Notes under the pieces: generated by a model
Databases searched by the model: none
Told to the model about the DNA's origin: nothing
The model's input: the letters and a program-made list of their open reading frames with translations, nothing else
In this document: one piece after another, positions 1-64,000 of the stretch
How positions within the stretch are numbered: the first letter of the stretch is position 1
Layout of the letters: every line of letters begins with the position of its first letter
Made by a program: the position numbers and the translations under genes
Origin: Robiginitomaculum sp.
GTDB taxonomy: Bacteria; Pseudomonadota; Alphaproteobacteria; Caulobacterales; Maricaulaceae
Direction: 5' to 3'
Assembly (NCBI GenBank): GCA_002733805.1
Contig: NVXG01000001.1
Location: 1 to 64,000, forward strand
DNA: 64,000 bases

Positions 1-21
1 CCGGCTTGACCGGAGGGTCCA
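1..21. repeat. REP-like palindrome, cut by window start
   Basis: The first 21 bases are the right half of a GC-rich hairpin (CCGG loop, then CCGGAGGGTCC) whose complete copy lies at 63009-63035 and a diverged copy at 52987-53007. The left arm is outside the window. It is an intergenic repeat with no coding content. Confidence 0.5.
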
Positions 22-26
22 TGCCC

Positions 27-167
27 ATTGTACCGCTGGCCAATCCTTCGAGGCTCTCTTCGTTCGCACCTCAGGATGAGGACCTTTTTGAAACGACCAG
101 ACTCACACCACCCACCTCATCCTGAGGTGGCGCGAAGCGCCCTCGAAGGATCGGCTAGCGGTACAAT
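27..167. repeat. 141-bp imperfect palindromic intergenic element
   Basis: Three blocks recur in reverse complement in nested order: ATTGTACCGCT (27-37) with its complement at 157-167, TCCTTCGAGG (44-53) with its complement at 142-151, and CACCTCAGGATGAGG (67-81) with its complement at 115-129. The element can therefore fold into one long interrupted hairpin. A related single arm occurs near 54518-54540. It resembles paired REP or MITE-like intergenic elements; no gene is inside. Confidence 0.6.
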
Positions 168-193
168 CTTGCCAAAACGCCGCGCACTTCTTT

Positions 194-277
194 CACAATA
201 GTTTGGCGCACCCCACACACTCATGCACAATAAAATGACAAACAATCTACCCTTGTTGACGCTCCTTGACGCTTGGG
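194..277. repeat. Dispersed non-coding repeat, copy A
   Basis: This stretch matches 63091-63173 in the same order of blocks: CACAATAGTT, a GCGC-rich step, CACACTCAT, AATAAAA, GACA, CTTGTTGAC, CTTGACG, TTGG. The blocks are separated by substitutions and small indels. Neither copy contains a convincing reading frame. It may be a promoter-like or small-RNA-type repeat; the function is unknown. Confidence 0.45.
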
Positions 278-391
278 CTTGGGGCGTAAAAGGTGCCGCT
301 CCTCTTACATACGGGCACAGCTATATTGGCTACGGGAACCAGCATCTTTTCGCTCGTTCTCGGCTGTTTGACATCGTAAATTAAATAAAAC

Positions 392-415
392 CCCCAAAAA
401 CAACGGTTCTTGGGG
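392..415 (-). terminator. Rho-independent terminator of the ligase operon
   Basis: Read on the minus strand, CCCCAAGAAC pairs with GTTTTTGGGG around a four-base loop (one G-U pair), followed by GTTTTATTT. It lies about 130 bp after the stop of the carboxylate-amine ligase at 549 and would end that minus-strand transcript. Confidence 0.65.
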
Positions 416-548
416 CTATGCAGGTCGGGGGCGACCCAGCTCAAACTTCGCACACACCCTGCCGACATCTGATCTATCCACTGCGGACAATCCAGTTTTG
501 AGTCAAATTTATTTTTTCTGGGCCGTTTTGGGACCCATTTTGCGATTA

Positions 549-1691
549 TTAGTCACTGGGCGGCAAATCATAGGCGGTTTGTTCGATCAAATGGTCCACC
601 ACTTGGCACAAGGCTTCCTTGTCATCGGCCCCATTGGCCATTGCTTTGTCATACACCTCGATCTGTTGCATGGCGGAAGAACCCCGCGCCACAATGCGCC
701 GCAAATGGTGAACCTCATGCACACAATTCAAAGCCACCGCGTCATCCTCGACCAACTCGATCAGCTCTTCAAGCAGGGCGGCAAACGGGACCATCTCGCC
801 CTTGCCCAGATCGACCAGACGACCATTAACCCCATAGCGTGCCGCCCGGAACCGGTTTTCCTGCACCAGCAGGTCTGGGTAGGCCCGCCACTTCATATTG
901 GCGCGCTTCAAGCGGGCCAGTCGCCGCAACAGGCACTGGTACAATGCCGCAATGCCCAACGCATCTTCCAACCGGGGGCAAACGTCGGTAATTCGCATTT
1001 CCACCGTAGGGAATTTAGAACTGGGGCGTAAATCCCACCAGATTTTGGAACTGTCTTCAATGGCACCCGCCTTGACCATCACGTCGCACAGGCGCTCAAA
1101 TTCGCCCCAACTTTGAAACCGGTTGGGAATACCGTTACGCGGCATGCCATCCCAAACCACGGTCCGGTAGCTCATCATCCCCATGCGTCGTCCCCCCCAA
1201 AATGGGGAGGAATTGGAAAGCGCCAACAGGTGCGGCAAAAAATACCGCATCTGGTTCATCAAATCGATCCGCAAATCCTTGTCTTCAATCCCGGCATGAA
1301 CGTGCATACCACAAATCAGCATGCGGCGGATCACCCCGCCCATATCGTCGTTCAACTTGTCATAGCGCGGGGCGCGGGTGTGGTGTTGCCCATACCAATT
1401 GGCAAAGGGATGGGTCGAGGCGGCCATCAACTCCAGCCCATGTTTCTGGGCATTGCGCTTGATACAAGCCCGCATGGACGACAGATGCCGCCGCGCTTCT
1501 GAAATGGTGTCACAGACCGGCGTGCCGATCTCGATCTGACATTTCAAAAATTCCGGAGTGACGTGCTCGCCCAGCTCTGACTTGCAAGCCTCCATCAATT
1601 CGGGCGGAGGATCGGCGGCCAGATCACGGGTAACCGGATCCACCAACAAATACTCTTCTTCGATCCCAATGGTCAAAGCTGGCAACGTCAT
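549..1691 (-). CDS. YbdK-type carboxylate-amine ligase (GCS2 family)
   Basis: The 380-residue protein belongs to the GCS2/YbdK family of ATP-dependent carboxylate-amine ligases, relatives of glutamate-cysteine ligase. Visible marks are the N-terminal GIEEEYLLVD (residues 9-18, metal-binding acids), CQIEIGTP near 51-58 and GMHVHAGI at 128-135. The length is normal for YbdK. Only 24 bp separate it from the upstream amidohydrolase gene, so the two are probably co-transcribed. The natural substrate of this family is usually unknown; weak glutamate-cysteine ligase activity is recorded for E. coli YbdK. Pairing an amide-bond-forming enzyme with an amidohydrolase suggests a shared gamma-glutamyl-type compound (inference). 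Confidence 0.85.
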   Translation of the reverse strand: MTLPALTIGIEEEYLLVDPVTRDLAADPPPELMEACKSELGEHVTPEFLKCQIEIGTPVCDTISEARRHLSSMRACIKRNAQKHGLELMAASTHPFANWYGQHHTRAPRYDKLNDDMGGVIRRMLICGMHVHAGIEDKDLRIDLMNQMRYFLPHLLALSNSSPFWGGRRMGMMSYRTVVWDGMPRNGIPNRFQSWGEFERLCDVMVKAGAIEDSSKIWWDLRPSSKFPTVEMRITDVCPRLEDALGIAALYQCLLRRLARLKRANMKWRAYPDLLVQENRFRAARYGVNGRLVDLGKGEMVPFAALLEELIELVEDDAVALNCVHEVHHLRRIVARGSSAMQQIEVYDKAMANGADDKEALCQVVDHLIEQTAYDLPPSD

Positions 1692-1715
1692 GCGGACCCC
1701 CTATTCCCGTTTTGA

Positions 1716-2456
1716 TTACGCCTCTATCAAAGCGCGCAATGGTTCAAAAAGCAAATCTCGCCAGCGATTTATTGCTTGTGTCGAGTTCAACAGGTCTTGT
1801 CTGATCTCCAACGTTATATGGCGAAGACCACGGGAACCCACATGGCGGTTGACCGAATAATTATACAGCTTGGCTGAATAGGGTTGGTTGTCGCCCACTT
1901 TGACCCCGTTGGCCGACAAGTGCTCCATCACGGTCATGGCGCTGGCCCGGTCATCGCGCCACAGCAAACCGGCTTCCCACGGGCGTTCTTCGCGTTCACC
2001 GCGCAAGGCCCGACAAAACGAGTGCATGGAAATGACAAACGGATTGGACTGGGCCTGGGTCAGACAATCCAGTTCATCAGATAATTTGCAATGATAGGGG
2101 TGATAGTATTGGGCCAAGCGGTGGTGGCGCTCATCAGCGCTCAAATTTTGATTGCCCGGCACCGAAATTGTATCGCTGGTTTTCATGATTAGATCGGCAC
2201 GTTCTTCGCCGCGATTGGGGTCAATCACCAACCGCGAATACCCACAAAACAAAATCCGGGCTGACAAGGCTTCGGCCAAAGCCGCAGCTAAGTCCGCAGA
2301 ACCGGGATCATACGCAATGTGATCATCCAGTTGATTGTCGCTTAATCCCAACCCTGCAAATCCATCTGGGATGATGTTGGTCGCATGGTCGCAAAAGAAA
2401 AAAGCCGGGCTTGTTCCTCTGGGACCTGTAGTTTTTGCGACTTCGAAACTGGACAT
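1716..2456 (-). CDS. N-formylglutamate amidohydrolase-like protein
   Basis: The product (about 246 residues from the ATG at 2456; a GTG at 2474 would add six) matches the N-formylglutamate amidohydrolase fold. It has FFCDHATNIIP near the N-terminus, a SRLVIDPNR segment, ISMHSF in the middle and the NYSVNRHVGSRGLRHITLEIRQDLL segment near the end, the usual zinc-peptidase-like histidine/acid set. The 2456 start is preferred because GGTAGG lies upstream. No histidine-utilisation gene is nearby, so the classical role in histidine breakdown is not supported. Its neighbour is a carboxylate-amine ligase, which suggests amide turnover. A second member lies at 50961-51908. Confidence 0.8.
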   Translation of the reverse strand: MSSFEVAKTTGPRGTSPAFFFCDHATNIIPDGFAGLGLSDNQLDDHIAYDPGSADLAAALAEALSARILFCGYSRLVIDPNRGEERADLIMKTSDTISVPGNQNLSADERHHRLAQYYHPYHCKLSDELDCLTQAQSNPFVISMHSFCRALRGEREERPWEAGLLWRDDRASAMTVMEHLSANGVKVGDNQPYSAKLYNYSVNRHVGSRGLRHITLEIRQDLLNSTQAINRWRDLLFEPLRALIEA

Positions 2457-2553
2457 CGGGCGCAACCTACCCACTCGCGCCAGACAAGGCGAGAGAGAAT
2501 GTCACCCCTTGTACAATTTTTTGGTTCAGCCGGTGCCGGGTCGCAAAATTACC

Positions 2554-3903
2554 TTAGCCAATCCAGTCTTTTTTGAGCGGTTTGGCTGCCAGAAAAAACA
2601 GGATTGCGGCAAGCAGATAAAACACCGTGCCACATAAAATAGAGTAACGAAGAGATTCATCACCAAACCGGCCACGCAATAAATCAGACATGCCGCCTAG
2701 CAAAACATCGCCCAACGCCAGACCCAGAAAATTGTTGATCAACAAAAAAATCGCGGTCGATGTGGCGCGCATATTGGGTGGCACCATATGCTGGATGGAC
2801 GAGATCACTGGACCCAACCAAGCCAAGCTTAACGCAACCGGAAACATCAAAATGACGAACAGAGTGCCCAAGGAGTTGGTCAGCGTAGCCGTCATATAAA
2901 AGGGAACCGTGATCAAAAAGGCAATGGCCGGAACCAGTACATAAACCGACTTATTCTTGCCGCCAATTTTGTCAGCAATGAACCCGCCCATGAAAATTCC
3001 GACCACGCCACCGATCAACATGATCACCGAGAAAAAATATGCAGCATATAACAGGTTGGAAGCGCCCGCCGGAATCATCCAGCCCGGTAAAAACGAGAGA
3101 AATGCAGGTAATTCATCGCCAAAACTGCGAACCAGGAAAGCCGGTATCCAAGCGAACACACCATAGCCCATAATCGAGGAGGAGGCCGCACCAAACGAGA
3201 TGAGCCAGAATGACTTTTTCGTACGTAACAAGTTGAATACTTGCAGTATTGTTACTGATTTTGGTTTGGCTTCTACTGGTTTTGCATCATACCGTCCGCG
3301 CGCTGGTTCACGGATGGTAAACAAGAACAATGGAGCCAGAATGATCCCGACCGCACCGATCACAATAAACGCCATGCGCCAGCCATAAACCGTGGCCATC
3401 ACCCCGCCATAGACAATGCCCACGGCGCTGCCGATGGGAATACCCAGCGAGAATATGGCCAGAGCAGTGGCGCGTTTGTTGGGTGGAAAATAATCCGCAA
3501 TGATCGAGTAGGATGGTGCGATACCACCCGCCTCACCAACCCCAACCCCCATACGCGCAAAAAATAATTGAACGGCATTACCAGCCATGCCGCAAACGGC
3601 TGTCATGGCGCTCCACGCAGCCAAGGCGGCAGCGATAATCCACACCCGGTTGTGTCGATCGGCCATCCAGGCCACCGGCACGCCCAACACCGAATAAAAC
3701 AAGGCAAAGGCCACGCCACGCATGACGCCGATCATGGTATCGGACACTCCGAGTTCCTGTTGAATCGGGATCGCCAAAATGCTGATGATGGAGCGATCAA
3801 CAAAATTGAACGTGTACACCAACACCAGAATAAACATCACCCAACCCAGATACGCTTTGCTTTCTGTCCGGGTTTCTACAGACACACTTTGGCTGTCACT
3901 CAA
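2554..3903 (-). CDS. MFS transporter (spinster-like)
   Basis: This is a twelve-helix major facilitator protein of about 449 residues. TM1 is followed by FNFVDRSIISILAIPIQ, the loop between helices 2 and 3 has AWMADRHNR, and GVGVGEAGG lies in helix 4, as in spinster-like alphaproteobacterial carriers. A TTG at 3903 is preceded by AAGGGGAA at good spacing; a GTG at 3936 would add eleven residues but has no ribosome site. The substrate cannot be inferred. It is followed by the N-formylglutamate amidohydrolase-like gene on the same strand. Confidence 0.8.
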   Translation of the reverse strand: MSDSQSVSVETRTESKAYLGWVMFILVLVYTFNFVDRSIISILAIPIQQELGVSDTMIGVMRGVAFALFYSVLGVPVAWMADRHNRVWIIAAALAAWSAMTAVCGMAGNAVQLFFARMGVGVGEAGGIAPSYSIIADYFPPNKRATALAIFSLGIPIGSAVGIVYGGVMATVYGWRMAFIVIGAVGIILAPLFLFTIREPARGRYDAKPVEAKPKSVTILQVFNLLRTKKSFWLISFGAASSSIMGYGVFAWIPAFLVRSFGDELPAFLSFLPGWMIPAGASNLLYAAYFFSVIMLIGGVVGIFMGGFIADKIGGKNKSVYVLVPAIAFLITVPFYMTATLTNSLGTLFVILMFPVALSLAWLGPVISSIQHMVPPNMRATSTAIFLLINNFLGLALGDVLLGGMSDLLRGRFGDESLRYSILCGTVFYLLAAILFFLAAKPLKKDWIG

Positions 3904-4011
3904 TTGAACTTCCCCTTGATTTACTATTTTCAACACTTGTTTAAATTTGAGGATTTACCAGAACAGATTTTGTGTGTCAAAACAACCGGTAACTGAAAAC
4001 CGTTTGTCTGG

Positions 4012-4938
4012 TTAGTCACCGGGTGGCAACATGAAACGTTGTCGTCGGTGCAGCAAAAAACCCCGAAAGCAATTGGCAGCATCCGACAAGGGGTCCTCGG
4101 CCAGATGAACCAAAATCCATTTGCGTAACAAAGGCAGACCCGGCGCTTTTAAGGCCAGCAAGCGACCGGATTGCAACTCGGCTTGTGCTGTATGCAAGGA
4201 CAGCATGGCAATTCCCATCCCGGCCATCACCGCCTGCTTGATGCTCTCATTCGAATTTAGTTCCAACACGGCATAGCTTTGCCCGCTGCCATATTGGTCA
4301 AGGTACCGTTGTGCCAACGCGCGGGTGCCGGATCCGACTTCGCGCATCAAAAATGTTTCTTGCAACAATTTGGCGGCTGGTACCGTATCCAGATCGGCCA
4401 AGGGGTGATCCCGGGCCACCACGATGCCGTAAGGATGCTCGCCCAGATAATCATGGGCCACCGACAGACTGATCGGCGGGCGACCCAGTATTGCCAGATC
4501 AACCGCCCGGCTACCCAACGCCCGGGTGATCTCCTCCCGACCGCCAATGACCAAGCGCAGATCAATATCTGGAAAAGACCGTAAAAAAGCGGCCAATATG
4601 GTTGGCGCAAAATATTTACCCGTGCTGACCACGCCAATACCCAACGATCCAGCTTTGCCGGTTTTTAACGCATCCAGCTTTTTGGCAGAGGTTTCAAGGG
4701 CTGCCTCAATGCGCTGCGACAGGGTTTCAATCTCCAACCCAGTGTCGGTCGCCTGAAAGCCGTTCTGGCCGCGTTGCAGTATTTTGGTCCCAACCAAACC
4801 CTCCAATGTTTTGATCTGAATTGAGATCGCCGGCGGGGTTACACACAATTCTTCGGCGGCTCGGGTGACAGAACCGGTTTTTAGCACCGCTTTGAAGGCC
4901 CGTAACTGTTTGAATGTTATATTTTTTTGCAGTGACAT
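4012..4938 (-). CDS. cbbR: LysR-type regulator of the cbb operon
   Basis: The 308-residue protein has an N-terminal winged HTH (FKQLRAFKAVLKTGSVTRAAEEL, then TPPAISIQIKTLE) and a periplasmic-binding-like effector domain, the LysR layout. It is divergent from cbbF with about 115 bp between starts, the classic position of CbbR, which senses Calvin-cycle metabolites and activates cbb transcription. An 18-bp palindrome sits directly upstream of its ATG. Assignment as CbbR rests on family plus position. Confidence 0.88.
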   Translation of the reverse strand: MSLQKNITFKQLRAFKAVLKTGSVTRAAEELCVTPPAISIQIKTLEGLVGTKILQRGQNGFQATDTGLEIETLSQRIEAALETSAKKLDALKTGKAGSLGIGVVSTGKYFAPTILAAFLRSFPDIDLRLVIGGREEITRALGSRAVDLAILGRPPISLSVAHDYLGEHPYGIVVARDHPLADLDTVPAAKLLQETFLMREVGSGTRALAQRYLDQYGSGQSYAVLELNSNESIKQAVMAGMGIAMLSLHTAQAELQSGRLLALKAPGLPLLRKWILVHLAEDPLSDAANCFRGFLLHRRQRFMLPPGD

Positions 4939-4940
4939 AA

Positions 4941-4958
4941 GTTTATTTTAACATAAAC
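4941..4958. promoter_or_regulatory. Candidate CbbR operator
   Basis: GTTTAT and ATAAAC form a perfect inverted repeat with a six-base spacer. It contains TTA-N8-TAA, matching the TNA-N7/8-TNA pattern known for CbbR. It lies three bases upstream of the cbbR start and about 95 bp from the cbbF start, suited to autoregulation and divergent activation. Binding is inferred. Confidence 0.55.
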
Positions 4959-5052
4959 AAAAAAAATTTCAATTTTCTTTCTTTGTCCATTGGTCCAACA
5001 TAGTCAAAATACCTAGTTTGCTGCTGCCACTTCATGAGGGAGACAGCTCAAC

Positions 5053-6108
5053 TTGTTTAGGGCCCAACCTTCCATGACTATACACCTGTCCCGTAGATTT
5101 GCCGGAAACATTCCGGATGCCGATCTGAAAGCCGCGCTTTGCTCGACGATTGACGCTTTGTGCATTGCCGCCATTGAAATATCCGACCTGTGCGCGCTAG
5201 GCCCGCTGGCCGAAGGACTGGGGGCAGTTACTGGCGATGAAAACGCCGATGGCGACACCCAAAAAGAATTGGATGTTCAATCGGATGAGATCATCAAACG
5301 GGTCTTGCAAAAAGTTCCTGTCGCCTATTACGCCTCGGAGGAAGAAGAAGGTGTCAACACATTCGACCCAAACGGGCCTATATCGGTGGCGGCGGACCCG
5401 CTGGACGGATCATCCAATATCGACACCAATGTGTCGATTGGCACCATTTTTTCGATCTTTCAAACCGTGCCGGGCAAGCCGGAGGCGTCATTTTATCGAC
5501 GTGGCGAAGAACAATTGGTCGGCGGGTTTTTCGTATACGGCCCACAAACCACTTTGATCATGACGGCGGGTGACGGCGTGGAATTGTATGCCCTTGACCC
5601 AAAGGCAAGAAAATTTGTGCTGGCTGACCCGGAAGTTCGTTTGGCTGAAAACAAATGTGAATACGGCATCAATGCCAGCAATGCACGGCATTGGTTGCGC
5701 CCGATCCGTAATTTCATCGAGGATTGCGTGGCCGGAACAACCGGACCTTTGCGCGCCGATTACAATATGCGTTGGGTTGGCTCGTTAGTGGCCGACGCGT
5801 CGCGCATCCTGTCGCGTGGCGGTCTGTTTTTGTACCCGGGTGACGGACGCAAAGGATATGAAAATGGCCGGCTGCGCCAATTATATGAGGCCAACCCTGT
5901 TTCATTTGTGATCGAGCAAGCTGGCGGCAGTGCTACGGACGGCTCCAAACGCATACTCGATCAAAATTTGAGCGATTTGCACCAACGTGTGCCGTTTGTG
6001 TTTGGCTCCAAAGAACAAGTTCGTCTGGTGGCGCGCTATCATGATCGTCCCGGGTTTTTAGGCTCACGTGCGCCGCTGTTTGCGCCACGCGGCTTGTTTC
6101 GCAAATAA
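5053..6108 (+). CDS. cbbF: Fructose-1,6-bisphosphatase class I
   Basis: The enzyme removes the C1 phosphate of fructose 1,6-bisphosphate (and in Calvin operons often sedoheptulose 1,7-bisphosphate) in RuBP regeneration. DPLDGSSN at residues 115-122 is the metal/phosphate motif of class I FBPases, and EEEEG near 96-100 adds metal ligands. The start drawn is a TTG with AGGGAGA nine bases upstream; an ATG at 5074 would remove seven residues but lacks a ribosome site. It is first in the cbb operon, and twelve bases separate it from cbbP. Confidence 0.93.
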   Translation: MFRAQPSMTIHLSRRFAGNIPDADLKAALCSTIDALCIAAIEISDLCALGPLAEGLGAVTGDENADGDTQKELDVQSDEIIKRVLQKVPVAYYASEEEEGVNTFDPNGPISVAADPLDGSSNIDTNVSIGTIFSIFQTVPGKPEASFYRRGEEQLVGGFFVYGPQTTLIMTAGDGVELYALDPKARKFVLADPEVRLAENKCEYGINASNARHWLRPIRNFIEDCVAGTTGPLRADYNMRWVGSLVADASRILSRGGLFLYPGDGRKGYENGRLRQLYEANPVSFVIEQAGGSATDGSKRILDQNLSDLHQRVPFVFGSKEQVRLVARYHDRPGFLGSRAPLFAPRGLFRK

Positions 6109-6120
6109 GAGGAGAGCGCA

Positions 6121-6990
6121 ATGTCAATCAAACATCCGATCATCTCCGTAACTGGCTCAAGCGGCGCGGGAACCAGTACGGTAAAGCATACTTTTGATCA
6201 GATTTTCCGCCGCGAAAACATCAAAGTTGTGTCGATCGAAGGCGATGCCTTTCACCGCTATGACCGGGTAGATATGAAAGCAGAGCTGGAAAAACGCACG
6301 ACACAAGGCGATCACACGTTTAGCCATTTTTCGATGGAAGCCAATATTTTGAAAGACTTGGAACGAGTGTTTCGCGAATATGCTGAAACCGGCAAGGGTA
6401 AAACCCGGACCTATGTCCATAGCGAAGAAGAGGCCAAAGCCTTAGGCACGCCATCTGGACAATTTACCAAATGGGCCAAATTTGAAGATGATAGTGACAT
6501 CCTCTTTTATGAAGGCCTGCACGGGGCGGTGGTCAGCGACAAGATCAATGTCGCCCAATATGCTGATCTGAAAGTTGGCGTGGTGCCGGTAATCAATTTG
6601 GAATGGATTCAAAAAATCCATCGGGACAAGGAACAACGGGGCTATTCAACCGAAGCGGTGACCGATGTCATTTTGCGGCGCATGCATGATTATGTGCATG
6701 TGATCACCCCACAATTCGGCCAGACAGATATTAATTTTCAACGGGTGCCCATTGTCGACACCTCCAACCCATTTATGGCCCGGTGGATCCCGACCGCAGG
6801 CGAATCATTGGTGGTCATCCGATTTGCCAATCCACGGGGAATTGATTTTTCGTATCTGACCTCAATGATCCATGACAGTTGGATGAGTCGGGCCAATTCG
6901 ATCGTCATTCCAGGCGATAAAATGGACCTTGCTATGCAATTAATCTTTACGCCGCTGATCATGCGGCTCAACGAAAAACGTACCTTTTAG
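6121..6990 (+). CDS. cbbP: Phosphoribulokinase
   Basis: The 289-residue enzyme phosphorylates ribulose 5-phosphate to RuBP, the CO2 acceptor. The P-loop GSSGAGTST is at residues 12-20, followed by [10 protein letters not shown] with catalytic acid and substrate-binding residues. Length and sequence fit the proteobacterial octameric (class I) PRK that is allosterically controlled by NADH and AMP. GAGGAGAG precedes the ATG. It lies between cbbF and cbbT, 14 bp from cbbT. Confidence 0.95.
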
Positions 6991-7004
6991 AGCAGGAAAA
7001 ACCC

Positions 7005-8996
7005 ATGAGCACCCAAACCAGCACAGCAACTGCCGACCAGATGGCTAATGCGATTCGCTTTTTGGCGATGGACGCCATTCAAGCGGCCAATTCCGGGCAC
7101 CCCGGCGCGCCGATGGGCTTGGCCGATGCGGCAACCGTTTTGTTTACAAAACACATTAAAATCGACCCGGCCAACCCGGATTGGGCCGACCGGGACCGGT
7201 TTGTCCTGTCGGCTGGTCATGCTTCCATGTTGCAATATGCCCTGCACTATCTGGTCGGGTATCCAGATATGACGTTGGAGCAAATCAAAAACTTTCGCCA
7301 ATTAGGGTCCATTACCGCCGGTCATCCGGAATATGGCCATGTCCAAGGGGTTGAAACCACCACCGGTCCGTTGGGACAGGGCATTGCCACAGCGGTTGGC
7401 ATGGCACTGGCCGAGCGGGTTCAAAACGCCAAATTCGGCGATGAGTTGGTGGATCACTACACATGGGTGATGGCGGGCGATGGCTGTTTGATGGAGGGCA
7501 TTTCTCACGAAGCGATTGATATGGCCGGCCATATGAAGTTGGGCAAATTGATTTTGTTTTGGGATGACAATTCGATCACCATTGATGGCGGTACAGATCT
7601 TTCTACCACGATGGACCAACCCAAGCGCTTTGCAGCCGCTGGTTGGCAGGTTAAATCCGTAGACGGTCATGACCCGCTGGCCATTCACCGAGCGATACTG
7701 TCGGCCAAACGAAATACCACGCAACCAACTTTGATCGCCTTAAAAACCGTAATCGGCAAAGGCGCTCCCAACAAATCGGGCACCAATAAAGTCCACGGCG
7801 CTCCGCTGGGTGCCGAAGAGATTGAAGCAACCCGCAAAGCCCTGAACTGGCCATACCCAGCCTTTGAAATCCCTCAAAGTATTTTGGAGCCGTGGCGAAA
7901 AGCCGGCAAGAAATCGATCAACAAACGACGTAAATGGCAAAGAAACCTCGATGCATCGCCAAAGCGTGACAGCTTTCTGGCCGTGCAAGAAGAGGCCATT
8001 TCACCGGCACTGGGCGGCGTAATCAACAAACTAAAAGCCGCGATTTCCCGCGATAAACCAAAACAGGCCACGCGGGTTTCCAGCCAAAAAACCCTGGAAG
8101 TGATCAATGCCGTTCTGCCCAACACAATAGGCGGCTCGGCCGATCTGACCGGCTCCAACAATACGCTGACCCCGGGCATGAATACCATTGCCCCCGGACA
8201 ATATGACGGCAGATATATATACTATGGTGTGCGCGAACATGCGATGGCCGCGATCATGAACGGCTTGACCTTACATGGCGGGTTCATCCCCTATGGCGGT
8301 ACATTTTTGGTGTTTGCCGGATATATGTTGGGGGCCATGCGCTTGTCGGCCCTGATGGGCATTCGCGTGATCTATGTGCTGACCCATGACAGTATTGGTC
8401 TGGGCGAAGATGGTCCGACTCACCAACCGGTAGAAACTCTGGCTATGTTGCGGGCTTTACCCAACATGATGGTGTTTCGACCGTGCGATGCGATAGAAAC
8501 CGCCGAATGTTGGCAGGCGGCATTGGATGCCACCGACGCGCCATCCACCTTGGCACTGACCCGTCAGGGATTGCCTACTTTACGCACCGAATACACTGAT
8601 GAAAACTTAAGCGCCAAAGGGGCCTATCTTTTGCGTCAGCCGTCCGGTGGGCGCGACCTGACCCTGATCGCCACCGGCTCTGAAGTCCATCTAGCGACAG
8701 AAGCCGCCGAGGCCTTAGCCCGCCAAGGCGTTGCAGCGGCTGTGGTTTCCATGCCGTGTCAGGAATTGTTTGAACAACAATCTGACACCTACCGAGCCAG
8801 TGTGCTGGGCGAAGCACCCCGCATTGCCGTTGAGGCCGCCATTGGCTTTGGTTGGGAGCGCTATACCGGTTCGGCCGGTAACTTCATTGGCATGACCGGC
8901 TTTGGCGCATCGGCTCCTGCTCCGGCCTTGTATGAGCATTTCGGCATTACCACTGCCGCCATCATCGCCAAAGCCAAAGCCATTTTGGCTGATTAG
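7005..8996 (+). CDS. cbbT: Transketolase
   Basis: The 663-residue thiamine-diphosphate enzyme shuffles two-carbon units in RuBP regeneration. Visible marks are GHPGAPMG (31-38), the ThDP motif start GDGCLMEG (158-165) with the following DDN, and in the middle domain [13 protein letters not shown] with the catalytic glutamate and FLVFAGYM. The length is normal for the family. AGCAGGAAA precedes the ATG. It sits within the cbb operon, with 14 bp to cbbA. Confidence 0.95.
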
Positions 8997-9010
8997 GGAA
9001 GGACGAACCA

Positions 9011-10078
9011 ATGGCCCGCATCACACTTCGACAATTGCTCGATCACGCTGCCGAACATGGCTATGGCGTACCGGCTTTTAATATCAACAATATGGAACAA
9101 GTATTGTCGATCATGGAGGCGGCTGATGCTACGGATGCGCCGGTTATCTTGCAAGCATCGCGCGGGGCAAGATCCTATGCTGGCGACATCATGTTGATCA
9201 AATTGGTCGAGGCGGCCGAGGCGATGTATCCGGGTATTCCGATCTGTCTGCATCAGGATCACGGCAATAATGGCGCCACCTGTTATTCGGCAATCCAAGC
9301 TGGATTTACCTCGGTAATGATGGATGGCTCGTTGGAAGCCGACGCCACAACACCCGCCAGTTATGCGTATAATGTCGAAATCACCCGGACCGTCACTGAA
9401 GTCGCCCATGATGTCGGCGCATCGGTTGAGGGTGAGCTGGGTTGCCTCGGCTCGTTGGAAACCGGCGAGGGCGAAAAAGAAGACGGGCATGGCTTTGAGG
9501 GCAAGCTCGACAAGAAGCAATTGCTGACCGATCCAATTGAGGCCTCCGATTTTGTTGCCGCAACCAAGGTCGATGCCTTGGCCATCGCCATGGGAACCAG
9601 CCATGGGGCTCACAAATTTTCGCGGTCCCCAGATGGTGATATTCTGGCCATGGACGTGGTTGCAGCCATTCATAAACGCCTGCCTGACACTCATTTAGTG
9701 ATGCATGGCTCCAGTTCGGTTCCGCAGGAATTGCAAGATATTTTCAACCAGTATGGTGGGGAGTTGACCCAGACGTGGGGTGTGCCGATTGATGAGATCA
9801 CCAAGGGCATCAAAACCGGGGTGCGCAAAGTCAATATCGATACGGATTGTCGTCTGGCCATCGCTGGGCAATTTCGAAAAGTTGCCCAGGAAAATCCCGG
9901 TCAATTTGATCCGCGAAAATTCCTGCAACCCTCGATCGACGCTATGCGCGCCTTGTGCGTCGATCGATTTGAACGCTTTGGTACTGCGGGCAATGCCCAC
10001 AAGATCACGCCCATTCCCATGGCCGAAATGGCCCGGCGCTATGCGAGCGGCTCGCTTGACCCGCAAACGATAAACTAG
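9011..10078 (+). CDS. cbbA: Class II fructose-bisphosphate aldolase
   Basis: The 355-residue zinc aldolase condenses triose phosphates to fructose 1,6-bisphosphate, and in Calvin operons also makes sedoheptulose 1,7-bisphosphate. HQDHG at 81-85 carries the zinc ligand and catalytic aspartate, MDGS follows near 105, and the GTSHGAHKF and VMHGSSSVP segments hold further zinc/phosphate residues. The [11 protein letters not shown]-type signature ([10 protein letters not shown]) is intact. AGGGAAGG precedes the start. It is followed by cbbM after 10 bp. Confidence 0.95.
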
Positions 10079-10088
10079 GAGAGACCCA

Positions 10089-11465
10089 ATGGATCAATCA
10101 GATCGTTATGCCGATCTTAGCCTGACCGATGCCAGCCTGATGGCGGGTGGAGATCATGTGCTGGTGGCTTATCACATGAAACCCAAAGCCGGATTTGACG
10201 ACTTTTTAGCCACTGCGGCCCACGTGGCAGCAGAAAGCTCAACCGGCACCAATGTCAGTGTCTCCACCACCGATGATTTCACCCGTGGGGTTGATGCGTT
10301 GGTCTATGAGATCGACGAAGCCAACGAATTGCTGAAAATCGCCTATCCGGTTGATTTGTTTGACCGCAATATCACTGACGGTCGCGCCATGATTGCTTCA
10401 TTTTTGACTTTGGCCATCGGCAATAATCAGGGCATGGGCGATGTTGAATACTTAAAAATGCATGATTTTTGGGTACCGCCGCGCTATTTGCGCCTGTTTG
10501 ACGGTCCGGCAACCACCATCTCTGATCTGTGGCGGGTTTTGGGTCGTCCGGTGGTTGATGGCGGATTTATCGTCGGCACCATCGTCAAGCCAAAACTGGG
10601 CTTGCGGCCACAACCCTTTGCCCAAGCCTGCTATGATTTTTGGCTGGGCGGGGATTTCATTAAAAATGATGAACCGCAAGGCAACCAGGTCTTTGCGCCC
10701 TTAAAAGAAACCATTCCTCTGGTAGCCGATGCCATGAAACGCGCCCAAGACGAAACCGGGGAAGCTAAGCTGTTCTCAGCCAATATCACCGCCGATGACC
10801 ATTATGAAATGCTGGCGCGAGGTGAGTTCATTTTAGAAACATTTGCGGAAAATGCAGACCATGTGGCGTTTCTGGTCGATGGGTATGTTACTGGTCCCGC
10901 GGCGATTACCACAGCGCGGCGCGGTTTTCCCAACCAATACCTGCACTATCACCGGGCCGGGCATGGCGCGGTAACGTCGCCGCAAGCCAAGCGAGGTTAT
11001 ACCGCATTTGTGCTGTCCAAAATGTCCCGTCTGCAAGGGGCGTCCGGCATCCATACCGGCACTATGGGCTATGGCAAAATGGAGGGCGAAAAGTCCGACA
11101 CTGACATGGCGCATATGATCTGCGATGATGTGGCAGACGGCCCGTATTTTCGTCAAGAATGGCTAGGCATGAACCCGACCACGCCGATTATTTCCGGCGG
11201 GATGAATGCACTTCGCATTCCCGGTTTCTTTGATAATCTTGGACATTCCAATTTAATCATGACCGCAGGCGGCGGATGTTATGGCCATTTAGACGGCGCT
11301 GCCGCCGGCGCTAAATCCATGCGTCAAGCGGAAAGCTGCTGGCGCGCCGGATCGGATCCGGTAGAATACGCCAAAGAACACAAGGAACTGGCCCGGGCCT
11401 TTGAGACCTTTGCTAAGGATGCTGATGCCATTTATCCGGGTTGGCGCGAAAAACTGGGAGTCTGA
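10089..11465 (+). CDS. cbbM: RuBisCO form II large subunit
   Basis: The 458-residue protein closely follows form II RuBisCO. Catalytic residues are all present: K167 in TIVKPKLGL, the carbamylated K192 with D194/E195 in [15 protein letters not shown]288 in HYHRAGHG and loop-6 K330 in [10 protein letters not shown]. It is therefore a true carboxylase, not a RuBisCO-like protein. Form II enzymes work without small subunits, and none is found here; they have low CO2/O2 specificity, suggesting use at high CO2 or low oxygen. No carboxysome gene or cbbQ/cbbO activase gene lies in the window. Confidence 0.97.
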
Positions 11466-11468
11466 TTC

Positions 11469-12149
11469 ATGACCACAACCAAAATTTCACCCAGCATTTT
11501 ATCGGCTGACTTCGCCCAATTGGGCCGCGAGATCGAAGCCATCGAAACCGCCGGATGTGACTGGGTGCATGTGGACGTGATGGATGGTCATTATGTGCCC
11601 AACATCACCATTGGTCCTGATGTGTGCGCCGCCATCAGGCCACATATCAAAACCGTGATGGACGTGCATTTAATGATTGAACCGGTGGATATTTACCTAA
11701 AAGCCTTTGCCAAGGCCGGTGCCGATCATATCTCGGTTCACCCGGAAGCTGGTCCCCATCTGGATCGTACCTTGCAGGTAATCCGCGATCTGGGTTGCAA
11801 AGCCGGAGCAGCGCTCAATCCGTCCACACCTGCCTCCGTACTCGAACACGTATTGGACCGGCTCGATCTGATTATTGTGATGAGCGTCAATCCGGGTTTT
11901 GGTGGGCAAAGTTTCTTGCCGAGTCAGATTGAAAAAATTCGGACACTTAAAACCATGATTGGTGATCGAGATATTCTGATCGAAGTAGACGGTGGGATCA
12001 ATCCAGACACCGCCGGATTGGTCACCGCAGCAGGGGCCGATGTTTTGGTAGCTGGCTCCGCCGTTTATGGTCCGGGCGCACAAGATGTTTCCTTTTATCA
12101 GAAAAATATTCGGGCGATCCGCCAAGCGGGTGATGCCGGTCGGTCGTGA
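11469..12149 (+). CDS. cbbE: Ribulose-phosphate 3-epimerase
   Basis: The 226-residue TIM-barrel enzyme interconverts xylulose and ribulose 5-phosphates, feeding phosphoribulokinase. Family marks are SPSILSADF at the start, WVHVDVMDGHYVPNITIGP with metal-binding histidine and aspartate, DVHLMIEP, VMSVNPGFGGQ and EVDGGI. Three bases separate it from the cbbM stop. Its TGA overlaps the GTG start of cbbZ, so translation is coupled. Confidence 0.94.
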   Translation: MTTTKISPSILSADFAQLGREIEAIETAGCDWVHVDVMDGHYVPNITIGPDVCAAIRPHIKTVMDVHLMIEPVDIYLKAFAKAGADHISVHPEAGPHLDRTLQVIRDLGCKAGAALNPSTPASVLEHVLDRLDLIIVMSVNPGFGGQSFLPSQIEKIRTLKTMIGDRDILIEVDGGINPDTAGLVTAAGADVLVAGSAVYGPGAQDVSFYQKNIRAIRQAGDAGRS

Positions 12150-12802
12150 CCAAAACCGCTATATTTGATCTGGACGGCACATTGGTTGATTCGGCACCCG
12201 ACCTACATGCCGCCGCCAACCAGTTATTGCTGGAATTGGGTCGCCCCGGTTTGTCTTTGACGACCATTACCGGGTTTATCGGGCACGGAATTCCCAATCT
12301 GGTCAATCAGGTTTTGCTGGCCAGTGGCTTATCAAAAGAACAAACACACCTTGCGCGCTACATGGAAATCTATGCTGGCGATCCGGTATCCCATGGCCGG
12401 TTATATCCCGGGGTGCGCGCTGCATTAGAGCAATTGGACGATGCCAATTGGCGACTTGGAATTTGCACCAATAAGGCAGGAGCCATGACCGATCTGGTGC
12501 TGACCGGACATCGGATTGACCATTTGTTTGGCGCCGTGGTTAGTGGTGATTCCATGCCGCAAAAAAAGCCAGATCCATCACCCCTTCTGACTTGCGCGCA
12601 GGCATTGGGCGCTAAAAACCAACAGACTTTCTACGTGGGGGACAGCGAAACCGACGCGATGACGGCACACAATGCCAAACTGCCCTTTTTGCTATACAGC
12701 GAAGGCTATCGCAGCGCCCAGATCGACGAAATGGTTCATGCAAAAGTGTTTTCTGATTGGACCAAATTGCCCGATTACTTGGAAACGCTGGCCGGACAAT
12801 GA
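12146..12802 (+). CDS. cbbZ: Phosphoglycolate phosphatase (HAD family)
   Basis: The 218-residue HAD hydrolase starts with FDLDGTLVDSAPDL (motif I with nucleophile and acid aspartates), has GICTNK (motif II), KKPDPSPLL (motif III lysine) and VGDSETD (motif IV). In a cbb operon with an oxygen-sensitive form II RuBisCO, the expected role is dephosphorylation of 2-phosphoglycolate made by the oxygenase reaction. The GTG start overlaps the cbbE stop by four bases. Confidence 0.9.
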   Translation: MTKTAIFDLDGTLVDSAPDLHAAANQLLLELGRPGLSLTTITGFIGHGIPNLVNQVLLASGLSKEQTHLARYMEIYAGDPVSHGRLYPGVRAALEQLDDANWRLGICTNKAGAMTDLVLTGHRIDHLFGAVVSGDSMPQKKPDPSPLLTCAQALGAKNQQTFYVGDSETDAMTAHNAKLPFLLYSEGYRSAQIDEMVHAKVFSDWTKLPDYLETLAGQ

Positions 12803-13497
12803 GGCTGCAAGCGCTGATTTTTGATGTCGACGGTACCTTGGCCGAAACCGAAGAGGCCCACCGCCGGGCCTTTAATGAAACTTTCGCCACCAACGGTCTG
12901 GGCTGGCATTGGGATCAGGAATTGTATGGGCAGCTATTACTGACCCCCGGCGGCAAAGAGCGCATGGCGGCCTATGTTGAGCATCATCTAGGCCAAGACC
13001 CACAAAGTTGGCGGGATCGAATTGCCCAATGGCATTTGGAAAAAACCCGACACTATACGGACCTGATTGCTGGCGGTGAAATCGCCTTTCGTCCGGGGAT
13101 CAGAACTCTGATCCAACAAGCCACAGGGGTTGGGTTGCGACTGGCCATTGCCACGACCACCTCACGCCCCAATGTGGATGCGTTGATCTTGGCCTGTACT
13201 GGACAGCCGGCCAACTCGATCTTTGAAGTGATTGCCGCCGGCGACGAAGTGCATGCCAAGAAACCGGCCCCGGATGTGTATGAGTTAGCGCTGGAGCGGC
13301 TGCAATTAGATCCCAGTGTCTGTCTGGCTTTTGAGGACACCGCCCACGGCCTACATGCGGCGCGAGCCGCTCAATTACCAACCGTTGTCGTCCCAGCGCG
13401 TTATTCCATGCAGCAGGATTTTTCCGGCGCAACTTTACTGGCCAACTCTTATCAAGACTTATCGGTCGACCAATTGGCTCAGTTAGTGACAAATTGA
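12799..13497 (+). CDS. cbbY: CbbY-type HAD phosphatase
   Basis: This second HAD protein (232 residues from the ATG that overlaps the cbbZ stop as ATGA) carries IFDVDGTLAETEEAHRRAFNETF, the extended motif I typical of CbbY with its glutamate pair, then TTTSRPNVDAL, HAKKPAPDVYELAL and FEDTAHGLHAA. CbbY enzymes remove the RuBisCO inhibitor xylulose 1,5-bisphosphate, which would protect the adjacent CbbM. It is the last cbb gene; 64 bp follow before the next start. Confidence 0.9.
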   Translation: MRLQALIFDVDGTLAETEEAHRRAFNETFATNGLGWHWDQELYGQLLLTPGGKERMAAYVEHHLGQDPQSWRDRIAQWHLEKTRHYTDLIAGGEIAFRPGIRTLIQQATGVGLRLAIATTTSRPNVDALILACTGQPANSIFEVIAAGDEVHAKKPAPDVYELALERLQLDPSVCLAFEDTAHGLHAARAAQLPTVVVPARYSMQQDFSGATLLANSYQDLSVDQLAQLVTN

Positions 13498-13561
13498 TCT
13501 CTGTGCTTGCCTAAAACCTGACAAACCCGCATGTTTGAAAAAAATGCACTGGGGTAGGTTT

Positions 13562-14530
13562 ATGCAGCACGAACGGTTTGATCCAAAATATCTGGATGCA
13601 GGGATCAGCACCTTTTTGAAAGACATGGCCCAAGGTGAGGGCGGACCGATCTCGGCCGCACCGATTGCCGACATTCGCCAGTTATTTGCCGCGCTAGCCG
13701 CGCAATTAGAAGCGCCAACCGATGAGCTGGCCTCAGTCACCAACATGACCATATCGGGAACAGAAATAGACATTCCGGTTCGAGTTTATGTCCCGGCCTC
13801 AGCCAAAGCAAATGGCGGCGCTCTGGTGTTTTACCATGGTGGTGGCTGGACCATCGGTGATCTGGAAACCCATGACGCCTTGTGTCGTCGCTTGGCCCAC
13901 CATTCTGGTGCAAAAGTGTTTTCCGTCGAGTATCGTTTGGCCCCGGAGCACCCGTTTCCGGCGGCAATTGATGATGCAATGGCCGCCTATAACTGGATTC
14001 GGACACAAGCAGCCCGCTTTGAAATTGACCCGAAATGCATTGCGGTTGGCGGCGATTCAGCCGGGGGCAATCTGGCCGCCGTCGTTTCAAACCAAATGAT
14101 TGGCTCTGGTATTGGTCCAGCCTTTCAATTGTTGATCTATCCGGCCACCCAATTGGCCGGGTCTACCTTGTCTCGTGAGTTTCTGGGCGAGGGGTATTTT
14201 TTAAGCGCAGCGGATATGCTGTTCTTTGGACAACAATATCTGCCAGATTTAAGTGAAGCCTTGCAACCCAAAGCCTCGCCCTTGCTACAAGAAGACCTCT
14301 CTGGCGCACCACCCGCCCTGATCATCACGGCCGGGTTTGATCCGTTGTGCGATGAAGGCATGGCTTATGGCGAGAAATTACGCCGCGCCGGTACAGCCGT
14401 CGAGGAAATCCATGCACCGTCGATGATCCATGGGTTTTTCAATTTTACCGCTCTGTCCCCAACGGCCTTGTCCATCGTTGAAGACGCGGCCAGAAAATTG
14501 GGACAGGCTTTGAAAATACCCTCCTCTTGA
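13562..14530 (+). CDS. Alpha/beta hydrolase, HSL family
   Basis: The protein, about 322 residues, is a hormone-sensitive-lipase-type esterase. HGGGWTIG forms the oxyanion hole, GDSAGGN holds the nucleophilic serine, the acid is in the DPLCDEG segment and the histidine in IHGFFNF. The ATG at 13562 follows GGGGTAGG; TTG 13535 and ATG 13544 are longer alternatives. Its TGA overlaps a TTG start of the permease, so it belongs to a three-gene coupled operon, possibly read through from cbb. The substrate is unknown. Confidence 0.82.
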   Translation: MQHERFDPKYLDAGISTFLKDMAQGEGGPISAAPIADIRQLFAALAAQLEAPTDELASVTNMTISGTEIDIPVRVYVPASAKANGGALVFYHGGGWTIGDLETHDALCRRLAHHSGAKVFSVEYRLAPEHPFPAAIDDAMAAYNWIRTQAARFEIDPKCIAVGGDSAGGNLAAVVSNQMIGSGIGPAFQLLIYPATQLAGSTLSREFLGEGYFLSAADMLFFGQQYLPDLSEALQPKASPLLQEDLSGAPPALIITAGFDPLCDEGMAYGEKLRRAGTAVEEIHAPSMIHGFFNFTALSPTALSIVEDAARKLGQALKIPSS

Positions 14531-15846
14531 GCCGTAAATTCGGCTTCAAAACAGCTACCGCCGTAGTGATTGCCAATATGATCGGCACCGGGGTTTTTAC
14601 CTCTTTGGGCTATCAATTGGACGTGATCCGCTCGCCGTTTGTTTTACTCAGCCTGTGGGTGGTTGGCGGCGTGATCGCTTTGTGCGGAGCCATGAGCTAT
14701 GCCGAACTTGGCGCGGCATTTCCGCGATCCGGCGGCGAATACAACTTTTTATCGCGCATCTATCACCCGGCAGCCGGATTTGTTTCGGGGTGGGTCGCCG
14801 CCCTGATCGGCTTTGCCGCGCCTATTGCTCTGGTGACCATTTTGTTCGGCACGTACTTTGTGTCCATTTTACCCGGCGTGGAAACCGATAGCTGGGCGGT
14901 CAAAGTGCTGGCCATCGGGTTGGTGGTCATCATGACCATTGTTCATTCGACCAATCACCAGAACTCCGGCGCGACACAGACCATATTTACCAGCCTGAAA
15001 GTTGCGTTCATTATACTGTTTTGTGGCTTTGCTTTGGTGTTTGCGCCAGAGCAACAAGCCATTTCATTATTGCCTGCGACGGGCGATGGAAACTTGATGC
15101 TGGGCAGTGCCTTTGCGATCTCGCTGATCTATGTATCTTACGCCTATACCGGCTGGAATGCAGCGACCTATTTGACCGGCGAGGTGTTTGAACCCCGGCG
15201 CAATATCCCCAAAATCCTGTTCACTGGCACCTTTGTGGTCATGGTGGCCTATGTGGCCCTCAACTATATGTTCCTGAAAGTTGCCCCGATGGGTGCCATG
15301 GCGGGAAAACTGGAGATCGGCATTATTGTCGCCGAATATGCCTTTGGCCCGACCGGGGCCAAATTCATCGGAATCGCACTGGCCTTTTTGCTGATCTCTA
15401 CGGTCAGCGCCATGGTCATTGCCGGGCCACGGGTTTTGCAAACACTGGGCGAGGATTTTCCAGTTTTCAGAATTTTCGCCAAAACCAACACAGATGATAT
15501 TCCGGTCAACTCCATCCGTTTTCAAACCCTGCTGACCATTGGGTTTATTCTGACCTCGAGCTTTGAGCAAATTTTGGTCTTTTCAGGCGCATTACTGGCC
15601 CTGAACAGCTTTTTTACGGTGCTCGGTCTGTTGGTTCTACGCTGGAAACAACCCGGGCTGGTGCGCCCGTTTCGAGTGCCGTTTTTTCCCCTCACGCCGT
15701 TGGTTTATCTGACGTTGACCGGGTTCACCCTGACCTTCGTGGCAATCAGCCGCCCGCTTGAAGCCCTTGGCGCATTGCTTATTGTCAGCACCGGTCTGGT
15801 GGTTTATTTCATCACTCGAAATATGGGAAAAACCAAAATATCATGA
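14527..15846 (+). CDS. APC-family amino acid permease
   Basis: The 439-residue membrane protein has about twelve hydrophobic helices and the APC N-terminal signature VIANMIGTGVFTSLG. It starts at a TTG overlapping the previous stop (TTGA). Its own stop overlaps the SDR start as ATGA. It likely imports an amino acid or polyamine; the substrate cannot be read. The hydrolase-permease-SDR grouping may process one imported compound (inference). Confidence 0.83.
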   Translation: MSRKFGFKTATAVVIANMIGTGVFTSLGYQLDVIRSPFVLLSLWVVGGVIALCGAMSYAELGAAFPRSGGEYNFLSRIYHPAAGFVSGWVAALIGFAAPIALVTILFGTYFVSILPGVETDSWAVKVLAIGLVVIMTIVHSTNHQNSGATQTIFTSLKVAFIILFCGFALVFAPEQQAISLLPATGDGNLMLGSAFAISLIYVSYAYTGWNAATYLTGEVFEPRRNIPKILFTGTFVVMVAYVALNYMFLKVAPMGAMAGKLEIGIIVAEYAFGPTGAKFIGIALAFLLISTVSAMVIAGPRVLQTLGEDFPVFRIFAKTNTDDIPVNSIRFQTLLTIGFILTSSFEQILVFSGALLALNSFFTVLGLLVLRWKQPGLVRPFRVPFFPLTPLVYLTLTGFTLTFVAISRPLEALGALLIVSTGLVVYFITRNMGKTKIS

Positions 15847-16625
15847 GCGACAGACTACTTGGAAAAAAAGCACTGGTCACCGGCGCAGGTTCAGGCTTGG
15901 GCGCAGCAATGGCTGCCAAATTTGCCGAGGAGGGAGCCAAAATTGCCTTGACCGACATCAATTACGCATCAGCAATCGCCGAGGCCGACAAAATCAATGC
16001 CAGATACCCCGGCGCCGCATTTGCACTGGCCCATGATGTCGCCAGCCAAACCAGTTGGGAACAGGCATTGGGCGAGGCTAATGAGCGGCTGGGTGGATTG
16101 AGTGTGCTGGTCAACAATGCCGGGATCGGCTCAGTGGCTTCCGTCGAAGATGAAAGTTTGGAGACATTTCAAAAGGTTTTCGCCGTAGATGTGGATTCGG
16201 TTTTTCTGGGGTGCAAACTGGCCATCCCGTACATGAAACCCCACGCGCCCGGCTCGATCATCAATATCTCGTCGATCGCCGGTCTGTACGCAGCGGGCAA
16301 TATGGCCGCCTATAATTCAGCCAAAGCTGCCGTTTGGCTGTTGTCCAAATCAGTCGCTCTGCACTGTGCCAGCGCCGGATATGATATTCGTTCCAATTCG
16401 CTGCACCCTACGTTTGTGCGAACCCCGATCATGTATGAAATGGGTGCGGCGCTGGGTGCCAAAAACCCGCAAGAGCTGGAACGCTCGCTGGCCCGCAATG
16501 TGCCCTTGGGACGCATTGGCGAGCCGGATGATGTGGCGTGGGCCGCCGTTTATTTTGCTTCTGACGAATCTCGGTTTATTACCGGCGTTGAACTAAAAAT
16601 TGACGGCGGTATGAGCGCCCAATAG
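15843..16625 (+). CDS. SDR-family oxidoreductase
   Basis: The 260-residue Rossmann-fold dehydrogenase has the cofactor motif GAGSGLGAAMA near residue 14, NNAGIG, the catalytic serine in INISSIAG and YNSAKAA with Tyr and Lys. The C-terminal GVELKIDGGMSAQ is the usual classical SDR ending. DINYA after the second strand favours NAD over NADP. The start overlaps the permease stop. The substrate is unknown. It ends 15 bp from the convergent gltB stop. Confidence 0.87.
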   Translation: MSDRLLGKKALVTGAGSGLGAAMAAKFAEEGAKIALTDINYASAIAEADKINARYPGAAFALAHDVASQTSWEQALGEANERLGGLSVLVNNAGIGSVASVEDESLETFQKVFAVDVDSVFLGCKLAIPYMKPHAPGSIINISSIAGLYAAGNMAAYNSAKAAVWLLSKSVALHCASAGYDIRSNSLHPTFVRTPIMYEMGAALGAKNPQELERSLARNVPLGRIGEPDDVAWAAVYFASDESRFITGVELKIDGGMSAQ

Positions 16626-16640
16626 CTGGCTAATCAATTA

Positions 16641-19600
16641 TTAGTCCGACAAGGGATGCTCTAGGCGCTCCAGCATTTCTTTGGGAATAACCTGCCAGAA
16701 CTTTTGCCGGTCATTGGTCCAATTGGCCAATAGGCCTTTTGAAAATATAGAGCCGGTCTGCTTTGCGTGTTCGGCGATCAAATCTTTGCAAACCCCTTCC
16801 CAATGGCTGGAGGCAAAGCGCTGCCAAACCACAGTTTCCGGGTTCACCGCATTTTCGAACAAATCATTTTCATCCAGCAAAAAGGCCATGCCGCCGGTCA
16901 TGCCAGCCGCAAAATTATCACCGACTCCGCCCAGCAGAACCACGGTACCGCCGGTCATGTATTCGCAGCCATTATTGCCGCACCCGTCAATCACTGCGAC
17001 CGCCCCGGAATTGCGAACCGCGAAACGCTCGCCAGCCCGGCCCGATGCCATCAAGCGGCCCGACGTAGCGCCATACAAACAGGTATTGCCTAAGATCATG
17101 CTGTGGCGGGCTTCGATCTGACTTTCGGCTGGCGGATGCAGCACAATCTGGCCGCCGGACAATCCTTTACCCACATAATCATTGGCATCGCCGACTACGA
17201 TCAGTCGTAAGCCCGGCATAGCAAATGCCCCTAGCGATTGACCGGCCGAACCGCGCAAATTCACACAAAGTTGCCCATCGGGCAGACCCTCTACGCCAAA
17301 CTGGTGATAAATAACACTCGAGGTTCGCGCCCCGATGGTACGCTGGGTATTGTGGACGTTGTAGGACAGCTCGGTTTTATCGCCTTGGGCAAACAAGGCT
17401 CTGGCATCATGGATGATCTGGCTATCCAGCGATTCCGTAACTTCATTTCGCCCATCGCGACTATCGACCACCGGCTTGGTATCTACCCGGGCCAGTACCG
17501 CATTTAGGTCAAGATCATCCAGATGTTCAGCCCCGCGACTGACTTGTGCTAGCAAGTCGGTGCGCCCGATAATTTCCGACAGCGAGGTCACCCCGAGCGC
17601 GCTTAAAATTTCACGGACCTCTTCGGCAATAAACGTCATCAAATTGATGATGTGTTCTGGCTTTCCGGTAAATTTTTCACGCAAATCATCGTCTTGCGTA
17701 CAAATACCAACCGGACAAGTATTGCTGTGGCATTGGCGCACCATTAGGCAGCCCATCGCCACCAACGATAATGTACCAATACCGTATTCCTCGGCCCCCA
17801 ACATGGCGGCAATGACAATATCGCGGCCGGTTTTAAGTCCGCCATCGGCCCGCAAGGTGATCTGGTCGCGCAAATTGTTCAGGGTCAAAACCTGGTGTAC
17901 TTCGGATAGGCCAAGCTCCCACGGAACACCGGCATATTTCATGCTGGTCAGCGGCGTGGCTCCGGTGCCGCCATTGTGCCCGGCGATCAGGATCGTATCG
18001 GTTTTGGCTTTGGCTACGCCAGAGGCAATGGTGCCAACCCCGGAACTGGCGACCAGCTTAACGCACACCCGGGCCACCGGATTGACTTGCTTCAGGTCAT
18101 AAATCAATTGGGCCAGATCTTCGATCGAATAAATATCATGGTGCGGCGGCGGACTGATCAAGGTCACCCCCGCCGTGGCATGGCGTAATTTGGCGATCAT
18201 TTCCGTGACCTTGAACCCGGGCAATTGCCCGCCTTCGCCCGGCTTGGCACCTTGCGCCACTTTGATCTCGATCTCGCGGCACTGGTTGAGATATTCGGTC
18301 GTGACCCCGAAGCGCCCCGAGGCAATTTGCTTGACCGAAGAATTGGCATTGTCGCCATTGGCTGACAATTGATAGCGCGAGCGATCTTCGCCGCCCTCCC
18401 CAGATACTGACTTGCCGCCGATCCGGTTCATGGCAATGTTCAAGGTGCCGTGGGCCTCTGGCGACAACGCCCCCAAAGACATACCGGGCGTACAGAACCG
18501 CTTTCGAATGTCGTTTACCGGCTCTACCGAACCGGTCGAAATCGGATCACGCAAGGGTTTGAAATCCAGTAAATCACGGATCTGGATCGGTTTTTGGGTA
18601 TTCACAATTTCAGCAAACTGTTTGTACAGATTGTAATTGCCTTCGCGCACTGCGGTTTGCAGCTTGGTGATCATGTCGGCCCCATAGGCATGCACTTCGC
18701 CACTGGCTCGGACCCGGTAAAACCCGCCTATAGCCAATTGCCCATCTGGATCGGCAAAAGCGTGCTGATGGTTTTCCAACAGTTTTTTCTCAATTCCGGC
18801 CAACCCGATACCGGAGATTCGGCTGGTCATTCCCGGAAAATTGGCGCTGACCAACGAGCGCGACAGTCCCAGAGCTTCAAAATTATTACCGCCGCGATAC
18901 GACGAAATTACCGATATCCCCAGCTTGGATATAATTTTCCGCAAACCCTGTTCAATCGCCACTTTGTAATTGGCGATGGCTTGACCCGCATCCTGCTTGT
19001 CCGGGCTGCGCGCCGCCCGTTCCGCAAGGGTATATTGACTTAAATAGGCGTTTACCACTGTAGCCCCGGCACCGATCAACACGGCAAAATAGTGCGGATC
19101 AACACACTCGGCCGAGCGAACCAAAATTGAGCAAGATGAACGCAAACCCTTGGCCATCAAATGGGTCTGCACCGCAGCCACGCATAAAATCATCGGAGCA
19201 GCGGCCCGTGTTTCACACTGGCGCTCGTCGCTTAAGACAATGTTTTCGATACCGGACCGCACCGCTTTTTCGGCCGTTTTTTTAAGATCTTCCAATTTGG
19301 TTTTCAAACAGGTTCCGCGGTGGGTTCCGGAGCCGGGCACTTTGAACGTGACATCCAGTTTGTGCTGGTTTTTACCAACCAGCTTGATGTACCGCTCATA
19401 CATGCCATTGGTCAGCACCGGGCTGTCCAATACATACATTTCATCGGTTTGATCCGGCCCGTCGGACAGGATATTTCGCAAATTGCGAAACCGGGTTTTG
19501 AGGCCCATGGCTCTGGCTTCGCGCAAGGGATCAATCGGCGGATTGGTCACTTGTGAAAACTTCTGCCGAAAGAAATGCGACAAGGGTCGATACTGGTCGG

Positions 19601-21146
19601 ACAATACGGCCAAGGGCGTATCATCGCCCATCGAACCTATGGCTTCCTTGGCTCCATCTGCCATCGGGGCCAACACCATCTGAATGTCCTCCAAACTTTG
19701 CCCGTTGGCCATTTGGCGCTGCACTAATTTTTGGCCGCTTATTGCCGATTTGGGTTCCGGTCCGGCCAATGTGTCATCCAGATTGACAACTTTTTTGAGC
19801 CATTCCTGATAGGGTTGAGCCGAAGATATTTGATCCATCATCCGAGCCGAATCGTAAAATTCGCCCTTGTCCAAATCGACCGCAATCAGGCGGCCCGGTT
19901 TGATCGAACCTTTTTTGATGATGGTTTTTTCATCCATCGGGCAAACGCCCATTTCCGAGCCAACCGCCAAAATACCTTGTTCATTGATCGCATAGCGCAA
20001 CGGGCGCAATCCATGGCGGTCCATCCCGGCCATTGCCCAGCGCCCGTCATAGGCCGAGAGCGCCGCCGGACCATCCCATGGCTCCATCACCGCATTGCAA
20101 TACTCATAAAAATATCGCCAGCTTTTCGGCATCAATTCGGCCCGGTTGGAATAGGCCTCGGGGATCAACAGAGTTTTGGCCAATGGTGCCGGACGTCCAG
20201 CCCGAACCAGCAATTCAAACACCGCATCCAATGCGGCAGAGTCCGATGATCCTTTTTGGATAACTGGCTTTACATCCTCAGCCCGCCGCCCAAAGGCGGT
20301 GGAGGCCATTTTTATTTCGTGAGCCTTCATGAAATTGGTATTGGCGCTGACCGTATTGATCTCGCCATTGTGGGCAATCATCCGAAACGGTTGTGCCAGC
20401 CACCATTGGGGAAACGTATTGGTTGAATAGCGTTGGTGATAAACCGCTGCGCGAGAAATAAATCTCGGATCAGCCAAATCCGGAAAAAACGCATCGATCT
20501 GTTCGGCCAGAAACATGCCCTTATAAACCACTGTTTTGCCCGATAACGAACAGACGTAAAAACCCGGCAGTGCTGCCTCAATCGCCCGCTTTTCAATGCG
20601 GCGCCGCACGATATACAGCTCGCGCTCCAACTTCTCTACATCATGGGATTTGGGCGGGTGAAACAACACCTGCTCAATGGCCGGGCGGGTATCGGCTGCC
20701 TTTTGCCCCAATACATCAATATTGGTCGGCACCCGCCGCCATCCATAGATATAAAATCCGCTACGCAATAACTCGGATTCAACAATGGTCCGGGCTGCTT
20801 CTTGTGCATTAAAATCAGTGCGGGGCAAAAACATCATGCCCACAGCAATAGGCCGCGAGGTTAGCCGGTGGCCGGTACGCTCGACTTTTTCCTCAAACAG
20901 TTTTCTGGGGATATCCAGCAAGATACCAGCCCCGTCTCCGGTTTTTCCATCGGCATCGACCGCACCCCGGTGCCACACATTTTTAAGCGCCTGAATGCCC
21001 ATCTCGACCACGTCGCGGCGCGGCTCTACATTCAATGTGGCAACCAACCCCACACCACAAGCATCATGCTCGTCTTGGGGGTCATAAACCCCGAGCTGCA
21101 TGAGCAGATCGCGCTTGGCTTCGTATTGTTTGATCCAGTCGCTCAT
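16641..21146 (-). CDS. gltB: Glutamate synthase (NADPH) large subunit
   Basis: The 1501-residue enzyme transfers the glutamine amide to 2-oxoglutarate. The class II amidotransferase domain comes first, with the nucleophile Cys30 in DACGVGL after a propeptide of about 29 residues. The central and FMN domains follow, the 3Fe-4S cysteines lie in CLMVRQCHSNTCPVGIC, and the C-terminal GXGXG beta-helix domain ends the protein. The ATG at 21146 overlaps the gltD stop as ATGA, so it is chosen over an in-frame start 78 bp upstream. The gene order is gltD then gltB. Confidence 0.95.
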   Translation of the reverse strand: MSDWIKQYEAKRDLLMQLGVYDPQDEHDACGVGLVATLNVEPRRDVVEMGIQALKNVWHRGAVDADGKTGDGAGILLDIPRKLFEEKVERTGHRLTSRPIAVGMMFLPRTDFNAQEAARTIVESELLRSGFYIYGWRRVPTNIDVLGQKAADTRPAIEQVLFHPPKSHDVEKLERELYIVRRRIEKRAIEAALPGFYVCSLSGKTVVYKGMFLAEQIDAFFPDLADPRFISRAAVYHQRYSTNTFPQWWLAQPFRMIAHNGEINTVSANTNFMKAHEIKMASTAFGRRAEDVKPVIQKGSSDSAALDAVFELLVRAGRPAPLAKTLLIPEAYSNRAELMPKSWRYFYEYCNAVMEPWDGPAALSAYDGRWAMAGMDRHGLRPLRYAINEQGILAVGSEMGVCPMDEKTIIKKGSIKPGRLIAVDLDKGEFYDSARMMDQISSAQPYQEWLKKVVNLDDTLAGPEPKSAISGQKLVQRQMANGQSLEDIQMVLAPMADGAKEAIGSMGDDTPLAVLSDQYRPLSHFFRQKFSQVTNPPIDPLREARAMGLKTRFRNLRNILSDGPDQTDEMYVLDSPVLTNGMYERYIKLVGKNQHKLDVTFKVPGSGTHRGTCLKTKLEDLKKTAEKAVRSGIENIVLSDERQCETRAAAPMILCVAAVQTHLMAKGLRSSCSILVRSAECVDPHYFAVLIGAGATVVNAYLSQYTLAERAARSPDKQDAGQAIANYKVAIEQGLRKIISKLGISVISSYRGGNNFEALGLSRSLVSANFPGMTSRISGIGLAGIEKKLLENHQHAFADPDGQLAIGGFYRVRASGEVHAYGADMITKLQTAVREGNYNLYKQFAEIVNTQKPIQIRDLLDFKPLRDPISTGSVEPVNDIRKRFCTPGMSLGALSPEAHGTLNIAMNRIGGKSVSGEGGEDRSRYQLSANGDNANSSVKQIASGRFGVTTEYLNQCREIEIKVAQGAKPGEGGQLPGFKVTEMIAKLRHATAGVTLISPPPHHDIYSIEDLAQLIYDLKQVNPVARVCVKLVASSGVGTIASGVAKAKTDTILIAGHNGGTGATPLTSMKYAGVPWELGLSEVHQVLTLNNLRDQITLRADGGLKTGRDIVIAAMLGAEEYGIGTLSLVAMGCLMVRQCHSNTCPVGICTQDDDLREKFTGKPEHIINLMTFIAEEVREILSALGVTSLSEIIGRTDLLAQVSRGAEHLDDLDLNAVLARVDTKPVVDSRDGRNEVTESLDSQIIHDARALFAQGDKTELSYNVHNTQRTIGARTSSVIYHQFGVEGLPDGQLCVNLRGSAGQSLGAFAMPGLRLIVVGDANDYVGKGLSGGQIVLHPPAESQIEARHSMILGNTCLYGATSGRLMASGRAGERFAVRNSGAVAVIDGCGNNGCEYMTGGTVVLLGGVGDNFAAGMTGGMAFLLDENDLFENAVNPETVVWQRFASSHWEGVCKDLIAEHAKQTGSIFSKGLLANWTNDRQKFWQVIPKEMLERLEHPLSD

Positions 21147-22558
21147 GTTTGCGCCTCCGCTTGTTGCGCCAGTAAATGCACGTGCATGGCTTTTGCCGCA
21201 TCGCGCCCTTCGCGAATGGCCCACACCACAAGCGAGGCACCCCGGACAATATCGCCCGCCGCAAAGACGCCCGACAGGCTGGTTTCAAATCGGGTCGGGT
21301 GAACCTCCACGGTTTTCCAGGGTGACAGTTTCAGGTCCGGTGCGATTTTGCTCAACTCTTCCGGGGCAAAGCCCAAAGCCTCAATGACCAGATCCGCTTC
21401 CAGTTTAAAATCCTCATCGGCAATGACCGAAAAACTCTGGCGGCCGCTGGAATCGCGTTGACCCAGTTGCATCCGACTGACTTGCAGGGCTTGCACCTTG
21501 TCATTTTTTACGACAATTCGGTTGGGCGCGGCCAACCATGAAAAGTCCACGCCCTCTTCTTGGGCATTGACCATTTCGCGGTGACTGCCCGGCATGTTGG
21601 CTTCATCTCGCCGATACAGACAGGTCACCGTATCGGCTCCTTCGCGGATGGCGGTGCGGACGCAATCCATGGCAGTATCGCCGCCACCAACCACAACCAC
21701 TTTCTTACCTTTGGCGGTTTGTGCCGAAACTTGATCGCCTAATCCTCGCTTGTTGGCCCGTACCAGATAGGGCAAAGCTTCAATCGTTCCGACACCCTCA
21801 CTGCCCGGCACACCCAGACGGTGCGCCGCATATACCCCAATGGCCAGCAATACCGCCTGATGTTTTGCTCGCAAATCAGCCAGTGAAATATCCCGGCCAA
21901 TTTCGGTGTTCAGCACAAATTGAATGCCGCCGTCTTGCAGACGTTTGATCCGGCGCTGGACAATGTCCTTGTCCAGTTTGAAATTGGGTATGCCATACAT
22001 CAACAAACCACCGGCCCGATCATATCGGTCATAGACACTGACCTGCCAACCCAGTTCGCGCAAATGCTCGGCAGCAGCCAATCCAGCTGGCCCGGCACCG
22101 ACAATCCCAGCCGACAAATTTCGCTCCATACGCGGCCGCAAGGGGGTCACCCAACCGTTCGCCCAAGCGGTATCAGTCAAGTGTTTCTCGATCGCGCCAA
22201 TGGTAATGGTGCCATGGCCCGATTGCTCGACCACGCAAGCGCCCTCGCACAAACGATCTTGCGGACAGATGCGACCACAAATTTCCGGCATGAAATTGGT
22301 TTGTGCCGACAGGCGGTAAGCTTGTTCCATCTGACCTTCAGCGGCCAATTGCAGCCAATCGGGAATGTTGTTTTGCAACGGGCAATGGTTTTGGCAAAAC
22401 GGCACGCCACATTGCGAACACCGCGAGGCTTGTTCGCGCGCTTTGGTCTCGAGGTAATTTTGATAAACTTCATCGAAATCGGCGCTTCGAAGCTTCGAAT
22501 CTCTCTTTTGCGGCATTTTTCCGGGAATTCTGGCAAATTTTAACATGGTCTGGGTCAT
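21143..22558 (-). CDS. gltD: Glutamate synthase (NADPH) small subunit
   Basis: The product, about 471 residues, passes electrons from NADPH through FAD to GltB. Two N-terminal 4Fe-4S cysteine groups are visible (CSQCGVPFCQNHC and CGRICPQDRLCEGAC), then the FAD site GAGPAGLAAAEHL, the NADPH site VVGGGDTAMDC and a C-terminal FAD segment GVFAAGDIVRG. I prefer the start at MTQTMLKFARIPGK (22558); ten more residues are possible. It lies 128 bp or more after the pyrimidine operon on the same strand and may have its own promoter. Confidence 0.93.
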   Translation of the reverse strand: MTQTMLKFARIPGKMPQKRDSKLRSADFDEVYQNYLETKAREQASRCSQCGVPFCQNHCPLQNNIPDWLQLAAEGQMEQAYRLSAQTNFMPEICGRICPQDRLCEGACVVEQSGHGTITIGAIEKHLTDTAWANGWVTPLRPRMERNLSAGIVGAGPAGLAAAEHLRELGWQVSVYDRYDRAGGLLMYGIPNFKLDKDIVQRRIKRLQDGGIQFVLNTEIGRDISLADLRAKHQAVLLAIGVYAAHRLGVPGSEGVGTIEALPYLVRANKRGLGDQVSAQTAKGKKVVVVGGGDTAMDCVRTAIREGADTVTCLYRRDEANMPGSHREMVNAQEEGVDFSWLAAPNRIVVKNDKVQALQVSRMQLGQRDSSGRQSFSVIADEDFKLEADLVIEALGFAPEELSKIAPDLKLSPWKTVEVHPTRFETSLSGVFAAGDIVRGASLVVWAIREGRDAAKAMHVHLLAQQAEAQT

Positions 22559-22716
22559 ATTTCTCTCAAATTCACCGAAATCGGACAAAATGGAGAATTA
22601 TTATATGAAATAGAACCTATTCTGCAAAGTCCATTTGCACAAAAATTAGACTTTCTGCCTGTATTTACGAAAACAACCCCAAAACATTGGATCAAGACCG
22701 GCGAATTTGGTAAATT

Positions 22717-24150
<1,434 letters not shown>

Positions 24151-25599
24151 TCAATTTCTTTTGGCCAAAACCAGATATACAATTGCCGCAACGCCAAAGC
24201 CGACAAACCACGCATAGCTGTAAATCGTATCAAACATGGTTGGTACGACGCTAACAAATCCGGCGGCGTGTAAAAACCCCGGCAAATTGGGTAAAATACC
24301 GATTGCCAGCGCCAATAATCCGGCAACGTTCCAGCCGTTGTTTGCGCCGTATTGCCCATCATGGGTAAACAGATCATCTAGTTTCAGTTCGGTTTTGCGG
24401 ATCAAAAAATAATCTGCGATCAGCAAACCAGCGATCGGACCCAGCAGCGCCGAATACCCGACCAGCCAAGTAAAGATATACGCTCCGGCATCTTCGACCA
24501 ATTTCCATGGGAAAATCGCAATGCCGATGGCGGCAGTAATATACCCGCCCATCCGAAAGGAAATTTTTGACGGAGCCAGATTAGAAAATCCATAGGCCGG
24601 GGCCACCACATTGGCTGCCAAATTGGTGGTCAGCGTGGCAATCACCAAAGCCGCCAGCGCAAAGATCACCCCAATGCCGCCCATCCGTCCGGCCAGATCA
24701 ACCGGGTTCCAAATCGCTTCGCCATAAATGGTGACCGTGGCCGAAGTTACCGCGACTGAGATAAAGGCAAACAGCGCCATCGGGATCGGCAGACCGATGG
24801 CCTGTCCGATCATCTGGTCCCGCTGGCTTTTAGCAAACCGGGTAAAGTCCGGAATGTTGAGCGCCATGGTGGCCCAAAACCCGACCATAGCGGTGAGCGA
24901 GATAAAAAACGTCGGCCAGAACTGTCCTTGTTTGGCGCCGCCTTCGACAAATTGCGAGGGCGCGGAGAGCATTTCGCCAAAGCCACCAGCTTTGACATAG
25001 GCCCAGGCCAACAACGCCAACCCCATGGCCAGCAGAAACGGTGCGGCCATGGTTTCCAACCAACGAATACTCTCCGTACCTTTCCTGATAAAATAAAGGT
25101 GCATCACCCAGAACAGCAAGAAACAAACCGTTTGGGCCAGATCAATACCCAGCACGGGTAGGTCTGCGCCTTTGAACATGTCGCCGCTCAATGCGTTGGC
25201 AATGACATAAATCGCTGAACCACCGACCCAGGTATTGATCCCAAACCAGCCGCAAGCGACCAGCCCCCGGGCCAGAGCTGGAATTTTAGCGCCTTTGGTG
25301 CCAAACGCCGAGCGCAACAGGACCGGAAACGGCACGCCGTATTTTGCGCCCATATGCCCGATCAACATCATTGGAACCAACACAATGGCATTGCCCAAAA
25401 ACACCGTCAGCACCGCCTGCCACCAGTTCATCCCAGCCGCGACCAACCCACCGGACAGCATATAAGTCGGCACACAAACCACCATTGCCACCCACAGCGA
25501 TGCAAACGACCACATGTCCCAAGTTCGCTGATCTTCGGCCGCCGGAGCCATGTCGGCATTATAAAGCGACGGGTCGTGTTGGCGATTTGTTTGGCTCAT
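24151..25599 (-). CDS. NCS1 nucleobase:cation symporter
   Basis: The 482-residue, twelve-helix membrane protein belongs to the NCS1 family (Mhp1, PucI, uracil/allantoin carriers). LYNADMAPAAEDQRTWDMWSF before TM1 is the family signature. The ATG at 25599 follows AGGGGCAG and is preferred over a start 84 bp upstream inside the preceding gene. Its place within the pyrimidine operon points to uracil, thymine or dihydropyrimidine uptake. Confidence 0.9.
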   Translation of the reverse strand: MSQTNRQHDPSLYNADMAPAAEDQRTWDMWSFASLWVAMVVCVPTYMLSGGLVAAGMNWWQAVLTVFLGNAIVLVPMMLIGHMGAKYGVPFPVLLRSAFGTKGAKIPALARGLVACGWFGINTWVGGSAIYVIANALSGDMFKGADLPVLGIDLAQTVCFLLFWVMHLYFIRKGTESIRWLETMAAPFLLAMGLALLAWAYVKAGGFGEMLSAPSQFVEGGAKQGQFWPTFFISLTAMVGFWATMALNIPDFTRFAKSQRDQMIGQAIGLPIPMALFAFISVAVTSATVTIYGEAIWNPVDLAGRMGGIGVIFALAALVIATLTTNLAANVVAPAYGFSNLAPSKISFRMGGYITAAIGIAIFPWKLVEDAGAYIFTWLVGYSALLGPIAGLLIADYFLIRKTELKLDDLFTHDGQYGANNGWNVAGLLALAIGILPNLPGFLHAAGFVSVVPTMFDTIYSYAWFVGFGVAAIVYLVLAKRN

Positions 25600-25622
25600 G
25601 TTCTGCCCCTGATGGTGTCTAC

Positions 25623-26492
25623 TTATTTGCTCTCGGTTAGTTTTCCGTAGGTGTCCGGGCGGCGATCTCGGAAAAACTGCCACAAGTTCCGTACTTCGCG
25701 GACCAGATCCATGTCCATATCATGGATCAACAATTCATCCTTGTCACGACTGGCCTCGGCTTCGATCTGGCCACGTGGGTTGACGAAATAGCTCTGGCCG
25801 TAAAACTCGCCAATATCCCACGGTTGTTCGCGTCCAATCCGGTTGATCGCCCCGATAAAGCACCCGTTGGCCGCGGCCGAAGCCGGTTGTTCCAGTTTCC
25901 ACAAATACTCGGACAATCCGGCCACGGTGGCTGATGGGTTTACAATGTATTCAGCACCGTTCAGGGCCAAAGCGCGCCAACCTTCGGGGAAGTGCCTATC
26001 ATAGCAAATATAGACCCCAAGCTTGCAATACTTGGTCTGAAACACCGGCCAGTTTGACTTGCCGGGCTTGAAGAAAAATTTCTCCCAAAATCCAGCCACC
26101 TGCGGAATGTGGGTTTTGCGATATTTGCCCAGATATGTCCCGTCGGCGTCAATCACGGCGGCGGTGTTGTAATAAACACCCGCCACATCGTCGGCCTCAT
26201 AAATCGGCACAACGATGACCATATTATATTTCTTGGCATAGCCCTGCATCAGCCGGGTCGTCGGACCATCTGGAATGCTCTCGGCCGCTTCAAACCATTT
26301 TACGTCCTGTGAGGGACAAAAATAGGGCTGGGTGAAGACCTCCTGAAAACACAGGACTTGCACGCCCGCCTCCCCGGCTTCCTCAATGTACGGAATGTGC
26401 GCCTCGATCATCGCCTTGGTGATGGCTGCCGGGTTGCTCTCGGTTGAGGCTTTTAAGGCCATCTGAATCAGGCCACCGCGTAATTTGGTCAT
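25623..26492 (-). CDS. Beta-ureidopropionase (nitrilase family)
   Basis: The 289-residue protein has the nitrilase triad: Glu in CFQEVF, Lys in KYRKTHIPQ and Cys in GVYICYDRHFPE. The length and the conserved C-terminal GFRDRRPD-like end fit N-carbamoyl-beta-alanine amidohydrolase. It releases beta-alanine (or beta-aminoisobutyrate), CO2 and ammonia, the third step of reductive pyrimidine breakdown. It lies 12 bp after the mmsA stop and 23 bp before the carrier. Confidence 0.92.
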   Translation of the reverse strand: MTKLRGGLIQMALKASTESNPAAITKAMIEAHIPYIEEAGEAGVQVLCFQEVFTQPYFCPSQDVKWFEAAESIPDGPTTRLMQGYAKKYNMVIVVPIYEADDVAGVYYNTAAVIDADGTYLGKYRKTHIPQVAGFWEKFFFKPGKSNWPVFQTKYCKLGVYICYDRHFPEGWRALALNGAEYIVNPSATVAGLSEYLWKLEQPASAAANGCFIGAINRIGREQPWDIGEFYGQSYFVNPRGQIEAEASRDKDELLIHDMDMDLVREVRNLWQFFRDRRPDTYGKLTESK

Positions 26493-26504
26493 GTGGATAT
26501 TCCT

Positions 26505-28001
26505 CTATTCCATGCTCGGAAAAGTAAATTGGGCGCCGGATCGGATGCCGGTTGGCCAGCGCGCGGTTGTGGTTTTCAACCGGGTATAAAAATGCACCGC
26601 TTCCGGGCCATAAATCCCGTGCGCGCCAAAGCTGGAGCGTTTCCAGCCGCCAAAACTGTGGGTCGCAACCGGCACCGGAATCGGCACATTGATCCCGACC
26701 ATGCCGACTTTAATGCGCTTGGCAAAATCCCGCGCCGCATCACCATCACGGGTAAAGATCGCCGTGCCATTTCCGTATTCGTGGTCGTTAATCAGTTTCA
26801 CCGCCTCGGCGTAAGTCTCGGCTCGCAAGACACTCAAAACTGGTCCGAAAATCTCGGTTTTATAGACGCTCATATCTTTGGTGACATAATCCAACAAAGT
26901 ACCGCCCACCCAAAAACCGTTCTCATAGCCCTGTAATTTCAGGCCGCGACCATCAACCACTACGGTTGCGCCTTCTGCCTCGCCAGCAGCAATACATCCG
27001 TCGATCCGGTCGCGGGCCTCCGCCGTGATCACCGGCCCCATTTCGGCGGCACTGTCGGTGCTGGGGCCAATTTTCAACGCCGCCACTTGTGGGGCCAGTT
27101 TTTCCACCAGCCGGTCAGCGGTTTCCTGGCCGATCGGCACTGCCACCGAAATGGCCATGCAGCGTTCACCAGCCGAGCCAAACCCGGCTCCCATCAAAGC
27201 GTCAGCGGCCTGATCCAGATCCGCATCGGGCAGGATAATCATATGGTTTTTAGCACCGCCCAGAGCTTGCACCCGTTTGCCGGCGGCGCAGCCTCGTGTG
27301 TAGATATATTCAGCAATCGGGGTAGAGCCGACAAAGCTGACCGCCTGAATGTCCTTGTGATCCAATATGGCATCAACCGCCGCTTTGCCACCATGCACTA
27401 TGTTCAACACTCCGTCGGGCAGTCCGGCCTTTTGAAACAAATCAAAGATCAGATTGGCGCTGGACGGATCACGCTCCGATGGTTTCAAAATAAAGGTATT
27501 GCCACAAGCCAGCGCCATCGGGATCATCCACAACGGCACCATGGCCGGAAAATTAAACGGGGTGATCCCGGCGACTACGCCCAACGGCTGACGCTCGGAA
27601 AAGGTGTCGATCCCCGGTCCGACCTCTCGCGAGAAATCACCTTGTAAATGGGTTTGTATCCCACTTGCATATTCGACCACTTCCAACGCCCGGACAACTT
27701 CACCCAAGGCATCAGCATGGGTCTTGCCGTGTTCCATGGAAATGGTGCTGGCGATTTCATCGCGGCGCTGGTTCATTTGATCGCGCAACGCAAACATCAC
27801 TTTGGCCCGGCGAGCCGGGCTGGTAGTTGACCAGCCTTCAAATGCGGCCAAGGCGGCGGTTATTGCTGCATCAATTTCAGCCGCTTCGCCCAACACCACT
27901 TGAGCGATGGTTTCGCCGGTGGCCGGGTTAAAGACGTCTTGTATCTGACCTGATTGTCCGGTGGTCATTTGTCCGCCGATAATGTGGTGTATCTGGTTCA
28001 T
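26505..28001 (-). CDS. mmsA: CoA-acylating (methyl)malonate-semialdehyde dehydrogenase
   Basis: The 498-residue ALDH oxidises malonate semialdehyde (from beta-alanine) or methylmalonate semialdehyde (from beta-aminoisobutyrate) with CoA to acetyl-CoA or propionyl-CoA. The nucleophile Cys lies in GSAGERCMAIS, and NFPAMVPLWMIPMAL and the FVGSTPIAEYIY nucleotide segment match MmsA closely. Co-location with the omega-aminotransferase and the ureidopropionase fits the last step of pyrimidine carbon use. Confidence 0.93.
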   Translation of the reverse strand: MNQIHHIIGGQMTTGQSGQIQDVFNPATGETIAQVVLGEAAEIDAAITAALAAFEGWSTTSPARRAKVMFALRDQMNQRRDEIASTISMEHGKTHADALGEVVRALEVVEYASGIQTHLQGDFSREVGPGIDTFSERQPLGVVAGITPFNFPAMVPLWMIPMALACGNTFILKPSERDPSSANLIFDLFQKAGLPDGVLNIVHGGKAAVDAILDHKDIQAVSFVGSTPIAEYIYTRGCAAGKRVQALGGAKNHMIILPDADLDQAADALMGAGFGSAGERCMAISVAVPIGQETADRLVEKLAPQVAALKIGPSTDSAAEMGPVITAEARDRIDGCIAAGEAEGATVVVDGRGLKLQGYENGFWVGGTLLDYVTKDMSVYKTEIFGPVLSVLRAETYAEAVKLINDHEYGNGTAIFTRDGDAARDFAKRIKVGMVGINVPIPVPVATHSFGGWKRSSFGAHGIYGPEAVHFYTRLKTTTARWPTGIRSGAQFTFPSME

Positions 28002-28010
28002 TTGAACGGC

Positions 28011-29330
28011 CTAATCAATGGTTTCCAAAATATCGCGCATGGTTTCGAACATAAAATCAATATGGGGTTTTTCGATAATCAAGGGCGGGGAAAAAGCAAT
28101 GATGTCGCCCGTGGTGCGGATCAGCAAGCCTTTGTCATAGGCTTTTAAGAACGCCTCCGTGGCTCGTTTGGTCACGGCACCGGGAATGGATTCAAGCTCC
28201 ACCGCGCCGATCAGGCCCATATTGCGAATATCAATGACATGAGGCAGGCCTTTGAGCGAATGAACCGCATCTTCCCAATAGGACCAAAGCTTGGTGCCCT
28301 TCGTAAACAGGCCGTCTTCCTCATAGGTATCCAGCGTGGCCAAAGCAGCGGCGCAGGCCATTGGATTGGCCGAATAGGTATAGCCATGGAATAACTCGAT
28401 CAGCTCTTCTGGGCCTTGCATGAAGGCATCATAAACCTGGTTTGAGGCAAATACCGCGCCCATTGGAATAACTCCGTTGGCGATCGCTTTGGCGGTGCAG
28501 GTAATGTCCGGCTCGATGCCGAAATAATTGGCCGCAAATGGCGTGCCCATCCGGCCAAACCCGGTAATCACTTCATCCCAGATTAGCAAAATGCCGTGTT
28601 TTTTGGTAATTTCCCGCAAGCGTTCCAGATAACCTTTGGGCGGCATGATCACCCCAGCCGAACCGGCAATCGGCTCGACAATCACCGCCGCAATGGTCGA
28701 CGGATCATGCAATTCGCACAGACGCTCCAAATCATCGGCCAAATAAGCCCCGTGTTCCGGTTGCCCTTTGGAAAAGAGGTTTTCTTCCAGACCGTGCGTA
28801 TGGCGCAGATGATCAACTCCGCTGACCAAGGAACCAAACATTTTGCGGTTGGCTGGCATGCCGCCAACTGACATGCCGCCAAAATTAACCCCGTGATAGC
28901 CCTTTTCGCGACCGATCAGCCGAGTGCGATGCCCCTCACCACGCACCCGGTGATAGGCGATGGCGATTTTGAGCGCCGTCTCTACGCTCTCTGAGCCAGA
29001 ATTGGTGAAAAACACATGATCCAACTCACCCGGCATCACGGCTTTTAGCCGATTGGCCAGCTCAAATGCCTTGGGGTGGCCCATCTGGAAACCCGGACAA
29101 TAGTCCATCTCCTCGACTTGTGCTTGTATGGCTTTGACGATGCGCGGACGTTTGTGGCCCGCATTGCAACACCAAAGGCCTGCAATGCCGTCCATCACTT
29201 GGCGACCATCATGAGTGGTGAAATACATACCCTCGGCCGCCACAAACAGACGCGGTTTTTTCTTAAAGGCCCGATTGGGGGTAAACCCCATCCAATAGGC
29301 ATCCAGATCATTGGGAACCGGGACATTCAT
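28011..29330 (-). CDS. Beta-alanine (omega-amino acid):pyruvate aminotransferase
   Basis: The 439-residue class III PLP aminotransferase carries the cofactor aspartate in LIWDEVITGFGRMG, the Schiff-base lysine in TCTAKAIANGVIPMGAV and the N-terminal YFTTHDGRQVMDGIAGLWCCNAGH. It most resembles omega-amino acid:pyruvate transaminases. Context says that it converts beta-alanine and/or beta-aminoisobutyrate to the semialdehyde used by MmsA. It is close to its neighbours on both sides (4 and 9 bp). Confidence 0.9.
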   Translation of the reverse strand: MNVPVPNDLDAYWMGFTPNRAFKKKPRLFVAAEGMYFTTHDGRQVMDGIAGLWCCNAGHKRPRIVKAIQAQVEEMDYCPGFQMGHPKAFELANRLKAVMPGELDHVFFTNSGSESVETALKIAIAYHRVRGEGHRTRLIGREKGYHGVNFGGMSVGGMPANRKMFGSLVSGVDHLRHTHGLEENLFSKGQPEHGAYLADDLERLCELHDPSTIAAVIVEPIAGSAGVIMPPKGYLERLREITKKHGILLIWDEVITGFGRMGTPFAANYFGIEPDITCTAKAIANGVIPMGAVFASNQVYDAFMQGPEELIELFHGYTYSANPMACAAALATLDTYEEDGLFTKGTKLWSYWEDAVHSLKGLPHVIDIRNMGLIGAVELESIPGAVTKRATEAFLKAYDKGLLIRTTGDIIAFSPPLIIEKPHIDFMFETMRDILETID

Positions 29331-29334
29331 GGGC

Positions 29335-30609
29335 TTACTCCGCAGCTTTGAGGGTGTTTTTAGGGTGATCCGGCCAAGTTACATAAGGAAGGTCGTTTTT
29401 AACCTCGACCATTTCAATGCAATCGGGCACCGGGCAAATATGCTGGCATAAATTGCAACCGACACAGTCGGCATCAATCACCGTAAAGTCTCGCCCACCA
29501 GCTTCATTGGTTTGCATTAAAATGGCCTGATGCGAGGTGTCTTCACAGACAATATGACAGCGCCCGCACTCAATACATTTGTCCTGATCGATTTTGGCCT
29601 TCAGGTCGTAATTCATGTTCAGGTCATTCCAGTTGACCGTATTGGCCACAGCCATTCCCTTGAAATCAGCAATGGAACGATAGCCCTTGGCATCCATAAA
29701 ATCGGACAGACCGTCATTCAGGTCTTCAATGATCCGAAACCCGTAGAGCATTGCCGCCGTGCAGACCTGCAAGGCATCCGCCCCCAGCGCAATGAACTCC
29801 GCCGCATCGCGCCACGTAGTAATGCCGCCAATTGCTGAAATATCCAAACCTTGCGTTGCTGGATTGCGAGCGATTTCCGCAACCATGTGCAAGGCAATTG
29901 GTTTGACCGCACTACCGCAATAGCCCCCATGGGTGCCTTTGCCATCCAAGACCGGCATCGGGGCCATCACATCCAGATCAACCCCAATGACCGAGTTCAC
30001 CGTATTGATCAACGCCACCGCATCGGCCCCACCCGCCAAAGCGGATTCGGCAGGCAGCAAAATGTCGGTCGTGTTGGGAGTCAGCTTGGTAAACACCGGA
30101 ATATCCACCACTTCGCGGACCCAGCGTGTGGTGTCTTCGACCATTTGCGGCACCTGACCAATGGCCGAACCCATGCCCCGCTCGCACATGCCATGCGGGC
30201 AACCCAAATTCAGCTCAATGCCATGCACGCCGGAATTGGCAATTTTGATGGCCAGCTCTTTCCATAGATCTTCTTCGACCGGGGCCATCATCGAGCCGAT
30301 GATGATGCGGTCCGGCCAGTTTTTACGGACCTGCTCGATCTCGCGTAAGTTGACCTCTAACGGACGGTCCGAGATCAGCTCGATATTATTGATCCCCAAA
30401 ATACTGCGCGCCGTATCCTTGTGTACACCATAGCGCGAAGTGACATTTACCACTGGCGGATCAGCCCCCAGCGTCTTCCAAACCACACCGCCCCACCCGG
30501 CGGCAAAGGCCCGTTCCACATTATATTGTTTGTCGGTCGGCGGTGCCGAAGCCAGCCAGAACGGATTGATGCTCTCAATCCCAGCAATCGTGCATCCCAA
30601 ATCAGCCAT
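29335..30609 (-). CDS. preA: NAD-dependent dihydropyrimidine dehydrogenase, PreA subunit
   Basis: The 424-residue subunit reduces uracil or thymine. An FMN-binding barrel related to dihydroorotate dehydrogenase (active-site Cys in NLGCPHGMCERGMG) is followed by a C-terminal ferredoxin domain with two CxxCxxC groups (CIECGRCHIVC and CVGCNLCQHIC). The ATG at 30609 overlaps the preT end by eight bases, so the longer in-frame start 48 bp upstream is unlikely. It forms a complex with PreT. Confidence 0.94.
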   Translation of the reverse strand: MADLGCTIAGIESINPFWLASAPPTDKQYNVERAFAAGWGGVVWKTLGADPPVVNVTSRYGVHKDTARSILGINNIELISDRPLEVNLREIEQVRKNWPDRIIIGSMMAPVEEDLWKELAIKIANSGVHGIELNLGCPHGMCERGMGSAIGQVPQMVEDTTRWVREVVDIPVFTKLTPNTTDILLPAESALAGGADAVALINTVNSVIGVDLDVMAPMPVLDGKGTHGGYCGSAVKPIALHMVAEIARNPATQGLDISAIGGITTWRDAAEFIALGADALQVCTAAMLYGFRIIEDLNDGLSDFMDAKGYRSIADFKGMAVANTVNWNDLNMNYDLKAKIDQDKCIECGRCHIVCEDTSHQAILMQTNEAGGRDFTVIDADCVGCNLCQHICPVPDCIEMVEVKNDLPYVTWPDHPKNTLKAAE

Positions 30610-31948
30610 CTTGCCCCTCCAGAAAGCGGTGTATTCCTGCCGCGGCAGTTTTGCCATCCTGTACGGCCTGTACGGTCAGGTCTTCACCCGACGCAATGCA
30701 ATCTCCACCAGCAAACACGCCAGGTAGTGAGGTCTGGCCGTGGGCATCTACAACAATTTTACCAGCCTCGCGTTTCAAACCGCCCAAACCATCATCATTC
30801 AACATTTGGCCAATGGCCAGATAGACCCGATCCGCCAACAAAGTGAAATGCTCACCGGTTCCACCAAGCCCGCCATCTTGCAATTCCATCCGTTCAAAAT
30901 GAACCGTGCTCACCGCACCCTCGCCAATAAAGCGTTGTGGCGCAGCCCAATGCACCATGCCAATTCCATTGGTTGCGGCCAGGTCTTGCTCCCACTGGGT
31001 TGCGCCCATTTGTTCTGGTCCGCGCCGATAGGCCATCGTCACCTGACGCGCCCCCAGCCGCTTGGCCTGTATGGCAGCATCAATGGCCGTATTGCCGCCG
31101 CCAATGACCACAACCTGTTCGCCGGGATCAATTTTACACAAATCATCTGCTTGACGAATTTGCTCTATAAAACCCAGCGCGCTGACCACTCCATCCAGCC
31201 CGTCTCCGGCGATCTTGGCGCGGCGGGCCCGCCCCAGACCAATGCCGACAAACACGGCATCATATTGATCGCGCAAATCAGCCATCACAAAATCCCGGGA
31301 CAGACTTTGTTGATATTTAATCTTGATCCCGCCAATTCCAAGAATGAACTTCACCTCGCGCGCCGCAAAATCATCGACCATTTTATAGGCCGCCAAGCCA
31401 TATTCATTCAGGCCACCCGGTTTGGGCCGGGCTTCAAAGATCTGCACCTCATGACCTTGAACGGCTAACGCATGGGCGCAGGCCAGACCGGCTGGCCCCG
31501 CGCCAAGCACCGCTATTTTCTTGCCAGTATCCGGGCCACGAACGAACGGATGTGTCGTTTGCTCTTGCAGCAAATGGTCGACCGCATGGCGCTGCAAGGC
31601 CCCGATGGGAATTGGCTCATCTTCACCAGCCTTCAGGACGCATTTCTGCTCGCACAAAATTTCTGTCGGACAGGCTCGGGCGCAGGTGCCGCCCATAATG
31701 TTGGCACTTAAAATCGTGCGGGCTGCGCCAATTGGGTTTTGGGTAGCGATCTGGCGAATGAATTTGGGAATATCAATCGCCGTGGGGCAAGCGGTGACAC
31801 AGGGCGCATCATAACAAAACAGACAGCGCGTCGCTTGCACCGATGCCAGTTGCGCCGCCAGCGGCGTATGCAAATCAGTAAAGTTGGCGGCGACCTCGTC
31901 AGCCGACAATGCCTTTCCGGTTTTGCTCGCGACCAGATGTTCGCCCAT
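30602..31948 (-). CDS. preT: NAD-dependent dihydropyrimidine dehydrogenase, PreT subunit
   Basis: The 448-residue flavoprotein is GltD-like. It has N-terminal iron-sulfur cysteines (CLFCYDAPCVTACPTAIDI and GGTCARACPTEILCEQKC), an FAD site LGAGPAGLACAHAL and an NAD site VVIGGGNTAIDAA. It feeds electrons from NADH to PreA. It is the first structural gene after rutR, with a possible operator in the 115-bp gap. Confidence 0.94.
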   Translation of the reverse strand: MGEHLVASKTGKALSADEVAANFTDLHTPLAAQLASVQATRCLFCYDAPCVTACPTAIDIPKFIRQIATQNPIGAARTILSANIMGGTCARACPTEILCEQKCVLKAGEDEPIPIGALQRHAVDHLLQEQTTHPFVRGPDTGKKIAVLGAGPAGLACAHALAVQGHEVQIFEARPKPGGLNEYGLAAYKMVDDFAAREVKFILGIGGIKIKYQQSLSRDFVMADLRDQYDAVFVGIGLGRARRAKIAGDGLDGVVSALGFIEQIRQADDLCKIDPGEQVVVIGGGNTAIDAAIQAKRLGARQVTMAYRRGPEQMGATQWEQDLAATNGIGMVHWAAPQRFIGEGAVSTVHFERMELQDGGLGGTGEHFTLLADRVYLAIGQMLNDDGLGGLKREAGKIVVDAHGQTSLPGVFAGGDCIASGEDLTVQAVQDGKTAAAGIHRFLEGQDG

Positions 31949-32027
31949 CTATGTCTGTCTCCCTGATAAACCAACCACCCTCTCCGAGGGGTTAATTCTG
32001 AAGCACCCTCTGCAATATGTTGAAATA

Positions 32028-32046
32028 GGTCAAGTATTATCTGACC
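32028..32046. promoter_or_regulatory. Candidate RutR operator before preT
   Basis: GGTCA and TGACC form an inverted repeat with a nine-base spacer in the gap between rutR and preT. GGTCA/TGACC half-sites are the core of the E. coli RutR site (TTGACCA-N2-TGGTCAA), though orientation and spacing differ here. Regulation by uracil or thymine is inferred. Confidence 0.35.
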
Positions 32047-32063
32047 AAACGATCAGGTTTTGG

Positions 32064-32714
32064 CTACAACTTCAAGCCAATTCCGGTCAGGATAATTTGG
32101 CAAACTTGATCACTGGCATCGGCAAATTGCTGGTCGCTTAGCGGCTTGCCCTCGTTCAACACCTGTATTTGGTGGGCGAAATCGGCATAATGCTGGGTAC
32201 TGGCCCAGATCATGTAAAACAAGGTGCGCGGATCAATCGGGTTTATTTTACCCAGTTTGATCCAGTCTTCGATTTTTGTGGTCCGCTCATCAAACCAGCT
32301 CTGCAAAACATCGTGCAGATAGCCATCAATCACCGGGGCGCCCCGGATGATTTCCATCGCCCAAACCCGCGACCCATTGGGTCGGGCGCGGGCCTGATCC
32401 ATTTTGGCCCGGATATAGCCACTTAACGCTTCGGCCGGGTCGTCCGATTGATCAAACGGCGGAGCCGCCGCCAGCCAGTACTCACAAACGTCCTCAATGA
32501 CTTTTCGGTACAGGTTGGCTTTGGTTGGAAAATAATAATGCACATTGGCCTTTGGCACCCCGGCGCGGCGCGCTATCGCGTCGGTGGTTGCGCCCTTGAA
32601 ACCGGCTTCGGCGAACACAGCTTCTGCTGCCAGCATGATCCGTTTCATGTTGGTTGCGCGAATTTTCTTCTGGCTGGTGCGAACTTGTTTGGGTGCGGAA
32701 CCGGTTTCGCTCAT
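32064..32714 (-). CDS. rutR: RutR-type TetR-family regulator
   Basis: The 216-residue protein has a TetR N-terminal HTH (AAEAVFAEAGFKGATTDAIARRAGVPKANVHYYFPTK region) and a C-terminal domain with WAMEIIRGAP and the FYMIWASTQHYADF segment seen in RutR, which binds uracil or thymine. It precedes the pyrimidine operon on the same strand. It most likely represses preT onward and itself until pyrimidines are present. Confidence 0.88.
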   Translation of the reverse strand: MSETGSAPKQVRTSQKKIRATNMKRIMLAAEAVFAEAGFKGATTDAIARRAGVPKANVHYYFPTKANLYRKVIEDVCEYWLAAAPPFDQSDDPAEALSGYIRAKMDQARARPNGSRVWAMEIIRGAPVIDGYLHDVLQSWFDERTTKIEDWIKLGKINPIDPRTLFYMIWASTQHYADFAHQIQVLNEGKPLSDQQFADASDQVCQIILTGIGLKL

Positions 32715-32724
32715 AACGCGCCTT

Positions 32725-32810
32725 GATCAGGAAGTAAGAGCGGGCATCAAACCGCGCTTTGCGCAGCTATGTCAATTCCAATAGAGCCAAGCGCTCTTAC
32801 TTCCTTGATC
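32725..32810. repeat. 18-bp near-perfect inverted repeat upstream of rutR
   Basis: GATCAGGAAGTAAGAGCG (32725-32742) recurs in reverse complement at 32792-32810 with one extra base, enclosing 49 bp that include a TTGACA-like box on the minus strand. It spans the probable rutR promoter. It may be a regulator site pair or a small degenerate element. Confidence 0.5.
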
Positions 32811-33163
32811 GTATTGTTCAACGTTGCGGAAACCAAGCGCGTGGCTTTTGTGAATCGTTTGGCAGCGCCGGGAGGTGTGGCAAGCCCACGATGAAACATT
32901 TCAGGTCTTTAGTCAAAACCATGACGGGATCAGTGATTGCCGCAAATGTGGGTACCGCGATGCCATTGCCGCAGCCAAACCACTGGTCCAGTGGCAGAAG
33001 TGGCTGTCGAGCCGCTATTACGGATCGGCGCAGGCCAAGGGCAATATGTCCAGCACCATTGCCGGACACCAAGGCGATCCAGTTTGCAAAGCCAATCGCC
33101 CGTCGCCAAAAGGCATCGTTAGTATCCTCACTTCCAACGACAAAAGTTGGTCAGAAGTTGGCA
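32811..33163. other. Non-coding or decayed stretch
   Basis: There are short open frames on both strands but none with a ribosome site or recognisable motif. On the minus strand one frame reads VVGSEDTNDAFWRRAIGFAN and continues through about 32818 after a stop at its upstream end. It may be a remnant of a gene, but I cannot identify it. Confidence 0.3.
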
Positions 33164-33526
33164 TTAGCTTCCGATGTCCACTTGGGAGTCACCAACGTAA
33201 TGAGGGATTGATGAGTTGGACGCGGTGTCTATCTCGGCGATAAAAGCCTGGGTGAACATCCCATTGGCTTTACTCGCCTGCCAAATCTCTGCAATGAGCG
33301 GGATATTGATCAACCCCCGGATATAGCGTCTTCGCAATTGCCAGACTTCGTCATTCAAAATGCCATTCTCAAAGAGTGCATACTGAGCCTCAACGCGTTG
33401 AAAAACGCCATGGCGCTGCGAAACGGATTGCAACTGACAAAGTAGGAACAAACATCTAATTGCCACAAAAAAGCACCTACTTACAAAAATATACTCCAAG
33501 AACTCTGGCGGTGAGAGTGGGATCAC
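33164..33526 (-). pseudogene. Truncated hypothetical membrane-anchored protein (remnant)
   Basis: The C-terminal half looks like real protein: VEAQYALFENGILNDEVWQL, then RRYIRGLINIPLIAEIW and FTQAFIAEID follow a hydrophobic stretch. This layout is seen in small single-helix hypothetical proteins. The start is a GTG without a ribosome site, inside an 18-bp copy of the tRNA-Ser 3' end, and the first 15 residues derive from that copy. I read it as a gene that lost its 5' end; it could still be a short intact gene. Confidence 0.35.
33506..33523. repeat. Duplicate of the tRNA-Ser 3' end (att-like scar)
   Basis: These 18 bases are identical and in the same orientation as 33618-33635, which encode the 3' end of tRNA-Ser including CCA. 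Only 94 bp separate the copies. Such duplications mark tyrosine-recombinase integration at tRNA genes, so this may be a scar of a lost element; no integrase gene is nearby. Confidence 0.5.
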
Positions 33527-33617
33527 CTTCGAACTTCGCTATTTTCAAAGCGCGACTGCGCGTCGCCCGGTCAGGGCGCCCCGTCGGAGGCGCCTTTTCG
33601 CGCCGCGAGACAGAAAA

Positions 33618-33708
33618 TGGCGGTGAGAGTGGGATTCGAACCCACGAGACGGGAGTACCGCCTACACGCTTTCCAAGCGTGCGCCTTCGACCACTCGGCC
33701 ACCTCACC
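33618..33708 (-). tRNA. tRNA-Ser (GGA)
   Basis: The minus strand folds into a type II tRNA of 91 nt: acceptor GGTGAGG with TCTCACC, an anticodon arm CACGC-TTGGAAA-GCGTG giving GGA, a long variable arm, the T loop GGTTCGAATCC and an encoded CCA. It reads UCC/UCU serine codons. Confidence 0.96.
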
Positions 33709-33839
33709 TTCCAAGTCGGCGGCGTTATAGAGCACAATCTGAAATCTGGAAACCGATTTTGCGAGAGTTTCTGAGAAAAATTGGACTTGCCGAACGTTTT
33801 TATTCATTTAGGCCGACCAACACCATGACAGGATAAAAA

Positions 33840-34142
33840 GTGTTAGCTACACTTCTATCTGGTTTTTTTGATTTGGGATCACAGATGGTTCGAAGCATTT
33901 TAGCAGGTGGGTTGATTGCAAACGGGCTTTTGTTTGCGGCCGGTGTCTGGCGCTCGGTAATGGCAGGAAAACCCGCCTTTCATACCCTTGGCGACATCAT
34001 GGGCGGACAAGGCGGCATGGCCGACATCTGGCTGTGGCCCCTGACCATCCTGTTACTTTGTGCGGTTTTGGTCTTGGCAAACCGACCGGGAGCACCCAAA
34101 TCCAGAAAAAGCCCGGATGAAGAACATAATGCCACAGACTGA
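33840..34142 (+). CDS. Small membrane protein, unknown function
   Basis: The 100-residue product has two hydrophobic segments (about 17-35 and 62-80) around a glycine-rich loop LGDIMGGQGGMAD and a charged tail. A GTG start follows AGGATAAAA; an ATG at 33885 is a shorter alternative. Its end overlaps the presumed msrA start by 14 bp, so the two may be co-transcribed. I recognise no family. Confidence 0.45.
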   Translation: MLATLLSGFFDLGSQMVRSILAGGLIANGLLFAAGVWRSVMAGKPAFHTLGDIMGGQGGMADIWLWPLTILLLCAVLVLANRPGAPKSRKSPDEEHNATD

Positions 34143-34728
34143 TTTGCCACCGACAAATGCTCAAACCCATTTTGTAAATGGGCAATCCCTGCAGCCGCCA
34201 TGGCCAGACAATATGCAGGTCATCGGCCTTGCCATGGGTTGTTTTTGGGGAGCGGAACGCTTGTTCTGGTCGATCCCGGGGGTGCATGTAACCCGGGTTG
34301 GCTATCAAGGCGGCCATCAAGAAAACCCGAATTATGGTCAGGTTTGCCAAAAAATCACCGGACATACCGAAACGGTGCAGGTGGTGTTTGATCCAGCCCG
34401 CGTTTCGCTGGAACAACTGCTCAGCGTTTTTTGGGAAGGGCATGATCCGACCCAGGGCGATGCCCAGGGCAATGATCGTGGCCCGCAATACCGTTCGATG
34501 ATTTTCACCCAGTCCAGCCAACAGCAAGACATTACAGAAGCCTCGCAACAACGAGTGCAAGTCCAATTGCGCGAGATGGGCTTGGGTTCGATCACCACCA
34601 AAATTGAGCTGAATGCCAAATTCTGGATGGCCGAAGAAGAACACCAACAATATCTAGCCAAAAATCCGGGCGGGTATTGCGGCTTGTCTGGGACCGGCCT
34701 TGTTTGCGATATTCCTGTTTCTGCCTAA
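34129..34728 (+). CDS. msrA: Peptide methionine sulfoxide reductase MsrA
   Basis: The enzyme, about 199 residues, repairs S-methionine sulfoxide in proteins. The catalytic cysteine is in GCFWGAERLFW, followed by GYQGGHQENPNYGQVCQKITGH with the substrate-binding aromatic and glycine-rich loop; GGYCGL near the end has the resolving-type cysteine. ATGs at 34117 and 34129 are both possible starts. It repairs oxidative damage in the cytosol. Confidence 0.93.
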   Translation: MPQTDLPPTNAQTHFVNGQSLQPPWPDNMQVIGLAMGCFWGAERLFWSIPGVHVTRVGYQGGHQENPNYGQVCQKITGHTETVQVVFDPARVSLEQLLSVFWEGHDPTQGDAQGNDRGPQYRSMIFTQSSQQQDITEASQQRVQVQLREMGLGSITTKIELNAKFWMAEEEHQQYLAKNPGGYCGLSGTGLVCDIPVSA

Positions 34729-34766
34729 CCCGTTTCTGTATTTCCTGATTTTGAAAGAGAACCGAT

Positions 34767-35330
34767 TTGACCCATTATCCGTCCTTACCCGAAGATGCCC
34801 GTCTGGAGGCGTTATTCCGCCGGTTTCCGCGCGGAGTCGCGCCGCTGATTGCCTTGCATGACCAGATATTGCGAGACGACACCTCACCGCTCTCTTTGGC
34901 CGAGCGTGAATTGATCGCAGCTTTTGTGTCGGGCTTAAATGCCTGCGATTTTTGTTTCGGGGCGCACAAGCTGATGGCCCAAGCCTTTGGCGTTGAGGAA
35001 GCCCTAATTGATCAATTGGTGGCCGATGAACAAACTGCCGGAATTGAGCCGAAGCTAAAACCGCTGTTTGCCTATTTGCGGGTGCTGACCTTAAGTCCGG
35101 CCAAAGTAACAGCCAAACATACCCAAGCGGTATTTGATGCAGGATGGAGCGAAGAAGCCTTAAACGATGCTGCCCTGATCTGTGCCTTGTTCAATTTTAT
35201 GAACCGGGTACTGGATGGGGCTGGGATTGAACCCAAGCCAATCTTTGCCAATCCTTCGCCTGAAGATATCGCCGCACGGCGCGACGGCACGTATACCGAA
35301 TGGGCCAGATCGGCCAAATTGATCGAGTAA
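34767..35330 (+). CDS. AhpD-like peroxidase-related protein
   Basis: The 187-residue protein is of the carboxymuconolactone decarboxylase/AhpD fold. SGLNACDFCFGAHK has the CxxC plus histidine motif of AhpD, which gives thiol peroxidase-reductase activity. The TTG start follows AAAGAGA. It is 38 bp after msrA on the same strand, so an oxidative-stress pair is plausible. A bidirectional terminator lies after it. Confidence 0.82.
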   Translation: MTHYPSLPEDARLEALFRRFPRGVAPLIALHDQILRDDTSPLSLAERELIAAFVSGLNACDFCFGAHKLMAQAFGVEEALIDQLVADEQTAGIEPKLKPLFAYLRVLTLSPAKVTAKHTQAVFDAGWSEEALNDAALICALFNFMNRVLDGAGIEPKPIFANPSPEDIAARRDGTYTEWARSAKLIE

Positions 35331-35356
35331 AGCAATTGCGAGCTAGTTCTTTTAAC

Positions 35357-35445
35357 GTTGCGATCCCCTCATCCCGGCCATCGGCAGCTCAAGGCCGGGG
35401 ACCGGTGCTTTGGGCGGGCCCGAGTACCACCTTCTCTTTTGCCAT
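35357..35445. repeat. GC-rich dispersed intergenic repeat
   Basis: It starts with GTTGCGATCCCCTCATCCCG, identical to 39572-39591, and runs on with a GC-rich palindrome (GGCCGGGGACC). A diverged reverse copy is near 54600-54645. It is an intergenic repeat type that also hosts the transposon at 39613. Confidence 0.5.
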
Positions 35446-35451
35446 AAAAAA

Positions 35452-35482
35452 AGCCTGAACCCGGTTAACCCAGGTTCAGGCT
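35452..35482. terminator. Bidirectional terminator
   Basis: AGCCTGAACC and GGTTCAGGCT make a perfect ten-base stem around an eleven-base loop, with an A-run on the left and TCTTTTTTT on the right. It serves the AhpD-like gene on the plus strand and the cold-shock gene on the minus strand. Confidence 0.9.
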
Positions 35483-35525
35483 CTTTTTTTGTTTGTTTAG
35501 CCCGCCAAAGCGAGCCAAGTCAAAG

Positions 35526-35732
35526 CTAGTCAACCAGCTCGATATTATCGGCTGCTTGTTTGCCACGGTTGGTGACGATTTCGTAGCTAACTTTTTGTCC
35601 GTCATTCAAACCGGCAATACCGGCTTTTTCCAGCGCAGTGATGTGTACAAACACGTCATTGCCGCCTTCATCAGGAGAAACAAAGCCGTAGCCTTTAGTG
35701 GCGTTAAACCATTTAACAGTACCTGTAGTCAT
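35526..35732 (-). CDS. CspA-family cold-shock protein
   Basis: The 68-residue OB-fold protein starts [20 protein letters not shown] with RNP1 (KGYGFVSP) and RNP2 (DVFVHITAL), the single-stranded nucleic acid binding motifs. It acts as an RNA chaperone. The start at 35732 gives the usual length; six upstream codons are not family-like. A structured leader precedes it. Confidence 0.95.
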
Positions 35733-35763
35733 TGGTGCATTCCTTAGCATCTAGTAGTAAAAA

Positions 35764-35783
35764 TTTCCGGCTTCCACCGGAAA
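35764..35783 (-). promoter_or_regulatory. Hairpin in the cold-shock leader
   Basis: TTTCCGG and CCGGAAA pair around a six-base loop and on the minus strand are followed by a T-run, about 30 bp before the cold-shock start. A further stem (ACCAAGA/TCTTGGT) lies upstream. Long structured leaders are typical of cspA mRNAs; this one could act as an attenuator or as a temperature-sensitive structure. Confidence 0.45.
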
Positions 35784-36024
35784 AAGACCAAGAATTAGTA
35801 AAGTCCGTAAATGAAGGTCTTGGTGTCTCTAGAAGCTAACAGAAACGACCGCGAGGCGACCGGCCCGGTTAAGGGCTCTGCGTAAAAATTCTAAAGTCGG
35901 ATCCTCGAAACAGGAGCAGTAACGTAAGTCTCGCCCCGCTAATATAGGGATAATGGCAAATAGCAAGCCATATTTGCTCGAAAATTTGACTCCCCACCTC
36001 GCACTGAACCGGTGCAGAGCGGCA

Positions 36025-37197
36025 CTATTTGGTTTTATGGCTCCAATAGGAGACGCACGGAATTTTGGAACGATCACAACGATCGGCGTATTTGGCGGCG
36101 ATTTGCAATACCTCGTCCATCAGGCCTTGCTCCAATGTAATCGGGTCCAGCCCGAGATCGAGCAAGCGACCGTTTTCCACCAACAACTCATTTTCGGCGG
36201 CTTCATTGCGTGGATTATCTACATTGGTGATGGTGGCGCCGGTTTTATCGGCAATGATCCGGGCCAGATCACGAACTCGGTGGGTTTCGGTCATTTGGTT
36301 ATAGATACAAACTCGTGTCCCGGCTTGTGGCGGGTTTTCAACCGCCAGCTCAATACAGCGCACCGTGTCCTGAATATGGATAAAGGCCCGGGTCTGGCCA
36401 CCCGTGCCGTGCACGGTCAAGGGCACACCCACCGCCGATTGCATTAAAAACCGATTGAGCACCGTGCCGTAATCGCCATCATAATCAAACCGGTTGATCA
36501 GACGCTCGTCCTGTCGGGTCTCTTTGGTTTGGGTGCCCCAGACAATGCCTTGGTGCAGGTCGGTGATCCGTACATGATCGTTTTTGGCATAAAACGCAAA
36601 GAACAATTGATCTTGGGTTTTGGTCATGTGGTAAATGGAACCGGGATTGGCTGGATAGAGAATTTCTGTCTCGACCAACTCTCCCTCACCGTTTTCGATT
36701 TTAACGGTCAAATATCCTTCGGGGATTTTAGCCCCGGCCGTGCCATAGCCATACACCCCCATCGTTCCCAGATGGACCAGATGCGAACCGACACCAGATT
36801 CAACAATGGCCGCCAGTACATTGTTGGTGGCGTTTAAGTTGTTATCGACCGTATAGCGTTTGTGCCACGCCGATTTCATCGAATAGGGTGCGGCGCGCTG
36901 TTCGGCAAAATGCACAATCGCCTCGGGGCGCAACTCTTGCAACAGAGCCAGCAAGGCTCCGTATTCACGGGCCACATCCAACCGGACAAAGGCTATATCT
37001 TGGCCTGACACTTCTTTCCAGGCTTTGAGCCGTTCGCTCATCGGCCGGATCGGGGTTAGCGAGCTGACCTCCAGCTCGTTATCAATATTACGCCGGGACA
37101 AATTGTCGACAATGGTCACCTCGTGACCATTGGCCGATAAATGCAAGGCACTTGGCCACCCGCAAAATCCGTCACCACCCAAAATCAATACGCGCAT
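36025..37197 (-). CDS. sqdB: UDP-sulfoquinovose synthase
   Basis: The 390-residue SDR-type enzyme makes UDP-sulfoquinovose from UDP-glucose and sulfite for the sulfolipid SQDG. It begins MRVLILGGDGFCGWPSA (NAD site), has HFAEQRAAPYSM, the catalytic threonine in GTMGVYG, YHMTKTQ with Tyr/Lys, and GIVWGTQTKET with DERLINRFDYDGDYGTVLNR, all hallmarks of SqdB/SQD1. galU, which supplies UDP-glucose, is directly upstream on the same strand (21 bp). No sqdX/sqdD glycosyltransferase is next to it. Confidence 0.94.
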   Translation of the reverse strand: MRVLILGGDGFCGWPSALHLSANGHEVTIVDNLSRRNIDNELEVSSLTPIRPMSERLKAWKEVSGQDIAFVRLDVAREYGALLALLQELRPEAIVHFAEQRAAPYSMKSAWHKRYTVDNNLNATNNVLAAIVESGVGSHLVHLGTMGVYGYGTAGAKIPEGYLTVKIENGEGELVETEILYPANPGSIYHMTKTQDQLFFAFYAKNDHVRITDLHQGIVWGTQTKETRQDERLINRFDYDGDYGTVLNRFLMQSAVGVPLTVHGTGGQTRAFIHIQDTVRCIELAVENPPQAGTRVCIYNQMTETHRVRDLARIIADKTGATITNVDNPRNEAAENELLVENGRLLDLGLDPITLEQGLMDEVLQIAAKYADRCDRSKIPCVSYWSHKTK

Positions 37198-37218
37198 TGT
37201 GAGAGAATTCCTTCTTGG

Positions 37219-38106
37219 TTAGTTTATCGGTTTGTTTTCGGCTAAGGCCGTTTCAAATATGGCTCGGGCACCTTCGGCCAGATCGGGGCGTTGCAAGGCA
37301 AAGTGGGCTATGGCCCGCAAATAGCCCAACTTGTCGCCGCAATCAAAATCTACACCGTCGTATTTCAATGCGAAAAAGGATTGCGTGGTCATCAATCGGA
37401 CCATGGCATCCGTTAACTGTATTTCTCCACCATTTCCGGTTTCTTGGTTTTCCAGCAATTTGAAAATTTCCGGTTGTAAAATATAGCGCCCAGTGATTTT
37501 AAGCCGTGAGGGCGCTTGGCCGATTTCCGGTTTTTCCACCATGCCGCGCATCTCGTACAGATTTCCTTGTTGCGAAACTGGATCAATCACCCCGTATTTG
37601 TTTACGTCTTGCGCCGGGATTTCATCCACCGCGATGATGTTACCACCGTTCTCGTCATACACCTTGACCATCTGGGCCAGACAACCCGGCTCACCCTTGA
37701 CCAAAACATCGGGCAGTAAAACCGCAAATGGGTCATCGCCGATCACATCTCTGGCGCACCAGATGGCGTGACCCAGACCCAGCGGGGCTTGTTGCCGGAC
37801 AAAACTGATCGAGCCGGCTTTGGGTAAAGTGCGCTCCAACTCAGCCAACACCTCGGCCTTGTTTTTCTCGCGCAAAGTGGTTTCCAGCTCATAGGCCCGG
37901 TCAAAATGATCCTCAATCGCCCCTTTGGCCCGTCCGGTGACAAACACAATGTGCTTGATGCCCGCTTGCTTGGCTTCTTCCACCACATATTCGATGGCCG
38001 GGCGATCCACCACCGGCAACATCTCCTTGGGAATGGCCTTGGTGGCGGGCAGCACTCGGGTGCCCAACCCGGCAACAGGTAAAACCGCTTTTCTGATTTT
38101 CTTCAT
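37219..38106 (-). CDS. galU: UTP-glucose-1-phosphate uridylyltransferase
   Basis: The 295-residue nucleotidyltransferase starts MKKIRKAVLPVAGLGTRVLP with ATKAIPKEMLPV next, the uridylyltransferase signature, then the YVVEEAKQAGI segment and GLGHAIWCA. It makes UDP-glucose for sqdB and for glycans. It is divergent from glmM, with about 110 bp between the starts. Confidence 0.94.
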   Translation of the reverse strand: MKKIRKAVLPVAGLGTRVLPATKAIPKEMLPVVDRPAIEYVVEEAKQAGIKHIVFVTGRAKGAIEDHFDRAYELETTLREKNKAEVLAELERTLPKAGSISFVRQQAPLGLGHAIWCARDVIGDDPFAVLLPDVLVKGEPGCLAQMVKVYDENGGNIIAVDEIPAQDVNKYGVIDPVSQQGNLYEMRGMVEKPEIGQAPSRLKITGRYILQPEIFKLLENQETGNGGEIQLTDAMVRLMTTQSFFALKYDGVDFDCGDKLGYLRAIAHFALQRPDLAEGARAIFETALAENKPIN

Positions 38107-38218
38107 GGCAGTCCCGGCCTTTTTGAAAAAACGATCAAGTTAATGTTCATAGATACTGTGCGCCGCCTTGGCTGGCAAATGGTTTGCGCTTTGCGCGGAG
38201 TATGCGAAACACCATCCC

Positions 38219-39550
38219 ATGAACAGAATCAAATTTGGAACAGATGGCATTCGCGGTTTGGCCGGAACCGCACCGATTGATGCGGATACCGCCAGAAAAG
38301 TCGGATTTGCCGCCGGGCAAGTATTGGCCGACCACGGCACGGCATTCATGGCTCGCGATCCACGACAATCCGGCCCGATGCTGGAAACCGCCTTGGCCGA
38401 AGGGCTATGCGCGGCGGGCACCGAAGTCCAACTGGGCGGCATTATGCCAACCGCTGCCTTGGCGCTGGCCATACAGAGCCAACAAGCTGATCTGGGCGTG
38501 ATGATCACTGCCTCGCACAATCCGGCGCGCGACAATGGGATCAAATTGTTCGCTAGCGGCGGGAGCAAGATTTCTGACGCACAGCAAGCTCAAATGGAAA
38601 CCATCATCAATCAGAGCGCTGACCCACTCGCGGGCAAACCAGCCAAAGCGGCAACGATTACCGACAACAACCGACTGGCCGACCCGTATCTGGCGCTGGT
38701 CCACGGCCTGATTACCGGCTGGCCCCTACACGGGATCAAACTGGTGGTGGATTGCGCCAATGGGGCCGCATCTTGTTTTGCACCAATGTTACTGGCCGAA
38801 GCCGGGGCAGAGATTGTGTCCATTCACCACCAACCGGATGGAACCAACATTAACCTCAATTGCGGCTCGACCCACCCGCAAAGCCTGCAACAGCGGGTAC
38901 TGTCCGAACAAGCCCATGCGGGGATTGCGTTTGATGGCGATGCGGATCGGGTGTTGCTGGTCGATGAAACTGGCGGTTTGATTGACGGAGATCAGATTTT
39001 GGCCCGGTTGGCCACAGACTGGAAAGCCAAGAACAAACTGGCTGGGAAAAGTGTGGTGGCCACCGTGATGTCAAACGGCGGATTGGCTACTTATTTGAGC
39101 GGTCTTGATGTCCATCTGGAGCGAAGCGCGGTCGGGGATCGCCATGTGGCGGACCGGATGGCCGAAATAAAGGCCAATCTGGGCGGTGAGCAATCCGGCC
39201 ATATCTTGCTGCCCGAAATTCTGCCCTCGGGCGATGGTTTAATCGCAGGCCTGCTGCCTTTGCTTGGGCTGGCCGCTTCCGGGCAATTGGCTTCGCAATA
39301 CTTGCGTCCGTTTGAGCCTTTGCCACAACTTTTGCATAATGTGCGTCATACTGGTGGCAATCCGTTGATTGACCTTGCGGTTAAAACCGCCATCCGCAAG
39401 GTCGTGCAGCAATTGGGTAAAGAAGGCCGCGTGCTGGTCCGAGCGTCGGGGACCGAGCCGCTGATCCGCATCATGGCCGAAGCCAATACACTTGAAATGG
39501 CCCAATCGGCGATTGATCAGATCGCTGCCGCTATCGTTGACGCGGGATAG
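38219..39550 (+). CDS. glmM: Phosphoglucosamine mutase
   Basis: The 443-residue enzyme converts glucosamine 6-phosphate to the 1-phosphate for peptidoglycan and LPS. The start MNRIKFGTDGIRG fits GlmM. The phosphoserine loop TASHNPARDNGIKLF, the metal loop DGDADRVLLVDE, the sugar loop GGEQSGHIL and the phosphate loop RASGTEPLIRIMAE follow in order. An in-frame start 51 bp upstream is not family-like. Confidence 0.95.
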   Translation: MNRIKFGTDGIRGLAGTAPIDADTARKVGFAAGQVLADHGTAFMARDPRQSGPMLETALAEGLCAAGTEVQLGGIMPTAALALAIQSQQADLGVMITASHNPARDNGIKLFASGGSKISDAQQAQMETIINQSADPLAGKPAKAATITDNNRLADPYLALVHGLITGWPLHGIKLVVDCANGAASCFAPMLLAEAGAEIVSIHHQPDGTNINLNCGSTHPQSLQQRVLSEQAHAGIAFDGDADRVLLVDETGGLIDGDQILARLATDWKAKNKLAGKSVVATVMSNGGLATYLSGLDVHLERSAVGDRHVADRMAEIKANLGGEQSGHILLPEILPSGDGLIAGLLPLLGLAASGQLASQYLRPFEPLPQLLHNVRHTGGNPLIDLAVKTAIRKVVQQLGKEGRVLVRASGTEPLIRIMAEANTLEMAQSAIDQIAAAIVDAG

Positions 39551-39571
39551 CCCACGCCAGTTTCTTTTGAT

Positions 39572-39612
39572 GTTGCGATCCCCTCATCCCGACCTTCTCC
39601 CCACGGGAGAAG
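39572..39612. repeat. Dispersed GC-rich repeat, left part, split by the transposon
   Basis: It begins GTTGCGATCCCCTCATCCCG as at 35357 and reaches GGGAGAAG, where the transposon begins. The repeat resumes at 43476 with GGGAGAAGGGGCG and a GC-rich palindrome to about 43550. Confidence 0.55.
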
Positions 39613-39614
39613 GC

Positions 39615-39638
39615 GGACTTATGTAGCAGAAGCACCAA
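39615..39638 (+). repeat. Left terminal inverted repeat
   Basis: These 24 bases, starting GGACTTATGTAGC, are the exact reverse complement of 43452-43475. Confidence 0.95.
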
Positions 39639-39659
39639 GGGGATGGTGTGATGCTTAAA

Positions 39660-40574
39660 TTAATCGCCGTTGTGTTTTGGTTGATCACTGGAAGTCATGT
39701 TCAGCAGTCGCAACCGACCAACCTTACCCACAGCGTCATTTTTTTTAGCTCCAGCCCTCATAACACTCCTGATGGCTTCAAATTCGTTTTCTATTATAAT
39801 CGGATGTTGCCCACTTGGCAGATCGTAAGCCCCCTCCACAAAACGAACTTCATCTTGGAAGTCACTGAAACTAACTCTGAATCTGAACCACGCATCATTT
39901 GTGAAATTTTCGGGAAGGTCAAAGGACAGTATAACCGGATGGGAAAGGCTTTCTCCGGGATTCAAAATAGCGGATTCGTGGGTGTTTTCAATAAATTCAA
40001 TTTCGTCTTTCTTATCAGGGATATGAGTCCATCCGCCATCTACTCTCAGATCAAAACAAGGAGTCTTTCCTACGTTCTTGACAACAAGAGCGATGCCATA
40101 TGGCGAAGTCATGGCCATTTTTGGCTTGATCGAGACATAAGCCCTGAGTTCATTTTTAGCAATTTCTTGAGTGATCTTTACTGCCGCCCAAGCCGCATCG
40201 GTTGCTTTGCTCGCGGAGTTGGCAGCTTTTTGGGTTTCGACAAGGGTTCTGTAGATCAACAGCATACCACCAAGTCCGATAATGATCCCTATCCAAGCAG
40301 CATTCGCCATTTCCGCTTGCGCGATATGATCGGCGATCTCAAGTTCATACTTTTCTTGATCTTGTTGTACCCCTTGGTTGCTATCGGAGGAACCTCTCTC
40401 AGCATTGCACACAATCCCGATAGAAACATCCGAACCAAAGCAATGCACTTGGCCATCTCGGCATTCTGCGTGGTTATTTTGTTTGCTTTGGCTAGATAGC
40501 CCAACCCCAAAAAGCATTGCAACACAGATCGTGATGATTATCGGTATTGGGTAATTGTATTTTATCCAGTCCAT
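39660..40574 (-). CDS. Cargo gene: two-helix membrane protein, unknown
   Basis: The 304-residue product has a TM helix at about 7-27, a polar linker rich in Gln, Glu and Ser, a second helix at 93-109, a coiled-coil-like Ala-rich stretch (ETQKAANSASKATDAAWAAV) and a C-terminal beta-rich domain starting RAYVSIKP. The C-terminal part has a VVKNVGKTPCFDLRVDG segment that looks like an immunoglobulin-like fold. The gene ends 21 bp inside the left terminal repeat. I know no function; it may be an envelope protein that benefits the host or the element. Confidence 0.75.
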   Translation of the reverse strand: MDWIKYNYPIPIIITICVAMLFGVGLSSQSKQNNHAECRDGQVHCFGSDVSIGIVCNAERGSSDSNQGVQQDQEKYELEIADHIAQAEMANAAWIGIIIGLGGMLLIYRTLVETQKAANSASKATDAAWAAVKITQEIAKNELRAYVSIKPKMAMTSPYGIALVVKNVGKTPCFDLRVDGGWTHIPDKKDEIEFIENTHESAILNPGESLSHPVILSFDLPENFTNDAWFRFRVSFSDFQDEVRFVEGAYDLPSGQHPIIIENEFEAIRSVMRAGAKKNDAVGKVGRLRLLNMTSSDQPKHNGD

Positions 40575-40663
40575 ACATTGAGGTTATAGCCTCAAATCCC
40601 GCACACCAATAGCCTTATGCAAATCACATAAAATGGTATAATGTGCTCCAGATAGGAGTGATT

Positions 40664-40870
40664 ATGTCATCAAAAATTATATATAAAAATGCACACGGCA
40701 AGCAAATAGGATACACAAAATACGACGCGCAGAATCGTATCACTGCGTACAAGACAACTACCGCAACCAAAGTTGCCAGCTATGATCCTCACACCAATAC
40801 AACTAAAGATGCAAAGGGTACGAAGGTTGGAACTGGCAACTTAGTGACTAACTTTTTTGATCTGGAATAG
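40664..40870 (+). CDS. Cargo gene: small protein, unknown
   Basis: The 68-residue protein starts MSSKIIYKNAHGKQIGYTKY and contains YDAQNRITAY and YDPHTNTTKDAKGTKVGTGN, two short beta-hairpin repeats in the style of YD/RHS-like or WG-repeat segments. AGGAG lies five bases before the ATG. Its end overlaps the convergent next gene by 23 bp. I recognise no named family. Confidence 0.6.
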   Translation: MSSKIIYKNAHGKQIGYTKYDAQNRITAYKTTTATKVASYDPHTNTTKDAKGTKVGTGNLVTNFFDLE

Positions 40871-41015
40871 TCAGAAAGAGATTGCCAGCAAGGAACCCGC
40901 ACTTCCCATGTTCAAAATCGTCCTCGGTGACGTGTAAGCTTTTAACGTCGAAAATTTCAATACCTACGGATTTCAGGCGGTTTTCAAATTCTGTAAGCAA
41001 TTCAGCATGTGACAT
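40848..41015 (-). CDS. Cargo gene: small acidic protein, unknown
   Basis: A 55-residue product starting MSHAELLTEFENRLKSVGIE; the ATG at 41015 follows AGGA at good spacing, and a longer in-frame start lacks one. It has a helical N-terminus and a mixed C-terminus. It is downstream of the DUF6471 gene on the same strand with a 46-bp gap, so both may share one transcript. Confidence 0.55.
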   Translation of the reverse strand: MSHAELLTEFENRLKSVGIEIFDVKSLHVTEDDFEHGKCGFLAGNLFLTIPDQKS

Positions 41016-41061
41016 CTTTGTATTCCTAATGTTTGTGTGCATTGGGTATTTATGGGTCAAA

Positions 41062-41283
41062 TCACAGTCGTAAATCCCGCACACCAATAGCCTCTAAACA
41101 CTGAACCAGAAAAGCTGCGCTGAACTTACCCCGTGCCAGCTTGTTCCTGATATTCACCTCTTTTTCATGCACACCAATAGCTTCCAGCTTATCTACCAGT
41201 TGCGCGTAGGTGATCCCTGCACGTTTCAGTTCGGCCTTCAACATTCCAGCTACACGGGCCTCATAGGTTGTTTTTTCTGACAT
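41062..41283 (-). CDS. Cargo gene: DUF6471-like small protein
   Basis: The 73-residue protein reads KAELKRAGITYAQLVDKLEA, IGVHEKEVNIRNKL and RGKFSAAFLVQCLEAIGV, matching my memory of the DUF6471 domain and built like a helix-turn-helix. GGAG precedes the ATG at 41283. It is divergent from the transposase across a palindrome-rich 100-bp region. A role as a repressor of the transposase promoter is a reasonable inference but unproven. Confidence 0.75.
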   Translation of the reverse strand: MSEKTTYEARVAGMLKAELKRAGITYAQLVDKLEAIGVHEKEVNIRNKLARGKFSAAFLVQCLEAIGVRDLRL

Positions 41284-41298
41284 TTCGTACTCCATTCG

Positions 41299-41374
41299 TT
41301 ACCTATGTAACATAATCATTACAAATGCACTTTACAAGTGCATGTATATGTACTATATTTATTACATAAGTAAT
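41299..41374. promoter_or_regulatory. Divergent promoter with three palindromes
   Basis: Between the DUF6471 gene and the transposase lie TTAC-N4-GTAA at 41300-41311 and again at 41362-41373, 62 bp apart, and a central palindrome ATGCACTT-TAC-AAGTGCAT at 41325-41343. TTACAARTGCA also occurs as a direct repeat with a 13-bp step (41319, 41332). The layout is that of an operator cluster controlling both directions. Confidence 0.6.
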
Positions 41375-41383
41375 GGAGATAGT

Positions 41384-42349
41384 ATGATGTCACAACATTT
41401 TCTTTTAACAGCTAAGGCGAGAACCCTAAGCCTAAAGAAAATTTACAAGATGGGTGAAGCAGCCGCTTATGACCTGTTCAGGCAAATTAGATGGCCTGAA
41501 ACGGATGGCGAAGCCGTGTGTCCGCAATGTGGTTGCTATGAAAGCTACAACATCACCACACGCCGCAAGTTCAAATGCAAAGGCTGTCACCACCAATACA
41601 GTGTGACCAGTGGTACCATCCTACATAGCCGGAAACTGGACTTCACAGACCTACTGGCCGCTATCTGCGTCTTTGTGACAGGCTCCAAGGGCATGAGCGC
41701 GGTACAGTTCAGCCGGATGCTAGATGTTCAGTACAAGACCGCATGGGTGCTTGCCCATAAAATGCGTGAATGTCTGGCAGATGAAACCGATACGCATAAG
41801 TTGGATGGTGAAGTCGAAATTGATGGTGCGTACTTTGGTGGTCACATTCGCCCCGCGAACTTTAAGTCAGAACGAATTGACCGCCGTTTGCGCCATCACC
41901 AGACCGGCACACGGCGCGTTGTGATCGCATTGCGGGAACGTATGGGGCGCACACTACCTTTCGTTCGCAAGAGCGAAGCAGACGGAGTTGCCTTGGCGCA
42001 CGGCATTGTGCGGGATGGCACCACGATCTTTGCAGATGAAGCAACCCATTGGGACAAGCTGGCATGGGGTTATGATACGAAGCGGGTCAATCACTCCACA
42101 GAATACTCCCTTGGTGGCGGTGTGCATACGAATTGGGTTGAAAGCTACTTTTCCCGCCTTCGCAAAATGGTTTCAGGTCAGCACCATTGGGTAAGCCCAA
42201 AGTACCTACAACAGTATGCAGAACATGCTGCTTGGCTTGAGGATCATCGCCGGGAATGTACGGGCGGACTTGCAAAGAGGATTGTCAGGGCTGCGTTAAT
42301 TGCACCTAAAAGTCGTCAATTTGGCGGGTATTGGCAACGTGCAGCATAA
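41384..42349 (+). CDS. IS1595-family (ISXO2-like) transposase
   Basis: The 321-residue transposase has an N-terminal zinc ribbon (CPQCGCYESY, then KFKCKGCHHQYSVTSGT), a middle HTH region (GMSAVQFSRMLDVQYKTAW) and a DDE/DDN-type core beginning GEVEIDGAYFGG, continuing with FADEATHWDKL and ending near TNWVESYFSRLRK. No frameshift or stop interrupts it, so it may be active. GGAG lies five bases before the ATG at 41384. Confidence 0.93.
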   Translation: MMSQHFLLTAKARTLSLKKIYKMGEAAAYDLFRQIRWPETDGEAVCPQCGCYESYNITTRRKFKCKGCHHQYSVTSGTILHSRKLDFTDLLAAICVFVTGSKGMSAVQFSRMLDVQYKTAWVLAHKMRECLADETDTHKLDGEVEIDGAYFGGHIRPANFKSERIDRRLRHHQTGTRRVVIALRERMGRTLPFVRKSEADGVALAHGIVRDGTTIFADEATHWDKLAWGYDTKRVNHSTEYSLGGGVHTNWVESYFSRLRKMVSGQHHWVSPKYLQQYAEHAAWLEDHRRECTGGLAKRIVRAALIAPKSRQFGGYWQRAA

Positions 42350-42581
42350 TGGGGGTTCTAGTTTTATTCTGTCTTCGTTCCAACAAGAACACCGACTCGA
42401 CTCTATGAAGAGAATCACCATAAATAGAAACGTCAGGATGCTGATACATCCTGACGCTTTAGAAACTGCCGTGTGAGGCATAGATTGTGATCACGATTGA
42501 AATATCGCCAGATTCGGCGACACTGTCAACAGATTTTCACGATTCTACTGCCTTGCACGGCTCCATTATAGGAGCCATAAA

Positions 42582-42878
42582 ATGGCAACCGAACTACAAA
42601 TTACTTGTGTTACATCCGATGGTACGGATGACGATTCGCGAATTGATGGTGTTGGAGGCGGGTCTTCGCTTTTGGCCAGTTGGTATCATACCATTGACCA
42701 AGCCATTCTAAATATCGAGTGCGGAACACATCGCTATTACACATCGGTAAATGGAAATTCCGTATGGGTTATTGTTAAAGAGCATTGGTCGTCAGGCCGA
42801 AAGTATTTAACGACTGAACCAGATGGTATCACCGCTAACAACCTTTCGAAGCTAGGAGCATGTAGCGTAGCGGCCTAA
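42582..42878 (+). CDS. Cargo gene: DUF3892-like protein
   Basis: The 98-residue protein starts MATELQITCVTSDGTDDDSR, then IDGVGG, with YHTIDQAILNIECGTHRYYT, VNGNSVWVIV and KYLTTEPDGITANNLSKL, the full outline of DUF3892 proteins. AGGAG lies eight bases upstream of the ATG. It is downstream of the transposase on the same strand. The function is unknown. Confidence 0.75.
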   Translation: MATELQITCVTSDGTDDDSRIDGVGGGSSLLASWYHTIDQAILNIECGTHRYYTSVNGNSVWVIVKEHWSSGRKYLTTEPDGITANNLSKLGACSVAA

Positions 42879-42939
42879 CGGCTACGGGGCCGCAATGTCC
42901 AGTGGATGTTGCGGCGCTCGTCTAGCTTTTGGTTGATGA

Positions 42940-43407
42940 CTACCGACTCCTTGGCCGCAACTGCCATTCAACAACGTGCCTCTTGTTCAGAACACCAAGC
43001 AGATTGCCTTTTGCGCGTTGCTTGTAAAGCGAGCGCCCGATCCGATTGGTCAGATCAGTCACGGTTCGCTTATCCCGTATATCCTGACCCGATGCCGCAA
43101 GAATGTTTTGTGCTAATTCGCGGGACGTTAAGGGCCGCTCGGAGCATTTGAGTTCCGTAATGATGCCTTCCAGCAATTCACCCTTCACAAATTCAAGTTT
43201 CCGGTACTGTTTCGGCATGATGTCGTTCAGTTGCCCCGTGTAACCAACGATCCGCAATGCTACATCAAGCGATTTGATGTCGTTCCTCGCCATTGCGAGT
43301 TGTTCAGCAAGCCGTTCGGCCTCATGGAACAACTGAACCCGCTTCTTGAGCAGCCCGTTATGGGTTTCGCTATAGTCTTTGATCTCTGAATAGAACCGCT
43401 TTGCCAT
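42940..43407 (-). CDS. Cargo gene: HTH-like protein, unknown
   Basis: The 155-residue protein has a long helical, probably coiled-coil N-terminal half (residues 1-55, HNGLLKKRVQLFHEAERLAE) and a C-terminal winged-helix-like part (ECSERPLTSRELAQNIL-type, RTVTDLTNRIGRSLYKQRAKG). The start has no clear ribosome site. It reads toward the transposase gene from the right end. It could be an accessory DNA-binding protein of the element. Confidence 0.65.
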   Translation of the reverse strand: MAKRFYSEIKDYSETHNGLLKKRVQLFHEAERLAEQLAMARNDIKSLDVALRIVGYTGQLNDIMPKQYRKLEFVKGELLEGIITELKCSERPLTSRELAQNILAASGQDIRDKRTVTDLTNRIGRSLYKQRAKGNLLGVLNKRHVVEWQLRPRSR

Positions 43408-43451
43408 GGATTCACAATAGCAGGATTGTGGGTTATGGTCCGGTCATAATG

Positions 43452-43475
43452 TTGGTGCTTCTGCTACATAAGTCC
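43452..43475 (-). repeat. Right terminal inverted repeat
   Basis: An exact 24-base reverse complement of 39615-39638. It lies 45 bp beyond the start of the last cargo gene and abuts GGGAGAAG. Confidence 0.95.
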
Positions 43476-43557
43476 GGGAGAAGGGGCGCAGGTTCATCAA
43501 ACCACGAACAGGACTCCCTCTGCCGTTCGGGAGAGGGTTGGGGTGAGGGGCGCCAAA

Positions 43558-45075
43558 TTACAATTTCTGATCAAATGCGCCCACTTCGCTGTAACCCGCC
43601 AACAGGCTTTCTATATAGCGGAACATGGCCACCATATTGGCTTTGGACACCGGGCTTTCAACCACCACCACCAAATTGGGCGTATTGGACGAGGCGCGGA
43701 TCAGTCCCCACGTGCCGTCTTCCAAGGTAAAGCGCACGCCATTTACCGTCACCACCGACTTGATTTTTTGGTTCAAAATGGTTCCACCATTGGCATAGAC
43801 CGCTTCAACTTCAGCGATCAATTTGGCGGTTACCTCATACTTTACTTCATCAGCGCAAGCCGGAGACATGGACGGGGACAACCATGTTTGCGGCAATGCG
43901 TCTTTTAGGTCAGCCATCGACTTGTCAGGATTACGATCCAGCATAGCCAAAATCGCAATGGCGGTAACCAGCCCACAATCATAGCCGCGACCTATTGGCG
44001 GGCGAAAAAAGTAATGCCCGGATTTTTCAAACCCGGCCACCGCGCCCAACTCCGTCGTGCGGCGCTTGATATAGGAATGCCCGGTTTTCCAGTAATCAGT
44101 GGTGGCGCCATTATCGCGCAAGACTTTGTCCGTGCCATAAATCCCCGTCGATTTCACATCAGCCACAAACACGGCGTTTTCAAACTGCGTAGACAGATCG
44201 CGGGCCAACATGACCCCGACCTTGTCGGCGAAAATTTCTTCGCCGGTATTGTCGACCACCCCACAGCGATCGCCATCACCATCAAAGCCCAAAGCCAGAT
44301 CAGCCCCGCTGGCCCGAACCATGTCGGCCATTTTGCGCAACATTTTCATATTTTCAGGATTGGGATTATAATTTGGAAAATTGTAATCCAGCTCGCAATC
44401 CATCGGGATCACTTCGACCCCGATCCCTTGCAAAACCGCCTCGGCAAACGCACCGGCTGTGCCATTGCCGCAAGCCGCAACCACTTTCAGCGGACGTTTG
44501 ATTTGAATACTGCCCGCCAGATCTGCGATGAACCTGCCGCGCACCTCTGGCTCAAACACGTATCCCCCGCCGGAACGGGCTTTACCCTGCCCGGACAACA
44601 CAATTTCTTTTAAGCGGTCCATTTCTTCTGGGCCAAACGTCAAAGGCGGCTCAACACCCATTTTAACCCCAGTCCAGCCATTTTCGTTATGGCTGGCCGT
44701 CACCATGGCCACACAATCAATTCCCAAATCAAACTGGGCAAAATAGGCAGTTGGCGACAGAGCCAGACCAATATCGTGTACTTCGATCCCGGCGCTCATT
44801 AAACCCACAATCAGCGCCTGTTTGATCGAAGTCGAATACGAGCGGTAATCATGGCCCACCACGATTTTAGGATCACGGCCCAATTGATGGATCAACGTGC
44901 CCAGCCCCAGGCCCAACGCCTGAATGCCCAACAAATTGATCTCTGGGGCGCGATCCGAACCCGGATGCCCGAACCACCAGCGCGCATCATATTCGCGAAA
45001 CCCGGTTGGTTTGATCAGGGCTTGGGTTTCAAAATCCAGCGTATTGGCGCGCAAAGTGGATTTAGGCTCGAACAT
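43558..45075 (-). CDS. Phosphomannomutase/phosphoglucomutase
   Basis: The 505-residue alpha-D-phosphohexomutase has the GFREYDARWWFG entry, the phosphoserine loop TASHNENGWTGVKMG, the metal loop GFDGDGDRCG, the sugar loop GFEKSGHYFF and the phosphate loop RASSNTPNLVV. It makes mannose 1-phosphate and/or glucose 1-phosphate for glycans. The ATG at 45075 follows GGAG; a longer start is unlikely. The transposon lies 82 bp downstream of its stop. Confidence 0.92.
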   Translation of the reverse strand: MFEPKSTLRANTLDFETQALIKPTGFREYDARWWFGHPGSDRAPEINLLGIQALGLGLGTLIHQLGRDPKIVVGHDYRSYSTSIKQALIVGLMSAGIEVHDIGLALSPTAYFAQFDLGIDCVAMVTASHNENGWTGVKMGVEPPLTFGPEEMDRLKEIVLSGQGKARSGGGYVFEPEVRGRFIADLAGSIQIKRPLKVVAACGNGTAGAFAEAVLQGIGVEVIPMDCELDYNFPNYNPNPENMKMLRKMADMVRASGADLALGFDGDGDRCGVVDNTGEEIFADKVGVMLARDLSTQFENAVFVADVKSTGIYGTDKVLRDNGATTDYWKTGHSYIKRRTTELGAVAGFEKSGHYFFRPPIGRGYDCGLVTAIAILAMLDRNPDKSMADLKDALPQTWLSPSMSPACADEVKYEVTAKLIAEVEAVYANGGTILNQKIKSVVTVNGVRFTLEDGTWGLIRASSNTPNLVVVVESPVSKANMVAMFRYIESLLAGYSEVGAFDQKL

Positions 45076-45210
45076 GGCTCGGTTTCTCCTGATAAACACC
45101 TGAAACCGGTATTGCCGATTGACAGGGCCGGATGCAAGTCCGATTTTGCGCAAAATTATTGTTTCTCAGCTTTGCATTAGCCGATCAGGCGACTTTTCAG
45201 GAAGAAGAAT

Positions 45211-45933
45211 ATGGCTGTACTTGTTTTGGTTCGTCACGGACAAAGTGAATGGAACCTCGCCAATCGCTTTACCGGCTGGATGGATGTTGACCTAACAGAG
45301 CAGGGCGAAGCTGAAGCGATCAGCGCCGGTCAGCTTTTGCACGCAGAAGACATTCTTTTTGATACGGCTTTTACCTCGCTACAAACCCGGGCCATTCGCA
45401 CGCTCTGGCTGGCGCTGGCCCAAATGAATTGCACTTGGCTGCCAACCATCAAGGATTATCGCCTGAACGAACGTCATTACGGCGGCCTGACCGGGTTGAA
45501 CAAAAAAGAGACCGCCGAAAAACACGGCACAGATCAGGTGCATATCTGGCGGCGATCCTATGACATCCCTCCGCCGGAAATGAACTGGGATGATCCGCTA
45601 AACCCATGCCGTGATCGACGGTATGCCCATTTACCGCGTGAGGTTTTACCGACCGCTGAATCCCTGAAAATGACGTTGGAGCGGGTGTTGCCCTATTACC
45701 TCAATCAAATTGCTCCCAAATTGTTGGCCGGGGAAAACCTGTTGATCTCGGCCCATGGCAATTCTCTGCGCGGTCTGATGAAACATTTGTTTCGCGTGTC
45801 TGACGATAAAATCGTCCATGTTGAGATTCCCACCGGCAACCCGCTATTGATCGAACTGGATGAAAATTTGAAACCCGTTTCGGCCCGGTATCTGGATGAA
45901 AAACGCGCCCGGGAATTACCTGAAATCCGATAA
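45211..45933 (+). CDS. gpmA: 2,3-bisphosphoglycerate-dependent phosphoglycerate mutase
   Basis: The 240-residue enzyme interconverts 3- and 2-phosphoglycerate. VRHGQSEWNLANRFTGW has the catalytic histidine, RLNERHYGGLTG the active-site arginine and glutamate, and ISAHGNSLRGL the second histidine. AGGAAGAAG precedes the ATG. The gene stands alone, divergent from the phosphohexomutase. Confidence 0.95.
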   Translation: MAVLVLVRHGQSEWNLANRFTGWMDVDLTEQGEAEAISAGQLLHAEDILFDTAFTSLQTRAIRTLWLALAQMNCTWLPTIKDYRLNERHYGGLTGLNKKETAEKHGTDQVHIWRRSYDIPPPEMNWDDPLNPCRDRRYAHLPREVLPTAESLKMTLERVLPYYLNQIAPKLLAGENLLISAHGNSLRGLMKHLFRVSDDKIVHVEIPTGNPLLIELDENLKPVSARYLDEKRARELPEIR

Positions 45934-46030
45934 CAGAATCAGAGCTGGCCGTTTTTGTGCTGGTTTATCCGGTTGTTAACAATCCTGTTTTAGGATGCGC
46001 CTTGGTTTTCGGCATAGACGAAGGTCCGCC

Positions 46031-46459
46031 ATGTTTGACGATGATTTCGAACTACCAGATGATTTGGCCGCCATGGCCGATCAAGCCGCCTCGGCCTTGG
46101 CCAATATGGGCGAAGAATATGCAGCAGATGCTTGTAACGATGCCGATCGGCTATTGGGCTTTGCTGAAAAGGCCCACAAAGCGGCTGATGAACAGGCTTT
46201 ATTGGCCGAAATGACTGAAATGTTTTCTATCGCTCACAACTTCAAGGGACAGGGCCTGACCTTTGGCTATGATCTGGTCACTTTGTTTGGCGAAGCCTTA
46301 TGCGAACTGACCCGACCACAGAATAACCCAAGCCGCGAAAACGTGCCGCAAGCGGTCAAGCTGGCTGCGGCCTTGCACACCATTTTGCATCAGCGCCTTA
46401 GCGGCGATGGCGGCACAACAGGTGCGGCCTTGCGCGAGGAATTGGGCTTGGTGGCTTAA
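46031..46459 (+). CDS. Hpt-domain phosphotransfer protein
   Basis: The 142-residue protein is all-helical with AHNFKGQGLTFGY; His69 followed by xxKG is the phospho-accepting histidine pattern of Hpt proteins. It has no kinase or receiver part, so it would relay phosphate between partners elsewhere, as in alphaproteobacterial phosphorelays. The ATG at 46031 follows GAAGG. No cognate kinase is adjacent; the nearest receiver is CpdR at 52039. Confidence 0.75.
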   Translation: MFDDDFELPDDLAAMADQAASALANMGEEYAADACNDADRLLGFAEKAHKAADEQALLAEMTEMFSIAHNFKGQGLTFGYDLVTLFGEALCELTRPQNNPSRENVPQAVKLAAALHTILHQRLSGDGGTTGAALREELGLVA

Positions 46460-46484
46460 AACCAATAAACCTAGTACAAAAAAA

Positions 46485-46510
46485 GGCGGCCACCCCCTAA
46501 AGTGCCCGCC
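46485..46510. terminator. Bidirectional terminator
   Basis: GGCGG-C-CAC and GTG-C-CCGCC pair with one internal mismatch. An A-run precedes and TCTTTCTTT follows. It separates the convergent Hpt and small heat-shock genes. Confidence 0.8.
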
Positions 46511-46530
46511 TCTTTCTTTATGCGTCTTCG

Positions 46531-47001
46531 TTAGTTGGCTTTTTTCGCCGTTGATATCCGCTTGGCCTTGGTATTGGCCTTCGTGCCGATCTTGATGGTG
46601 CGCGGCTTCATGGCATCGGGTAGTTCGCGGAACAGTTCCACGTTCAACATGCCGTTTTTCAGTTCGGCGCTGGATACGGTCACATAATCGGCCAATTGAA
46701 AACGCCGCTCAAAAGCTCGCTCGGCAATGCCCCGGTGTAGAAAATCGCGCCCGTCGTCGGTGCTTTCTTTGCGCCCGGAAATCCGCAACACGCCTTCGCG
46801 CACTTCGATCTCTAGATCATCTTCTTCGAAACCGGCCACGGCCAATTCGATCCGGTAGCTGTTCTCATCGAGCTGTTCGATGTTGTATGGCGGATAGCCT
46901 TGGCTGGAAGGTTCCGCTCGCGCCGCTTGATCAATCATCTCGGCCACCCGGTCAAATCCAACCAGTGTTCGGTACAGGGGGGTAAAATCAAAAGTTTGCA
47001 T
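46531..47001 (-). CDS. ibpA: Small heat-shock protein (Hsp20/IbpA)
   Basis: The 156-residue chaperone has an alpha-crystallin domain (YRIELAVAGFEEDDLEIEV region, then LRISGRK, HRGIAERAFERRFQLAD and the NGMLNVEL motif). The N-terminus MQTFDFTPLYRTLVGFDR is that of the IbpA class. The ATG at 47001 follows GGAG; the longer frame upstream is not family-like. It holds unfolded proteins under heat stress. I see no clear ROSE element by eye in the short leader. Confidence 0.93.
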   Translation of the reverse strand: MQTFDFTPLYRTLVGFDRVAEMIDQAARAEPSSQGYPPYNIEQLDENSYRIELAVAGFEEDDLEIEVREGVLRISGRKESTDDGRDFLHRGIAERAFERRFQLADYVTVSSAELKNGMLNVELFRELPDAMKPRTIKIGTKANTKAKRISTAKKAN

Positions 47002-47230
47002 GTTTGTTCTCCATTTGAGCAACAATAGGGTCGCGTGGGGGGAAACCGGGCGACCCGGAGCCGGGTTGGCTCCGCACCCGACCGGGTAGCAGCGCCGTTG
47101 CCGGGACCTGATTATCAGCATCCCTGCAATACGCAGGTGGGAAATAAATGGATAATTTCAAGAGCGGGACAACTTGTCACACCCCGGATCAGGCTTTACC
47201 AAAGGGGCAGTTTTGCGGTGGAGAAAATAC

Positions 47231-48133
47231 ATGCATAAAAGCGTTTCGGTCGTTTTGGCCCTTCTCGTATTGGTTGGGTGCCAACCTAAAACCGAACCAG
47301 AGCCTGCAGCACCCGTCGAAATTGTGACGGCTCCTGATTATTCTGTCCTGTCCACTGTCTTGGCCGGAAACTGGCGGACCGATAAATCCAAAGCGCGGGA
47401 TATCTATCGCCACCCGGCGCAGACCTTGGATTTTTGTGAAATTGATCCCGCCGGTCAGGTCGCCGAAATTTGGCCCGGCGCCGGCTGGTACAGCCAGATC
47501 CTGCTGCCGTGGATACATGCCAATGGCGGACATTTTACGGCGGTGGCCGTTGATCCGACCCGATCACAGCCCGCTGCTGATTTGCTGTTGCGCTATCTGG
47601 AACAATATGCGGACCGTGAATTATACGGCGAGTTTTCCCACAGCATTTTAAGCGCCACGTCTGGCCCGATTGCTCCGGCAGACAGTCAGGATGCCATCCT
47701 GACCTTTCGCAATATACATTCCTGGATGGGACGCGGCATGAGCGAAAAAGCCTTTGCGGATTTTTATGCGGCGTTAAAACCGGGCGGCGTTTTATGTGTG
47801 GTGGAGCACCGTCTGCCTTCGGCTGCGGTACAGGATTCCAAAGCCCCGACCGGGTATGTGCAAGAAGCCATGGCCAAAGCTTTGGCCAGTGAAGCCGGAT
47901 TTTTGTTTGAGGCCAGCGCCGAGATCAACGCCAACCCGGACGATGAGGCCGATCACCCGTTTGGGGTTTGGACCCTGCCCCCAGTACAACGCTCCCCGCG
48001 CGATGATGAAGAGCGCGCTGCTAACCCGGATTTTGACCGGGCAATTTATGATACCATTGGCGAAAGTGATCGCATGACTTTGCGGTTCAGGAAACCAGCC
48101 GCCGCGCCTACCACTGAAGAAAGCCAGCCATGA
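47231..48133 (+). CDS. Lipoprotein with methyltransferase-like domain (COG4798 type)
   Basis: The 300-residue product has a lipoprotein signal: MHKS, a hydrophobic stretch and the lipobox LVGC with Cys17. The mature part has a methyltransferase-like fold (VAEIWPGAGWYSQILLPWI as motif I, then DAILTFRNIHSW and FYAALKPGGVLCVVEHR). It would lie outside the cytoplasm, where SAM is not expected, so a different use of the fold is possible. The ATG at 47231 follows GGTGGAG. Its stop overlaps the SCP2 gene. Confidence 0.8.
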   Translation: MHKSVSVVLALLVLVGCQPKTEPEPAAPVEIVTAPDYSVLSTVLAGNWRTDKSKARDIYRHPAQTLDFCEIDPAGQVAEIWPGAGWYSQILLPWIHANGGHFTAVAVDPTRSQPAADLLLRYLEQYADRELYGEFSHSILSATSGPIAPADSQDAILTFRNIHSWMGRGMSEKAFADFYAALKPGGVLCVVEHRLPSAAVQDSKAPTGYVQEAMAKALASEAGFLFEASAEINANPDDEADHPFGVWTLPPVQRSPRDDEERAANPDFDRAIYDTIGESDRMTLRFRKPAAAPTTEESQP

Positions 48134-48462
48134 GCGAGCCCGGGTCCATCGAAGATTTTGTGAGCCGCGCCCAACAAGCTGCCACGCGCATTGAACCGTT
48201 TGGTAAATCAGTGTTGTTTGATTTTGGAACCGATGGCAAAGTATTTGCCGATGCCCGCCAAAGCCCGGTGACCATTGAACACGCCGCCAGTTTTGCCGCC
48301 CGGGCCGATTGTCGGGTCAAAACCCGGTTGAAAATTCTTGAGCGCCTGATCTCCGGATCGCTTGAGCCGATGACTGCGATGTTTAGCGGTCGATTGAAAA
48401 TTTCCGGAGACATGAACGCCGCTCTTGAGCTGGCCAGAAGATTGAGAGCTGCCGATGTCTGA
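48130..48462 (+). CDS. SCP2 sterol-binding domain protein
   Basis: The 110-residue protein has the SCP2 layout: GKSVLFDFGTDGKVFADA, DCRVKTRLKILERLISGSLE and PMTAMFSGRLKISGDMNAAL. SCP2 domains form a lipid-binding tunnel. Its ATG overlaps the preceding stop (ATGA) and its stop overlaps the lipase start by eight bases, so three genes form one coupled unit. Confidence 0.88.
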   Translation: MSEPGSIEDFVSRAQQAATRIEPFGKSVLFDFGTDGKVFADARQSPVTIEHAASFAARADCRVKTRLKILERLISGSLEPMTAMFSGRLKISGDMNAALELARRLRAADV

Positions 48463-49393
48463 TCTTGAACCTGCCCCATTAGTCGAACTGGATGATGACC
48501 CAACCCCAGTCGGCACCAAAGCATTTTGGTTCGAAGGTCATGGCGGCATCCGCTTGCGCGCCGCGATTTGTCCGGCCCAAGGCAAGGCAAAAGGCTCCAT
48601 CCTGTTTTCACCGGGCCGCTCCGAATATGTTGAAAAGTATTTTGAGTTCGCCCGCGAAATGACTGCCAAGGGATATACATTGGCGGTGATTGATCACCGG
48701 GGGCAGGGACTATCGGACCGGTTACTCAAAAACCCTTTATTGGGCCATGTGGTTGATTTTAGCGATTACGCCCGGGATATGGAATGTTTGTGGCCATTGA
48801 TTGCCGACCAAATGCCCGCGCCCAGAATTTTGATGGCCCATTCCATGGGTGGAGCCGTAGCTATGGACGTCTTGCGTCGGGGCCATTTGAAATTTGATAA
48901 AATGATCGGCTGCGCCCCGATGTTGGGGTTCGCCGGAGCCAGTCCGGTAATGACCAATGCCATTCGGCTTCTATCGACGCTTGGCCTTAAAAAACTATCG
49001 CCTCCTGGCCTGTCCGGTGGCGGGGCGCTTGATCCGGAAGCCGCCAAGATATTGACCTCGGACCCCAAACGGTTTGATCGTGATATTCGCCGCAACAAAC
49101 AAGAACCCAAATTACAATTGGCCGGGCCGACCATTGGCTGGCTGCATGCTGCCCTAAAGCTGTTCAAATCGCTGCAAGGCAAAACCGGGTATCGGCAGAT
49201 TGATCTGCCCATTTCGCTGACCCGCGCCGGGCACGAGGCGCTGGTTAGCAATTCGGCGACTGAGCAGGCCTGTAAGCAATTACCCAATTCGATCTGCCAA
49301 ACCGACAAGGATGCGTTGCATGAGATTTTTCAGGAACGCGATGAATTGCGCGACACGTTCATGGCGCGAATTGATGGATTTTTGAAACTCTAG
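48455..49393 (+). CDS. Lysophospholipase-like alpha/beta hydrolase
   Basis: The 312-residue serine hydrolase has ILFSPGRSEYVEKYFEFAREM, DHRGQGLSDR, the nucleophile elbow AHSMGGAVAMDV and a probable catalytic histidine in the C-terminal quarter. It resembles PldB/monoglyceride lipases. With the SCP2 lipid carrier and the lipoprotein upstream, it suggests envelope lipid turnover. It overlaps the convergent hisN stop by four bases. Confidence 0.87.
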   Translation: MSDLEPAPLVELDDDPTPVGTKAFWFEGHGGIRLRAAICPAQGKAKGSILFSPGRSEYVEKYFEFAREMTAKGYTLAVIDHRGQGLSDRLLKNPLLGHVVDFSDYARDMECLWPLIADQMPAPRILMAHSMGGAVAMDVLRRGHLKFDKMIGCAPMLGFAGASPVMTNAIRLLSTLGLKKLSPPGLSGGGALDPEAAKILTSDPKRFDRDIRRNKQEPKLQLAGPTIGWLHAALKLFKSLQGKTGYRQIDLPISLTRAGHEALVSNSATEQACKQLPNSICQTDKDALHEIFQERDELRDTFMARIDGFLKL

Positions 49394-50193
49394 GCTGGGC
49401 CCTTGGCAAAGGGAGCTAGAATTTCCAACGCTTCGGCATGAATGCGCGCATCGCCGCTGGCGATAATTTGCCCACCCTTGGCGGCAGACTGGCCAGACCA
49501 GGTGCTGATCTGTCCGCCAGCCGCTTCGACCACCGGGATCAGTCCGCAAATATCATAATCCTGCAATCCGGTTTCCACCACCAGATCAATGCCGCCCAGC
49601 GCCAAGGCGCTATAGGCATAACAATCTAGCCCATAACGCTGCAAACAAGTGGCTTCACGCAATGCAGCAAAGGCCGCCGCTTCGTCACCAGCAAACAAAA
49701 ATGGGTCGGTGGTGCTGAACGTGGCATCTGCCAGTTTGGCGCACGGCCGCACCGAGATCGGTTGTTCTCTGCCATTATGAGTTAAAAATGCCCCGTCCGG
49801 ACTGCCCACAAACCGCTCATCGGTAAAGGGTTGGTCCATCAGGCCCAGAATGGGCTGACCTTCTTTTAGCAACCCAATCAGCACGCCCCAGACCGGCAAT
49901 CCGGAGACAAAGGCCCGGGTGCCATCAATCGGGTCAATCACCCAGGTAAAGGCTGAATTGGCTGCGGTGATGCCAAATTCTTCGCCGCGAATACCATGAT
50001 CGGGAAACTGTAAGCGGATTTGCTCACGAATGACCTGTTCTGCACCCCGATCCGCTTCGGTAACCGGATCATACCCCGCATCACCCAGTTTATTCTCAAT
50101 GGCCAATGGACGGCGAAACCGGGACAGGGTTTGTCTCCTAGCCAAATCGGCCAGCTGGCCAATGAATGAAATCATCGTTACAGAAACAGTCAT
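49390..50193 (-). CDS. hisN: Histidinol-phosphatase of the inositol monophosphatase family
   Basis: The 267-residue Mg-dependent phosphatase has DPVTEADRGAE, GEEFG, WVIDPIDGTRAF and the C-terminal YDICGLIPVVEAAGG, the IMPase metal motifs. FVSGLPVWGVLIGLL and the DCYAYSALALG segment favour the HisN subgroup over SuhB or CysQ. It would make histidinol in histidine synthesis. The leader holds a long hairpin. Confidence 0.85.
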   Translation of the reverse strand: MTVSVTMISFIGQLADLARRQTLSRFRRPLAIENKLGDAGYDPVTEADRGAEQVIREQIRLQFPDHGIRGEEFGITAANSAFTWVIDPIDGTRAFVSGLPVWGVLIGLLKEGQPILGLMDQPFTDERFVGSPDGAFLTHNGREQPISVRPCAKLADATFSTTDPFLFAGDEAAAFAALREATCLQRYGLDCYAYSALALGGIDLVVETGLQDYDICGLIPVVEAAGGQISTWSGQSAAKGGQIIASGDARIHAEALEILAPFAKGPA

Positions 50194-50204
50194 GACCGGA
50201 ACCT

Positions 50205-50241
50205 AGAGCAATTCCGATTTAGATTGTATCGAAATTGCTCT
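50205..50241. repeat. Hairpin in the hisN upstream region
   Basis: AGAGCAATTCCGAT and ATCGAAATTGCTCT pair over fourteen bases with one mismatch around a nine-base loop; GTTTTTTAT follows on the plus strand. In addition CATGACCGGAA (50191-50201, over the hisN start) recurs reversed at 50313-50323. No plus-strand gene ends here, so it is more likely a leader structure or intergenic repeat than a terminator. Confidence 0.5.
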
Positions 50242-50354
50242 GTTTTTTATATTGTCACATTTCCTTGCCGCAAAACCGGTTCCCACTTTTGCTGGAAATG
50301 TTCGAAATAGAATTCCGGTCATGCAAAGGTTATGAGTTTAGTTGTCAGCCTGAT

Positions 50355-50726
50355 TTATGCCGAGGGAAGATTCATCGCTTTGACCAGATCGAGCATGCGG
50401 CGGCGCGGCTCTTCTTCCAGCGAATAATAGGCCCGGACCAATTCCATGGTTTCGCGTTGCGACAACACATCGGATGGCAAGGAGCTGGTATCATTGGCCA
50501 CATCCTTGTCACCCAATCCATCATAGAAGTATTGCACCGGAACATGCAGAGCTTCGGACAGATCAAACAACCGGCTGGCGCTGATCCGGTTGGCCGCACA
50601 TTCGTATTTCTGAATTTGCTGGAACCGGATACCAACCTGCTCGCCCAGATTGGCCTGGGTCAAACCCAACAACCGGCGACGACGACGCAAACGACGCCCC
50701 ACATAAATGTCTATTGAATTGGTCAT
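50355..50726 (-). CDS. XRE-family HTH regulator
   Basis: The 123-residue protein has an N-terminal Cro/CI HTH (IDIYVGRRLRRRRRLLGLTQ, then ANLGEQVGIRFQQIQKYE and RISASRLFDLSEAL) and a short C-terminal part ending in a helical YYSLEEEPRRRMLDLVKAM. The ATG at 50726 follows AGGAG, eight bases away. Similar small regulators are common in Alphaproteobacteria; the target is unknown. It stands alone between hisN and the amidohydrolase gene. Confidence 0.85.
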   Translation of the reverse strand: MTNSIDIYVGRRLRRRRRLLGLTQANLGEQVGIRFQQIQKYECAANRISASRLFDLSEALHVPVQYFYDGLGDKDVANDTSSLPSDVLSQRETMELVRAYYSLEEEPRRRMLDLVKAMNLPSA

Positions 50727-50960
50727 CAAAAATACTCCTGCTTTCCCGCGGGTTCGATCCGCTGTTTTTCGAAACTCTCCTAGCAAGAGGTGTGCCGCAC
50801 AGAAAATATTAAGTAAGTTATTGTTTTTACATGACTTCCAAACATTGTAGATTATTTCCCATGCTCTCGATTGGAGAAAAACGGGGCCAAATCGGTGCAA
50901 TTGGGTGGGATCAAGCTCGGCTTTGTATCAAAATGAACCAATGATGTGGTATTGGAGGCT

Positions 50961-51908
50961 CTACTGCGCCAATCCTGATGGTTCGCTCACCAAATTTTCC
51001 CGTACCGCGTGATCCAGCCTTTGCATGATGGTGATCATCCGGCCTTGGGTTTGGGCAAACCCCTCATGCTTTTTGATTGATTGTTCATCCATATATAAAG
51101 CCCGGCACAATTCGATCTGGATCGCATGAGCGCCTCGATCCGAATCAGAATGCTGCAACACACTATACCCACCGGCATAGGGAACGTTAGAAGCGGTTCG
51201 CAGATCTTGGGCCTGCAACAACTCGCCCAGAACCTTTGACACCATTGGATCACAAGACTGGCCATGGCGATTGCCAACCACCACATCAATCGGACCGGCC
51301 GGGGTCTGGGCGGCACAGATCGCGGGCATGGAATGGCAATCAACTAAAACTGAAACCCCGAACCGGTCCCGCGCCCGGCTGAGCGCGTCCGCAACCGCTT
51401 GGTGATAGGGCGTGTGAGCCACCGACAATCGCCAATTGATCTCGCCCCGGCGCAATTTTCCGGCATAAATCTCTTTGCCCTGCGCCACCACTTTCGGAAT
51501 GACCCCAAGACCGGCCAAGACTTGCGGACTTTGCCGTTGACCGGCGCTACCCCCCAATGACCCGATAAACATATCCGGGTCTAACGCCTCTGGGTGCCGG
51601 TTGGCATCCAACCAAGCGCGCGGAAACATGGCGTGGACAAAGCTGGCACCGGGCAGGGCGCTGGCTGGGAACAATTGATCGACATAGGCATCTTCCGAAC
51701 TTCGCAAGGTAAGCGGATCCAGTCGGCTTTGTTGCAGGAAGCTGGCCGAATACTGACGACCCGAATGCGGAAAAGCAAACACCAGCGGGCTGGTGATCTG
51801 GGTGGGCGCGATTACCCGGACAGCAGCTGGTTCTGCAAGCCAACCCGGCTCGCATTCTTTCTGCCGGGCAGCCCGGCTGGCCGGATCAGCGGTGCTCCAG
51901 ATGTTCAT
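50961..51908 (-). CDS. N-formylglutamate amidohydrolase-like protein, second copy
   Basis: The product of about 315 residues has VFAFPHSGRQY, SSEDAYVDQLF, FPRAWLDANRHPEALDPDMF, VLVDCHSMPA and the C-terminal QIELCRALYMDE, the metal and substrate positions of the FGase fold. It is longer than the copy at 1716 and only distantly similar. The ATG at 51908 lies after GGGGAAA; a longer start at 51944 exists. It is divergent from cpdR. No hut gene is near, so the substrate is open. Confidence 0.85.
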   Translation of the reverse strand: MNIWSTADPASRAARQKECEPGWLAEPAAVRVIAPTQITSPLVFAFPHSGRQYSASFLQQSRLDPLTLRSSEDAYVDQLFPASALPGASFVHAMFPRAWLDANRHPEALDPDMFIGSLGGSAGQRQSPQVLAGLGVIPKVVAQGKEIYAGKLRRGEINWRLSVAHTPYHQAVADALSRARDRFGVSVLVDCHSMPAICAAQTPAGPIDVVVGNRHGQSCDPMVSKVLGELLQAQDLRTASNVPYAGGYSVLQHSDSDRGAHAIQIELCRALYMDEQSIKKHEGFAQTQGRMITIMQRLDHAVRENLVSEPSGLAQ

Positions 51909-52038
51909 GGGAACCAGTTTCCCCACCCAAATGTTTTTCGTCAAGCCCCGACCTGTTCACCAGACTTTTACTTCCTTGTGCCATGGTATGGAAATATATA
52001 CGGGCGATAAGACCCGAAAACATTGGAGAAGTTGGGTT

Positions 52039-52404
52039 ATGGCACGAATTTTATTGGCCGAAGATGACGATAGCATGCGCCGGTTTCTGGCCAGCGCGCT
52101 GGAAAGAGCCGGACACGAAGTTATTTCTTGCGCCGATGGCGAGGAAGGTCTGGACGCTCTGCACGATCAACCAAAGGATTTTGACCTGTTATTGACCGAT
52201 ATTGTCATGCCGGGTGTCGATGGCATCGAATTGGCCCGCAAAGCGGCCGAAACTGATCCTTCCCTCAAAATCATGTTTATCACCGGATTTGCTGCTGTTG
52301 CGCTTAATCCGGGATCGGCTGCACCCAAGGACGCAAAAGTTCTGTCCAAACCATTTCATCTGCGCGAACTGGTTGCCGAGGTTGAGCGAGTGATGGCGGC
52401 GTAA
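52039..52404 (+). CDS. cpdR: Single-domain response regulator CpdR
   Basis: The 121-residue receiver has acidic pocket EDDD (8-11), phospho-acceptor Asp54 in LLTDIVMPG, Thr/Gly switch in FITGFAA and Lys104 in KVLSKPF. The start MARILLAEDDDSMRRFL and the end LVAEVERVMAA match CpdR, which in unphosphorylated form recruits substrates to ClpXP at the cell pole. GGAGAAG precedes the ATG. It supports a Caulobacter-like cell-cycle circuit. Confidence 0.88.
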   Translation: MARILLAEDDDSMRRFLASALERAGHEVISCADGEEGLDALHDQPKDFDLLLTDIVMPGVDGIELARKAAETDPSLKIMFITGFAAVALNPGSAAPKDAKVLSKPFHLRELVAEVERVMAA

Positions 52405-52503
52405 CCTGCTGACACTGAGCGCTTGCATCAAAAACACAAGGCCGCTATAGACGCGAACCGAATTTGATCCGGGGTCGGCCTTCAAGATCGACCCTCCAAG
52501 ATC

Positions 52504-52578
52504 GGGCGCGTAGCTCAGTGGGAGAGCACTACATTGACATTGTAGGGGTCGGCAGTTCAATCCTGCCCGCGCCCACCA
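52504..52578 (+). tRNA. tRNA-Val (GAC)
   Basis: A 75-nt cloverleaf with acceptor GGGCGCG/CGCGCCC, anticodon arm CTACA-TTGACAT-TGTAG giving GAC, T loop GTTCAATCC and an encoded CCA. It is followed by ATTTTTA and then the tandem repeat array. Confidence 0.96.
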
Positions 52579-52584
52579 TTTTTA

Positions 52585-52964
52585 CCTGTCCTATCGCGAC
52601 GGCAAGCCTCGCTACTTGAGGACGTTCTTTGCCTGTCCTATCGCGACGGCAAGCCTCGCTGCTTGAGGACGTTCTTTGCCTGTCCTATCGCGACGGCAAG
52701 CCTCGCTACTTGAGGACATTCTTTGCCTGTCCTATCCGACGGCAAGCCTCGCTGCTTGAGGACATTCTTTGCCTGTCCTATCCGACGGCAAGCCTCGCTG
52801 CTTGAGGACATTCTTTGCCTGTCCTATCGCGACGGCAAGCCTCGCTGCTTGAGGACATTCTTTGCCTGTCCTATCCGACGGCAAACCTCGCTGCTTGAGG
52901 ACATTCTTTGCCTGTCCTATCGCGACGGCAAACCTCGCTGCTTGAGGACATTCTTTGCCTGTCC
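52585..52964. repeat. Tandem array of eight 46-47 bp hairpin repeats
   Basis: Units start at 52585, 52632, 52679, 52726, 52772, 52818, 52865 and 52911, with a seven-base partial unit at 52958. Each begins CCTGTCCTAT and ends TTCTTTG. Within a unit TGTCCT pairs with AGGACA (AGGACG in units 1-2) and CAAGC with GCTTG around CTCGCT, so each can fold as a hairpin with a one-sided bulge. Units 4, 5 and 7 lack one G. The period is not a multiple of three, there are no spacers, and no start context exists, so it is neither a gene nor a CRISPR array. Confidence 0.95.
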
Positions 52965-52986
52965 GACTCAAACCCCCTTGTCGCTC

Positions 52987-53007
52987 CCCTCCGGCTTGAT
53001 CGGAGGG
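52987..53007. repeat. REP-like hairpin
   Basis: CCCTCCG and CGGAGGG pair around GCTTGAT. It is a diverged copy of the element at 63009-63035 and at the window start, between the tandem array and the chemoreceptor gene. Confidence 0.5.
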
Positions 53008-53103
53008 TCCATTTCCAACTGTTTTTCCCTCCCAAAATTAGCATTGCAGTAACCAAAGCAGTTGATATTTGGTTCCAAATTGCCCGTTTTGGAGATACGC
53101 CCC

Positions 53104-54495
53104 ATGGTTTTTGCACAACGAAAACAAACACCACCTATTGCTGATGCCATTATACCAGCCAGAGCACCCACTCTGGGTGCGCGTGAGGCCCAGGTTTTTG
53201 CTGGCGTCCTGCAGGCCTTAGGCGAGGGCAAGCAAGCAGACATCAGCGCCGTTTTGCCAAGCGAGTGCCGCCCCGCGATCGAAGCCTTGGCCGCTAGCCT
53301 GCAACAGCGAGATCGGGATGATCTGGGCCGCACCGTGCAATTTTCCATGCAGGCCAGCGAAGCCATGGCCGCCGTTGCTAAAATCACCGGTAGCGTCCGC
53401 GACGTCAATGACCGAGCCGACAACATGGCTGCCGCGATCGAAGAATTAAATGCTTCCGTGAGCCAGATCAGCGCAACAGCTGAATCATCTTCCCATGAAA
53501 TGGAAACGGCCGCAGCCGATGCTCGCGAATCAGCTGAAGCCCTGATAAAAATGAATGAGGCCTCGCAAGAGATTGCCGAAACCATGGTTTCGATGGAAAC
53601 CCGGGTAACCGCATTACAAACCGCCGCTGAACAAATCGGCGAATTTGTTGGAACCATTGATGCTATTGCCTCACAAACCAATTTGCTGGCCTTGAACGCC
53701 ACCATTGAAGCGGCTCGCGCCGGAGAAGCCGGGCGCGGTTTCGCCGTGGTTGCCTCCGAAGTTAAAACCCTGTCTAGCCAGACCCAGACCGCCACTGATG
53801 ACATTCAAAAACGTATTGCACGTCTGCGCGAGGATGTGACAGACCTGCTTTCTGCGGTCAGTCAGGCCCGCGAAGCCGTGGATCGGGGCAATGTGCTGGC
53901 CGAGGATGCCAATGCCAAAGTGGCCAATGTTGAAAACCTGGTCAGCGGTAATGCCGCGCGGATGAGTGAGTTGGCCGGCGTACTGAGCGAACAGTTGCAA
54001 GCCACCTCCGAACTCTCCGAAGGTATTGTTGCTGTCGCAGAAGAAGCCAAACAAGCTGCCAACAATGCGGGTCATGTCATCAAGGCGGTTTCGGCCTCCG
54101 AAGGATTGGTCAATGCCCAGTTTGCCGGGTTGGACAGCCGGGATATTGCAGATTATGTGCTGCAACGCGCCAAGTCCGATCACTTCTTGTGGAAGAAAAA
54201 CCTGTCCGAAATGCTGGTTGGCCTGAACAATCTGACCGAGAATGAGCTGGCCGATCACCATTCCTGTCGCTTGGGAAAATGGGTCGATCAAGTAACCGAC
54301 CCAACTTTGTGCAACCACGCCGCCTTTGGGCAGTTGGAAACGCCTCATGCTGCGGTTCATCAACACGGCAAAGCGGCAGCGCGCCATTTCGCCGAAGGTG
54401 ACATTGCCGGCGCACAGGCCGAAGTGGCCAAAATGGAACTCGCGTCCAAGCAGGTGGTAGATGTTCTGGATCAATTATTGGCCCGAAACGGGTAA
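53104..54495 (+). CDS. Cytoplasmic methyl-accepting chemotaxis protein with CZB domain
   Basis: The 463-residue protein has no membrane helix. A long helical region leads to the MCP signalling tip with [20 protein letters not shown], then [13 protein letters not shown]. The C-terminus is a zinc-binding CZB domain: HH at 385-386, Cys388 and GKW at 391-393, with further histidines at 415 and 419. CZB receptors respond to zinc and oxidants. The ATG at 53104 follows GGAGA. No che genes are adjacent. Confidence 0.92.
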
Positions 54496-54653
54496 TTTGG
54501 GTTTTTTGCCGATCCTTCGAAGCTGCTACGCAGCACCTCAGAGCCTGCCCCGGACTTGATCCGGGGATGAGATGGGAGACGGGGCGATTGAACTCCCTCT
54601 CCTTATGGGAGAGGGCGAGGGCGAGGGGATCCCGTATCGCAACCTAGCCCCGT

Positions 54654-55067
54654 TCACCCACCCAGATAAGGGCGCAGTCCGTTCAAATTAAATCCAGCCT
54701 GCGTACCGGCCGCAATGATCTGTTCGGCCGATAGCATGCCAGCTTGGCTTAATCCCCAGACATTGGCCGCGCGTGTGCCGGTATTGCAATAAGCCAGTAT
54801 CTTGCCTTTGGTTTTGGACTGCGCTTTTTTTAGCTGTTCGATTTGGGCCGGGTCCAACCCACGCAAAGAGATCGGGATATTAAAATAGGCCAAACCGGCC
54901 GCCTCGGCTGCCGCTTCAATTTCAGCGCCTTTGGGTTGGCCCCACATTTCGCCATCCGGGCGATTATTGATCACGGCGGTAAAACCAGCCTCAGCCAACG
55001 CGCTCATGTCTTTGGCTCGCACTTGCGGAGAGACCGAATAGGTTTCGGTCAAGTTTAGAATTTTCAT
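54654..55067 (-). CDS. DUF442/TIGR01244 phosphatase-rhodanese-like protein
   Basis: The 137-residue protein has a dual-specificity-phosphatase-like fold with the loop YCNTGTRA (Cys94, Arg99; CX4R), as in the sulfurtransferase-like domain of BLH proteins. VINNRPDGEMWGQPKGAEIE is also typical. The ATG overlaps the upstream dioxygenase stop (ATGA). In many Alphaproteobacteria this domain is fused to the dioxygenase; here they are separate genes. Confidence 0.88.
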   Translation of the reverse strand: MKILNLTETYSVSPQVRAKDMSALAEAGFTAVINNRPDGEMWGQPKGAEIEAAAEAAGLAYFNIPISLRGLDPAQIEQLKKAQSKTKGKILAYCNTGTRAANVWGLSQAGMLSAEQIIAAGTQAGFNLNGLRPYLGG

Positions 55068-55969
55068 GACGGATCCGAATTTTTAGGTTTGTGGAACTGG
55101 TTTAGCGGGATTTGCAGGTAGGAAATACCGTTTTTGACCGGAGTCGGCAATTGACCGGCTCGTAAATTGATCTGCAAAGCCGGTAGGATTAACTTGGGCA
55201 TGCACAAGGCTTGGTCTCGCGCATTTCGCTGTTTGACAAAACCGTCCAATTTGGTGTTTCGATTGATCTGGACATTATCACGGGCTTGCGCGCCGACACT
55301 GGTCTCAATCACAAATTCGCTGCGGCCCGGAGTCAGATAATCATGGCATAAAAACATCCGGGTTTCATCGGCAAGTTCGTACAGGCGTTGGATCGAATGA
55401 AATAATTGCGCCGCATCTCCACCCGGAAAATCCGTTCGGGCACAACCATAATCTGGCATAAACACAGTATCGCCAACGAACACTGCATCCCCGATCAAAA
55501 AACTGACACAAGCCAAGGTGTGCCCCGGCGTGGCCAGCACCTCGATCTGCAACTCGCCCAATTCAAGCATATCGCCATCGAGCAGCAAAAGGTCAAACTG
55601 TGAACCATCACAGGTGAACTCTGGCTCAAACCCAAACAAGGGTGCAAAATGGCGTTGCACGCTGGTTATGCCCTGACCAATGGCGGTTTTGGCAGAAAGC
55701 TGTTCAGACAAAAATCCGGCGGCGCTCATATGGTCCGCATGGGCATGGGTTTCCAGAATCCACAAGATATTTAAGCGTTGCTGGCAGCAATATTCCACAA
55801 TCTGTTCGGCAGAGCTGGTTTGTGTTCCGGCCGAAACCGGGTCATAATCCAGCACCGGGTCAATAATTACCCCTTTACCGCTTTTTGGGTCATGCACCAC
55901 ATATTGAGCGGTAAAGGTGGCCGGATCAAAAAAGGATTTGACGGTGGGTTGGTTGATTTTCGGTGCCAT
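55064..55969 (-). CDS. Persulfide dioxygenase-like MBL-fold protein (BLH type)
   Basis: The 301-residue metallohydrolase has ETHAHADHMSAAGFL (HxHxDH), the LATPGHTLACVSF and VGDTVFMPDYGCARTDFPGG segments and FLCHDYLTPGR, which match ETHE1/Blh persulfide dioxygenases. It oxidises glutathione persulfide to sulfite. It is coupled to the DUF442 gene and divergent from the BigR-type repressor. The ATG at 55969 is favoured over one two codons upstream. Confidence 0.88.
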   Translation of the reverse strand: MAPKINQPTVKSFFDPATFTAQYVVHDPKSGKGVIIDPVLDYDPVSAGTQTSSAEQIVEYCCQQRLNILWILETHAHADHMSAAGFLSEQLSAKTAIGQGITSVQRHFAPLFGFEPEFTCDGSQFDLLLLDGDMLELGELQIEVLATPGHTLACVSFLIGDAVFVGDTVFMPDYGCARTDFPGGDAAQLFHSIQRLYELADETRMFLCHDYLTPGRSEFVIETSVGAQARDNVQINRNTKLDGFVKQRNARDQALCMPKLILPALQINLRAGQLPTPVKNGISYLQIPLNQFHKPKNSDPS

Positions 55970-56033
55970 TAACAATTATCCCACACAAAATAGGCTAAAA
56001 AACCTCTTCGGGGCATTTCTGCCTTGCTTTTGA

Positions 56034-56053
56034 ATATGAGTAAATACTAATAT
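56034..56053. promoter_or_regulatory. Candidate BigR operator
   Basis: ATATgAGTA-AA-TACTaATAT is a 20-bp palindrome with one mismatch per arm pair. It overlaps the first two bases of the bigR start and lies 65 bp before the dioxygenase start, so one bound repressor could block both genes. AT-rich palindromes of this kind are typical for BigR/SqrR; binding is inferred. Confidence 0.55.
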
Positions 56054-56357
56054 GCAGAATATGGCTTTGCAAGAGATACAGCAAAATGTAGGTCGTGCCG
56101 CATCCCTGCTGCAAGCGATGAGCAATCCAAAGCGATTATTGGTTTTGTGCATCTTGGCCGATGGCGAACATTCGGTCGGCGCGTTGGCCAAGCAGGTTGA
56201 GCTGAGCCAATCGGCTTTATCTCAACATCTAGCCCGGTTGCGCGATGACGGCTTTGTCAACACGCGGCGCGAAGCGCAAACGGTGTACTATTCCGTGGCC
56301 GGCGGCGAAGTCGAAGCCGTATTACAAGCCCTGCATGGCTTGTACTGCGCCAAATAG
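56052..56357 (+). CDS. bigR: ArsR-family persulfide-responsive repressor (BigR/SqrR type)
   Basis: The 101-residue winged HTH has Cys33 in LLVLCILADGEHSV and Cys99 in GLYCAK, the two cysteines that form a tetrasulfide or disulfide in BigR/SqrR/YgaV proteins. LSQSALSQHLARLRDDGFV is the recognition region. Divergence from the persulfide dioxygenase fits the known circuit. An ATG at 56061 is an alternative start. Confidence 0.88.
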   Translation: MQNMALQEIQQNVGRAASLLQAMSNPKRLLVLCILADGEHSVGALAKQVELSQSALSQHLARLRDDGFVNTRREAQTVYYSVAGGEVEAVLQALHGLYCAK

Positions 56358-56365
56358 GCGAAAAA

Positions 56366-57181
56366 TTATCGTTCCAACACGACATTCATATGGGCCTGTT
56401 CGATCAACCGGTACCCACATTTTTGCGCCAACTCGATACAATCGACCGACCAGTCTGGATTGCGTTCCAAAATGAGTAGTTTGGGCAGGCCCTCCGTTGG
56501 GGTATCCTCAAAATATCCGGGCAGCACTTGATCTTCGGCCCCTTCAATATCCATCTTCAAGGCATCGGCTCCATGCATGTCGTGGGTGTGCAGCAATTCA
56601 GACAACACCCGGGTCTGGACCATAAATTCGTCGTCTGGTTTTGCGCCGGAACGCAAGGCAAAGCCGGCCGCCCCCCGGTTTTGCCTAGACAGGCTCATGC
56701 GCGCCACGCCCTTTTTGGCGGCGACCGCACAATCGGCATGAATGATCTGCAAAGACTTGTTGGCCAGCAAGTTAAAGCGCAATCGTTGTTTGATCACCGG
56801 TTGCGGCTCGACCGCCAACACCCGGCCCTTCGGTCCGGCAGCCGCCGCCACCAGTAACGAGTACAGGCCAATATTGGCTCCGATGTCGACAAACCGAAAT
56901 TCTGGATGGATCCGATCCAACAAGATATGTCGCTCAGCGGGATCAAACCGCTCCGGGGTTAGCAGCGCGCGCTTCTCACATAAATTATCGCTCGGGTATA
57001 ATCGCAATTTCACGCCAAAGCGCTCGACATCCAATGGGGTTTTTCGTGCCGTTAACACCATGCGCCGGGCCAACGAGCCCCACAAACTGTCTGGCGCTTG
57101 CACACTTTGCGCGATGGCGGCGGCCTCAAACCCGGTCGGCGCGAAACTTCCCCAGCTTTGGGTATATTGACCTTCGATCAT
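56366..57181 (-). CDS. FkbM-family methyltransferase
   Basis: The 271-residue SAM-dependent enzyme has FVDIGANIGLYSLLVAAAAG (motif I), AVEPQPVIKQRLRFNL and LKMDIEGAEDQVLPGYF, the FkbM signature. It follows btuD by 27 bp on the same strand and so may be the last gene of the B12 operon. FkbM enzymes methylate hydroxyls of sugars, lipids or natural products; a corrinoid-linked role is not established. Confidence 0.85.
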   Translation of the reverse strand: MIEGQYTQSWGSFAPTGFEAAAIAQSVQAPDSLWGSLARRMVLTARKTPLDVERFGVKLRLYPSDNLCEKRALLTPERFDPAERHILLDRIHPEFRFVDIGANIGLYSLLVAAAAGPKGRVLAVEPQPVIKQRLRFNLLANKSLQIIHADCAVAAKKGVARMSLSRQNRGAAGFALRSGAKPDDEFMVQTRVLSELLHTHDMHGADALKMDIEGAEDQVLPGYFEDTPTEGLPKLLILERNPDWSVDCIELAQKCGYRLIEQAHMNVVLER

Positions 57182-57208
57182 AATGGTTTTTCCTGCACAG
57201 GTCAGGAC

Positions 57209-57937
57209 TTACACAAAATGCCCCTTGGCATCAAATGCCAATCCAAACGCAGCGCGTAATTCTGGTCCGGGCAAGACCGTTTCTGGTTTGCCCTCTACCA
57301 CCAACCTCCCACCTTGCAACACGATCAAATGATCAGCAAAACGGCTGGCCAAGGGCAGATCGTGCAAGACACACAATACGGTTTTGCCAGCTTTTCCCTG
57401 ATTAGCCAAAATCTGCATCATGGCCAATTGTTGGGCCGGATCCAGCGCCGCATTGGGCTCATCAACCAGCAACAAATCAGCCTCAACCGCCAAAGCCCGG
57501 GCCAGCAATACTCGGGCTCGTTCACCGCCCGATAGCTGATCCATCCGCCGGTCGGCGAATTGTGACACCAGACAAAGCCCCATAGCCCGGTCAATCGCTT
57601 GATCTGCCTGCTGCTGGCTTTCCCTCGGGTTGAGCCGTCCCAATTCCACCAAGGCCCGGGCTGTTATCGGCCAATGCACCGGCGGGTTTTGAGCCAGATA
57701 ACTTAACAGCTTGGCCCGCTCTTGGACTGGCGTGGCGGACAGGCTTTCCCCGCGCCACAAAACCTCACCCTGCTCCACCGGCAATAACCCGGCAATACAG
57801 CGTAACAGGCTGGTCTTGCCCGAACCGTTTGGTCCGACAATGACGTTCAGACCCGACGCCATTTGCAAGGAAATTTGCTGCAAAACTGGGCGATCACTTA
57901 GCTTGAGAGAAAGTTGTTTAATCTTGAGCATGTTCAC
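57209..57937 (-). CDS. btuD: Cobalamin ABC transporter ATPase
   Basis: The 242-residue ATPase has Walker A GPNGSGKTS, the signature LSGGERARV, Walker B LLLVDEPNAALD and the switch histidine in VLHDL. It is of the BtuD/FhuC/HmuV class. The start overlaps the btuC stop (ATGA). The riboswitch in front of the operon makes cobalamin or a related corrinoid the likely cargo rather than heme or siderophore. Confidence 0.9.
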   Translation of the reverse strand: MNMLKIKQLSLKLSDRPVLQQISLQMASGLNVIVGPNGSGKTSLLRCIAGLLPVEQGEVLWRGESLSATPVQERAKLLSYLAQNPPVHWPITARALVELGRLNPRESQQQADQAIDRAMGLCLVSQFADRRMDQLSGGERARVLLARALAVEADLLLVDEPNAALDPAQQLAMMQILANQGKAGKTVLCVLHDLPLASRFADHLIVLQGGRLVVEGKPETVLPGPELRAAFGLAFDAKGHFV

Positions 57938-58920
57938 AAATGCTCCCTTTGATAGCGCCAGATCAAAAACAAGAACAATGGCGCGCCGAGCAAAGCAGTT
58001 ACCACACCTAAATAGAGCTGCGTACCCGGCCCGCTAAGCCCGCGCGAAACCATATCGGCTACCAGCAATAACGCGCCGCCAACCAATGCCGATGGAAAGA
58101 CCAACCGCCCCGGCTGATGGCCCAAAAATGGCCGAACCAGATGGGGCGCGGCCAAGCCGACAAAGCCAACGGCTCCGGCCACCGCCACGCCAGCCCCGAC
58201 ACAAAGCATGGTGCCCAGCACCACAAGCCGCCCGGTCCGCACCACCGAAAACCCGGACACCATTGCCGTGTCTTCGCCCAAAGTCAGCAGGTCAAGCCCG
58301 CGCCCGGCCCGGACCAGCACGATAATACCCAAGGCGGTTAATGGCGCGGCAAGCATGACATCCGACAAGGAACGATCGGCTACTGACCCCATTAACCAAT
58401 AGGCGATTTCCGACAAGGCCCACGGATTGGGCGATAAATTCATCAGCAACGCGGTTAAGGCCGTGGCCAATGAGGACAGCGCCACCCCGCCCAAGATCAA
58501 GCCGGTGGCCGAAGCCCGCGCCGCACTTAAGGCCAGCAAAAAAAGCGCCGCCACCGCAGCACCAACCATTGCGGCCACCGAAATAGCCCACGGCATGGTA
58601 CTGGCCCAGCCGCTATAAATCATCAGAGCCGCCATCAAACTGGCCGAAGAAGAAACGCCAACCACAGCCGGGTCAGCCAATGGATTGCGTAACAACCCTT
58701 GCAAGGCCGCACCCGATGCGCCCAACCCGGCCCCGACCACTAAGGCCAGCAAAGATCGTGGCAAGCGGATTTGCCACAAAACAATCCGATCAACCGGATC
58801 ACCCTGACCGATCAAGGCGGCCAACCAATCGGCCAACCCGATGGATTGCGCCCCCAAAGACAAGGAGAGAAAAACCAGTCCGAACAGCAAAACAGTAAGA
58901 ATGAAAACCAACCGGGTCAT
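57934..58920 (-). CDS. btuC: Cobalamin ABC transporter permease (FecCD family)
   Basis: The 328-residue inner-membrane protein has about ten helices and the FecCD signs RLPRSLLALVVGAGLGASGAA, LLRNPLADPAVVGVSS, and GAVGFVGLAAPHLVR. It is coupled to btuF (four-base overlap) and btuD. Confidence 0.92.
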   Translation of the reverse strand: MTRLVFILTVLLFGLVFLSLSLGAQSIGLADWLAALIGQGDPVDRIVLWQIRLPRSLLALVVGAGLGASGAALQGLLRNPLADPAVVGVSSSASLMAALMIYSGWASTMPWAISVAAMVGAAVAALFLLALSAARASATGLILGGVALSSLATALTALLMNLSPNPWALSEIAYWLMGSVADRSLSDVMLAAPLTALGIIVLVRAGRGLDLLTLGEDTAMVSGFSVVRTGRLVVLGTMLCVGAGVAVAGAVGFVGLAAPHLVRPFLGHQPGRLVFPSALVGGALLLVADMVSRGLSGPGTQLYLGVVTALLGAPLFLFLIWRYQREHL

Positions 58921-59780
58921 GACGGTTCACCCTTGGACATTAGGTCTAGTTGATCGGCGATCTGCTCGGCCGCACGGATTAGATAGGGTCCGCCACACAC
59001 CCAAAGCGCACCGGGAATTTCCAGCGACGGTGTCTTTTTGCTGATTTGGCGCAGCACAAAATGATTACTTCGAAACTGTACGGCGCTGGGCGGTCCATCG
59101 GTGAAAAAGCTTTTCAAGATCAGATCGGGCGGGTGTGTGACTAATTGCTCAATGGGAATTTGCCCCCACCCGGAAATGCCCAGATCATCCGCCAGATTTT
59201 GACCCCCGGCGGCCCGGATCGCCGCATCGACCATGGTCCCGGCTCCGGCGGTACCCAGCGTCGGGGTCAGATACAACACCCGCAATGGCAGGGCATCGTC
59301 TAGATTTCGGCGTTGCTTGCGCTCGGCCAGATGTTGCAGCCGATTTTGCATATCTAAAACCACCAAAGCGGCCCGTTCTGTCTCGTGCAGAAATTCGCCC
59401 AAACCCTGTATGGCCGCTTCAATCCCGGCAAAACCGTCGGTCCACGGCAAAACATGGACCTGACTGCCCCGGCTTTGCGCCAATTGAGTTGCGGCTGGTT
59501 TGTCGCCCGGACCCAACACCAGTTTGGCCGGGGCTTGTGCCAACAGGCTTTCGGCTTCCGGCCACGCGCCCGCTTTGCCGCGTACGTCCTTTGGGGCCAA
59601 TGATAGCGGCCCGTCTGCTTGCCAAGACAGGGTTTTGATCCGGCTTGGTTCGGCCAAGGCCAGCACATAACCATCGCCACAAAGAGATGTGGAGACAATC
59701 TGTTTCGGCTCGGCGGCCATGGCGCTGCTCGCCAAAATGCCCCCGAACAGAATAGGGACTATGATCCTAAAAGGTTGCAC
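58917..59780 (-). CDS. btuF: Periplasmic corrinoid-binding protein
   Basis: The 287-residue protein starts with a signal peptide (hydrophobic core to ASSAMA, cleavage near residue 22) and has the helical-backbone binding-protein fold, with IVSTSLCGDGYVLALAEPSRI at the start and KLVLGPGDKPAATQLAQSRG in the middle. It delivers its ligand to BtuCD. The start overlaps the btuB end by 14 bp. Confidence 0.87.
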   Translation of the reverse strand: MQPFRIIVPILFGGILASSAMAAEPKQIVSTSLCGDGYVLALAEPSRIKTLSWQADGPLSLAPKDVRGKAGAWPEAESLLAQAPAKLVLGPGDKPAATQLAQSRGSQVHVLPWTDGFAGIEAAIQGLGEFLHETERAALVVLDMQNRLQHLAERKQRRNLDDALPLRVLYLTPTLGTAGAGTMVDAAIRAAGGQNLADDLGISGWGQIPIEQLVTHPPDLILKSFFTDGPPSAVQFRSNHFVLRQISKKTPSLEIPGALWVCGGPYLIRAAEQIADQLDLMSKGEPS

Positions 59781-61638
59781 TTAGCCCTCCATAAATGGCT
59801 CTGGACTGTCCCGCAAAGCCGACGACTTCTTGATATTGGCTATCGGCCAGGTTTTCCCCGCGTACGTAAATCGAAAACGTATCGGCCAGTTTGTAGCTGA
59901 CTTTGGCCCGCACTAAGGTAAAGGCCGGTAAGGTCACACGTTGGAATGTGGCAAAGTCAGTATCCTGCATATCGCCATTATGGTCGATACCCAGCCCGAC
60001 CTGCCACTTGTCCGATGGATCACTCCACAGCAAATTGAACGAGGCCAGAAAGTCAGGCCTACGAACTTCTTTTTGTCCATTTTCCTCGGCACGCAGGAAG
60101 CTCATGGAACCGCTAGCTTGCAGTCCTTCCATCAGCTTAACATTCGCCGCCAGTTCAAAACCATGACGCTGGCTGTCACGGGTCCGGTTGCCTGCCGTAA
60201 AAGGAAACACCCCAAAATCTGTAAAAATTTCATTTTCTAGATCGGCGGTAAACCAGGTGATCGACGCGCTGCCCCGTTCAAAACTCTGCTCCCAGCCCAG
60301 TTCAAATCCGGTTGATTTTTCAGGTTGCAAATCAGGGTTTCCCACAAAGAAGGCCGGAAAAAAACCAAACAGCTCAAAGAAGCCGGGGTTTTTAACTCCC
60401 TGCCCGAACGAGGCCCGCAACCGTCCATTTAGCGGCGCAACCGACCAAGCCAGTCCAGCTCGAACGCTCTGGGTGTCGGCAAACAAATTATTTTGTTCCG
60501 ATCGTGCCGACAACGCCAAAGTCAACGGTCCGACATTGGCCTGGTAATCCAGCGCCCCGGCCCACATATCATTGGACTGCTGTTGGTTTTGCGCGGCACC
60601 GGTGCCGCCATCGTTTTCGTATGCTTCAAAGCGCCCTTCGATTAATCCGGTCAAATGGTGATCGACCGAACCGCTCGTCCAGTTGAAGGTAGATTGGCCG
60701 CCAATGCGGGTGCGGGTTCCTTTGGACCGGTTAGCTGCTTGGGCAGTGCGGCTATCCAAATAAGAGACATAAACCTCATGCTGGAAACGGTCCTCTGGTG
60801 TGCCACTCTGCAAGGCAATCCGGCCCATGGCAATATCGGTATCCAGCTCTAGCGCCACATCATTCAACCGACCATCAAAGTCAGTGTCGGAATCAAATCC
60901 AGTGTTGACGCTTTGCGCCCGGCCCCGGAGTTTGATCGTCCAACCCGGCCCCAATGGTAAATTGGCCCCGACCAGACCGGTCACATGGGAAAACCCGTCC
61001 CGTTCACCATTTTGACCCGAAACGTCGTAACCGTCACTGTCCAGCCCCGAAACCTGACCCCACAGCTTGAAATCATCCTCAGCCCACGACGCACGCAATG
61101 ACCCGGAAACCGTATCAAATGTGCCGCCCTCTAACCGGGCAAGAAACTGTTTCCCGTCCTCTAAGGGTTCATTCGAGATATTGATCACGCCGCCAATGGC
61201 ATCGGTGCCCCACAGGGCTGATTGTTCGCCGCGCAAAATCTCGATCCGGCTGACCCCTTCCGTCGTGGCGCCACCAAAATTAAAGCTGTCAGTAAACGGG
61301 TCGCTGGCCTCCATCTGATCAATCAGCACCAACACATGGTTGGCTTCGGAACCACGGATACGGATCTGGGTCAGCGCCCCAGCCGGGCCGGATCGATTGA
61401 CCGCAATGCCCGGCACTTGGCGCAAAGCATCGGCCACAAAGGTGTCGCCTCGAAGCTCTAATTGCGTGGCATCCAAAATGCTGGCGGCGGCAGTCACTTC
61501 AGACAATGGGATTGGGCGGCGCGACCCGATCACCAGAATTAGCTCATCACTCGCGCTGGAATTGCTTTCTTGCGCATATCCCGGCTGAGTCAAGAACGTG
61601 CTGACCAAGGCCAGAACGGATAATTTAGAAAAATTCAT
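59767..61638 (-). CDS. btuB: TonB-dependent cobalamin receptor
   Basis: The 623-residue outer-membrane receptor has a signal peptide ending near QPGYA, a plug domain (ATQLELRGDTFVADALRQVP, IRIRGSEANHVLVLIDQ and ILRGEQSALWGTDAIGGVI) and a 22-strand barrel ending in a C-terminal Phe. The ATG at 61638 follows GGAG at good spacing; longer starts are in frame upstream. It is the first gene after the cobalamin riboswitch. Confidence 0.92.
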   Translation of the reverse strand: MNFSKLSVLALVSTFLTQPGYAQESNSSASDELILVIGSRRPIPLSEVTAAASILDATQLELRGDTFVADALRQVPGIAVNRSGPAGALTQIRIRGSEANHVLVLIDQMEASDPFTDSFNFGGATTEGVSRIEILRGEQSALWGTDAIGGVINISNEPLEDGKQFLARLEGGTFDTVSGSLRASWAEDDFKLWGQVSGLDSDGYDVSGQNGERDGFSHVTGLVGANLPLGPGWTIKLRGRAQSVNTGFDSDTDFDGRLNDVALELDTDIAMGRIALQSGTPEDRFQHEVYVSYLDSRTAQAANRSKGTRTRIGGQSTFNWTSGSVDHHLTGLIEGRFEAYENDGGTGAAQNQQQSNDMWAGALDYQANVGPLTLALSARSEQNNLFADTQSVRAGLAWSVAPLNGRLRASFGQGVKNPGFFELFGFFPAFFVGNPDLQPEKSTGFELGWEQSFERGSASITWFTADLENEIFTDFGVFPFTAGNRTRDSQRHGFELAANVKLMEGLQASGSMSFLRAEENGQKEVRRPDFLASFNLLWSDPSDKWQVGLGIDHNGDMQDTDFATFQRVTLPAFTLVRAKVSYKLADTFSIYVRGENLADSQYQEVVGFAGQSRAIYGGLSATF

Positions 61639-61729
61639 TTCGTTCTCCATGACGAAGTCCACGGCACAGGGAAAACCCCCGACCAGTGGACGGTTTTGTG
61701 GTTTCGTCACGAACGGTGCTTTTGGCCCG

Positions 61730-61930
61730 CGCCTCTGCGACCTGATCCCGGATCAGAAGCGGACGAGCGTCGGCAGGTCTTCCGGCTCACGGATCAAACG
61801 ATGGACGCGCCTTCCCGGAAAAAGATTTTTCCAGTGGCAATTTGCGTCCAGCTCACCGCTTACGGCTGCGGGCACAGCCACGGATTTGGAAAATCAGCTT
61901 TTCCGCACCGTGTTCCCTGTTGTCACTTTT
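61730..61930 (-). ncRNA. Cobalamin riboswitch
   Basis: On the minus strand the order of conserved parts is ACAGGGAACACGGTG, AATCCGTGGCTGTGCCCGC, GCAGCCGTAAGCGG, GCCACTGG, GGGAAGGCG and the B12 box AGCCGGAAGACCTGCCGACG (61768-61787). Downstream a perfect CTGATCC/GGATCAG stem (61742-61756) and competing stems between 61652 and 61719 that can cover the btuB ribosome site may be the expression platform, suggesting translational control. Boundaries are approximate. Confidence 0.92.
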
Positions 61931-61977
61931 CTTATCTGAAAAGTACCGACGGATCATTTGGTAGAAAGTTGGGGGTT

Positions 61978-62826
61978 TCAGGTCAAGTCTTTTGGTGAGA
62001 ACGCACCGGAGGCTACCAGCTTCTCCAGTTTTCGCATTTTGGCTTGGGATTTTTGCCATTCCCACCAGACAAATACGATTTTGGGTCCGGTGACCAGATA
62101 GCGTCGCCACATGCGGCTTGGCTCGCTCAGCAAGCGATGCAGCCACTCGATACGGGCTTTTTGCATCCATTTGGGGGCGCGGGAAATTTTGCCTGCCAGA
62201 AAATCAAGACTGGCTCCGACGCACAGGCCGACCCCTTCACAATCACCACGGCGCAGACAGGCCTTGGCGACGATTTCTTGCTGCGGCGAGCCAACACAGA
62301 AAAAGATGAAACGGGCCGGGTTGTTGGCGACAAACTCAGCGCATTGCTGCACGGCGGCCAAATTTTTACGCAATCCCATCGGCGGTTCGAACCAACGCAC
62401 GTCTTTTAGACCATAACGTTCGGTTACAGCGTCGACCACATCGGCGCTAGCCCCGATCACCACCACTGGTTCTTCCGGGTCTATGGCTCGCTCAAACAGA
62501 CTTTTAGTTAGATCAGAACCCGGCGTGACATCAACCTTCTCACCGGACAACATGGCGATCAATTCCAGCACCCGCGAATCACAAACCGTCAGCCACGCCT
62601 CGGCATAGAGCATTCTGATCCAGCCCGGCTCTTTTTGCATGCGAACCAGATGGTCGACATTCGGCGTGACCACGAAGCGAAATGGCTCACGCGGTTTGAT
62701 TTGCGATATACGGGCAAACGCAGTTTCAAAATTGATCCGGTCAAACGTGCCGTTCAAAAACCAGAAATAGCGCGATTGTTCCCGCCGGTTTCCCGAATGA
62801 TCTACCGAATAAAATGTGTCACTCAT
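61978..62826 (-). CDS. WecG/TagA/CpsF-family glycosyltransferase
   Basis: The 282-residue enzyme has VVTPNVDHLVRMQKEP near residue 52, then DSRVLELIA, GSDLTKSLFE, VVVIGAS and FFCVGSPQQEIVAKACL, the GT26 signature, and ends with a basic PKWMQKARIEWLHRLLSEPS, RMWRRYL region for membrane contact. It would add a sugar in polysaccharide or surface glycan assembly. It stands alone, upstream of the riboswitch on the same strand, so its transcript would run toward the btu operon. Confidence 0.9.
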   Translation of the reverse strand: MSDTFYSVDHSGNRREQSRYFWFLNGTFDRINFETAFARISQIKPREPFRFVVTPNVDHLVRMQKEPGWIRMLYAEAWLTVCDSRVLELIAMLSGEKVDVTPGSDLTKSLFERAIDPEEPVVVIGASADVVDAVTERYGLKDVRWFEPPMGLRKNLAAVQQCAEFVANNPARFIFFCVGSPQQEIVAKACLRRGDCEGVGLCVGASLDFLAGKISRAPKWMQKARIEWLHRLLSEPSRMWRRYLVTGPKIVFVWWEWQKSQAKMRKLEKLVASGAFSPKDLT

Positions 62827-63008
62827 AAGACGTGCAACTCCAAACTACTTTGTTGTTCCCTTGTGTACCGCAGGAGCGTTAATGGCCGATTGGCAGGCAG
62901 GGTTAACAAAGCCTTGGCGGCTTGTTCCCGGTGGGGGCCGCTCACCGGTCCCCGGCCCCAGAGCTGGGGTCCAGTTTTGGTTGGTTATCATTTGCGCTAA
63001 GTTGGACT

Positions 63009-63035
63009 GGACCCTCCGGTCAAGCCGGAGGGTCC
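63009..63035. repeat. REP-like perfect hairpin
   Basis: GGACCCTCCGG and CCGGAGGGTCC form an eleven-base stem with a five-base loop. Related copies are at 1-21 (partial) and 52987-53007. Confidence 0.75.
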
Positions 63036-63090
63036 ACGCCCTAAGTGTCATTTTGTATTGTCAGTGTTCGAGCTGCCCGCACACTAAAAC

Positions 63091-63173
63091 CACAATAGTT
63101 GCGCGCTCCGCGCACACTCATTGATGCTTGACTGACAATAAAAGGACACTTGTTGACATTGCTTGACGTTTGG
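63091..63173. repeat. Dispersed non-coding repeat, copy B
   Basis: It shares ordered blocks with 194-277 (CACAATAGTT, CACACTCAT, ACAATAAAA, CTTGTTGAC, CTTGACG, TTGG). The similarity may continue weakly for about 100 bp beyond, since both copies have a CTATAYTGG motif and an AT-rich end. The function is unknown. Confidence 0.45.
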
Positions 63174-63485
63174 CAGAACAGAAAATCCCCAGACCTACGC
63201 GCCACCCTATACTGGGTTGTGCCCGAAACGCGGCATGGCTCTTTGATATTGTTTATATGATAAGAACATTTGTTTTTAAGGTGTTTACTCAGCTAACGGA
63301 TTGTTTTTTGTTGCCGGTATTTTAGCAGGACGTTGTATCGTGCGCGCCGTATCCCCGTTAGAAAGACGATATTATTTTAACTTTGCTTGGTTTCACGGTC
63401 TGCAATTCAAGTTAATGAACAAGTCTTCATTTGTGTTTTTGTGCTCGTTTTGCTATCCTTACTCTTGAAGTTGATCGGAAACTTG

Positions 63486-64000
63486 GTGTCAAAAAAACAA
63501 CCACCCGGCAAACGTGCGCCCCAGCAGGAAACTCGCCTCAAATTGTTGACGAGCGGCGCGGCTGCGTTTGCCCGATCCGGCGTGGGCGGGGCCCGCATTA
63601 CCGAGATCGCGCGCGAAGCCGGAATCGCTGTCGGTACGTTCTATTTGTACTTCGACGACAAGACCGCGCTGTACAAGGAGGTCATGCAGCAGGGGACCAA
63701 ACAGATTATTGCATTACTGTTGGACGAATCCGACCGTGATACGCAGGACGCGCTTGATACAGATCGACAGCGCAATATTCGCGCCATGACCAAAGTCGTT
63801 GAGTTTGCACGAGGCAATGCCGATCTATTTCGACTGCTCTTGTCACGAGGCGCACCGAATGACCCCTTGCAACGACAATTGGTTGACCTGATTGCCCAAG
63901 TGCGCTGCGAGCAATTGGAAAAAGGCAAAAAAACCGGTCGGTTCTTTGTAAATATCCACCCGGAAATTACCGCGCGCGGTGAAATTGGGTTCGTTTATCA
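63486..64000 (+). CDS. TetR-family regulator, cut by window end
   Basis: From a GTG (or the TTG just before it) the frame stays open to the window end for 171 codons. It has a TetR HTH: ETRLKLLTSGAAAFARSGVG, then ARITEIAREAGIAVGTFYLY and FDDKTALYKEVM. The ligand domain begins with a helical stretch containing VVEFARGNADLFRLLLSRG. The C-terminus is missing. The target is unknown; AcrR/FabR-like lipid or efflux control is possible. Confidence 0.85.
   Translation, partial: MSKKQPPGKRAPQQETRLKLLTSGAAAFARSGVGGARITEIAREAGIAVGTFYLYFDDKTALYKEVMQQGTKQIIALLLDESDRDTQDALDTDRQRNIRAMTKVVEFARGNADLFRLLLSRGAPNDPLQRQLVDLIAQVRCEQLEKGKKTGRFFVNIHPEITARGEIGFVY

Follow-up and report, generated by a model that had tools for sequence, protein, structure and literature searches.

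In the window analysed here, the first 64,000 nucleotides of contig NVXG01000001.1 of Robiginitomaculum sp. (GCA_002733805.1), several small genes and a transposase gene lie together between inverted ends. Is this an insertion sequence that has gathered unrelated passengers, or a transposon with a genetic backbone of its own? We favour the second answer, with a probability of roughly 0.78: the locus would be a complete cargo transposon of the IS1595 family, with a three-gene backbone (the transposase, a probable self-repressor of the DUF6471 family and an accessory protein named F1) and swappable cargo (Table 1). The preliminary description had proposed an intact IS1595-family transposon carrying extra genes, and the domains, ends and duplication agree with it.

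Table 1. Features of the cargo transposon, in window positions
Feature	Positions	Strand	Remarks
Left 8-bp target duplication GGAGAAGG	39606..39613	.	directly outside the left end; single copy in the empty site
Transposon	39614..43476		3,863 bp
Left terminal inverted repeat	39614..39638	+	25 bp, perfect
Cargo P0001	39660..40574	-	304 aa; two hydrophobic segments predicted; 14 elements have a P0001-like member
Exact 22-bp duplicate of the DUF6471 gene's 3' part	40594..40615	-	just upstream of P0001; other copy at 41072-41093
ORF P0002, doubtful gene	40664..40870	+	68 aa; other elements tested have no relative
ORF P0003, doubtful gene	40848..41015	-	55 aa; other elements tested have no relative
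Backbone: DUF6471 protein	41062..41283	-	73 aa; proposed repressor with a predicted helix-turn-helix of XRE type
Palindrome GTTAC-ctat-GTAAC	41298..41311	.	upstream of DUF6471, possible second operator
Promoter-like TTTACA-17-TATATT for transposase	41331..41359	+	consensus match; one expected by chance in the stretch
Palindrome ATTAC-ataa-GTAAT	41361..41374	.	proposed operator over the transposase transcription start; covariation across 58 upstream regions
Backbone: IS1595-type DDE transposase	41384..42349	+	321 aa, open frame
Cargo: DUF3892 protein	42582..42878	+	98 aa; L039 and L042 carry DUF3892 cargo too
Backbone: F1 protein P0007	42940..43407	-	155 aa, long helix and winged helix, no Pfam family
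Right terminal inverted repeat	43452..43476	-	25 bp, perfect
Right 8-bp target duplication GGAGAAGG	43477..43484	.	directly outside the right end

The cargo transposon is real, and its left and right ends are complementary at 25 of 25 positions. The ends are perfect, as first described, but 25 rather than 24 bp long; the 8-bp duplication outside both of them also stood, but the reported span of 39605-43483 was one base off. The duplication originally read there, GGGAGAAG, is the same repeat shifted one base to the left and was rejected, since it would make the ends unequal. We searched 45 loci for end pairs of this type (L081 and L082 lay outside the test); 11 had no pair, leaving 34 complete elements, the window element included. 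An 8/8 duplication flanks 30 of the 34 in a test whose choice of end pairs favoured matching flanks, and this recurrence excludes a chance origin of the ends and the duplication. Judging from this anatomy and from the empty site, the DDE transposase would recognise the 25-bp ends and generate the 8-bp duplication.

The preliminary description had suggested looking for an empty site in a sister genome, and we found one among 17 other genomes of the genus (none in the first 11; G012 among the other six). The G012 site (G012:C275:2982-3330) matches the joined flanks unbroken at 83% over query positions 2-348 of 348; it contains one copy of GGAGAAGG, and matches to the two genes that flank the element lie 149 bases from each other. 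The 25-bp end was not found there, the nearest stretch having 10 mismatches. The insertion site is a dispersed host repeat with 16 further matches in the same genome, one of which (C109:75893-76015) spans the joint at 83%. The claim that the host repeat becomes continuous once the element is removed is borne out. The element is probably complete and recently inserted. From the ends, the duplication, the empty site and a second copy in the same genome, we infer that it moved by its own transposase.

As had been noted, the ISXO2-like transposase is uninterrupted: its frame is open and it matches DDE_Tnp_IS1595 (E 9.7e-39), NF033547 (9.1e-46) and Zn_ribbon_IS1595 (PF12760, E 1.1e-14). The zinc-ribbon residues C46, C49, C65 and C68 are near-invariant across 34 aligned transposase rows. 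In the accessible text of PMC8101967, the IS1595 family comprises the groups ISPna2, ISH4, IS1016, IS1595, ISSod11, ISNwi and ISNha5, whose members usually make 8-bp duplications, have a single transposase gene and, except for the IS1016 group, bear an N-terminal zinc ribbon. The window element shares the DDE_Tnp_IS1595 and zinc-ribbon domains, the terminal inverted repeats and the 8-bp duplication, and has one transposase gene; unlike the usual members, it adds two backbone genes and exchangeable cargo between its ends. These extra genes mark a variant of the family and are no ground for exclusion from it. By the title of its paper, tISCpe8 is reportedly a lincomycin resistance element. The earlier remark that some IS1595 relatives carry passengers has precedents on record in tISCpe8 and MTnSag1, where an IS1595-type transposase likewise drives the movement of a larger element (PMC5704250, accessible text). 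Both of these are mobilisable, however, and DUF6471, F1 and an operator go unmentioned for them in the accessible text of that paper; a Pfam search with the seven proteins of the window element gave no relaxase. Our literature search returned no paper on DUF6471, and the partly accessible literature on IS1595 or on transposases with cargo, passengers or defence genes yielded no DUF6471-transposase-F1 backbone with an operator.

In 33 of the 34 complete elements, a count that includes the window element, the DUF6471 gene is divergent from the transposase gene, and F1 is present in all 34, broken in one, with mostly constant positions for both; counting relied on DUF6471 and F1 models derived from members of this element set. 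The transposases of these elements reach down to about 43% identity to that of the window. Complete elements occur in Algimonas arctica KCTC 32513 (L045), Rhodovulum marinum DSM 18063 (L057) and Afifella pfennigii DSM 17143 (L067). A second element in the window's own genome, split between contigs C40 and C45, has GTCATACC on both sides, cargo that differs from that of the window element, and an F1 gene with 90% DNA identity to the window F1. Other loci with such ends, which the preliminary description had proposed to seek, exist around related genes. Its count of six passengers needs revision: six ORFs accompany the transposase, but DUF6471 and F1 are backbone. The exact set of six was in no other element examined. 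The window element thus belongs to a widespread group with a shared three-gene engine and swapped other genes; the backbone would consist of the transposase, the divergently transcribed DUF6471 gene and F1, usually near one end. Ends and duplication are also present in L084 (1,132 bp), a transposase alone with both DUF6471 and F1 absent, and in L083, a compact relative with transposase and F1. Given L084, neither DUF6471 nor F1 is strictly needed for movement.

The other genes occupy slots between backbone genes and element ends, and are exchanged from one element to the next. P0001 and the DUF3892 protein are such exchangeable cargo, recurring among elements. By tblastn the DUF3892 protein found no relative among the other elements, and the Pfam family is what L039 and L042 have in common with it. 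P0002 and P0003 were rejected as established cargo and may not be real genes, because tblastn found no relative of either in the other elements tested. The 22-bp duplicate upstream of P0001 is a probable scar of cargo insertion.

Some related elements carry BstA-like, HEC-09, MazEF, ParE, SocA/Panacea or type II or IIG restriction-modification genes; by contrast, the window element, with P0001, the DUF3892 protein and the two doubtful ORFs as cargo, has none of these families. PADLOC gave no match for its six proteins other than the transposase, and PHROGs gave two families with function unassigned. Across 102 cargo ORFs, PADLOC matched 150 families; the Panacea-type proteins in L048 and L062, labelled from a Pfam count and reading of the sequences, were not matched, nor was L069:3926-4741. 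SNase, WYL, DUF7931, Cas2, DUF3800 and the second member each of HEC-09 and KilA-N appeared as counts and were placed by reading, and L059:7442-7729 had no Pfam match. Restriction-modification, abortive-infection-type and toxin-antitoxin cargo could favour retention of the element by its host. Somewhat less likely than not, such cargo is a by-product of gene pick-up from defence-rich islands and serves the element in no selected way: only about 11 of the 34 elements have cargo recognisable as defence or toxin-antitoxin genes, and the three restriction-modification carriers are distant relatives from Campylobacterota. Against this, PADLOC at the same threshold matched none of 98 length-matched flanking ORFs of the same loci (32 of the 34, without L012 and L013; chosen by length from 290 candidates). 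If the overall account is right, the slots would be a place to seek unknown phage-defence and toxin-antitoxin genes.

We then consider the DUF6471 protein. Its structure model (pLDDT 89.9) has four helices, and the best structural match in a second look was the restriction-modification controller C.Esp1396I (Z 9.3, rmsd 1.4, 64 residues aligned). Foldseek matches were weak (best E 0.13), with HipB antitoxins among them, and searching PDB sequences at E up to 1 returned nothing. Folds of the XRE and winged-helix types are common. The fold is predicted to resemble XRE and controller proteins. Like C.Esp1396I, C.BclI and C.AhdI, DUF6471 would combine this fold with a palindrome at the promoter of an adjoining gene; it has about 14% identity to such controllers, and differs from them in that its neighbour is a transposase in 33 of the 34 elements and its binding is putative. 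The best reading is a self-encoded repressor of the transposase, because a controller-like fold goes with a palindrome that covaries after the transposase -10 box; fold and operator are computed, and binding and repression would follow from them. DUF6471, most likely a dimeric XRE-type repressor, would bind the palindrome over the transposase transcription start, and probably sites before its own gene too. It would thereby keep transposition low and, once the element has entered a new cell, reset expression.

Alternatively, DUF6471 might be chiefly the antitoxin-like partner of the P0001-like membrane protein, in a toxin-antitoxin or abortive-infection pair. The HipB matches fit this, as do L193, L194, L197 and L149, where DUF6471 and a P0001-like gene stand head to tail with overlapping matches and no transposase match. 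Among 21 DUF6471 matches in 99 genomes, 12 are beside a transposase, 1 is in a deleted element, 5 are beside a P0001-like gene and 3 are near none of these. We regard such a partnership as unlikely, however, since a P0001-like gene is present in only 13 of the 34 complete elements, far fewer than carry DUF6471, and the covarying palindrome lies on the transposase side.

The palindrome itself was analysed in 58 upstream regions (64 collected, six under 60 bases dropped). A perfect 5-N4-5 palindrome occurs in 24 of the 58, compared with 5.6% of shuffles. The arms form 232 Watson-Crick pairs out of 290, whereas permutation gave 155.9 on average (sd 8.1), with 184 as the highest value in 2000 permutations. 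Because palindromes with spacers 5 to 7 likewise exceed shuffles, the exact operator register is not fixed. By raw counts, the palindrome starts 1 nt past the best promoter-like match of the last 70 bases in 36 of 58 regions, or in 39 of 58 when the promoter search is confined to the palindrome vicinity. Half-site sequence goes with protein sequence: where the residue before N44 of DUF6471 is V, base 4 is A in 13 cases and G in 2, and where it is another residue, A in 4 and G in 26 (Fisher 2.7e-6; 45 of 57 regions with both arms alike, L131 having been dropped as lacking the motif). These and the pairing statistics take rows as independent, ignoring shared ancestry. The second own-genome copy, outside that set, agrees with the link, and six clear cases contradict it (L039, L040, L042, L065, L121 and L146).

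An RNA hairpin limiting translation, with no protein operator, would suit a palindrome near the transcript start, beside the ribosome site and with a four-base loop. That reading was rejected as very unlikely: the 55 non-Watson-Crick cells (47 distinct rows) include 16 A-C and 15 G-T, of which only G-T pairs in RNA, and the half-sites track a residue of DUF6471's predicted recognition helix. If the overall account is right, the uncharacterised DUF6471 and F1 families gain a testable job in transposition, and these elements offer dozens of natural repressor-operator pairs whose specificities seem to drift together. A bolder version, which we hold only tentatively and think rather doubtful, is a transposon lineage specialised for anti-phage and addiction cassettes. 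Its backbone would use restriction-modification controller logic, a small XRE protein timing the transposase through a coevolved operator; DUF6471 with a P0001-like gene would be a so far undescribed pair acting as a defence or toxin-antitoxin cassette, and F1 a family of transposition accessories that is likewise undescribed.

F1 is predicted to be a coiled-coil/winged-helix protein. Foldseek matches to its model are weak (best E 0.017), and Pfam gave scattered weak matches only among 30 members; HARE-HTH and PadR, for example, each matched a single member. Most likely F1 forms dimers through the long helix at its N terminus and uses the winged helix to bind DNA, and it may be an accessory or regulatory protein acting at the element's end. 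The least probable account, a plain IS1595 element with six unrelated passengers and no regulatory backbone, could cite the IS1595 elements with extra genes in the partly accessible record and the compact L084 and L083, but is contradicted by the retention of DUF6471 and F1 beside such divergent transposases, and F1 is under purifying selection (dN/dS 0.033 between the two own-genome copies). F1 is placed differently in three of the 34 elements (L042, L044 and L057), and in L057 it was read in an ORF overlapping the transposase frame.

The window element is complete (39614-43476, 3,863 bp), with 25-bp ends that are perfectly complementary and the 8 bp GGAGAAGG repeated directly outside both. 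Joining its flanks restores a dispersed host repeat, and one other copy of this repeat, at C109:75893-76015 in the same genome, is unbroken across the joint. The repeat (window 39560-39613 and 43485-43560) has many copies in this genome and others of the genus; we found 40 matches in genome G005 and 18 in the own genome, where two are the site itself. In G012, a genome of the same genus, both flanking genes are present (DNA identity 81% and 87%), and the repeat is whole, with one GGAGAAGG and no element end. This is an empty site; the search covered 17 same-genus genomes, and the 15 besides G012 and G016 revealed no other. A related element in G016 (transposase match 92%, same orientation) lies between the same two genes, at the target TTCCTTCC within a simple CTTCC-type tract. 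The two duplications differ, which suggests that the window and G016 elements inserted separately into one intergenic gap; this gap may be a preferred target.

We then surveyed the relatives. The search for transposase relatives covered genome contigs, where it gave 44 loci, and 61 near-relative genomes, 28 of which showed some IS1595-type match. The end-pair test around the transposase covered 45 loci, namely 42 of the 44 genome-contig loci, two from near-relative genomes and the window. An end pair was found in 34 of these (elements of 2,589 to 5,695 bp), and 30 of the 34 have an 8/8 duplication. Their hosts include Robiginitomaculum, Hellea, Henriciella, Rhodovulum, Rhizobium, an Arenimonas bin, Sulfurovum and Campylobacter. 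At 1e-60, a transposase match exists in 16 of 385 sampled genomes of the class, the own genome counted. The parts consulted of one source give IS1595 elements as usually having 8-bp duplications and a single transposase gene (PMC8101967), and members carrying extra genes are already cited in the consulted parts of two others (PMC5704250, PMC3004938). As IS1595 elements with extra genes are already known, we call the window element a variant of this family. No paper on DUF6471 was found in the literature searched.

Two backbone genes accompany the transposase. DUF6471 (73 aa in the window) is found in 33 of the 34 complete elements, always divergent from the transposase. F1 (155 aa in the window) is found in all 34, with its reading frame split in two in L074. 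As a rule F1 sits on the far side of the transposase, in the direction of the end there, and is oriented inward; the exceptions are L042, L044 and L057. Among 99 genomes, 13 of 16 F1 loci are in or beside such elements. A DUF6471 scan of viral contigs gave 30 loci: a transposase adjoins in 17 (fragments in L146 and L151), eight have at least one end without a transposase, three have a P0001-like gene without an end, and two have neither. Two compact relatives with full duplications contain only transposase and F1 (L083, 1,543 bp) or only transposase (L084, 1,132 bp). In L107, the ends, F1 and a P0001-like gene are retained, and transposase and DUF6471 are reduced to remnants. Judged from these three loci, DUF6471 and F1 would not be strictly required for movement, yet they are kept in the larger elements. 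In the viral contigs, L147 4639-7225 (the same in L148) has well-matching ends, the duplication CAAAATTG, F1, DUF6471 and a P0001-like gene, with no transposase match; this is a putative non-autonomous form. A ~1-kb element in L163 and L164 (5427-6433) has diverged ends, a DUF6471 relative and the duplication CAAAAATA, with no transposase or F1 match. In L193 and L194, which lack a transposase, a DUF6471 match (a fragment in L193) overlaps a P0001-like match, with a single transposon end after it; these are either half-elements or a separate two-gene unit.

The DUF6471 model is a four-helix domain (pLDDT 89.9). Foldseek placed HipB and controller proteins best, at weak E-values (0.13 and up), and the controller protein C.Esp1396I came first in a second structural comparison (Z 9.3, rmsd 1.4, 64 aligned). 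We collected 64 DUF6471-transposase intergenic regions; leaving out six that were short gave a set of 58, of which 30 belong to the 34 elements. A perfect palindrome with 5-base arms and a 4-base spacer, a candidate operator, occurs in 24 of the 58 regions against 5.6% of shuffles, and palindromes with spacers of 5 to 7 are likewise raised (12, 18 and 11 of 58). In 36 of the 58, the best promoter-like match within the last 70 bases finishes one base before the palindrome. With the arms aligned by sequence alone and the right arms dealt anew 2000 times as the null, pairing is seen in 232 of 290 cells and averages 155.9 in the null (sd 8.1, maximum 184), relatedness being ignored; the 47 distinct rows, with relatedness again ignored, give 180/235 against 123.2 (sd 7.2, maximum 146). 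Since A-C mismatches between the arms (16) are about as common as G-T (15), the pattern speaks for a site that would act as DNA, not RNA. Half-site base 4 is A in 13 of 15 clear cases where the residue preceding N44, on the predicted third helix of DUF6471, is V, and G in 26 of 30 cases with another residue there (12 of 57 rows, whose arms are unlike, were left out). For the close KE[VA]N group alone, the residue-to-base counts are 12/2 and 1/4 (p 0.017). A second element of the own genome, outside this set, has KEAN together with GTTGC-ataac-GCAAC, which is the expected combination; its spacer is 5 bases long.

This second copy lies on contigs C40 and C45, both of which stop inside transposase sequence and hold one element end apiece; GTCATACC flanks both ends. 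Its F1 has 90% DNA identity to that of the window (dN/dS 0.033). Its cargo is unlike the window's, comprising a P0001-like protein, two ORFs of 206 and 79 aa, and a 293-aa protein, which we read as DUF3800 (the cargo set has one DUF3800 match). What is present of its transposase, the outer parts, shows ~89% identity to the window's copy. The assembly lacks the middle, perhaps because this stretch is near-identical, which gene conversion would explain.

The F1 model (pLDDT 90.0, pTM 0.57) combines a single helix (13-53) with a winged-helix part, for which the alignment spans ~70-155. The model is similar to Fur-type, LmrR and Z-alpha domains at Z 9 to 10, a common fold, and the model suggests a dimeric DNA-binding accessory protein.

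Features of the elements and their cargo
Feature	Location	Remark
Transposase	window 41384-42349	IS1595 catalytic and zinc-ribbon domains
Promoter-like match TTTACA-17-TATATT, then palindrome ATTAC-ataa-GTAAT	window, between DUF6471 and transposase	
Shared gap between the same two genes	L039 3559-10175 (G016); window 38168-45153	genes phosphohexomutase-type, read from window ORFs
Second own-genome element	L104 1-2187; L105 1-2241	split by assembly inside transposase gene
HEC-09	L047	cargo
BstA-like	L063, L064	cargo
Type IIG	L068	cargo
Type II methyltransferase	L069	cargo
Methyltransferase and restriction enzyme	L074	cargo
MazE and PemK	L049	cargo
ParE	L061	cargo
NYN	L053	cargo
M78 peptidase	L057	cargo
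Clp protease	L058	cargo
DUF3892	window, L039, L042	cargo
Panacea-type proteins	L048, L062	cargo

The cargo set holds 102 ORFs: 98 non-core ones, each 70 aa or longer, taken from the 34 elements (two window ORFs shortened to ATG), plus four of the second own copy. Proteins like P0001, the predicted 304-aa membrane protein of the window, occur in 13 of the 34 elements and in the second own copy, 14 in all. In the 99 genomes there are 26 such matches. For 12, a DUF6471 match lies no more than ~1.4 kb away; of the remaining 14, six were inspected, and these show neither DUF6471 nor an end. In the window, a 22-bp stretch from the DUF6471 3' end has an exact second copy just before P0001, and at other loci a P0001-like match directly follows or overlaps DUF6471. 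Because of this repeat and this adjacency, the intervening 456 bp, which contain the doubtful ORFs P0002 (68 aa) and P0003 (55 aa), look like a later insertion.

Defence or toxin-antitoxin-type cargo is carried by 11 of the 34 elements, the two with Panacea-type proteins counted, and seven of ten proteins, those listed above for L047, L063, L064, L068, L069 and L074, were individually named by a defence-family match. Across the 102 cargo ORFs, PADLOC gave matches to 150 families, many being overlapping methyltransferase models; in 98 length-matched flank ORFs it gave none. These control ORFs matched 57 Pfam families against 21 for the cargo ORFs, and look like ordinary genes. Closely similar 97-aa cargo proteins are found in Rhizobium oryzicola and the Arenimonas bin (L058 7128-7421 and L059 7131-7424), where the further neighbouring cargo differs.
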